The position numbers and the translations under genes were made by a program. A stretch of DNA of 28,890 bases from a virus, in IMG/VR virus record IMGVR_UViG_3300050135_000019, positions 1 to 28,890 of that record; one strand, given 5' to 3'. This document shows positions 1 to 28,890 of this stretch, one piece after another (the stretch's first letter is position 1; each line of letters begins with the position of its first letter). The notes below the pieces were generated by a model. That model was not told the origin of the DNA. It worked only from the letters and a program-made list of their open reading frames with translations, and did no database searches.

Positions 1-80
1 GTTAGGGCACAATTTCGTGTCCGCAAACAGCGGCTTCGTCGGGTGCGTGCCGCCGGGTGCCCCTGTAGCTTTGGGGACGC

Positions 81-284
81 ATGGTTACGGCCTCCCCGCA
101 TCCCGTAGCGCAGGCCCGCAAGCGAGCGGGATTCACGCAGCAGCAACTCGCGGAGCGCGTCGGCGTTGGTCGCGTGGCGATCGCACGGATCGAGGCCGGT
201 GCCGTGCCGTTGGTTGTGAATGCACTCAGGATCGCCCGTGAGCTTGGCGAGTCCGTTGAGTGCCTATTCGGCGGTCAGACGTGA
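81..284 (+). CDS. XRE-family helix-turn-helix DNA-binding protein
   Basis: This 67-residue protein is almost entirely one Cro/CI-type helix-turn-helix. Residues 8-60 show the family pattern: ARKRAGFTQQQLAERVGVG (helices 1-2 and turn), then a recognition helix VAIARIEAG and a hydrophobic tail ending in ALRIARELGESVECLF. Such proteins are phage repressors or Cro-like switches that bind operator DNA as dimers; the target here is unknown. The ATG follows GGGGACGC, a weak SD, and a TAGCTT hexamer lies close upstream, so the transcript may be nearly leaderless. It is first of three plus-strand genes, facing the end of the leftward late operon. The fold is clear; the role as repressor is inference. 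Confidence 0.85.
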   Translation: MVTASPHPVAQARKRAGFTQQQLAERVGVGRVAIARIEAGAVPLVVNALRIARELGESVECLFGGQT

Positions 285-300
285 GCTCAGGGCCAAGTCG

Positions 301-621
301 ATGAAAGGCGCCATCATGTCTGCGGCAGAGGCCGCTGCCATTGAGAAGTGGGAGTGCGAGGAGCGTGAGAAGCGCGCGAGAACGCCCGTGGCGCACCTGC
401 CGCGCGAGTTTCGCGAAGCTGCCGCGAAGGCAATCGCGCGGGCCGCTGGCGCAGTCTCAGAAGCCGACGAGCTGCTGTACTTCGTTGCCATCGGCCCCAT
501 AGGCGAGCACGCGCCCGAGGGCACGCTGGAGCATGTGGCTTTCAGGCTCATGTGGGCGAGCGATGCACTCTGTCGGCTCGGGAGCGAACTTGGCGTCGGA
601 GTCACCGGAGGTGCGGCATGA
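301..621 (+). CDS. Hypothetical protein, helical
   Basis: I do not recognise this protein of about 106 residues. The first half is highly charged and helical (IEKWECEEREKRAR), followed by an Ala/Glu-rich helix containing FREAAAKAIARAAGAVSEAD. The C-terminal half is more hydrophobic, with Trp and Cys (RLMWASDALCRLGSELG). No zinc or catalytic motif is evident. The start is uncertain: ATG at 301 has AGGG upstream, and ATG at 316 has AAAGG upstream, five residues later. Its stop overlaps the start of the next gene (ATGA), so the two are probably translationally coupled and belong to one small operon behind the XRE gene. Confidence 0.55.
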   Translation: MKGAIMSAAEAAAIEKWECEEREKRARTPVAHLPREFREAAAKAIARAAGAVSEADELLYFVAIGPIGEHAPEGTLEHVAFRLMWASDALCRLGSELGVGVTGGAA

Positions 622-959
622 GCGCTGCCACTCGGCTTTGGCATCGCTGGAAGCGGCGCGCAGGTGTCCGGCGCGAGACGCGACTTGAGCGGCGCTATGG
701 ACCGGCACTCGTGAAGGCGGCGAGCGACCACTTTGAGTACGCAATGGGCCTGACCTCGGGTGAGGTGCTGACATTCAGCGAGTGTTACCTACACGGCTCA
801 TGGGTGACGCTCCAAACCGACTACGGCTGGGGACACCCGACCCTTCGGATGGAAGCGGGCAAGCCACGAGAGGTGCTCGCGGGCTTCCCCTGTCCGCGCG
901 GGGTGACTATCCCGCTAAGGAGCATCGCATGGGTGGCTGACGCCCCCGATGGCTCCTAA
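618..959 (+). CDS. Hypothetical protein
   Basis: This 113-residue protein begins at the ATG inside an ATGA overlap with the preceding gene. It has a basic N-terminus (TRLWHRWKRRAGVRRETRLERR) and a beta-rich remainder with aromatic and glycine residues (HGSWVTLQTDYGWGHPTLRM). No known family is recognised. Its stop codon overlaps by three bases the stop of the minus-strand gene ending at 956, so this is the convergent junction between the small rightward operon and the leftward late operon. No hairpin lies between them, so termination must occur inside coding sequence or depend on a factor. Confidence 0.55.
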   Translation: MSAATRLWHRWKRRAGVRRETRLERRYGPALVKAASDHFEYAMGLTSGEVLTFSECYLHGSWVTLQTDYGWGHPTLRMEAGKPREVLAGFPCPRGVTIPLRSIAWVADAPDGS

Positions 960-1426
960 TCGGGGCAGGGACTGATCGGCAGTCCCACGCGCCCAACGGC
1001 TGCCGCTATCTCGCGGTCCCACTCGTCGAGGGTGTCCAGCACGCGCTTCACGACATGATCCCGGCAGCGCTCTCTCGACGGGTCCGAAAGTTCACCTATC
1101 AGCCGCTCGCGCTCCTCGATGCGCTTCTCAACGCGTTGCCGGCGCCGGAGCTGCGCGCTGACGGCTGCCCCTATCTCGAATATCTCGCGGTTGAGCACGG
1201 CGAGGCGACGGCCGATCTCGGCTTCTCGGAAGCCGCTACTAGTCGTCGCGTCGGTGGGGACGCTTTCCGTCTGACCCGCCGCTGCGTCGATCAGGCTGTC
1301 GATCCTGGCGCGTTTGGCGCGCAGCTCGTCAAGGTGCTGCTGCTGCGTGCTGACGAGCTGCTGATACTCGGCGATCTGTTCATCGAGTCGAGCCACATGG
1401 GTGCATAGCTTCTCGAACTCCGTCAT
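956..1426 (-). CDS. Coiled-coil hypothetical protein
   Basis: This 156-residue protein is predicted to be mostly coiled coil. Heptad-like leucine and isoleucine spacing runs through residues 5-55 (VARLDEQIAEYQQLVSTQQQ onward) and again through 75-125, where an Arg/Glu-rich stretch (RRRQRVEKRIEERERLIGEL) dominates. The middle, residues 50-70, is Ser/Thr-rich and probably a flexible link. It is the last gene of the leftward operon seen here. Its ATG overlaps the stop of the 48-residue gene upstream, so translation is probably coupled. It could be a small structural or accessory protein; no specific function can be assigned. It ends with TAG. Confidence 0.6.
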   Translation of the reverse strand: MTEFEKLCTHVARLDEQIAEYQQLVSTQQQHLDELRAKRARIDSLIDAAAGQTESVPTDATTSSGFREAEIGRRLAVLNREIFEIGAAVSAQLRRRQRVEKRIEERERLIGELSDPSRERCRDHVVKRVLDTLDEWDREIAAAVGRVGLPISPCPD

Positions 1427-1569
1427 CGCGTCTCACGCACCGCACCGCCGTTGACCTCAACGCGCTTACCGCTGCGGATCACATCCTTGCGGTACACCTT
1501 CGTCTCGACCTTGGTCGCGGACTCTGCGCGATCCCCGCTCGCCGTTTTCTTGGTGTCGGCCTGTGCCAT
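1423..1569 (-). CDS. Small basic hypothetical protein (48 aa)
   Basis: A short reading frame encodes 48 residues, rich in Lys, Thr, Glu and Val. A flexible start (MAQADTKKTASGDRAESATK) is followed by a likely beta segment (VETKVYRKDVIRSGKRVEVN). It has a GGAGG site about 12 bases upstream of its ATG and ends in an ATGA overlap with the coiled-coil gene, which together make it convincing despite its size. The leading tail followed by a short beta motif resembles many small virion-operon proteins, but I do not recognise the family. Confidence 0.6.
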   Translation of the reverse strand: MAQADTKKTASGDRAESATKVETKVYRKDVIRSGKRVEVNGGAVRETR

Positions 1570-1623
1570 CGGGCTATTCTACCTCCGTCTGGTGGGGCCA
1601 GTAGGTCCGACGTCTTGACGCGC

Positions 1624-1783
1624 GTCGTCAGCGTGAAGACTGGCGGGCGGAATCGAACCGCCCGGTGCTGCCCAGTGCCAGCCCATCGCAAGCACACAGA
1701 GTGCGCCGCATCTCCGTCGCCGAAGCGAGCGGAGGGGGAAACGCCGTCCGCTATCCGCTTGATCGCGGTGTCGTCAGCGTGAA
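1624..1783. repeat. 14-bp direct repeat flanking the structured RNA region
   Basis: The sequence gtcgtcagcgtgaa occurs exactly at 1624-1637 and again at 1770-1783, on the same strand, 132 bases apart. The right copy contains the last codons and the stop of the endonuclease VII-like gene; the left copy lies in the non-coding gap. The repeats enclose all the hairpins of the candidate RNA. This could be a target-site duplication or the trace of a small duplication or insertion. A related 11-base match at 25929 shows that the core is not unique. Confidence 0.6.
1639..1733 (-). ncRNA. Structured RNA candidate with tRNA T-arm/acceptor-like minihelix
   Basis: Read on the minus strand, three hairpins follow each other. 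At 1733-1711 there is a stem capped by a UUCG tetraloop. A short GCAC/GTGC stem follows near 1700. At 1676-1639, a 7-bp GC stem with the 7-base loop TTCGATT (the classic tRNA T-loop sequence) is extended, after a bulge, by ACTGG/CCAGT pairing. That last unit looks like the top half of a tRNA: acceptor stem stacked on T-arm. No proper D-arm or anticodon arm with a standard CU-NNN-A loop could be drawn, so it is not a normal tRNA. It may be a decayed tRNA, an attachment-site remnant or a leader structure for the downstream small genes. Confidence 0.35.
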
Positions 1784-2373
1784 AGTTCGAGGTACTTCAC
1801 TGCGGCTTCGAGGATCTCCAAGCTGTCCCTGAACTGGCCGAGGGCTCTGTTGCAGTATCCGCACAGCAGGCCGCGCACTTTGCCGGTGTCGTGGCAGTGA
1901 TCGATGTGCAGGCCATGCTGTTCAAGACCCGCGCCGCGTCTGCCACGGATGATCGAGGTGCTGCATATTGCGCACTTGTGGTCCTGCGCGTCGAGCATCG
2001 CCAGCACTTCAAGGCCGGTGATCCCGTATTTCTGTCGAAGGCGCGCCGATTCGATAGCGCAGTCCCGTGAGCAGTTCTGCGCGTTGCGTTGGCTTACTGG
2101 CCGAAAGTCCTCGCCGCAGTTGCGGCACGGACGCGGGAGTGTCGGCTCGAGCGTGCCGTGCTGCCACCGCCAGTAATGGATGCGACACAGGGCACGCGAC
2201 TTGGTAAACACCGGCTCTGGGCAGTCGTCCATCCGACATACCGTCGGTGCCATCGCCTTCGTCGGATGCAACGCCTCGCCGCGTTCCTGCTGTGCATAGT
2301 GCCCGCGACACAGGCCCTTGCAGTAGAGAGTCCCCGGGCACTCGGGGAAGGTGCAGCGCGATACGGTTGGCAC
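1774..2373 (-). CDS. Endonuclease VII-like HNH nuclease with N-terminal zinc modules
   Basis: The last 90 residues match the recombination endonuclease VII family (T4 gp49-like His-Me finger nucleases that cut branched DNA). The family pattern YGIT..EVLAMLDAQDHKCAIC is followed by the active-site stretch LHIDHCHDTGKVRGLLCGYCN (about 155-175) and a DSLEILEAAVKYL helix. Zinc cysteines are C134, C137, C171 and C174. The N-terminal 115 residues add three Cys/His clusters (C..C..C..H types), probably DNA-binding zinc knuckles. The GTG start is set by an AGGAGG site six bases upstream. It lies just after the capsid gene behind a very long hairpin. It may act in packaging or recombination, or be a free-standing homing nuclease; the family is clear, the role is not. 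Confidence 0.88.
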   Translation of the reverse strand: MPTVSRCTFPECPGTLYCKGLCRGHYAQQERGEALHPTKAMAPTVCRMDDCPEPVFTKSRALCRIHYWRWQHGTLEPTLPRPCRNCGEDFRPVSQRNAQNCSRDCAIESARLRQKYGITGLEVLAMLDAQDHKCAICSTSIIRGRRGAGLEQHGLHIDHCHDTGKVRGLLCGYCNRALGQFRDSLEILEAAVKYLELSR

Positions 2374-2386
2374 GTTGGGCCTCCTC

Positions 2387-2449
2387 GGTAGGTCTGACCA
2401 CGGCCCGGGAGTGCGCGAACACTCGCCGGGCCACTATGGTCAGTCTACC
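2387..2449 (-). promoter_or_regulatory. Long near-perfect stem-loop between capsid and endonuclease genes
   Basis: The 63 bases fold into one extended hairpin. Outer arms GGTAG/CTACC (2387-2391 with 2445-2449) are followed by CTGACCA/TGGTCAG (2394-2400 with 2437-2443), then GGCCCGG/CCGGGCC (2402-2408 with 2426-2432), then GAGTG/CACTC closing a 6-base loop: 24 base pairs in all. It begins 26 bases after the capsid stop and ends just before the AGGAGG site of the next gene. There is no T-run after it, so it is less likely to be a simple intrinsic terminator than an mRNA-stabilising, RNase III-type processing or attenuating structure. Confidence 0.7.
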
Positions 2450-2474
2450 AGGAGCTGCTTAGGAATACGGGAAC

Positions 2475-4124
2475 CTAGTTGGTGTAGGTAACTGCTTTCA
2501 TTCCTTCGCCGTTGATGGCCGCCACACCTTCGGCGTACCTCTTAATGGCGGTCCCATAACTGTACTGTTGTAGAATTACTTGGAGGGTGTTGGCTTTTGT
2601 CTGGGGAATCGTCCGGGGAGTGATCGCCCCCTCGAACACCCACAGCTCCGACAGACACCCGACGATTGCCTGATCGTTCGTGGTAGTTCCCTGATCTGGA
2701 ATGTTCTCGTCGGTGAACACCGGCAGCCCGACGAATTTGTAACCCGTCGCGCCCTCGATGCCCTCGTCGCCGGATGCCGAGCCTGCCGCCGCTGCGTTGA
2801 ACTGGCCAGCGTAGTCGGGCACCACCAGGGAGCGCCCGGTCGTGTCGGCGAACGCCGCCATGTACTCCCAGCGGGTCGGCCGCACGAACAGGTGCGTCGG
2901 GTTCAGGACCGTACCCGCGAGAGTGCGGATGTCAGCCTTCGCTTTCGCGACCTGGCCATAGAACCCGCCGGCCTTTTCTTTTTCTGTGAGCTGGAAGGTG
3001 CCAGCGTTGCCTTTCCAGTTGTTGACTTTGGCTTCGGCCAACGCGATTTCCAGGCAGTACACGTCGAAGTTCAACGCGTAGTTGCGCATCATCTGATCGA
3101 AGATCAGTTTGTCGAACGCGAAGCCTGGGCCAGCGCGGTCGAGTAGCTGCTGTGAAACGACGACCTGCCCGGCGAACGTCTTCAACGCCCCCGAGAGGTA
3201 GCCCGCCGTCGGTGCCAGATCGGCGATCGTGGTGGAGCCCGAAGACTCCGTGGTCGCCGTCACTTCCGCTCCCCCGGTCACATGGGGGATATAGACGTAC
3301 ATGCCATAAGGCGGAAGCTGTTCTTTCTGGCACTGGTCAGCGAACGCCCGGCCGAATTCGCGGTAGGGCGCGTAGTCGCCGACTTTGAACACGGGGGTCA
3401 CGAACGCCGAGCCTTCGCCCGGTGCCGTGGCCGACGCGCCTCCGTCGGTGCCGATCGCGGTTGCCCGCAGCTCGGACTTCTGGTCGATCCCGAGGCGCCC
3501 GCGCTCCTCGAATTCCTTGATCCGCTCCCTCGTACCGTTGGAGTCCTCTCCACGATACGTTTCGCGGATCTGCGGGAGCGCTGCGCGACCGAAGGCCGTG
3601 CCCTGCGCGTGCTCCTTCTCGACCTGGTGCGCCCATTCGTTCAGGCGCTTGTTGGCCCCCTGGTCGTTCGTGCCCTCCCACCGCGTTTTCGCACGAAGTA
3701 CGAGGTCCATGTAGAACGAGTTGGGTGAGCGCAACCCGTCGGGCGCCACACCGTAGATCGGCCGCTCGCCCTGCGCGACCGTCACGTCGGCGATCGAGTC
3801 TATCGACTGAATGCGCTCGCGCGCCTCGGCGATCTTCTCTTTGTCCTTCGCACGCTGCGTCTCTTCCTTGATCCGCCTGCGGAGCGTCTTCATCTCCTTG
3901 CGGACGGTCTTCAGCTCCTCGTCGGTGCTGTCGATCTCCGCACGCAGCTCGTCGCAGCGTGTGGTCTCTTTCTCGTCTGGGTCGCGATCCTCGCCGCTCT
4001 CCTGTCGGAGCCCATCGACGATCTTGCGGAACTCCGCTTCTGCGGTGTCCCGACGGGTAACGAGCTCGTCCCGGCGTGCCTGGACGGGCTCGGCATTCTC
4101 CACGAGCTCTGCAATAGCGCTCAT
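2475..4124 (-). CDS. Major capsid protein, HK97 fold, with N-terminal coiled-coil domain
   Basis: This 549-residue protein forms the capsid shell. Residues 1-110 are a highly charged coiled coil (ELVTRRDTAEAEFRKIVDGL and RKEMKTLRRRIKEETQRAKD), typical of the HK97 delta (scaffolding) domain removed by the prohead protease. The remainder shows HK97-type capsid features: a hydrophobic core segment with ALKTFAGQVVVSQQLLDRAG, then FDQMMRNYALNFDVYCLEIAL, a LFVRPTRWEYMAAFADTTGR segment and GYKFVGLPVFTDENIP. The ATG is preceded by AAAGGA. It follows the protease, with a tRNA nucleotidyltransferase gene inserted between them. At 549 residues it is longer than the roughly 385-430 residues of simple HK97 capsids, partly because of the long N-terminal region. 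It ends with TAG. Confidence 0.92.
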   Translation of the reverse strand: MSAIAELVENAEPVQARRDELVTRRDTAEAEFRKIVDGLRQESGEDRDPDEKETTRCDELRAEIDSTDEELKTVRKEMKTLRRRIKEETQRAKDKEKIAEARERIQSIDSIADVTVAQGERPIYGVAPDGLRSPNSFYMDLVLRAKTRWEGTNDQGANKRLNEWAHQVEKEHAQGTAFGRAALPQIRETYRGEDSNGTRERIKEFEERGRLGIDQKSELRATAIGTDGGASATAPGEGSAFVTPVFKVGDYAPYREFGRAFADQCQKEQLPPYGMYVYIPHVTGGAEVTATTESSGSTTIADLAPTAGYLSGALKTFAGQVVVSQQLLDRAGPGFAFDKLIFDQMMRNYALNFDVYCLEIALAEAKVNNWKGNAGTFQLTEKEKAGGFYGQVAKAKADIRTLAGTVLNPTHLFVRPTRWEYMAAFADTTGRSLVVPDYAGQFNAAAAGSASGDEGIEGATGYKFVGLPVFTDENIPDQGTTTNDQAIVGCLSELWVFEGAITPRTIPQTKANTLQVILQQYSYGTAIKRYAEGVAAINGEGMKAVTYTN

Positions 4125-4136
4125 GCTTGATCCTTT

Positions 4137-4205
4137 CGTGTGGGGGATTGGTCCACACGCGATGCGTTTCCGAACCCGCGCACCCGCTACTGGCCCCGAA
4201 GGGCG
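4137..4205 (-). promoter_or_regulatory. Hairpins in the capsid-gene leader
   Basis: The 183-base gap between the tRNA nucleotidyltransferase stop and the capsid start has no convincing gene. Next to the capsid SD site lies a 7-bp stem, CGTGTGG/CCACACG (4137-4143 with 4153-4159), with a 9-base loop. Further upstream a GCCC/GGGC stem with a UUCG tetraloop lies at 4194-4205. Such leader hairpins often stabilise abundant capsid mRNA; here that is inference. The remainder of the gap, 4206-4307, is GC-rich with no clear promoter. Confidence 0.45.
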
Positions 4206-4307
4206 ATCCCGGACGGCGCGCGGTGGGACTAACTGCGTGTTCGACGCTTGGGGCCGCCGCGTCGTCAGGCGGTAAGGGGGTTCGTGTCCGATGCCGCGCG
4301 GGGCGCG

Positions 4308-5720
4308 TCAGAACGTGCGGGCGCGGGACAGCAGCCAGTCGCGCTCGTTCAGGGACGGCTGGGCCATGACCTCGTGTAGCAGCCGACGCTGCGCTTCGCC
4401 CACGGCAGGCCCGTTGAGGCCGATGCCCACAAGATCGCCGCCGGTGATCGCAAGGCCCTTGACAGACCGTGGGATGTGCCGGGCGATAGCTTCCTGCTGG
4501 TGCCCGCTGAGCATGTCGAGGGCCGCGAGCGCCTCGGCTACATCGCCGCCCTTGCCGATCACGTCACAGCGGCGGTGGAGGATCAAGTCGGCGAGCAGCG
4601 CATCGCCGATTTCCGCACGCCAGGTCCGCACCTTGAGCGGCTTGACGCGGTCGTGAAGCGGCAGCATGTGGCGCTCGATCAGCGTGCACACGTCGGCGCG
4701 CAACTCGGCGGGCGCGTTGAGTCGCACAAGGGCCGCGCGGGCGAGGAACCCGCCCCACCACTCGTGCGAGTAGACGGCGGTCGGCGGCGCACCGTGGGCG
4801 GCAAGCTGGTCTGCGGGCAGCGCATAGTAGTGGCGCTGGCCATCCTCGCCGCGCCATGCCATCCAGGGCTTGCCGGCGTCGTGGAACAGGAGCGCCATGC
4901 GCACGCGCAGCGACGCCTGATGCTCGGCTGCCGCCTTGATCGCGTCGAAGGTGTGCTCGTCGCACGCCTTGTCGTGGTAGGCGGAGTCCTGCTCGAAGCC
5001 GACCATCGCCGTAAGCTCGGGCAGCAGCACCGTCAGCACGCCCGTGTCCCGCGCGACGCGCAGCGCCCACGATGGCCGGTCGCCCATCAGCAGCCGTGAC
5101 AGCTCATCGAGTGCCGTGCCCGAGACGCCTTTGAGGGTGAGCGCGGTGACATGCCGTGCGTGCTCGCGCATCTCGCAGTAGGCGCGCTCGCCCAGCTCGA
5201 AGCCAAGGGTGCTGACAAACCGCAGGGCGCGCAGTGTCCGCAGCGGGTCGTCGCGGAATGAGTCAGGATGCGTGGTGCAGATCCGGCCGAACGCGAGATC
5301 GCGCTGCCCGCAGCCGAGTGGGTCGAGGATCTCGCCGGTGCGCACATCGCGGTAGAGCGCGTTGATCGTGAAGTCGCGGCGCTCGGCGTCCTGCGCGAGT
5401 GTGTAGTGCGGCGCGCAGCGGATGTCGAAGGCACGGTGCCCGGCGCCGGTGGGCAGCTCGCGCCGTGGCAGCGCGATCTCCAGCAGCCCGAGTCCCTGGA
5501 CGGCGGCACGCGCGCCGACGACGCGCCCGTCCCGCAGCTTCAGCGCGCCCACCTCTGCGCCAGCGCCCGCGAGCGCCGAGCGTATCTCGTCGATCGACGC
5601 GCCGCGCACCACGTAGTCGGCGTCCTTGTGCGGTCGGTGTAGGAGCTGGTCGCGGACGCTCCCCCCGACTGCGTAGACCTCTGGCAGCCCGAGCTCGGCC
5701 ATGAAGGCGTCGGCGGTCAT
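4308..5720 (-). CDS. cca: CCA-adding tRNA nucleotidyltransferase with HD domain
   Basis: This 470-residue enzyme should add or repair the CCA end of tRNAs from CTP and ATP. All class II motifs are visible: the nucleotide-binding GGSVRD (19-24), the metal-binding DAD (33-35), RRDFTINALY (114-123, nucleotide selection) and DDPLRTLRALRF (157-168). A C-terminal HD phosphohydrolase-type domain follows, with LLFHDAGKP around 278-286. The length is normal for bacterial enzymes with an HD domain and no key residue is missing, so it looks functional. The ATG at 5720 is chosen because the fold starts directly after it (MTADAFMAELGLPEVYAVGG); it lies 19 bases after the protease stop, so it is cotranscribed with head genes. 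It is an unusual passenger in a phage late operon. A host-derived acquisition is likely. Confidence 0.93.
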   Translation of the reverse strand: MTADAFMAELGLPEVYAVGGSVRDQLLHRPHKDADYVVRGASIDEIRSALAGAGAEVGALKLRDGRVVGARAAVQGLGLLEIALPRRELPTGAGHRAFDIRCAPHYTLAQDAERRDFTINALYRDVRTGEILDPLGCGQRDLAFGRICTTHPDSFRDDPLRTLRALRFVSTLGFELGERAYCEMREHARHVTALTLKGVSGTALDELSRLLMGDRPSWALRVARDTGVLTVLLPELTAMVGFEQDSAYHDKACDEHTFDAIKAAAEHQASLRVRMALLFHDAGKPWMAWRGEDGQRHYYALPADQLAAHGAPPTAVYSHEWWGGFLARAALVRLNAPAELRADVCTLIERHMLPLHDRVKPLKVRTWRAEIGDALLADLILHRRCDVIGKGGDVAEALAALDMLSGHQQEAIARHIPRSVKGLAITGGDLVGIGLNGPAVGEAQRRLLHEVMAQPSLNERDWLLSRARTF

Positions 5721-5739
5721 CCGCGGCGCACTGTACCGC

Positions 5740-7593
5740 TCAGGCGGCGATCTTCTGCTGCCGCTTACGTTTGCGTTCGCGCGACTCAAGCTGGAGTCGC
5801 AGCGCCAAGGCTGATGAGCGGATCGGCTCGCCGTCTTCTGAGCGGGTGCCGTCCTGGGCCAAGGCGGTTTCCTCGCTCTCGGACTCGCTGGAGCCGTCGC
5901 CGGCTGCGGCCTCCTGCGGGGGTGCTGTCTCGCCGTCTTGGTCGCCGCCCTCGATCAACTCGGCCGGGTCATAGCCGGCCGCTTCGAGGACGCCGTGGAT
6001 CGACTTCGCGGCCTCGACGAGCTGCCCCTGGTGGGCCTTGGACAGCACCTTGCCGGCGCGCTCCTCGTGGCCCTGGAGGATCGCCAGTATGTCCGCCAGT
6101 TCCTCCGCGGACATGCGTCCGGCGCGCAGGTCAACCTCGAAGCGGCGCAGGCGGGCGCGGGACTCGACGGGCATCTCGAGCGCCATCCGCTTCGCGATCT
6201 CGATCGAGGTTGTCGGTGAGCAGGCGTAGGTGACGCCGCTTACGTCGAGCAGGTCGTCCAGCGCATAGATGTCGCGCGTTTCCATGCCGCCATCGACGCC
6301 CCACTTGTCGCGGCCGACCTTCATGCCGACCGACATTTCGTCGATGTCGCCGCGCTCGAGTGCGATGGCGAAGTCGTTGGCGATCTGCTGGCGAGCGTCC
6401 AGGCGCGCCTCGAAGTTCAGGTCGTCGGCCTCGTCCCACAGCCGCATCGTGTTGTGAGCGCTGCGATCACCCCGGACCCGCGCCATCGGAATACCTTCGT
6501 GGTTGACCAAGAAACGACAGTCCACGCGATCCAGGATCGCTGCGGCGCACCCGCGGTGCATCGTCTCTTCAAACTCGCCGAACGCGTCCCGGACGACATA
6601 GGGCACGCCGTACTTGATCGGCTTGCCGGTGACGATCAGTTCGTTGGTGTCCTTCTGCTCGCGCACCTCGATGCCGGCGTCGGCGAGCGGGCGGAAGCGG
6701 AACTCGTTGCCGAGTGGGACCGCGCGGCGGCGCTCCTTGCGTCGGCGCACCGCGCGCTCGGCCGCCTGCGTATCGGCGGACTTGCCTTCCACCGGCTGGT
6801 AGTGCGTGACCCGCTGGACCTCCTTCGGGGCCCCGAGCTTGACGCTCCCGTCGTCCTGCGCTGTGTAGGGGACCTGGAAGGTCTTCCCGCCCGATTCGTA
6901 GGTCGCTGTGTCGTCGTCGAAATCGCAGAGATAGGCGCTGAGCGAGCCCGCATCGGGCAAGTCGCGGATCGCTTTGGAGATGGCGCTCGCCATCGCCGCG
7001 TGGCTCGGGCCACTGCGGTGCTCGGCGTCCCACTGCTCGGCCGCCTTGCTCTCCATCGGCGAGTACGTCGTGGTTGCCCTCACTGGTTCGGGCTTTCCGA
7101 GCGTCACTTCGCTGCCCTTCACGGTGTAGGAGCAGCGGAACTTCTCGCCGTCGCCAGCTTCGTAGACGCACCAGTCGTCGCCGAAGTCGAGGACGTAGCA
7201 CCACGAGTTCTTCCCGGTCCCGAACTTTGCGGCGACCGCACTGGAGAGCATGTCGCGCATGTCGCTGTAGCTCGTGCCTTCGCGGTGCTCGGCGTCCCAC
7301 ATCGCGGCCTTCTGTTCGTCGGCGAGTGAGCCGTCGGCGTTCCAGTTGTCCGGTATGAGGCTCGACAGTTTGAGCACCTTCGCCCTGGCCATGACGTGCT
7401 TGCGGATTGCGTCGTGGTCGGCGTTGCCGAGGCCGACGGCCTTGATCGCTTTTTCCAGATCGTCCTGGTCGGCGATCGGGTAGCTTTCATCCGCCATCGC
7501 CTCTTTGCCGGCCATCGCCTTGAGTGCTTCGGCGTTGTACTTCGCTCGCCACTCGACCTCGACGGCTGCCAGACGGTCCTCATAGCTGTCCAT
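5740..7593 (-). CDS. Prohead protease (HK97/S78 family) with duplicated N-terminal module
   Basis: The protease matures the capsid by removing the scaffold part of the capsid protein. The catalytic domain is at about 305-470: TNELIVTGKPIKYGVPY, the histidine in FLVNHEG (H365) and the serine in DEMSVGMKV (S421), with a closing LLDVSGVTYACSPTT strand. Before it lies a 300-residue extension. Residues 35-80 (SYPIADQDDLEKAIKAVGLG and following) resemble a small helical domain found in phage proteins. Two copies of an 85-residue module follow (98-184 and 187-271), each with WDAEHR, a DF.DD strand, YE.G...F and a Y.P.E.K end. The C-terminus is acidic and then basic, perhaps a scaffold segment. The ATG has AGGAGG five bases upstream. 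Total length is 617 residues, far above the usual size of about 200. Confidence 0.88.
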   Translation of the reverse strand: MDSYEDRLAAVEVEWRAKYNAEALKAMAGKEAMADESYPIADQDDLEKAIKAVGLGNADHDAIRKHVMARAKVLKLSSLIPDNWNADGSLADEQKAAMWDAEHREGTSYSDMRDMLSSAVAAKFGTGKNSWCYVLDFGDDWCVYEAGDGEKFRCSYTVKGSEVTLGKPEPVRATTTYSPMESKAAEQWDAEHRSGPSHAAMASAISKAIRDLPDAGSLSAYLCDFDDDTATYESGGKTFQVPYTAQDDGSVKLGAPKEVQRVTHYQPVEGKSADTQAAERAVRRRKERRRAVPLGNEFRFRPLADAGIEVREQKDTNELIVTGKPIKYGVPYVVRDAFGEFEETMHRGCAAAILDRVDCRFLVNHEGIPMARVRGDRSAHNTMRLWDEADDLNFEARLDARQQIANDFAIALERGDIDEMSVGMKVGRDKWGVDGGMETRDIYALDDLLDVSGVTYACSPTTSIEIAKRMALEMPVESRARLRRFEVDLRAGRMSAEELADILAILQGHEERAGKVLSKAHQGQLVEAAKSIHGVLEAAGYDPAELIEGGDQDGETAPPQEAAAGDGSSESESEETALAQDGTRSEDGEPIRSSALALRLQLESRERKRKRQQKIAA

Positions 7594-7795
7594 GTTGACC
7601 TCCTGGGGTCTCGACGTAACGGAACTGCGGCTCGACCACAAGGCCATCCGCGGGAGGGATGCTGACCTGAACTGTGCTCGCGGGGCTCCAGCCATCCGCA
7701 CCCCGCTCGTCGCGAAGGCGCTCAATCAACTGGTCGGCGACAAAGACGACCTTGGTCCCCGGCGGAACGCGAACCGGCTCCCATTCAGTGTCCAC
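7580..7795 (-). CDS. Small hypothetical protein
   Basis: This 71-residue protein starts at a GTG with AGGAGG five bases upstream, and its 3' end overlaps the protease start by 14 bases. It has a compact, probably mixed alpha/beta sequence: EPVRVPPGTKVVFVADQLIE, then RLRDERGADGWSP, then a strand-rich tail with VQVSIPPADGLVVEPQFRYV. No family is recognised. Position between the HAD-like gene and the protease, the strong SD site and the tight overlap indicate a real late-operon gene, possibly a minor head or completion protein; the role is unknown. Confidence 0.6.
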   Translation of the reverse strand: MDTEWEPVRVPPGTKVVFVADQLIERLRDERGADGWSPASTVQVSIPPADGLVVEPQFRYVETPGGQHGQL

Positions 7796-8309
7796 GGTGA
7801 CCTCCTGGGGTCGTCACGACTTGGTTCGCTTCCTTCGCCGCCTGCTTGGCGTCCTGCGCGGCCTGCTTCTTAGTGCCGGCGGCGGCTTCCTTCTCTTCGG
7901 TCGTCGGCTTGGTGATGAGGTACAAGGTCGGGCAGATCTTGGCGTACAGGTAGCAGCGGTCGATGCGGTTATCGAACGCGCACCACGCGCCGAGTGCCTT
8001 CAAGTGCTCCGCGCGGGCGACTCCGTTGGAGCCCGTGTCGTCGTACTGCACGAGGGCGTCGAACGGGAAGCCGTAGCCTTCCAAGCGGCCTTCGAGTTCC
8101 TTCGCCGGTAGTTCGCTGCCGGTGAGGACGATGATCGTGTCGCCCAGGGCTTTGAGGCCCGTCGCGATCCGCGCGAGCTGCTGCGGCGCGTTCGTGATGC
8201 TCTCGTCAAAATCAAAAACGACTGCGTACGGTGGCCCCGCTACATCGTTGCCAGTCTTCTTACGCAGCTCGGACGCGCGGTCCCGGAATCGGTGTGCGGG
8301 GAGTGTCAT
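7785..8309 (-). CDS. HAD-like phosphatase-fold protein
   Basis: This 174-residue protein has HAD-superfamily motifs. Motif I is VVFDFDESITNAP (nucleophile Asp and the +2 Asp), motif II is TIIVLTGSEL, and a later acidic segment, GAWCAFDNRIDRC, fits motif III/IV. The fold therefore suggests a small phosphatase or nucleotidase, perhaps a 5'-nucleotidase or polynucleotide-3'-phosphatase type; the substrate cannot be told. The C-terminal 35 residues are Ala/Lys-rich (EEKEAAAGTKKQAAQDAKQA), a probable flexible tail. Its first 22 residues nearly repeat those of the next gene upstream. The ATG follows GGAGG at close spacing. The 3' end overlaps the following gene by 11 bases. Confidence 0.65.
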   Translation of the reverse strand: MTLPAHRFRDRASELRKKTGNDVAGPPYAVVFDFDESITNAPQQLARIATGLKALGDTIIVLTGSELPAKELEGRLEGYGFPFDALVQYDDTGSNGVARAEHLKALGAWCAFDNRIDRCYLYAKICPTLYLITKPTTEEKEAAAGTKKQAAQDAKQAAKEANQVVTTPGGHRGH

Positions 8310-8363
8310 TGCCCTCCACGTCTGACCCGTCTCTGGGTCGTTTCATGTTGCAGCGCCGACAGA

Positions 8364-8770
8364 TCACGCGCTGGTGGCATCCAGCAGCGCCGCAAGTGCG
8401 TCGGCCGTCACGTCGGTCGCGCCGTCTCGATACATGCGGGCGTAGCGACGACGGGAGGCGGCGAGTGCGACCGCCTGCCATCGCTCCGGGTTCGCCTTGC
8501 GCCATGCGCGCGTTGCGGCAAGCCAGTGGTCGGGCACGATGGCGCGCTTGCGCTCGTAGTATCGGCGGGCGGCCTGGCGCGCTCCTCGGGGTTCACACGG
8601 GCGGCCTTGCAGCGCTTGCACCATCCCGCGAAGCCGCCCTTGCGTTTGGTCGCCCGCGCGAAATGCTCGGCGGTCATCGGCAGGACGCGCTTGCACTCGG
8701 GGTCCACGTCGTTGCCGGTCTTTTTGCGCTGCTCGGCTCGATCGCGGTAGCGGAACGCGGGGAGCGTCAC
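8364..8770 (-). pseudogene. Zinc-knuckle phage protein broken by a one-base frameshift
   Basis: Two reading frames together make one sensible protein. The first begins at a GTG (8770) that overlaps the previous stop (GTGA). It gives MTLPAFRYRDRAEQRKKTGN, then a cysteine cluster with CKRVLP and GGFAGWCKRCKAARVNPEER. Near 8590 the sense continues in the -1 frame with RQAARRYYERKRA, then WRKANPERWQAVALAASRRR and a helical end, stopping at 8364. The pattern (two cysteine pairs, then ARRYYERKR and WRKANPERW) is familiar from small phage and HNH-associated zinc-binding proteins. The uninterrupted frame instead runs into a low-sense Pro/Arg/Ser tail ending at 8408. The cause could be a real mutation, programmed frameshifting, or a missing base in the sequence. 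Confidence 0.6.
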
Positions 8771-8967
8771 GTCGTCTCGATCTGCGACGCCTCGACGATG
8801 AACTCGACCGTCACCTTGCCGAGGCTCTGCGGCAGCATCTCGTAGACAAGGCGTGTGACGGGTAGCTCGCCGAGCACCTGGCCGCCATCACGGACCTCCA
8901 CGGTTTGGCGTGGCTCGCCATCGACGGGGTGCAGCTTCTCGCGGGTGTGGATGGTCAGCAGGGTCAT
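8767..8967 (-). CDS. Small hypothetical protein
   Basis: This 66-residue protein starts at an ATG with AAGGAG upstream and is the first gene of the operon left of the 4-kb island. The sequence alternates short strands: LLTIHTREKL, RQTVEVRDGGQVLGELPVTR and GKVTVEFIVEASQIETT, suggesting a small beta-rich fold. No family is recognised. Its stop overlaps the GTG of the frameshifted zinc protein. With the island removed it would lie directly after the portal gene, a position often held by small head or connector accessory proteins. Confidence 0.6.
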   Translation of the reverse strand: MTLLTIHTREKLHPVDGEPRQTVEVRDGGQVLGELPVTRLVYEMLPQSLGKVTVEFIVEASQIETT

Positions 8968-9009
8968 ATACGCTCTCCTTGGTTGTCCGTGGCGACCGCT
9001 CGTTCGGTA

Positions 9010-9041
9010 CTAGGAGGGATCGGCGAAACGATCGGCGAAAG
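9010..9041. repeat. Left copy of the 20-bp inverted repeat, with tandem operator-like repeats
   Basis: The sequence ctaggagggatcggcgaaac at 9010-9029 recurs exactly, in inverse orientation, at 12999-13018. Within the left copy the 11-mer gatcggcgaaa occurs twice in tandem (9019-9029 and 9031-9041, 12-base period). It lies just upstream of the promoter for the winged-helix regulator and 43 bases from the start of the leftward gene at 8967, so an operator for one of the island regulators is plausible. An element end is the alternative. Confidence 0.7.
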
Positions 9042-9044
9042 TGG

Positions 9045-9073
9045 TTGACGGCATCGCGGGCCGAGTCTAGCGT
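9045..9073 (+). promoter_or_regulatory. Sigma-70-type promoter for the island regulators
   Basis: TTGACG (9045-9050) is followed after 17 bases by TAGCGT (9068-9073), a fair match to the vegetative consensus in high-GC bacteria. It points rightward at the winged-helix gene, 72 bases ahead, and lies directly next to the tandem gatcggcgaaa repeats, which could let a bound repressor block it. Confidence 0.55.
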
Positions 9074-9092
9074 CGGCGGCTCCTAACCAAGT

Positions 9093-9136
9093 GCCCCCCG
9101 CACCGCAGTAACGGCCGGGGGGCTGACACCAGGAGG
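9093..9136 (+). promoter_or_regulatory. Leader hairpin and ribosome binding site
   Basis: An 8-bp stem, GCCCCCCG/CGGGGGGC (9093-9100 with 9116-9123), lies between the promoter and an AGGAGG site (9131-9136) nine bases before the ATG of the winged-helix gene. It could attenuate or control translation of the regulator mRNA. There is no T-run after it, so a strong terminator is unlikely. Confidence 0.45.
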
Positions 9137-9145
9137 TAAGTCCTG

Positions 9146-9550
9146 ATGCAGCCGGAGAATATCCCGCTGGCCGCGCTCGTCTACGGCCACGACGTACGAG
9201 TCGTCAGCGATCCCGTGAGGCTGGACGCGGAGCTGGCATCGCAGGCAGGCTCCGATGTCCTGCGCTACGACGAACTGAGCATCGACACGGCCTCCCGCGT
9301 CGTCACATACGGGCCGATGCCCGTCGAGCTTCGCAGACGCGAGTACGCGCTGCTCACGCACATGGCGCGCGACCCCGAGCGGGTCTGGACACGACACGAA
9401 CTGCTGCGCGACGTGTGGGGCTTCCGCTCCAGCGGCACGACGCGCACCGTGAGCGCCCACGCCTCCCGCCTGCGTGCGAAGCTCGCCGCCGCGGGTGCCG
9501 TCGGCTGGATGGTGTCGGAGTGGGGCGTCGGCTATCGGCTGGCACCGTGA
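9146..9550 (+). CDS. Winged-helix regulator (OmpR/PhoB-type DNA-binding domain, no receiver)
   Basis: Residues 40-134 form a complete OmpR/PhoB-type winged helix. They begin with strands LRYDELSIDTASRVVTYG, then the recognition scaffold ELRRREYALLTHMARDPERV, WTRHELLRDVWG, the DNA-reading helix RTVSAHASRLRAKLAAAG and the wing WGVGYRLAP. The response-regulator receiver domain with its phosphorylated Asp is absent; instead there are 40 residues of unknown fold. It should bind DNA without a partner kinase. A promoter, leader hairpin and AGGAGG site precede it, and its stop overlaps the GTG of the XRE gene, so the two are coexpressed. Nearby tandem repeats may be its operator. The family is clear; targets are inferred. 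Confidence 0.85.
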   Translation: MQPENIPLAALVYGHDVRVVSDPVRLDAELASQAGSDVLRYDELSIDTASRVVTYGPMPVELRRREYALLTHMARDPERVWTRHELLRDVWGFRSSGTTRTVSAHASRLRAKLAAAGAVGWMVSEWGVGYRLAP

Positions 9551-9789
9551 GGGCGCGTGACGCAGGGGCGTGGCGGGAGGTCGCCCAGTTCGGCGCGGCA
9601 CTCCGAACGATCCGCGAACGGCAAGGCATGTCGCAGAGCGACCTGAGCAAGGCGTCGGGCCTGCACCGCACGCATATCTCGCGGATCGAGCGCGGGGTGT
9701 GCGAGCCGAGGTTCGAGACGCTGATGAAGCTGAGGGACGGACTCGGCTCCCTCGCCGACGTGTTCGCGCTGGCCGAACGAGCGCCCTGA
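9547..9789 (+). CDS. XRE-family helix-turn-helix regulator
   Basis: This 80-residue protein starts at a GTG overlapping the previous stop (GTGA). Residues 18-70 are a typical XRE helix-turn-helix: ALRTIRERQGMSQSDLSKAS, GLHRTHISRIERG, CEPRFETLMKLRDGLG, ending in LADVFALAERA. The pattern SQSDLSKASGLHRTHISRIERG is close to regulators of restriction-modification and prophage genes. It has no extra effector domain. Cotranscription with the winged-helix regulator suggests a joint control circuit for the island. A strong hairpin lies 20 bases past its stop. An ATG start inside the frame would remove part of helix 1, so the GTG is preferred. Confidence 0.85.
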   Translation: MRARDAGAWREVAQFGAALRTIRERQGMSQSDLSKASGLHRTHISRIERGVCEPRFETLMKLRDGLGSLADVFALAERAP

Positions 9790-9808
9790 GACGCTGCCGA
9801 TCAGGAGC

Positions 9809-9838
9809 GGGCCGCGCCCTGTACGCGCGGCGCGGCCC
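9809..9838 (+). terminator. Strong GC hairpin after the regulator pair
   Basis: GGGCCGCGCC (9809-9818) pairs perfectly with GGCGCGGCCC (9829-9838), giving a 10-bp stem with a 10-base loop, 20 bases after the XRE stop. A C-rich rather than T-rich tract follows, as in many actinobacterial terminators. Confidence 0.65.
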
Positions 9839-9868
9839 TCCCCCGTCTTGGACGGCTCCCAAAGGTCT

Positions 9869-10014
9869 TTGCAGGGCCGGGAGCGCCCAATCGAACCGAA
9901 TCAGCACTTGCAAGTTACCCGAGTGGGAGGACTTTTCCTGCCTGGGCCGTAATCCCCAACCACACGCTCTCCGCCGTGACCTTGCAGGGCCGGGCTGAGA
10001 GGACCAAATCAGCA
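9869..10014 (+). repeat. Two-part direct repeat upstream of the 276-residue gene
   Basis: The gap 9839-10032 contains no gene. It holds ttgcagggccggg at 9869-9881 and 9982-9994, each followed after 17 or 12 bases by aatcagca (9899-9906 and 10007-10014). The second copy ends 19 bases before the ATG of the next gene. The paired blocks could be binding sites for an island regulator, or the trace of a short duplication. Confidence 0.5.
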
Positions 10015-10032
10015 ATAGACAGGAGGCCCCAC

Positions 10033-10863
10033 ATGGGTCCAGACTCCTGGATACGAAAGTTCGCGCGGGCTGAAGAACACCTCGACGAACTCAAGGCCAT
10101 GATCGGCCCGGTCGGACAACGCCAGCAATACCCTGTGAGCGAACGGTTCGAGACTTACGAGAACGTCCGGCAGTGGGTTTACCGCGTCGATCTCGGCGCC
10201 GATTTGGACGACGATCTGCCCATCGTCGCGGGCGACTTCCTGTTCAACGTGCGCTCCGGCCTCGACCACCGCGCCGCCTCGCTCGTGCCAGCCGACAAGA
10301 AGTGGAGCGTCCAGTTCCCGATCTTTGCCGACGACCCGCTTGCGATGGACGCCGACCAGCGAGAACACATCAACAAGCAGGCTTGGCGCGCGTGGAAGGG
10401 TGCAATCAAACCCTTTCCCGAAAGCGCCGCCACTGCTCTTACAGACCTCCAACCGTTCAAGGCGGCTGCGAAGACCGGAAACCCGGCGCAATGGCACACC
10501 CTCGACATACTCCGAACCCTCCACGACGCCGACGAGCACAAGAGCCTGTTTGTCGCCGAGCGCGGGGTCAGGGATGGCGAGGTAATCGTCAACGGGATCG
10601 GCCTCCGAGGCCCCTCGGGGACCAGCCCGGAGAACGGCGCAGTGATCCATTTCTCGCCAGCGAAAGTGCAGGTGCAGCTCATCGGTACCCCGTTCGTAGC
10701 GCTCGGTGTTAGCGGGGATCGGAGCGATGAAGGCCCGGTCCCCGGCGCCAAGAGACGATGGCCGCTCCCCGAAACCTTCGACACCATTCTCGTCCACATT
10801 GCGGAGACGGTGCTGCCTGCGCTCGAAGGACTGCTCATCTACCCGGATACCTGGAGAAGCTGA
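10033..10863 (+). CDS. Hypothetical protein with HEPN-like helical signature
   Basis: This 276-residue protein starts at an ATG with AGGAGG upstream. It matches the general pattern of an uncharacterised actinobacterial family: an N-terminal helical start (ARAEEHLDELKAMIG), then a conserved core VAGDFLFNVRSGLDHRAASL followed by WSVQFPIFADDP, and later HTLDILRTLHDADEHKSLFV, with a beta-rich end. The arrangement of Arg, Asp-His and Asp-x-x-His-Lys in helices recalls HEPN-like RNA-binding or nuclease folds, but I see no firm RX4-6H motif, so that is only a suggestion. It lies on a self-contained island within the late operon. A defence or superinfection role is possible but unproven. The transposase stop lies three bases beyond its stop, so its C-terminus may have been altered by the insertion. 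Confidence 0.65.
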   Translation: MGPDSWIRKFARAEEHLDELKAMIGPVGQRQQYPVSERFETYENVRQWVYRVDLGADLDDDLPIVAGDFLFNVRSGLDHRAASLVPADKKWSVQFPIFADDPLAMDADQREHINKQAWRAWKGAIKPFPESAATALTDLQPFKAAAKTGNPAQWHTLDILRTLHDADEHKSLFVAERGVRDGEVIVNGIGLRGPSGTSPENGAVIHFSPAKVQVQLIGTPFVALGVSGDRSDEGPVPGAKRRWPLPETFDTILVHIAETVLPALEGLLIYPDTWRS

Positions 10864-10866
10864 CAT

Positions 10867-11994
10867 CTACGCCGCCAGCGCGCTCGCTGCTTGACGGTTC
10901 AACGCCGATGTCAACTGCGCGAGGATCGTCAGGTCGGCGTGAAGCCGCACGCGCTCGATTCTGCGCACGCGCAGCGGCGTGAGGCCCCATTCGTTCTTGA
11001 GCCTGCCGAACGCCCGCTCGACCGACCCACGCCTGCGGTAGAGCCCCTTCGAGCGCAGCGTCTCGCGGGGGATCAGCGGGTGAAGGCGGTCGGCCTTGAT
11101 CCAGACCGAGGCGGGCTTGCACTCGCCGGTCGGGCAGCGCCACTTGGTTGCCTTGCGCTTGCGGTCGGCACCAGCGAACCGCCACTCGCCGTGCTCACAC
11201 GTCGGGGGCTTGTCCTCGCCGCGCTTGACGGCCGGCGTCTTGCGCAGCGCGACGACCGGCAGGACTTCGCGGTCCATGCAGGCGTCGTGGACGGTGGACG
11301 TGTCGTAGCCCTTGTCCATCGCGCACGTCTCGGGGTTGATCCCGTGCGCCTTGAGCGCGTCGAGCAGCGGAGCGACGGTCAGCCCTTCGTTCTTCTTCGC
11401 CGTCTCGACCGTCCACGCGAGCGGAAGGTCGGTCTTGGAGCAGACCGCCATGTGCAGCCGGTAGCCGTAGAAGCCGCCACCCTTCCGCGTCGAGACGGCG
11501 GAGCGGTGCCCCCAGGAGGCGTCCGGGTCGCTGTACTTCTCGCGTTCCGGCCCGTTCTTGGACAGGTAGCGCTGCCCGTTCGCATACGCGGGCATGTCGG
11601 AGGCGTCGATCGCCACGTCCCACCCGAGCAGCGGGTTCGCCTTCTTGAGAGCCTTCACGACGGAGGCGATGCAATCCTCCAGCAGCGGGCCGTGCTCGCG
11701 CAGCTTGCGGGTGAAGCGGTAGCAGGCGTCGATGGACGGCACGGCACCATTGGGGGCGATCACGGCGGCAAGCGTCGCGTGCTCGCGCACGAGTGCGACA
11801 GTGCGCGTCCAGGTCGGCAAGGCGTACAGCGACTTGGCGAGCGCCATGCCGACCATCGTGCGCATCGAGTAGCCGGGACGGCCCGTCCAGCGGGTCGCTT
11901 GAAGCTGGTCGGTCAAAGCGGAAACCTCCAGCGAGTCGAGGATGGTCGAGAGGTCGTCAGCGACGGATCGCCGTGGTACGGTCTGCGTGTTCAT
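10867..11994 (-). mobile_element. IS5-type DDE transposase gene (insertion sequence; ends not resolved)
   Basis: This 375-residue single-frame transposase has the IS4/IS5 superfamily layout. An N-terminal helical domain has WTGRPGYSMRTMVGMALAKS. The first catalytic Asp is in VAIDASDMPAY, the second in CAMDKGYD, and the Glu lies within YRRRGSVERAFGRLK, an exact Y-(2)-R-(3)-E-(6)-K signature. A Cys/His patch (CEHGEW, WRCPTGEC) lies before the third motif. The frame is intact, so it may be active. I could not find certain terminal inverted repeats: GGATACCTGGAGA near 10845 and GGATCACAGGAGA (complement, near 12010) match only partly. The plus-strand terminator at 12019 fits an ancestral arrangement in which it followed the 276-residue gene and the IS inserted between them. 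Confidence 0.9.
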
Positions 11995-12018
11995 GGGAGG
12001 CCCAATCTCCTGTGATCC

Positions 12019-12056
12019 AGACCCCCGGCTGTTAGCGCAGCGCGGGGGTCTCTTTT
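12019..12056 (+). terminator. Rho-independent terminator (plus strand)
   Basis: AGACCCCCG (12019-12027) pairs with CGGGGGTCT (12043-12051), a 9-bp stem with a 15-base loop, followed by TTTT at 12053-12056. Polarity suits transcription coming from the left, that is from the 276-residue gene before the transposase was inserted. Confidence 0.7.
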
Positions 12057-12074
12057 GGCTTATCTAAGCCAAAA
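12053..12074. repeat. Perfect 10-bp palindrome with AT-rich ends
   Basis: TTTTGGCTTA (12053-12062) and TAAGCCAAAA (12065-12074) are exact reverse complements separated by two bases. It overlaps the T-run of the terminator and stands out as AT-rich in a GC-rich region. It could be a dimeric repressor operator controlling the small gene downstream, or half of an old element end. The gap 12075-12162 otherwise holds only a weak ribosome-binding region. Confidence 0.6.
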
Positions 12075-12162
12075 ACTACAGGTCGCATCGGACGGAAAAA
12101 CAGCCATTTTGGGAGCGAAACATGGGCCACGAGAAGGCTTTCCGACGGTAGGATGCAGACCC

Positions 12163-12321
12163 ATGACAGACGAGGACAAGGACAAGATCGAGACAACCGA
12201 CCGCGACCCCAAGGACGAGCCAGGCGTGGGGATCAAGGGCGCACCTGGCGGCTCAGTGGGCCGTTGCCCAAAGTGCCAGATGCCGCGCCCACACCACCTG
12301 CCCGGCTGTTCAGGCCCGTAG
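12163..12321 (+). CDS. Very small zinc-knuckle protein (52 aa)
   Basis: This 52-residue protein starts at the second of two nearby ATGs. The first half is strongly acidic and polar (TDEDKDKIETTDRDPKDEPG), then a Gly-rich link and a CPKCQMPRPHHLPGC end. The two Cys pairs and His residues could bind one zinc ion. Similar short proteins with an acidic tail and CPxC end are common in actinobacterial genomes, but their function is unknown to me. Its end overlaps the minus-strand membrane-protein gene by 12 bases, tail to tail. Confidence 0.5.
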   Translation: MTDEDKDKIETTDRDPKDEPGVGIKGAPGGSVGRCPKCQMPRPHHLPGCSGP

Positions 12322-12870
12322 GCTTCTCACCCGATAGCTGCGCCACGCGGTCCATGCGACTGAGCCAAGCTCTGCGACGGCGCCGACGCATGCCAGCATA
12401 AGCGTCCATCGATGCCAGCCGTGGGCGTGATGCACGCCCCCCTTCGGCACCAGGAGCAAGACGACGCCCACGCTGAAAGCGCCGATTCCGAGGTTATACG
12501 CGCGCCGCGCCCAATTTGCCCAGCGCTGGAATCCAGCGAACGCGATGGCTTGTTCGGTCTCAAGCATCACGACGCGGTTGGCTTCTGCATGGTTGGGGCG
12601 CCATTCTTCGAGTTCGCCGGGCGTCACGACGTACTTCCGCGCCACGAACGCGCACTCCACGCAGGCAACGAGGGCTGCGGTCGCAAGCACCAGCGCAAAC
12701 AGCGCCACGCCCGCCGCGCCGAAGTGTTCTTCGTTCGAGATGACGAGCACTGCGAGCGCGATGCCGATACCCGCGAGGAACGGCGCGGCGACTGTGCCCA
12801 TCGCATCGATAGCCGCAGGGCGCCCGTAGTAGTCCGGGCGCTTCCATTCGGGCGTCTGATTGGCGGCCAT
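12310..12870 (-). CDS. Four-helix membrane protein, unknown function
   Basis: This 186-residue protein has two hydrophobic hairpins: about 24-43 (VAAPFLAGIGIALAVLVIS) with 52-72 (AGVALFALVLATAALVACVE), and about 128-144 (GIGAFSVGVVLLLVP) with 155-172. Between them is a charged, cytosolic-type helical stretch with YVVTPGELEEWRPNHAEANR and a WANWARR motif. Soluble ends are short, and there is no signal peptide. Its start has GAGGTG upstream. It runs leftward inside the island, opposite to the regulators. It may be a superinfection-exclusion-type or immunity membrane protein by position alone; that is speculation. Confidence 0.65.
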   Translation of the reverse strand: MAANQTPEWKRPDYYGRPAAIDAMGTVAAPFLAGIGIALAVLVISNEEHFGAAGVALFALVLATAALVACVECAFVARKYVVTPGELEEWRPNHAEANRVVMLETEQAIAFAGFQRWANWARRAYNLGIGAFSVGVVLLLVPKGGVHHAHGWHRWTLMLACVGAVAELGSVAWTAWRSYRVRSLRA

Positions 12871-12998
12871 GTGCCACCTCGCTTTCTACTCTGTCCCAGC
12901 CGCCGGGGGCGGCCTGGGTGTGGGGTAGCATCCTCCCGTGAGCGGGGTATCGGCGATCAGGGCGCTACTCGAATCCCAGGCTGGGAGCGGCGATCCAA

Positions 12999-13018
12999 GT
13001 TTCGCCGATCCCTCCTAG
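12999..13018. repeat. Right copy of the 20-bp inverted repeat
   Basis: This is the exact reverse complement of 9010-9029. It lies 53 bases beyond the portal stop and 128 bases upstream of the membrane-protein start. Flanking bases do not form an obvious target-site duplication with the left copy. The remainder of the gap 12871-13071 holds no gene. Confidence 0.7.
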
Positions 13019-13034
13019 CGCCAGCCGTCAGCAG

Positions 13035-13069
13035 GGGGGGCGCTGAGCGCGGACACGAAGGCGCCCCCC
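13035..13069 (-). terminator. GC hairpin directly after the portal gene
   Basis: On the minus strand GGGGGGCGC pairs with GCGCCCCCC (13061-13069 with 13035-13043): a 9-bp stem and 17-base loop, starting two bases after the portal stop. No T-run follows. It may end or damp late transcription before the island. Confidence 0.55.
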
Positions 13070-13071
13070 AT

Positions 13072-15375
13072 TCACTTGCCCTTCGGTTCGTCGCCGTCGT
13101 CGTCTTCGTCTGGTTCGCTCGCCTTCCCGTCGTCTTCGGGCTTGGCGCCTGTCTGCGAGGGCGCGGTGTTGGAGGCGAGTGGCTGGATCGCTTCGTCTGC
13201 GGCTGGGTCGTCGAGTGGTTCCCAGCCGAGCTTGCGCACGCGCAGGTTGTTGATCGTGCCGACCTGGCTGCCGCGGAGCGCTTCGATCTCCTGTGAGAGG
13301 AACTGCGGGTCCGGGGTGAGCAGCTTGTGCTCCTCAACGCCCGCGAGCTGGTCGCCGGGTAGCAGGGACGAGTGGACCTCCTCAAGCGGGACCGTCAACC
13401 CCGAGAGGGTGAGCGTCACAAAGCGCTGCATCCGCTCCTGTGCGGTGTGGGCGGGCGACGGAGTCTGGCGTTGGAGGGCGTTGGGAATCAGCTCGTCGGT
13501 GCCGAACCATGCCGCCACGACGTTGCGGCTGTACTCAAGCGTGTTGAGGTATTGCGCCTCATCCGGCGAGGTCATCACCTTCTCGGGCTTGATTCCCGAG
13601 TCGAGCACCAGCGGCCTGTGCGCATTCGCAAGGCCGCCGTGCTGGATTATGAACTTGTCCGCGATCCGCTCGACCTCGGCCACCCCGAGCTTCTGGTCGG
13701 TCGTCAACAGGAACGAGGGCGAAGCGCCCTGGCTGAACCATGTTGAGCCGAACTCGTAGGCCGCGAGCGCGAGCGCCGCTGAGATCCCCGCGTACTGGAC
13801 GGTCGAAAGGCCCCGACGTGACTGGGGCATCGACATGAACGGGATGTGCACCACGTCGCCGGGGTCGAGTAGTTTCTTGTCGTTGGCTGCCCCGTAGATG
13901 TACATCGATTCGCCGACGTTGCTCGCCCGCCTGGCCGCGACATCCTGCGGTGAGGCGACCTTGACTTCCATGAACGCCGGGTGCAACACCTCGATTGCCG
14001 AGGCGTACGCTTCCGGCTTTGAGCGCATGAGGATGTACCAGAACGCCTCGCCGAACAGCAGCATGCTCATCAGCGTTTTGCGCCGGCCGTCGTACTGGTA
14101 GACCTTCCCGTTGGCGCCGAGGAACGTGCTCGTCAAGAGGCTCGGCTGCTTCTTGAGGTACCTCCTGTACGGGATGTTTTCGTCCGACAGCTTCTCTTCA
14201 TAGGCGCGAAGGTTCCCCGTGCGCAGGATCGCCGTGGTGATGAGCCGCAGACTGGTGAAGACCACGTCGAGCTGAAGCAACGTGTTGTGAGTCGGCACGA
14301 ACGTCTCGCCCGCCAGGAAAACGTGCGACTCGTGCTCGACGGCGATGCAGCGGGTCGGCACCATCGGCACGGGCCGGATGTCCGTGACGCTCATCAGGTC
14401 GAGACGCCGGCCACGCACGTCATCCGGTCGGTAGAACCTCGCCGACTTGCGGTCGATTCGACACGGGTCAAAGCTCGGCGTCCAGCCCACCGTAAAGCAG
14501 CCGTCGTCGCCGTTGGGCTCGTTCACCGTCGCGCGCTGGCCGAGGCTGCGCGCGAGCCGATGCACCTCGCGCGCCAGGCGCTCGTTGGCGTTGGAGAACA
14601 TTGCCCGCGGCTGGCTGCTGATGCAGCCGTCCGAGTCCATGAGTCCTGCAAGCAGGGCTCTGCGTTGCTCGGCCGACGCGTTGAGGTAGATGTCGGGGAT
14701 GTGCTTGTTGCGCAGCACGCCGAGCCGCTTGAGGCGCGACTCGATCCCGTCCATGTGTTTCGCGTCGTTCGCGAACCGGACATCCCAGCCGCTACCCCAC
14801 TCGCTTACCTTCGCCTCTTCGCTGACGACGCGATAGCCCGCGAGTGCCAGTTGCTCCTGAAGGTGCGCGAGGTCTCCCGCTCCGACCGTGATCGTCGGCG
14901 ATCTGCTCGTCCCGTCACCAAGCCAGTAGCCGAAGACGTAGGGGTCGATCGGGAGGTTGGCTGCGGGGGTCTGCGGAACGGCGTCGCAGCGGACGCGATA
15001 GCGATTGGTCGCACCTCTGGGACCGCCCTTCGGCACTTCGGAGAGCTGCTCGGTCGAGAGCGTCTTCCACGCGCGCCCTTCGGCCCGCACCTGGGCGTTG
15101 CCCGCCGCATCCCAGACGCGCCAGAGGTGATCGCCGGTCGAGGTGATCTTGGCCCCGTCCGCGAAGCTGACCTCGTAGCAGGGCTTCTCGAAGACCTCTG
15201 AGACGTGGCTGACGCGTGTCGGCTGCCCATCTTCGGCGTAGACGTGATCGCCGACCTCGACGGTGCCCATCGTCTTCCAACCGTCCGTCGTCAGGATCGG
15301 CGTGTCGAGGGCAAGTGCGTGCTCAGTGACGAGCACCCCGGCGCGCTGCATATCACCAAGCCCCGGCGGGGGCAC
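13072..15375 (-). CDS. Phage portal protein containing an intein
   Basis: The portal forms the 12-subunit ring at the head vertex through which DNA is packaged. The extein after the intein has the usual portal pattern: LLQLDVVFTSLRLITTAILR, LMSMLLFGEAFWYILMRSK, GDVVHIPFMSMPQSRRGLST, EFGSTWFSQGASPSFLLTT, NVVAAWFGTDELIPNALQRQ and an acidic tail (EPDEDDDGDEP). The GTG at 15375 is only the first start downstream of an in-frame TAG at 15400-15402. The better start is the ATG at 15504, which has a strong SD site and encodes credible N-terminal portal sequence interrupted by the TAG. The 345-residue intein at 14284-15318 divides it between VLVTEH and TLLQLD. It lies downstream of the terminase, as expected. 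Whether functional portal is made depends on the amber codon. Confidence 0.88.
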   Translation of the reverse strand: MPPPGLGDMQRAGVLVTEHALALDTPILTTDGWKTMGTVEVGDHVYAEDGQPTRVSHVSEVFEKPCYEVSFADGAKITSTGDHLWRVWDAAGNAQVRAEGRAWKTLSTEQLSEVPKGGPRGATNRYRVRCDAVPQTPAANLPIDPYVFGYWLGDGTSRSPTITVGAGDLAHLQEQLALAGYRVVSEEAKVSEWGSGWDVRFANDAKHMDGIESRLKRLGVLRNKHIPDIYLNASAEQRRALLAGLMDSDGCISSQPRAMFSNANERLAREVHRLARSLGQRATVNEPNGDDGCFTVGWTPSFDPCRIDRKSARFYRPDDVRGRRLDLMSVTDIRPVPMVPTRCIAVEHESHVFLAGETFVPTHNTLLQLDVVFTSLRLITTAILRTGNLRAYEEKLSDENIPYRRYLKKQPSLLTSTFLGANGKVYQYDGRRKTLMSMLLFGEAFWYILMRSKPEAYASAIEVLHPAFMEVKVASPQDVAARRASNVGESMYIYGAANDKKLLDPGDVVHIPFMSMPQSRRGLSTVQYAGISAALALAAYEFGSTWFSQGASPSFLLTTDQKLGVAEVERIADKFIIQHGGLANAHRPLVLDSGIKPEKVMTSPDEAQYLNTLEYSRNVVAAWFGTDELIPNALQRQTPSPAHTAQERMQRFVTLTLSGLTVPLEEVHSSLLPGDQLAGVEEHKLLTPDPQFLSQEIEALRGSQVGTINNLRVRKLGWEPLDDPAADEAIQPLASNTAPSQTGAKPEDDGKASEPDEDDDGDEPKGK
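14284..15318 (-). other. Class 3-type intein with LAGLIDADG homing endonuclease
   Basis: This 345-residue insert begins ALALDTPILTTDGWKTM and ends VPTHN, followed by Thr. The N-terminal residue is Ala rather than Cys or Ser, and the three residues that define class 3 inteins are present: Trp in block B (TSTGDHLW), Cys in block F (TRCIAVEHESH) and Thr in block G (VPTHN). In that class the block F Cys starts splicing in place of residue 1. Between the splicing blocks are two LAGLIDADG motifs, GYWLGDGTS (about residues 130-138) and LLAGLMDSDG (about 222-231), each with its acidic residue, so the homing endonuclease looks intact. No frameshift is seen. It is inserted in a conserved helix of the portal, a typical choice of a hard-to-delete site. 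Confidence 0.92.
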
Positions 15376-15399
15376 GGCGCTGAAATCGGTGTAGCTCAG

Positions 15400-15504
15400 C
15401 TAGCCATAGCCATTAGGCCAACTTCCCCCTACGCTTGATCGACTCTCGATCTGCGGGTCCGTTGACCATCCGGAGCGCTGCTCCCGAATCCTGGCTATGG
15501 TCAT
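15400..15504 (-). CDS. N-terminal segment of the portal ending at an in-frame amber codon
   Basis: An ATG at 15504 with a near-ideal AAGGAGGTGA site begins 34 codons (MTIARIREQRSGWS, then SVGGSWPNGYG) and reaches TAG at 15402-15400. The very next codons, in the same frame, read LSYTDFSAVPPPGLGDMQRA and run without a gap into the portal. The joint sequence WPNGYG-stop-LSYTDF fits the usual start of a phage portal. The stop is therefore an amber codon inside the gene rather than its end. It could be a nonsense mutation, an assembly error, suppression by an amber tRNA, or programmed readthrough. TAG is used as a normal stop elsewhere in the window, so wholesale recoding is unlikely. Confidence 0.7.
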   Translation of the reverse strand: MTIARIREQRSGWSTDPQIESRSSVGGSWPNGYG

Positions 15505-15558
15505 GCCTCACCTCCTTCCATCGGTCGAGATAGTCGGCCGCACACGGACCCCGATCGA

Positions 15559-15620
15559 GTTTGTGACATGACCCCCCCAACGGGTTTATGACATGACCCC
15601 CTAGAGGAAGCGTCATAAAC
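15559..15620 (-). repeat. Tandem and inverted repeats upstream of the portal gene
   Basis: The gap 15505-15692 contains gtttgtgacatgaccccc (15559-15576) and gtttatgacatgaccccc (15584-15601), 25 bases apart and one base different, then gtcataaac (15612-15620), the reverse complement of the first nine bases of the second copy. The array lies 55 bases upstream of the portal ATG. It could be an operator array or the worn end of an insertion sequence. The 11-mer gaggaagcgtc at 15604-15614 recurs at 26584-26594 within another palindrome. Confidence 0.6.
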
Positions 15621-15692
15621 AGGGGCGAGTGGTCGTGGTCGTGATCGACGGCCCAGCCGCGCTTGCCGGGGTCGGGACTCGAGCGCGGGGTT

Positions 15693-16079
15693 CTACTGCT
15701 CGTCGAAGCGCCTGAGAGCTTGCCGCGTCTTGGTCAGCTCTGCGCGCAGAGTGTCTGTGTCGAGGTTCAGCCTGTGTCGAAAGATTGCCGCTGCTTCGAG
15801 CCACGCTGCTTCGGCGCGGAGGGACTTCTCGTCCTCGCCGGGCGAAGGCCGGTGCCCTGGCCACGGCCCCACCAACTCTTCGAGTGCAGCCACACGTCGG
15901 TGGCGCGTTTCGCCCAGCACCTGCATGACGCCCGGCAGCGGGATATGCCCGTAGCACTGGCCCTCGTAGACGAGCGCGATCCCGACGACGCCGAGTCCAG
16001 CGGGAAGCCCCCACACGAGATAGGCGGCGACCGCGAGGCCGATGGCGCCGATGATCTCCAGCAGGTCGCCGAGTCTCAC
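15693..16079 (-). CDS. Small membrane protein, N-terminal hairpin with cytosolic helix
   Basis: The first 40 of 128 residues form one or two membrane helices (LLEIIGAIGLAVAAYLVWGL and GLGVVGIALVYEG). The remainder is soluble: a charged linker with RHRRVAALEELVG and a C-terminal helix pair (SLRAEAAWLEAAAIFRHRLN, LRAELTKTRQALRRFD), a likely coiled coil. Small membrane proteins beginning with RLGDLLEIIG-like sequences are common between terminase and portal genes in actinophages; their role is not established. The GTG start overlaps the stop of the 21-codon gene before it (GTGA), so translation is coupled. It ends with TAG. Confidence 0.65.
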   Translation of the reverse strand: MRLGDLLEIIGAIGLAVAAYLVWGLPAGLGVVGIALVYEGQCYGHIPLPGVMQVLGETRHRRVAALEELVGPWPGHRPSPGEDEKSLRAEAAWLEAAAIFRHRLNLDTDTLRAELTKTRQALRRFDEQ

Positions 16080-16141
16080 GCGGTCATCGTAGGGCCGTCC
16101 TTCAAGTGGACCCGCACCTTGCGCTTCTTCTTCTTGAGCAT
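16076..16141 (-). CDS. Tiny very basic protein (21 aa)
   Basis: A GGGAGG site seven bases upstream of an ATG leads into 21 codons, MLKKKKRKVRVHLKDGPTMT and Ala, then a stop that overlaps the next GTG. The KVRVHLKDGP part resembles the start of small phage proteins found between terminase and portal (VRVHL..G.PSVEG type), so this may be a shortened relative. The strong SD site and GTGA coupling are the main support; it could equally be a leader peptide for the membrane-protein gene. Confidence 0.45.
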   Translation of the reverse strand: MLKKKKRKVRVHLKDGPTMTA

Positions 16142-16170
16142 GCCCGTGCCTCCCCGTCTATGCTTTGGCG

Positions 16171-16516
16171 ATGGGCACGGTCGTGATGGCGTTGGCCTCC
16201 GAGTCGCACCCGGACTGTCGGGACAGCTTCGGTGCCTACCACTACACGTTCTCACGCGAGTGCCTGGACCGCTTCGCCGCCCAGGCCGTGGGCTTGCCGG
16301 TGACGGTCAACTTCGAGGGGGCGCCCGTTGGCGTCGTCACGGCTGCCGAGCGCACTGTCGATGGAGTCCGGCTGACGATCGACGCCGATGGCGACCTCGC
16401 TGACCGGATCGCGAGCCCCGCGTTCGTCGCCACCGATGATGCGTGGAACGCCGACTACACCGAGCGCGTGATCCGTGGCGCCCGACCTGAAGGGCATCGG
16501 GCTAACCGATGCCTGA
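16171..16516 (+). pseudogene. Hypothetical protein with a one-base frameshift near its end
   Basis: The frame begins at 16171 (MGTVVMALASESHPDCRDSF). It resembles small virion-operon beta proteins with a VNFEG.PVG.VTAAERTVDG core, rather like the N-terminal part of prohead-protease-related proteins. After DDAWNADYTERVIRG, near 16470-16475, the +1 frame continues with APDLKGIGLTDA and a stop at 16516, overlapping the next gene by eight bases. The uninterrupted frame instead covers 150 bases of the next gene with low-sense sequence. One extra G in CGTGGCGCC would explain this. No SD site is present; TATGCT lies seven bases before the ATG, which suggests a leaderless transcript. The gene runs against the surrounding late operon. 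Confidence 0.55.
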
Positions 16517-16988
16517 CGCGCAGGGACAGACACGGGGCGTCGAGCCGATCATGGAGGTGCACGACGAGGCAGCCATCTGGAAAGATCCTCGGTTCGCCGA
16601 GCGCGAACGGAAGCTCGCCGAAGTCCAGAGGCGCTACGCCTGGTTCGGCGAGGCACTGACCCGCGCTCACGCGGACGGCAAGATCAAGTCCGAGGCCGTG
16701 CGCTTCTTCATCACCCAGGACCAGCCGTTCTTGTACGCCGAGAGTGGCGAGCTGGTGCTGGACCGCAACGACGAGCCGATAGTCGACCGAGACGCCGAGC
16801 CCTTCTACGTTGGCCACGCGCAGGCGTACAGCTACGTTGGCGCGCCCCCCCGGACGCACGTCATCGCCGCGCAAATGCAGGTGTCGCTGCTGCTGCTCGA
16901 CCATGCGGCCACGGGGACGGTCATCGATGTCCTCTGCGCCGACCTCTCGGCATTGCACGCGCTCGAGCTGGCCCGAGCTACCGTCTGA
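16509..16988 (+). CDS. Hypothetical protein
   Basis: I do not recognise this 159-residue protein. It has an acidic, helical first third (EAAIWKDPRFAERERKLAEV, then QRRYAWFGEALTRAHADGKI), a central segment with FFITQDQPFLYAESGELVLD, and a more hydrophobic end containing TGTVIDVLCADLSALHALEL. It overlaps the repaired end of the previous plus-strand gene by eight bases, so the two are a coupled pair. Its 3' end overlaps the end of the large terminase gene by 11 bases, tail to tail. The pair lies on the opposite strand to the late operon, so it may be expressed at another time, and antisense transcription is expected. Confidence 0.55.
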   Translation: MPDAQGQTRGVEPIMEVHDEAAIWKDPRFAERERKLAEVQRRYAWFGEALTRAHADGKIKSEAVRFFITQDQPFLYAESGELVLDRNDEPIVDRDAEPFYVGHAQAYSYVGAPPRTHVIAAQMQVSLLLLDHAATGTVIDVLCADLSALHALELARATV

Positions 16989-18669
16989 ACCCGCGCGGCA
17001 TGTCCTCAAGCGCGATGAAGTTGGACGGACTGGCAGGCTTCTCGGGCTGCTGGTTCTGCTCTTGAGCCGCAGCCTCTTTCGCCGCGATGATCTCGTTCAG
17101 GTCCCACACCTGCGGTGCGCTCTGGGTCCTCGCGCCCCACAATGCCAGCGTGCAGGACACGAGCGGGGTGATGAGCGCACCTGATTTGCGCGACCACTTC
17201 CAGGCATCGAGCAGCGGCTTGGTCGTGGCACCAGTGATCGCGGCGTCTAGCTCGGGCTGTGGAGGCATGTAGCGCAGGCGCTTGTCCTTGACGGCCTGAA
17301 GAAAGCCGCCGCATGCGTCCTTGTAGTCGCTGGCGGTTGTCGGGACGGCCTGGATGCCGGCGTCTGAGAGTTCTTTGAGCAGGTTCGCCAGGTCGATCCG
17401 CGGGTCCACGACCAGGCGCGCTTCGGGGTAGCGCTCCAGCCAGCCTTTCGAGGATTTGACCAGCCAGCCGATTGCCTTGGCATGCTCGACTACCCCGACG
17501 TGGTAGAGGCCGTCGCTGCGCATCCCGGCGGCGCTGAGTGTCGCCCATGCTTGGCCAGGATCCACGTCGAACGCGAAGCAGTGCGCGCTCTCTATCCGAC
17601 TGGATGGCTCGGCGAGCGCCGCCCACATCTCGTCGCTGATCGGTCCGCCCGCGCTGCCCGTGATGTCGGGGTACTTGCCGATCCCCAGCCGCTCGACGGC
17701 GAACTGCCGATCGCCCATCGCGCGTCGCTCCTGTGCGACGTACTCCACCGAGATCCTGATGCCGAGCCCCGGATTGGCGAGCGCCCACTGCTGCGGATCG
17801 TCCAGCAGCGCCGCTGGGACGGTCCCCGGATCGTCCTTGCGCGGATCGTCGTTGGCTTTGGCGCTGTGCTCGAAATAGGCGAGCGAAGCATCGCCGCCGG
17901 CGAGAGCGCGCGCGCGGCGCTTGGCGAGCACCACCCCGTCGTGTGCCGGGTCCTCCTCGTCCGGCGCTGAGCCGGCCAGCCATATCTGGGGGTTCGGGCG
18001 GGCCGAGAGCGTCGGCACGGTCGCGCCGAGGAACACCTCGGGCAGGATCATCGCCTCATCGAGATACAGGCAGTCGGCCGAGAACCCGCGGCCACCGCCG
18101 CCGGTGCGCGCCTTGAAGCGGATGCGCCGCCCGTCGCGAAGCTCGATGCCCTCCTGTCCGTGGCTGCGCGTGATCCCGACCAGCTTCGAGCCGCGGTGCT
18201 TGACTTCCCGCCGCAGGTCATCGCAGTTTTCGACGACGAACGCGAGCCGGCGGAAGATCTCCATCGCCGTGTCGAACAGGTGGGCTGAATAGATCTGGAG
18301 CTGCTCCTCGACGACGAACAGGCCACCGAGCATGCGCATGACCAACTTCTCAGACTTTCCGCTCTGGCGTGAGCAGATGTCGCAGCACTCGAACGCCGCC
18401 CACGGGTGCAGCAGCGGCTCGCCGGGATGGATCGGGCACGGCACCGGCTCGGCCGCGCGGTGCGTGCACTTCGGGCACTTCCAGTCGGGCGACTCACCCA
18501 TCTCGTGGCGCAGCTCGGTCTGCTGCCACTCGTCGGGCTCGATCCCCGCCATGCGGGCGACCGCTATCGTTTCATCGCCCGATGTCGATGTGTAGGCCGG
18601 GAAGGAGCTAATCCGCGCCTGCTGCGCTCCCCTCAGCGAGTCGATCGGCACGGCCAGAGCGGATGGCAT
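16978..18669 (-). CDS. terL: Terminase large subunit with inserted zinc ribbon
   Basis: TerL is the ATP-driven motor and nuclease that packages and cuts phage DNA. The Walker A-like motif is SRQSGKS (about 100-106) within WAAFECCDICSRQSGKS, and the Walker B is LYLDEAM (D204, E205), followed by the coupling motif IWLAGSAPD. The C-terminal nuclease part begins at HCFAFDVDPGQAWATLSAAG, with later acidic sites in LVVDPRIDL. Just before the Walker A there is an unusual insert, WKCPKC...CPIHPGEP (C65, C68, C78, H81), that could bind zinc. The ATG at 18669 lies within the 3' end of the small-terminase gene; other starts up to 18762 lack sense. At 563 residues the length is usual. It is followed by two plus-strand genes and then the portal. 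Confidence 0.92.
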   Translation of the reverse strand: MPSALAVPIDSLRGAQQARISSFPAYTSTSGDETIAVARMAGIEPDEWQQTELRHEMGESPDWKCPKCTHRAAEPVPCPIHPGEPLLHPWAAFECCDICSRQSGKSEKLVMRMLGGLFVVEEQLQIYSAHLFDTAMEIFRRLAFVVENCDDLRREVKHRGSKLVGITRSHGQEGIELRDGRRIRFKARTGGGGRGFSADCLYLDEAMILPEVFLGATVPTLSARPNPQIWLAGSAPDEEDPAHDGVVLAKRRARALAGGDASLAYFEHSAKANDDPRKDDPGTVPAALLDDPQQWALANPGLGIRISVEYVAQERRAMGDRQFAVERLGIGKYPDITGSAGGPISDEMWAALAEPSSRIESAHCFAFDVDPGQAWATLSAAGMRSDGLYHVGVVEHAKAIGWLVKSSKGWLERYPEARLVVDPRIDLANLLKELSDAGIQAVPTTASDYKDACGGFLQAVKDKRLRYMPPQPELDAAITGATTKPLLDAWKWSRKSGALITPLVSCTLALWGARTQSAPQVWDLNEIIAAKEAAAQEQNQQPEKPASPSNFIALEDMPRGFRR

Positions 18670-19000
18670 GCAGTTGCCCCTTCTTGTCGTCGGGCGGGCA
18701 CATCTCCCGGAGCTTGCCCATCGCCTGCAACAGCGTCTTGCCGCACTCGCTCGGCGAGCCATCGCCGCTGTCCAGACGCGAGGCCATCGCCAGTGCTGTC
18801 GCGGCCTCGGCCGACTCGGCGACCTCGGGCGGCATGTGCGCCAGGTCGCGCTCGACCGCAGCGACTGCGAGCCCTGCCTGCTTCGGCGCGCTCGCGCGCT
18901 TCGCTTTCGCTGGCGGTTTGCGGCGCGCGGGCTTTGGCTTCGGGGGCGGTTTGGCTTTGCGCTTCGTCGCCGGTTTCGCTGCGGGTTTGCGCGGGATCAT
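18608..19000 (-). CDS. Terminase small subunit-like protein
   Basis: This 130-residue protein starts at the ATG of an ATGA overlap. The first 45 residues are a Lys/Pro/Ala-rich basic tail (RKPAAKPATKRKAKPPPKPK), suited to DNA binding. The remainder is helical: GLAVAAVERDLAHMPPEVAE, SAEAATALAMASRLDSGDG and a core with LLQAMGKLREMCPP. Actinophage TerS proteins have this build and position, immediately before TerL, and the gene overlaps terL by 62 bases. TerS recognises the packaging site and hands the DNA to TerL. The assignment rests on position and general pattern, not on a firm motif. Confidence 0.7.
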   Translation of the reverse strand: MIPRKPAAKPATKRKAKPPPKPKPARRKPPAKAKRASAPKQAGLAVAAVERDLAHMPPEVAESAEAATALAMASRLDSGDGSPSECGKTLLQAMGKLREMCPPDDKKGQLHAIRSGRADRLAEGSAAGAD

Positions 19001-19500
19001 CGGCCGTGGATGGCCTGCGCGTCGCGGATTGCCGACCCGATCTCTCGCTCGATCTCCGCGCGCTGCCGTTTGTGCGTGAGGCACCACAGGGCGTAGCGCG
19101 GAGTCCAGAGCCAGTAATGGTGCGAGCGCGTGCGGCGCGCCCACCACGTTTCGCGGCCGATCCAAGCGGGGTCGCCGCGATGTTTGCGCAGATTGCCTTC
19201 GCGGATGCCGAACTTGCGCCACGCATAGATGTCGTCGAGCAAGGCCTCCCAGCGGAACCGCCATCTCTCGGCCCGCGTCCATCCCGTCGTATCGTTCGCG
19301 GGAGGTTTCCCCGACGGGCCGGCCTTACCTCGCGGACGGGAGGGTTTGCACGCGGGCGTCTTGCGCTTGGCGGCCCTCGCCTTCGTCGCCGGCTTGGCCG
19401 TAGCGCGGGTCGACGACTTCGCAGGTTTCGACGCCGCGCGGGCCGACTTCGCAGGTTTCGCGGGCGATTTCGAGGTCGACGACTTCGCGCGCGCGGTCAT
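18997..19500 (-). CDS. Basic protein with Lys/Ala/Pro-rich N-terminal tail
   Basis: This protein of about 167 residues has a histone-H1-like first 75 residues, dominated by Lys, Ala, Ser and Pro (SKSPAKPAKSARAASKPAKS), followed by a folded part. That part contains WTRAERWRFRWEALLDDIYA, WIGRETWWARRTRSHHYWLW and RQRAEIEREIGSAIRDAQAI, rich in Trp and Arg. It may bind DNA. The ATG at 19500 overlaps the HNH stop (ATGA); a GTG at 19506 is the other candidate. Its stop overlaps the TerS start. The basic tail resembles that of the adjacent TerS, perhaps by duplication or convergent composition. Confidence 0.6.
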   Translation of the reverse strand: MTARAKSSTSKSPAKPAKSARAASKPAKSSTRATAKPATKARAAKRKTPACKPSRPRGKAGPSGKPPANDTTGWTRAERWRFRWEALLDDIYAWRKFGIREGNLRKHRGDPAWIGRETWWARRTRSHHYWLWTPRYALWCLTHKRQRAEIEREIGSAIRDAQAIHGR

Positions 19501-19826
19501 AGCCACGCCTGCGCTGCTGGCCGTTTCACGCTTGGCCGCCGTTTGGCTGCATGGCTCGCTGTCGCGCGGTTGCAGCAGGCATGTTCGACGCCCCGGTAGC
19601 GAGAGTGGTCCCCGTCGACATGCCCGAGGTCCCAGCCGCAGATTCCGCGATCAGCCTTGCCGCCCTTGCGCGTCGGCTTGCCGCAGCGCAGACACGGCAG
19701 CCCGTCGGGCGCGATGAACCCTCCGCAGCGCGCACAGAACGCTTCGCCGCGCGCGACGCGCGGCGCCTCACGTGCGCGTCGGCGCTTGTGCTTGGAGCCG
19801 TAGCCGTGCGCGATCGTTCGCTTCAC
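19497..19826 (-). CDS. HNH-type endonuclease next to the terminase genes
   Basis: This protein of about 109 residues carries two zinc-type Cys pairs, FCARCGG and PCLRCGKP. An HNH-like active site, [28 protein letters not shown], follows (His-Asp...His...Asn). HNH proteins beside TerS and TerL are needed for DNA cleavage during packaging in many HK97-type phages, and that is the likely role here. The start is uncertain: the GTG at 19826 ([20 protein letters not shown]) fits the basic N-terminus, while an ATG at 19892 would extend it into unrelated sequence. It overlaps the upstream nuclease gene by 59 bases. Confidence 0.75.
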
Positions 19827-20355
19827 GGCGCGCCCGCGAAGCGAGCTTGACGACGTACCCGCGCGTTGTGCCGCAGGCAGCCGCCACCGCATCGGCGTCC
19901 GCAGTCTCGGCGTATAGGCGGACGACTCGCTCGCGGTCGATCCGCTTTAGGCCTCGCGCCTGCTGTACGCGCGTCGCCCAGCTGCAGTTGCCCGGTTCGT
20001 AGTTGCCGTCGTTGTCGACGCGGTCGAGGGACATGCCCTTGGGCCGCTCGCCCATGTCGGCCAGGAAGTTCGGGAAGTTGCCCTCTCCGCGCCACCGCTC
20101 GCAGACCGTGATCCCCCGACCGCCGTAGCGCTCGTAGCGATTCGTCTTCGGGTTGAAGCAGCGGGCGAGCATCGCTCGGTAGGAGTTGAGCGTTGCGGGA
20201 TGCTGCTGCGGTGCCCCTCCGCGTGAGCCATACGGCGCCGGCTGCTTGCGCCGACACGTTTGGCATATGCGCTGCTCGGCTGGCAGGCATCCTTTGCCGC
20301 TCCAGAGCAGCTTGCCGCACCGGGAGCAGGGGGTGTCCGGCTTCGCTGCCACCAC
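19768..20355 (-). CDS. HNH endonuclease, zinc-finger plus AP2-associated type
   Basis: This 195-residue protein begins with a zinc ribbon (PCSRCGKLL, then ICQTCRRKQ). It continues with the typical phage HNH core [30 protein letters not shown], then [20 protein letters not shown] and [18 protein letters not shown]. The last part is helix-turn-helix-like ([24 protein letters not shown]), ending in a basic tail. This group is widespread as free-standing homing endonucleases in phages. The GTG at 20355 is chosen because the zinc ribbon starts soon after; no strong SD site is seen. It lies just before the HNH gene of the packaging module. Confidence 0.85.
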
Positions 20356-20498
20356 GGGAGTTTCCCACGCGGCGGGGCTGGTCGGATGGTCGCCAGTTCG
20401 GTGTCTGCGCGGTGTTTTTCATGGGGGGAAATGCGCGTGACAGCGACGGTCGCTGATGCCGACCCGGTAGAGATGATGCCCCCCCAACATAGCGCTGC

Positions 20499-20747
20499 TC
20501 ACCGCCCTGCTGCTATCTGCTGCCTCGTCCGCTCCGACTCGCCACGTGCCATGCGCAGCAGGTTGCGCAGTGTCAGCCTGTCCTCAGCTTCGGCTGACAG
20601 GCCACGCTCACTCAGGGGTTGCTGTGCTGCGAGGCGGATGCGCTCGTCTCTGGGCAGATGGCTATTGACAGGCAGCCTGGCGTCGATGCCGTAGGCGTGT
20701 AGCTCGTCTACCAGCGCCGCGTCGGACATGAGCGTCATCGGCCTCAC
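20499..20747 (-). CDS. Small helical hypothetical protein
   Basis: This 82-residue protein starts at a GTG that overlaps the preceding stop (GTGA); ATG codons at 20738 and 20729 are alternatives. It is Arg/Glu/Leu-rich and mostly helical: LMSDAALVDELHAYGIDARL, HLPRDERIRLAAQQP, AEDRLTLRNLLRMARGESER. No cysteine or catalytic motif is present. The gap that follows, 20356-20498, holds no gene that I can support. Function unknown; a small tail or regulatory accessory is possible by position after the tail fibre. Confidence 0.5.
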   Translation of the reverse strand: MRPMTLMSDAALVDELHAYGIDARLPVNSHLPRDERIRLAAQQPLSERGLSAEAEDRLTLRNLLRMARGESERTRQQIAAGR

Positions 20748-21037
20748 TGCCGTGCTGCCCGTGCTCGTATCGTCTCAGCGATCGCGACCTGCTGCTCGCA
20801 CGGGCGCACATACATCTGCCATCCGTTCGGAGTGTCAGCGAAGGCGATCTGGACCGGCTCTGACCAGTCGTCCAGGCGCTGAGCCAGTGGGCGTGCGACG
20901 TCCACTTGCACCGACGCGTCATTCGTTGTCGCGGCGCGGACGAGCGTCTTGGCCACCCGCAGCGTGTAGTCGGCGTTGATCTTGGCTGCTGCACGCCACA
21001 GCAAGAACACAGCCTCACGAGCAAAGGTCTTACGCAT
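20744..21037 (-). CDS. Hypothetical protein
   Basis: This 97-residue protein starts at an ATG with CAGGAG upstream. Its sequence mixes helix (REAVFLLWRAAAKINADYTL) and likely strand (VQIAFADTPNGWQMYVRP), with helical ends ending in IRARAARQ. The 5' end overlaps by eight bases the gene before it, and its stop overlaps the next GTG, so it belongs to a tight run of four genes following the tail fibre. Small proteins placed there are often tail-fibre assembly aids or parts of lysis cassettes, but nothing in the sequence proves either. Confidence 0.55.
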   Translation of the reverse strand: MRKTFAREAVFLLWRAAAKINADYTLRVAKTLVRAATTNDASVQVDVARPLAQRLDDWSEPVQIAFADTPNGWQMYVRPCEQQVAIAETIRARAARQ

Positions 21038-21236
21038 GGAGTCTCCTGAGCATCGCGATGGCTGCGGCTTCGGGTGTCCAGCCTGCCGTCTCAGCAAGCC
21101 TGTTGCCCAAGCGGGTGTGGATGGTGATGCGGTGCGGTAGACACGGTGCATCGTGCTCGCCGTCAGTGCCCGTCAGGCCACGCTCGCGGCAATACTCGTC
21201 CAGCACGAACACGGCTGCCTTGTAGCCGGGCAGCAC
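21030..21236 (-). CDS. Small hypothetical protein
   Basis: This protein of about 68 residues begins at a proposed GTG (21236): LPGYKAAVFVLDEYCRERGL, then CLPHRITIHTRLGNRLAETA and a final helix EAAAIAMLRRLHA. Further upstream the same frame continues into a basic, low-sense stretch that overlaps the previous gene, so the later start is preferred; no strong SD site is visible. Its stop overlaps the next ATG. No family recognised. Confidence 0.45.
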   Translation of the reverse strand: MLPGYKAAVFVLDEYCRERGLTGTDGEHDAPCLPHRITIHTRLGNRLAETAGWTPEAAAIAMLRRLHA

Positions 21237-21270
21237 GAGACGCGATGGTGTCGGCAGTCGCGGCGCTGGG

Positions 21271-21657
21271 CTATTCGTCGAAGGCGGGTTTGACCGGGAT
21301 CTGCGCTGGCCGGGACGCTTTGTACGGTGCGGTTGTCTCAACGCTGACCTTCCAAAAGCCGGCTTCTGTCAATTCGATGCTGGACCTCCACACACCAGTT
21401 GATGTGCGCCAGGCGCTGCCTGCGATCCCAGCACCACGATAGGACAAGAACGTGAACGTGATGCCGCCAGGTTCGACGACAGCGTCTGTTTCTGGGCTCG
21501 TGACCGTCGCCGTGGGTATCCACAGGTCGCCGACATGGAAGGCACCCGATCGGCTCGTGATCGCGATGCGCCCAGCGAGCGAGATCGCCAATGGGTTCGG
21601 CAACGCCAACCCAGCGCCACCGCCGTAGTAGTAGCCGCCGTACAGGGTGCCAAGCAT
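21271..21657 (-). CDS. Beta-rich tail accessory protein
   Basis: This 128-residue protein follows the tail fibre by 33 bases. It has a glycine/tyrosine-rich start (LGTLYGGYYYGGGAGLALPN), then repeated strands: RIAITSRSGAFHVGDLWIPT, then ITFTFLSYRGAGIAGSAWRT and LTEAGFWKVSVETTAPYKAS. The pattern suggests an Ig-like or jelly-roll fold, common in small virion decoration or receptor-contact proteins. The ATG has GAGGA about 11 bases upstream. Role as tail-associated protein is inferred from position only. Confidence 0.55.
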   Translation of the reverse strand: MLGTLYGGYYYGGGAGLALPNPLAISLAGRIAITSRSGAFHVGDLWIPTATVTSPETDAVVEPGGITFTFLSYRGAGIAGSAWRTSTGVWRSSIELTEAGFWKVSVETTAPYKASRPAQIPVKPAFDE

Positions 21658-21690
21658 CTATCGGTCCTCACTGCATCTCGGCAGAGCCGA

Positions 21691-24600
21691 TCACGCGACG
21701 ATCGGGCTCTTGTTCATCGTCGGTGCCGTAGCCGTGTAGGTCGCTTCCACCGAATCTCCCGGGTTCAGTCGCACCACCGCAGCGGCAGAGGCCACCGATG
21801 ACCCAACCACCTGGGACGTGCCGCCTTCCTGCCTTGTGACCTTTAGATAAGGCGTTGTGAGCGCTCCGCCGTACACGAAGATGTCCTCGGGCACCATGTC
21901 TTCGTTCGTGTACGTGTAAGGACTTGCGGTGACCGATAGCGCCGCAGCAGCGGGCGGTTTTGCCAGGTAGCTGTCCGTGAGCATGATTTTGGTCTTGAGC
22001 GCTTCGTTGCCTGCGCCCTGCCCGAACGCAACGTCTTCGATGCTCGCCTGTCCAAGGACGGCCTGCCTGTTCCATCTGCGGCAGTGAAGTATGCCCTCTA
22101 TGCGCACCCCTTCGGCCGTATTGTTTTCTATCTGTAGACCCTGATGCCTACCCGGCGCTTCCGCATCCCCCATATCACGCAGACCGTCAATCGCGCCGGA
22201 GATCACCAACATCCGATCGTGTCTAAGAAGTGTGAGCGAGGCAGTTGTTTCTCCGGGCGTCCATCCCCATCCCATGCCGCGCGGTTGTGATTCCGCCCCG
22301 AATGTTGTCTTTTGTGTTGTCGTGGTCAGTGTTACGGTGACACGATTGGTGCCTTCTGCTTTCAACGCTGGTTCGCTGGACCCCGTGAAGTAGTCTGCGT
22401 AAACCGTGTTGCCTTGGAGCTTGATGCGGACGCCGACGGTGGTTGCGACCGCGATACGTGACGCCAGGTTTTCGGTTACGAGCACGGTGGGAGCCCCATT
22501 TGCGATGACTTCCTCGATGCGCAGGCTCGTGTTAGTGCCGTTGTCGGAGAGAATCGCCCGGATTTCGTTGCCTTTTGCTTCGTTCATCTTCGCAACGGCG
22601 AGTAGTTCCCAGCCCGTGATGCTTGTTGCGGGCGTGATGCCCTGCACGTACATCGCGCCGTCCATCACATTGCCGACCTGGTTGAAAGGGATCACGGCCT
22701 GGCCAACTGCCGGCGCGCGGAAAATCCTGCGTTCGGCGGGGTTCGCGGTGCATTCCAACTTTTTATTGACGGTGCTCTGCGAGAGGCCCGTGCGCGAGCC
22801 GGTTCTTAGTACGTAGGCGAGACTGATGCTTTCTGCTGCGTTCCACTTGTCCAAGCATGTCGAACCCGACTTTATCTGCACATCTCGAAGCCGGAATGCA
22901 AAGGTGCCCGCGAGCTTCAGATTAGCCTTTACTCCTAGCGATCGGACATCAAGCACAAGACGCGACGCTCCCCCGATAAGGACAGCCGGGACCTGGAGGG
23001 AACATGTTGTAAACGCTTCTGAATTAGCTTCTCCATTGAACTCAAACTGAGCACCATCGATCTCTACGGCTCCAGTGCCTCCCTCCTGCGTGATGGCGAT
23101 GCCAGCCGGTTCCTGGGTTTGCGCGTTGGCGGTCGATACGAGCGCCAGGCCGTCGTAGATGATCGAGGCGTTCTTTATCGAGACTTTTCTGAAGTCCGCG
23201 GAGATAATGAGCGGCTGAGTGGAGGGGTTCTGGAAACCGCCTGCCGTGGCTTCAAACTTCGGGGCAGTGTGCTTGAACGTGAAGTTCGTAACGTTGATCG
23301 TTCCGTATTTAGCGCCGTGGACTCCCCATATCCATAGTCCCGCCATCAGGGTCCAGCGGCTTTCGGAGCGTACACATGTGAGGTTCGTGATGTTTATCGT
23401 CTGCTGCTCCGGGTTCGGTAGGCCGCCGTTGTTGGCAGTGATGACCATTCCCTCGTTCAGACAGTTCTCGGCGTGTATATTGGAAGCGTCTAGCTCACGG
23501 CAACCGTCTATCTCGATTCCAGCGTCGCCAGACCCATAGATGTAGATGTTATCGAGCACAACCTTGCCGCAGTTGCCATCCCCTCCCACTTGAAGCCCCG
23601 ATGAGTTTCCGTTAGCGACCGTGGTGGGTACTTTCTGGCCGCTGCTCCACCAGAAGTTTCTAACCGTGACATCATCCACGAACACGTTTGCAACGGGCAC
23701 TGTCGCTTTTTCGTACGCTTCGATGCCTTGTTTTTCGCCGCTGTAGTAGGGGAGCACGAGTAGCCCGGAGTCGCCTCCACCTCCCGTCAGACCGCAGTAA
23801 ATGTTCTCAAATAACAAGTGCTTGATGGTGTTCTGCGTCGCCCCGAAAGCATCGCTGCGGGTGACTCCGATGCTGAAACAGCGTCGGCTTGCGGCGGATA
23901 GTTCTCCGGCGTTTATCACCGAGATGTTGCGGAAAATCAAGTTTTCGAGATTGCATTGGATATTGAAGAAGTTGGCTACTATGCCTATGTTTTCGGTGGC
24001 GACGTTGTTGTTGTTGACGGTCAGGTCTTCTACCGCAACATTCTGGAGGGTGGCTTCTTCAGCGGTGCCTCCGCTAAGTAGAGATGGGCAATTGGTCGAG
24101 AGCTTGATTTTAGTTGCGCCCATTCCCGCACCCTTGAGCCGTACCCAACCTGCAAGGCCCGCTTTAGGCATGAGGGTTTCTGGGCTATCGGGAGCCAAGC
24201 TGTATTCCCTAGCCCCGAGCTTGACGACACCATTTTCTGCGGTATTCACCACATTGAACGCGGCCTTTAGCCGTTCCCAGTCCGTCCCCGTGAAGGAGTC
24301 CACAACAATCTCCGGAGCTTCAATCCACCGCACCGTCCCATCCGAGCGCACCATCAACTGCTTGCCCGTGGAACCAACGTCGAGCGGCACCACATCGCTA
24401 CCCGTACCCGTACAGACGAGAAGTGCCTGGTCGGGTGGTTCGATACTGCTGCTTACCACGGAAGCCGGAAGATCCGCAGTCGTCAACGGGTCGCTGCCCG
24501 CTTCCGCGTGCGTACTCGCGTGATGTGCTGGGGGCTGCGCGCCGATGCTCCCTGCCGTCAGGGACGCGACGCCGCTCGCTGCGCCCTTCTGGGTGAGCGG

Positions 24601-25887
24601 GATGCTCGCGGCTTCCGCGGCAGCCTGAGCGGCCGCTACTGCGGCTTCCCGTGCTGTCCTCTCCGGGGTCGCGTTGAGCGTGTTGCCGACCTTTTCGAGA
24701 CCGCTGCCGGCCGTGATCTCCCCAGCACCCGAGAACTGCGTCCATACGATCGCGGTGACACCAATCGTGTATGGCCCTTCTCCGACGACCGTGAAACCAG
24801 CGCCTTCGTTTTTTTCGCCGGCCTCCACGAACACGAACGCGCCCTTGACCTGGGCGCCCGTGCTCATGTCCGTCGTGCGCGTCAGCACGTATTTCGCTTC
24901 GGGGCCACCGGCCGCCGTAACGACATATAGGCCGTTGTTCGCTTGCGCGGCCTCGTTCTTGACGAGCACACGCTGACCCACTGCGACCGCTTTGGCATCG
25001 ACGGTGAGCGCCCCGTTTGCGGCGGCGGTCAGCACGCCCGTCAGATACGTGTTCGCTGGCAGCGCCGTCGTGGTCGCCAGTGCCACGCTTTCCTTCGGCG
25101 AGAGGTTCGCCGCTATCGCATCCGCATACGCCTTATTGACTGCCTGCGTCGCTTCAGTGGGCGTGGGAACCGTCGGGCTCGCGCTGAACGCCTTGACGCC
25201 CGCGACCGTTTGGTTGCCAGTCAGCTTGACCGCTTCAGCCTCGGCCGCTTTGGCCCTAGATGTCTCAACAGCAACGTCTGCTGCTGCCGCTGCTTCCGCA
25301 GCAGTCTGCGCGGCGCTGGCCGCGCCCGCTTTGTCCGACGCTGCTTCCGCTTCGCCCTTCGCGGTCTGCACGAACTGGTCCGTGGCGATCGCAGTGGTGT
25401 TGTCTTTGGCGGCCTGGGTTGGGGCTTTCGGCGTGCCCGTCAACGCCGGACTAGCAAGCGGCGCCTTGAGCGCCTCAGCGGCTTCCGCTCGTTCCTTCTC
25501 GACTTTGACATCTGCCGTCGCCGCTGCTTCCGCAGCAGCCTGGGCGGCGACGATCGCTTCCGCGAGGCTTTCGATGGTGTGCGCGGTCAGCATGTCCGCG
25601 AACTGCCAGCCCGCTTCGATCTCGCGCGCCGGCGTTCCCTCCTGCGCGCGAGCGCTGAACGTCACGACGTTCCCGACGATGCTCGAGACGCGCGCGATCT
25701 CGGCGTTTTCGCGCAGCGGCGCTACGCCAGGCGCCCAGCAGGTCGCGTTGAACGGCGCTGCGGGGAAGATCTCCTGGGCGGTGAGTTCTCCGCTAGAGAC
25801 CAGCGTCAGTGTTTTGCCGCTGGTGGACGGCGTCGGGCCGACTTCCACAAAGGCCAGCGCGAAGTTCTTGACGGCGTCGACGCTCAA
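21691..25887 (-). CDS. Tail fibre / tailspike with beta-helix and adsorption domains
   Basis: This 1398-residue protein is the likely host-recognition fibre. Residues 1-105 are a unique N-terminal attachment domain. Residues 110-260 hold Ala/Glu-rich coiled segments and a tail-fibre repeat (SPALTGTPKAPTQAA, then NTTAIATDQFVQTAK). Residues about 262-405 match a domain frequent in actinophage fibres (VGQRVLVKNEAAQANNGLYV onward, ending QFSGAGEITAGSGL). Around 455 is HHASTHAEAGSDPLTT. From about 525 to 950 repeated strand-turn units with Asn and Ile ladders (VAVEDLTVNNNN, INITNLTCVRSES, TINVTNFTFKHTA) indicate a pectate-lyase-type beta-helix that may bind or cut surface sugars. The last 400 residues are beta-rich, perhaps carbohydrate-binding. 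The TTG start is supported by AAAGGAG. The beta-helix region is visibly less GC-rich, as expected for an exchanged receptor-binding part. Confidence 0.88.
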   Translation of the reverse strand: MSVDAVKNFALAFVEVGPTPSTSGKTLTLVSSGELTAQEIFPAAPFNATCWAPGVAPLRENAEIARVSSIVGNVVTFSARAQEGTPAREIEAGWQFADMLTAHTIESLAEAIVAAQAAAEAAATADVKVEKERAEAAEALKAPLASPALTGTPKAPTQAAKDNTTAIATDQFVQTAKGEAEAASDKAGAASAAQTAAEAAAAADVAVETSRAKAAEAEAVKLTGNQTVAGVKAFSASPTVPTPTEATQAVNKAYADAIAANLSPKESVALATTTALPANTYLTGVLTAAANGALTVDAKAVAVGQRVLVKNEAAQANNGLYVVTAAGGPEAKYVLTRTTDMSTGAQVKGAFVFVEAGEKNEGAGFTVVGEGPYTIGVTAIVWTQFSGAGEITAGSGLEKVGNTLNATPERTAREAAVAAAQAAAEAASIPLTQKGAASGVASLTAGSIGAQPPAHHASTHAEAGSDPLTTADLPASVVSSSIEPPDQALLVCTGTGSDVVPLDVGSTGKQLMVRSDGTVRWIEAPEIVVDSFTGTDWERLKAAFNVVNTAENGVVKLGAREYSLAPDSPETLMPKAGLAGWVRLKGAGMGATKIKLSTNCPSLLSGGTAEEATLQNVAVEDLTVNNNNVATENIGIVANFFNIQCNLENLIFRNISVINAGELSAASRRCFSIGVTRSDAFGATQNTIKHLLFENIYCGLTGGGGDSGLLVLPYYSGEKQGIEAYEKATVPVANVFVDDVTVRNFWWSSGQKVPTTVANGNSSGLQVGGDGNCGKVVLDNIYIYGSGDAGIEIDGCRELDASNIHAENCLNEGMVITANNGGLPNPEQQTINITNLTCVRSESRWTLMAGLWIWGVHGAKYGTINVTNFTFKHTAPKFEATAGGFQNPSTQPLIISADFRKVSIKNASIIYDGLALVSTANAQTQEPAGIAITQEGGTGAVEIDGAQFEFNGEANSEAFTTCSLQVPAVLIGGASRLVLDVRSLGVKANLKLAGTFAFRLRDVQIKSGSTCLDKWNAAESISLAYVLRTGSRTGLSQSTVNKKLECTANPAERRIFRAPAVGQAVIPFNQVGNVMDGAMYVQGITPATSITGWELLAVAKMNEAKGNEIRAILSDNGTNTSLRIEEVIANGAPTVLVTENLASRIAVATTVGVRIKLQGNTVYADYFTGSSEPALKAEGTNRVTVTLTTTTQKTTFGAESQPRGMGWGWTPGETTASLTLLRHDRMLVISGAIDGLRDMGDAEAPGRHQGLQIENNTAEGVRIEGILHCRRWNRQAVLGQASIEDVAFGQGAGNEALKTKIMLTDSYLAKPPAAAALSVTASPYTYTNEDMVPEDIFVYGGALTTPYLKVTRQEGGTSQVVGSSVASAAAVVRLNPGDSVEATYTATAPTMNKSPIVA

Positions 25888-25932
25888 GGGCGTCTCCTTT
25901 CAACAAACGACGGCGACCCCGGCGCAAAGTCG

Positions 25933-26247
25933 TCAGCGTAGAAGACTTAGCGACCTGCTGGGCTCCGTGCGTCGCTGGAAGTCGCTGAGTTTCTCGCCGA
26001 GGAACGCCCGGACGCGGACCTGGTCGAGCACGAGTTTCGGGCTGCCGATGATGAGCACGATCCGGTCCTTGTACGTCGAGCGGCCGGTCTTCTGGAAGTG
26101 GTTGAGCAGCACCGGGGCGGCTTCATCAAGCAGCGCCTTGTCGATCTCGATCCGGCGCCTAGCGCCCTCCCACTGATCTGCAGCCTCGGCGAGCGTCAAC
26201 GCTCGCTTGGTGATACGCGGCGGGGCTTGGAGGGTCGCAGTCGCCAT
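25933..26247 (-). CDS. Hypothetical protein, possible small virion-associated protein
   Basis: This 104-residue protein begins at MATATLQAPPRITKRALTLA. A helical core (EAADQWEGARRRIEIDKALL, then EAAPVLLNHFQKTGRS) and a short strand-helix region (YKDRIVLIIGSPKLVLDQVR, VRAFLGEKLSDFQRRT) follow. The ATG at 26247 is preferred over frames reaching 26367, which run into the divergent promoter region. A TAGAAT hexamer lies a short distance upstream of it. It ends 45 bases before the tail fibre, so the two are probably cotranscribed. Function unknown. Confidence 0.55.
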   Translation of the reverse strand: MATATLQAPPRITKRALTLAEAADQWEGARRRIEIDKALLDEAAPVLLNHFQKTGRSTYKDRIVLIIGSPKLVLDQVRVRAFLGEKLSDFQRRTEPSRSLSLLR

Positions 26248-26271
26248 CCCGACTACCATTCTATCTCGCAT

Positions 26272-26291
26272 CCCGCATTTTGCGGGCTTTT
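26272..26291 (+). terminator. Short hairpin with T-run in the divergent region
   Basis: CCCGCA (26272-26277) pairs with TGCGGG (26281-26286) around a TTT loop, followed by C and TTTT. On the plus strand this is a small intrinsic-terminator-like structure between the starts of the leftward gene (26247) and the rightward gene (26309). No plus-strand gene lies close upstream, so it may instead serve as an attenuator of the rightward cassette. Confidence 0.45.
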
Positions 26292-26308
26292 GGACTCTCC
26301 CGAACGGC

Positions 26309-26542
26309 ATGAGCCCGAGAACCCTCAGCCAACCGGTCCTCAGCGGGCAGGCGCGCGTCAAGCTCAAGAGCGGCGTGACGATCGAGGGACGTGCGGTCTA
26401 CGACAAGGGCGCTGTCCACATCGTCGGCCGTGTGCGCGTCGTTAGCTTGGTGGGCGGCGAGAGCCGCGTCAGCTATCGACCGCTGCGACGATGGACGCTG
26501 CCGATGTCCCGCGTCCATCACATTCTGTGGGATCGCGAGTAG
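26309..26542 (+). CDS. Small beta-rich hypothetical protein
   Basis: This 77-residue protein has strand-rich sequence (ARVKLKSGVTIEGRAVYDKG, then AVHIVGRVRVVSLVGGES, then YRPLRRWTLPMSRVHHILWD). The pattern LKSGVTIEG...V...V recalls SH3- or Sm-like small barrels that bind nucleic acid, but that is only a resemblance. It opens the rightward cassette between the tail fibre and the right-hand leftward genes. The ATG has no strong SD site, and the hairpin with T-run lies just upstream. It ends with TAG. Confidence 0.5.
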   Translation: MSPRTLSQPVLSGQARVKLKSGVTIEGRAVYDKGAVHIVGRVRVVSLVGGESRVSYRPLRRWTLPMSRVHHILWDRE

Positions 26543-26555
26543 CAGTCCCGCGTGT

Positions 26556-26599
26556 TTGAGAAGATGCCGACAAACCTCGTTATGAGGAAGCGTCCTCAT
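26556..26599 (+). promoter_or_regulatory. Promoter with overlapping operator-like palindrome
   Basis: TTGAGA (26556-26561) and TTATGA (26580-26585) are 18 bases apart, a fair promoter for the winged-helix-like gene at 26632. The palindrome ATGAGGA-agcg-TCCTCAT (26582-26599) covers the proposed -10 box and start site, so a bound dimer would block it. The 11-mer gaggaagcgtc within it recurs in the repeat array before the portal. Confidence 0.5.
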
Positions 26600-26631
26600 T
26601 ATGGGGCGAACCCTCGCAAAGGAGAACCCCG

Positions 26632-26859
26632 ATGCCCACAGGCACGACCACGGCTCGCGATGCGATCCTCAAGAAGCTGCTGAATATGCCCAAGACCCGC
26701 CAGAAGCTCGGCTGCAGCCGCTACCAGCTCCAGATGTTGATGGAGCAGAAGCTCGTCAAGCGGCTGGGCGAAGCCAAAAACCAGGAGGGTGCCCGGAAGG
26801 CCGTCACCTACGAGCTGACCGCACGCGGGCGCAAACGCGCTGAGAAGCTGGGGGGCTGA
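26632..26859 (+). CDS. Small winged-helix-like protein
   Basis: This 75-residue protein starts at an ATG with AAAGGAGAA five bases upstream. The sequence fits a small winged helix: helices TTARDAILKKLLNMPKTRQK, LGCSRYQLQMLMEQKLVKRL, then a wing and strand (EGARKAVTYELTARGRKRAE). The phrase YQLQMLMEQKLVKRL is like the third helix and first wing strand of MarR- or PadR-type proteins. It may be the regulator acting at the palindrome directly upstream. It is followed after three bases by the next gene. Confidence 0.6.
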   Translation: MPTGTTTARDAILKKLLNMPKTRQKLGCSRYQLQMLMEQKLVKRLGEAKNQEGARKAVTYELTARGRKRAEKLGG

Positions 26860-26862
26860 GCC

Positions 26863-27153
26863 GTGCAGCGCGTAGCCGCTGGCCAACTCTCGCTTGAAGC
26901 GGCGCCACGGGGCAAGCGCAAGGACCTGCCGCCGCTTACGGCGACCGTCAGCGTCTCCGGCAAGTTCGTTGACCTCGCCGACGCGGATGGCACCGTGCCC
27001 GAGCTCGACCACGGCGAGGTAGTGCTCGTCACCGTCTCCGACATCGACGGGCAGCTCATCGCCCAAGGCCACGGTCGCGTGCAGATCGCCTTCGCCGACA
27101 AGAGCATTGAGGGCGAGGACTTCACGATCCGCGAGCAGAAAGTCAAGCTCTGA
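26863..27153 (+). CDS. Hypothetical beta-rich protein
   Basis: This 96-residue protein starts at a GTG three bases after the previous stop. A short basic lead (RVAAGQLSLEAAPRGKRKDL) is followed by strands LTATVSVSGKFVDLADADGT, EVVLVTVSDIDGQLIAQGHG and RVQIAFADKSIEGEDFTIRE. It may be a small barrel protein; no family is recognised, though similar short phage proteins with a VSVSGKFVDL...GDVVLVTVSD pattern occur in many actinobacterial elements. Its TGA overlaps the next ATG, a coupled arrangement. Confidence 0.55.
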   Translation: MQRVAAGQLSLEAAPRGKRKDLPPLTATVSVSGKFVDLADADGTVPELDHGEVVLVTVSDIDGQLIAQGHGRVQIAFADKSIEGEDFTIREQKVKL

Positions 27154-27348
27154 TGTGCCACAAGCGAGCGTACGCCCGGCGCCGTGAGGCCGAAGAAGGC
27201 CTTGCGGCGCATCCAGTCGCTCTCGGCCAGGAACGGCGTCAGGCGGGTCTATCGCTGCCCGGCGTGTGGCCGGTATCACCTGACCTGCCAGCGCGTCTCG
27301 CGGGTCGTGGCTCCCACGGCTGGCGCACGGCTTTCGCTGAGCTGGTGA
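27153..27348 (+). pseudogene. Small zinc-finger protein broken by a one-base frameshift
   Basis: The first frame gives MCHKRAYARRREAEE. The sense then continues in the +1 frame as ALRRIQSLSARNGVRRVYRC, followed by PACGRYHLTCQRVS, up to a TGA at 27346-27348. Together these make a common actinobacterial protein of about 64 residues with the pattern C..KRAY..R.EAE.AL..I...VYRCP.CG.YHLT, a zinc-binding knuckle. One extra G in GAAGAAGGCC would restore a single frame. The uninterrupted frame instead gives a low-sense tail ending at 27374. It may be a true mutation or a sequence error. Confidence 0.65.
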
Positions 27349-27499
27349 TCGCCTGCGGCTCGGGGTCGTCATAGGACGCCAAGATGCGCTTTGGCTTGGG
27401 TGCTGGATAGCGCCGGTTGAGGATCGCGATCATCCGGAGGTTCGACGCGGTCATCGTCTTGTGCGGCAGCCCGGACTCGCAGTTGAGGCATCTGCACAC
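27239..27499 (-). CDS. Hypothetical protein, uncertain
   Basis: This frame of about 86 codons starts at a GTG with GAGGTGAG upstream. The N-terminal part, CRCLNCESGLPHKTMTASNL, followed by RMIAILNRRYPAPKPKRILA, looks like real protein with a Cys pair. The last 35 residues (RQPWEPRPARRAGRSGDTGH) are the antisense of the zinc-finger gene on the other strand and have little sense. It would be the last of the leftward genes on the right side, overlapping the rightward cassette tail to tail by about 110 bases. The gap 27500-27577 holds nothing else. Confidence 0.4.
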   Translation of the reverse strand: MCRCLNCESGLPHKTMTASNLRMIAILNRRYPAPKPKRILASYDDPEPQAITSSAKAVRQPWEPRPARRAGRSGDTGHTPGSDRPA

Positions 27500-27577
27500 G
27501 GGCACCTCACCTCTTGACTGCCTGCTCTCCGTAGCTCGCGCCAGAGTACAGAGTGGTGGCCATCGTAGCGCGGCTGG

Positions 27578-28021
27578 TCAAGCAGCGCGATAGCGGGCAC
27601 GAATTCGGTCAACGTAGGTGCGGCCCACGTTGTAGATGCGGGCGATCTCGCGCGCTGGCAACTCGCTGTCTGCAACCCAGCGCTTCCACTGCGGACTGGA
27701 CAGCTCCGGACGATCAGTGGGCGCAGGCTGGCGCCGATGCGCCTCAAGCGCTGCCTTGGCGTCCTTGAGGATCAGCTCGAGCGTTCGCTGGCTGTGCGCC
27801 TTGGCGAGTCGGCGCCGGAAGTGGTCGGCCGATTTGAGCGCGAAGTCGTGCTCGCGGTCATCCTTGCGTTCGACGCCGCCCCGTGGTCGCTTGCCGCCCG
27901 GCGAACGCTCATCCGCCACGCTGCCCTCGTTCTTCGACGCGTAATCCAGGGCCGGCACCTGGCTGACCAGCTCCAGTTCGGCTAGGACCTGGTGCAGCTC
28001 CCGGAGCGTGGCTGGGCTCAC
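27578..28021 (-). CDS. Putative DNA-binding protein with C-terminal helix-turn-helix
   Basis: This 147-residue protein has a helical start (PATLRELHQVLAELELVSQV), then a basic, probably unstructured stretch (SPGGKRPRGGVERKDDREHD) and a helical middle (ALKSADHFRRRLAKAHSQRT). The end, ARIYNVGRTYVDRIRARYRA preceded by SELPAREI, reads as a resolvase/sigma-like helix-turn-helix that could recognise DNA. The GTG start overlaps the stop of the 36-residue basic gene (GTGA). It may be a regulator; the target is unknown. Confidence 0.6.
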   Translation of the reverse strand: MSPATLRELHQVLAELELVSQVPALDYASKNEGSVADERSPGGKRPRGGVERKDDREHDFALKSADHFRRRLAKAHSQRTLELILKDAKAALEAHRRQPAPTDRPELSSPQWKRWVADSELPAREIARIYNVGRTYVDRIRARYRAA

Positions 28022-28128
28022 CGTGTCCGGCGCTTCGCGGCCTTGCGTTGCTTGCGCGCTCTGGCAGTCTCCCGTTTACGCACGCGCTTGGCCTGGCGCT
28101 TGCTCAGCTTCCATTTGGGCCTGAACAT
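28018..28128 (-). CDS. Tiny arginine/lysine-rich protein (36 aa)
   Basis: This 36-codon frame gives MFRPKWKLSKRQAKRVRKRE followed by TARARKQRKAAKRRTR. Over half the residues are Lys or Arg, so binding to nucleic acid is very likely. It is read from an ATG and ends in a GTGA overlap with the helix-turn-helix gene, which argues that it is translated and coupled. No strong SD site is seen. It could also act mainly as a leader that loads ribosomes onto the next gene. Confidence 0.45.
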   Translation of the reverse strand: MFRPKWKLSKRQAKRVRKRETARARKQRKAAKRRTR

Positions 28129-28176
28129 GGCAGCGGATGGTAGCGCCGCCGCGCAGGCACGGCAAGCAACGCTAGC

Positions 28177-28593
28177 TCAGTTGCTCGTGGCTTGGTCCTC
28201 CGTTGTAGCTGCGAGCGCGGCACGGGCGCGTCGAACAGCGGTCAATGTAAGCGATGCCTTTACGGCTAGCTCAACATTTGAGAGCGCGGGATGTTCGGCG
28301 AGGTGCGCACCGACGATGTCTCGCTCGTAATCCCAATAGCGTTGAAGTTCCTCTCGCAGTTTGGCCTGCTGCTGCTCGGCCGCAAAACCGGGTTGAGGTT
28401 GCCCGCAGATGCGACAGATGCCATCCTTGGCCGCTTGCAACCGAAGCATTGAGCGGGGTGTGTAGCCACGGCCGACGAAGAACTCGTGGGCCGCACGCCA
28501 GACGCCTTCCTGCTCGCTCCGCGCGTTCGGGAACCGCTCGCTCGCTATCGCCGCCTCCATCGCGTCGCGCTCCTGCTCGGATAGGTCGGTCAT
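28177..28593 (-). CDS. Helical hypothetical protein with Cys pair
   Basis: This 138-residue protein starts at an ATG with GGAGG four bases upstream. A helical N-terminus (SEQERDAMEAAIASERFPNA) leads to a CRICGQPQPGF Cys pair near residue 60. A charged helix (AEQQQAKLREELQRYWDYER) and then LSNVELAVKASLTLTAVRRA, a weak helix-turn-helix-like region, follow. The end ALAATTEDQATSN repeats the end of the next gene upstream, and both share an EQQ.AKLRE helix, so the two are probably products of duplication. Function unknown. Confidence 0.6.
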   Translation of the reverse strand: MTDLSEQERDAMEAAIASERFPNARSEQEGVWRAAHEFFVGRGYTPRSMLRLQAAKDGICRICGQPQPGFAAEQQQAKLREELQRYWDYERDIVGAHLAEHPALSNVELAVKASLTLTAVRRARAALAATTEDQATSN

Positions 28594-28616
28594 TGGTCCT
28601 CCGTTGTAGCTGCGAG
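28192..28616 (-). repeat. 24-bp direct repeat at the ends of two neighbouring genes
   Basis: The 24 bases at 28192-28215 recur exactly at 28593-28616. They encode LAATTEDQ at the C-terminus of each gene, and the right copy also contains the GGAGG ribosome site for the gene starting at 28593. The left copy carries the same site but no start follows it at the proper spacing. Confidence 0.7.
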
Positions 28617-28890
28617 AGCGGCCGTGAGTGTTGCCAGTGCTCGCCGTGCTAGGAATTCAACGTCGGCCCGGTATTCGCGGTGCATCATCGAGAACGGGCG
28701 AGCATCGCGAATCGCCTCGATCTGAGCCTGCAATGGCGCCAGCGCCTCTCTCAGCTTGGCCTTCTGCTGCTCGGCTCGCTCCAGTTCTCCAGTCACGGTT
28801 GCCAGTGCCTCTCGGTCGTGGTCGCGTGGTTCTGGGCGATCAGCAAGAGCCTTACGGGCGATGTTGGTCGCGTCTTTCGCCGTTGTGTAG
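28590..28890 (-). CDS. Coiled-coil hypothetical protein, N-terminus beyond window
   Basis: The frame is open to the right edge of the window, so only about 99 C-terminal residues are seen. A GTG at 28796 is an internal alternative start giving 68 residues. The sequence is helical throughout: TNIARKALADRPEPRDHDRE, then LERAEQQKAKLREALAPLQA and ADVEFLARRALATLTAALAA, ending TTEDQ. Heptad spacing in the middle suggests a coiled coil. It overlaps the next gene's ATG by four bases and shares a helix and C-terminal peptide with it. Function unknown. Confidence 0.55.
   Translation of the reverse strand, partial: YTTAKDATNIARKALADRPEPRDHDREALATVTGELERAEQQKAKLREALAPLQAQIEAIRDARPFSMMHREYRADVEFLARRALATLTAALAATTEDQ

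Follow-up and report, generated by a model that had tools for sequence, protein, structure and literature searches.

The stretch of DNA analysed here, referred to as the window, comes from a soil phage and comprises 28,890 bases; its IMG/VR record is classed as linear and therefore may be a fragment. Its head module is read in one direction in the order terminase, portal, protease, CCA enzyme and capsid (Table 1). An earlier note, made from the letters alone, had placed a CCA-adding enzyme between the prohead protease and the capsid gene, 19 bases after the protease stop, and this position was confirmed, the protease ending at 5740. No clear Shine-Dalgarno sequence was seen in the 19-base gap before the CCA start, so translation of the enzyme may be coupled to that of the protease.

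Several other features of the window bear on its host and its history. Judged by terminase and capsid, the nearest named phages have their hosts among the Actinobacteria, with 27-35% identity in the listed matches, and the host search found no prophage with a window-type capsid among the genome contigs. A transposase element inserted between head genes shares 81% DNA identity with an element in genome G519, which belongs to the same actinobacterial class as the cellular sister enzymes described below; this match is a weak hint that the phage host may belong to that class. The intein of the portal gene is absent from the portal genes of relatives L003-L006 and L329. Downstream of the capsid gene lies an endonuclease VII gene, after which the window ends, and a second capsid-like paralogue was not seen there. 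A short block 3' of the capsid gene is conserved in 6/6 capsid relatives while the surrounding genes vary, and in L003 a tRNA-Met predicted by ARAGORN overlaps it.

Table 1. Coordinates of features in the window and in related phage records (positions without a record name refer to the window)
Feature	Position	Strand	Remarks
CCA-type tRNA nucleotidyltransferase gene	4308..5720	-	470 aa; ATG at 5720; stop included
Prohead protease gene (Peptidase_S78/HK97 type)	5740..7593	-	ATG at 7593 inferred from relative L006
Protease-CCA gap	5721..5739	-	19 bases, protease stop to CCA start
Pre-capsid intergenic segment	4125..4280	-	between cassette and capsid; common to L002 and L006
Major capsid protein gene	2475..4124	-	downstream; starts 183 bases past CCA stop
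Portal gene	13072..15375	-	same module; in-frame intein carrying LAGLIDADG domain
Terminase large subunit gene	16978..18702	-	start provisional; closest named phages infect Actinobacteria
35-bp relic	4289..4323	-	exact in L006:7974-8008
IS1182/IS5-like transposase	10867-11994		
Conserved block 3' of capsid	1582-1683		30-100 bp
Protease-capsid junction of L003			about 120 bp
Protease-capsid junction of L005			about 220 bp
Protease-capsid junction of L002			about 640 bp
Protease-capsid junction of L004			antisense HNH gene
Protease-capsid junctions of L006 and L007			other ORFs
Segment difference of two records	L329:13735-14318 vs L002:1-250		
Split of capsid gene in L007	L007:3169-3926		
Two inserts in capsid gene of L006	L006:10823-11085, 11806-12067		
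Capsid-like paralogue	L002:2625-3818, L003:11416-12597, L004:11824-13089, L005:12445-13632, L006:13014-14189, L007:5572-6768		

The prediction that the window gene encodes a complete member of the class II tRNA nucleotidyltransferase/poly(A) polymerase head family was confirmed by profile searches and by structural modelling. The open reading frame is uninterrupted by stops, and its product matched the head domain PF01743 with 65.4 bits (cut-off 23), the RNA-binding domain PF12627 with 27.5 bits (cut-off 22) and PHROG 2244, 'tRNA nucleotidyltransferase', with an E value of 2.4e-52. The AlphaFold2 model, for which 25 sequences served as input, reached a pLDDT of 93.1 and a pTM of 0.90. In a Foldseek search of the PDB, all 46 significant matches were structures of CCA-adding enzymes, A-adding enzymes or poly(A) polymerases, with E values down to 2e-16 and TM scores reaching 0.70 when normalised to the length of the query and 0.78 when normalised to that of the target. 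Full-length homology at about 50% identity to relatives, together with the confident fold, rules out a chance open reading frame, and the full-length class II enzyme with an HD domain described in the earlier note was thereby borne out. A nucleotidyltransferase toxin of the MenT type was also considered and was rejected, since the complete class II architecture and the HD domain were found. The protein stands alone with its 470 aa and carries no fused effector domains, so it does not qualify as a polyvalent protein. Its scores stayed below the NCBIfam equivalog cut-offs, with 150 bits against 451 for the best model (NF008137) and 128 against 439 for TIGR02692, and below that of the PcnB model (77 bits against 306); the sister cellular enzymes likewise fall below the CCA equivalog cut-offs. 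The exact nucleotide specificity assigned to the enzyme is therefore putative.

In the alignment, the catalytic residues of the window enzyme are found as G19, G20 and R23 of the GG..RD motif, the metal-binding DxD pair D33 and D35, and R114, R115 and D116 of RRD. The nucleotide-template motif [ED]DxxR is present as D157, D158 and R161, that is, as DDxxR with an exchange of E for D. The same exchange (DDPLR) is common to all four nearest relatives, L097-L100, which indicates a trait of the clade rather than decay. The metal-binding residues of the HD domain, H256, H280-D281, H319, H351 and D386, are invariant across 25 aligned sequences, in keeping with CCA enzymes of the E. coli type, which have an HD phosphohydrolase domain. 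The earlier claim that all catalytic motifs are present thus holds for GG..RD, DxD, RRD and [ED]DxxR but not for the canonical motif E (ER..E), which is missing: the window enzyme reads SGTALDEL, with E206 kept. The '..SGT..E' form occurs in 9/9 members of the phage clade (the window enzyme and its eight nearest phage relatives), and the 13 sister cellular enzymes retain 'ER'. Motif E is the least conserved of the motifs and is not catalytic, and for this reason it was not counted as defining membership. Two other multidomain phage proteins, L087 and L109, have a CCA-type head and a degenerate HD domain.

A viral scan with the plain sequence of the window enzyme found no relative. The nearest ones, L097-L100, also escaped an initial scan based on motifs and were recovered by a scan with a subfamily alignment. 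These four are standalone CCA enzymes, 49-51% identical to the window enzyme, and around their genes the phage contigs carry 14, 24, 30 and 27 tRNA genes, respectively. These phages carry near-complete tRNA sets, in which only 8 of the 95 tRNAs have an encoded CCA end (in some of them the CCA may be acceptor-stem sequence) and 87 (about 92%) do not. Ordinary maturation of tRNAs lacking CCA is well supported for the enzymes of L097-L100 and is, among possible roles, the one with the best support. In the next nearest relatives, L017, L018, L019 and L102, the CCA enzyme is a domain of a large multidomain protein, the complete ones having about 1,070 to 3,900 aa. Three of the four (L018/L103, L019 and L102) are encoded downstream of a portal-like gene, a call based on PHROG 10963 for L103 and on likeness of sequence for the others. 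The L017 protein contains peptidoglycan-binding domains, and because its matches to LPD1 and to an acetyltransferase are sub-threshold, the term 'polyvalent' describes only its make-up and not an established membership.

In a careful tree, the window enzyme and L097-L100 were grouped with a support of 100/100, this group and the multidomain L017, L018, L019 and L102 with 100/98, and all these phage members and 13 cellular genes with 100/100; a quick tree of 83 rows agrees with it. A grouping of the window enzyme with the sister cellular genes alone was rejected by the AU test. The gene therefore falls in a phage clade in the tree with bacterial CCA enzymes that the earlier note had suggested building; the branch leading from its relatives to the window enzyme is long (0.68 changes per site). 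Sampling of one class around a contig titled 'Actinobacteria bacterium' (L176) covered 149 genomes, and the sister cellular enzyme was present in 13 of them (loci L276-L288). Each of the 13 shows exactly one PF01743 gene, the completeness of these genomes not being stated, and the lack of a second such gene suggests that the sister-type enzyme does the whole CCA addition. Two nucleotidyltransferase loci were seen in many other genomes of the class, their products frequently about 400-550 and 850-950 aa long; in G031 the longer one can be aligned from end to end with the model of the A-adding enzyme, with a score below the cut-off. The genomes L176 and L326 both have a RidA-like gene, as read from translations, beside the sister gene, which therefore looks chromosomal.

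Seven records (L002-L007 and L329), 77-91% identical in portal or capsid and with readable portal and capsid context, were used as close relatives of the window phage; L333 was left out, its portal matching but its gene order being different. None of the seven carries the CCA gene, no PF01743 being found in L002-L007 and no match in L329, and the gene is therefore dispensable. Conserved synteny of the CCA gene with protease and capsid was sought among these relatives and not found, so a shared position, which the earlier note had proposed to check, was not supported. The L329 record stops before the capsid, and in the six relatives with the whole junction visible the contents between protease and capsid differ (Table 1). 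This comparison shows the gene to be an exchangeable cargo cassette at a variable site. A trace of the gene was found in L006, where a 35-bp segment exactly matches the last 13 bases of the CCA coding sequence, its stop codon and the 19 bases downstream, in a record without the remainder of the gene. The 27-bp core of this relic occurred in no other viral contig, in a scan that may omit the window's own record. The most straightforward interpretation is that the CCA gene was once present at the protease-capsid site in the ancestry of L006 and was later lost. L329 and L002, which come from the same sample, differ by a segment of about 420 bp beginning exactly at the protease stop, which again points to exchange of cassettes there.

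Apart from the junction, the capsid region of the relatives showed features of its own. In L007 the capsid gene is split, with a group I intron-like match of 37.4 bits (below the gathering threshold of 50), and in L006 it is split by two inserts of about 260 bp without any Rfam match. A second capsid-like paralogue (30-34% identity) lies downstream of the major capsid gene in 6/6 relatives.

No tRNA genes were found in the 28.9-kb window, and screening of the window against Rfam for overlooked tRNAs and further RNA genes returned nothing; hence the substrate should be either host tRNA or a phage tRNA outside our view. Our preferred reading, which we consider probable on the basis of sequence comparison and the structural model, is that of a class II CCA-adding enzyme of a phage lineage, encoded in a replaceable cassette of an actinobacteriophage and restoring the tRNA 3' CCA, mainly that of the host. 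A catalytically intact enzyme, inserted as a replaceable cassette between the prohead protease and capsid genes, would be produced together with the head proteins, would most likely add or restore the 3' CCA of mainly host tRNAs in the infected cell, and translation would thereby be sustained in the late phase. For this reading the gene itself, its motifs, its fold, its place in the tree and its cassette character are demonstrated, and from them we infer catalytic activity, addition of the full CCA rather than of CC or A, the timing of expression, and tRNA repair as the selected function. The low equivalog scores, the altered motif E, the scarcity of tRNA genes in the window and in two larger relatives, the lack of a clear ribosome-binding site and the absence from all near relatives weigh against it. 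The HD domain of E. coli Cca heals cyclic phosphate ends, and such healing would suit a repair role. Our results support the proposal of the earlier note that a phage, and a genuine one, encodes an intact enzyme which could be transcribed together with its head genes.

The enzyme might instead mature the phage's own tRNAs, encoded outside this contig, which we regard as unlikely although not implausible. The four nearest relatives sit in tRNA arrays whose tRNAs mostly lack CCA, and the linear contig may be a fragment; however, the 28.9 kb contain no tRNA, and two relatives' records of 56.7 and 71.5 kb (capsids 84-86% identical) have one predicted tRNA each and no CCA gene. Maturation of phage tRNAs that lack CCA, one of the roles raised earlier, thus fits L097-L100 but not what is seen of the window phage. 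Counter-defence, in which the enzyme would restore CCA tails after tRNA-targeting immunity, for instance of the Cas12a3 type, has cleaved or blocked them, is plausible but likewise a minor possibility. Cas12a3 immunity cleaves the CCA tails of tRNAs to stop phages (PMC12851939), and since tRNA 3' tails are a demonstrated target of immunity, counter-defence is a natural role to consider for a phage enzyme able to rebuild such tails. Repair of tRNA ends has been proposed for the CCA enzymes of jumbo phages (PMC7824862), and in the window the HD domain is intact and the gene behaves as accessory cargo. Nevertheless, the same type of enzyme probably serves ordinary tRNA maturation in the relatives.

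That the gene is a mere passenger, caught in a hot spot without benefit to the phage, seems doubtful to us. While its absence from all near relatives, the relic in L006 and the lack of a clear ribosome-binding site would agree with such an origin, the main catalytic residues have stayed intact along a long branch, which implies past purifying selection, and the GC3 of the gene, 0.88, differs little from the 0.80-0.87 of the genes around it. It is improbable that the enzyme is packaged in the head, injected with the DNA and active at the start of infection. The gene does sit between protease and capsid, the next group of its relatives consists of domains in giant proteins, whose genes in three cases out of four follow a portal gene, and such polyvalent proteins are thought to be delivered by the virion (PMC5512222), but the window protein stands alone and shows no targeting extension, and its standalone relatives occupy tRNA regions and not head operons. 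A broader scenario is quite improbable, namely that an enzyme of this lineage, in some phages a domain of giant head-module proteins and in the window a head-operon gene, is packaged, enters the cell and re-tails tRNAs after CCA-tail-cleaving immunity, and that the lineage exchanged, by giving or receiving, the CCA gene of the single-enzyme minority in one actinobacterial class. Finally, a join of host DNA to phage DNA by assembly, which the earlier note had coupled with absence from related phages as the finding that would speak against a phage function, is extremely improbable: relatives do lack the gene, but an exact 35-bp match to its 3' end lies at the same junction in L006, it groups with phage and not cellular genes, and both its flanks are phage head genes, so that phage ownership stands.

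The earlier note's view of such enzymes as normally host-chromosomal was not supported, since a tblastn search found relatives in 418 of the 50,697 phage records covered, often under a matching annotation, and CCA enzymes have already been reported in huge and jumbo phages (PMC7162821, PMC7824862). Human faecal 'Bacteriophage sp.' records with full-length matches are unverified and unannotated metagenome scaffolds, of which several fall with bacterial genes in the quick tree, and they were therefore excluded as phage evidence. Phage CCA enzymes as such are already known, and the window gene adds one more, in a lineage with tRNA-array phages. In the literature searched, with subscription journals outside its scope, we met neither a CCA cassette in a head operon nor the clade of tRNA-array and multidomain phages or its cellular sister clade; PMC5512222 contains no word beginning with 'CCA' and so no earlier report of a CCA domain in polyvalent proteins. 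The present case shows a swappable CCA enzyme in a tRNA-less phage fragment, closely related both to enzymes of tRNA-array phages and to parts of giant proteins from the head module. Together these form a defined group in which maturation can be tested against repair. With a cellular single-enzyme clade as its sister, in a class with two nucleotidyltransferases in many genomes, the group also makes exchange of tRNA-machinery genes between phage and host testable.

Compared with known systems, the PHROG 2244 enzymes of vequintaviruses, jumbo phages and others belong to the same family, are phage-encoded and have both the head and the HD domain. The listed members from named phages are at most about 37% identical to the window enzyme over the match, and in the three examined, all from large phages, the gene is surrounded by small genes or by genes of nucleotide metabolism and does not form a head-operon cassette. 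The solved cellular CCA enzymes of Bacillus stearothermophilus (1miv), Thermotoga maritima (3h38) and human mitochondria (4x4w) are alike in fold and catalytic motifs, but they are only about 16-22% identical in structural alignment, and the window enzyme differs in its altered motif E and its phage lineage. L017, L018, L019 and L102 share the motif E variant with the window enzyme and differ from it as fused multidomain proteins. L097-L100 agree with it in their standalone form, the DDPLR and SGT variants and the nearest place in the tree, whereas 14-30 tRNA genes surround them and the head genes of their phages differ from those of the tRNA-less window.
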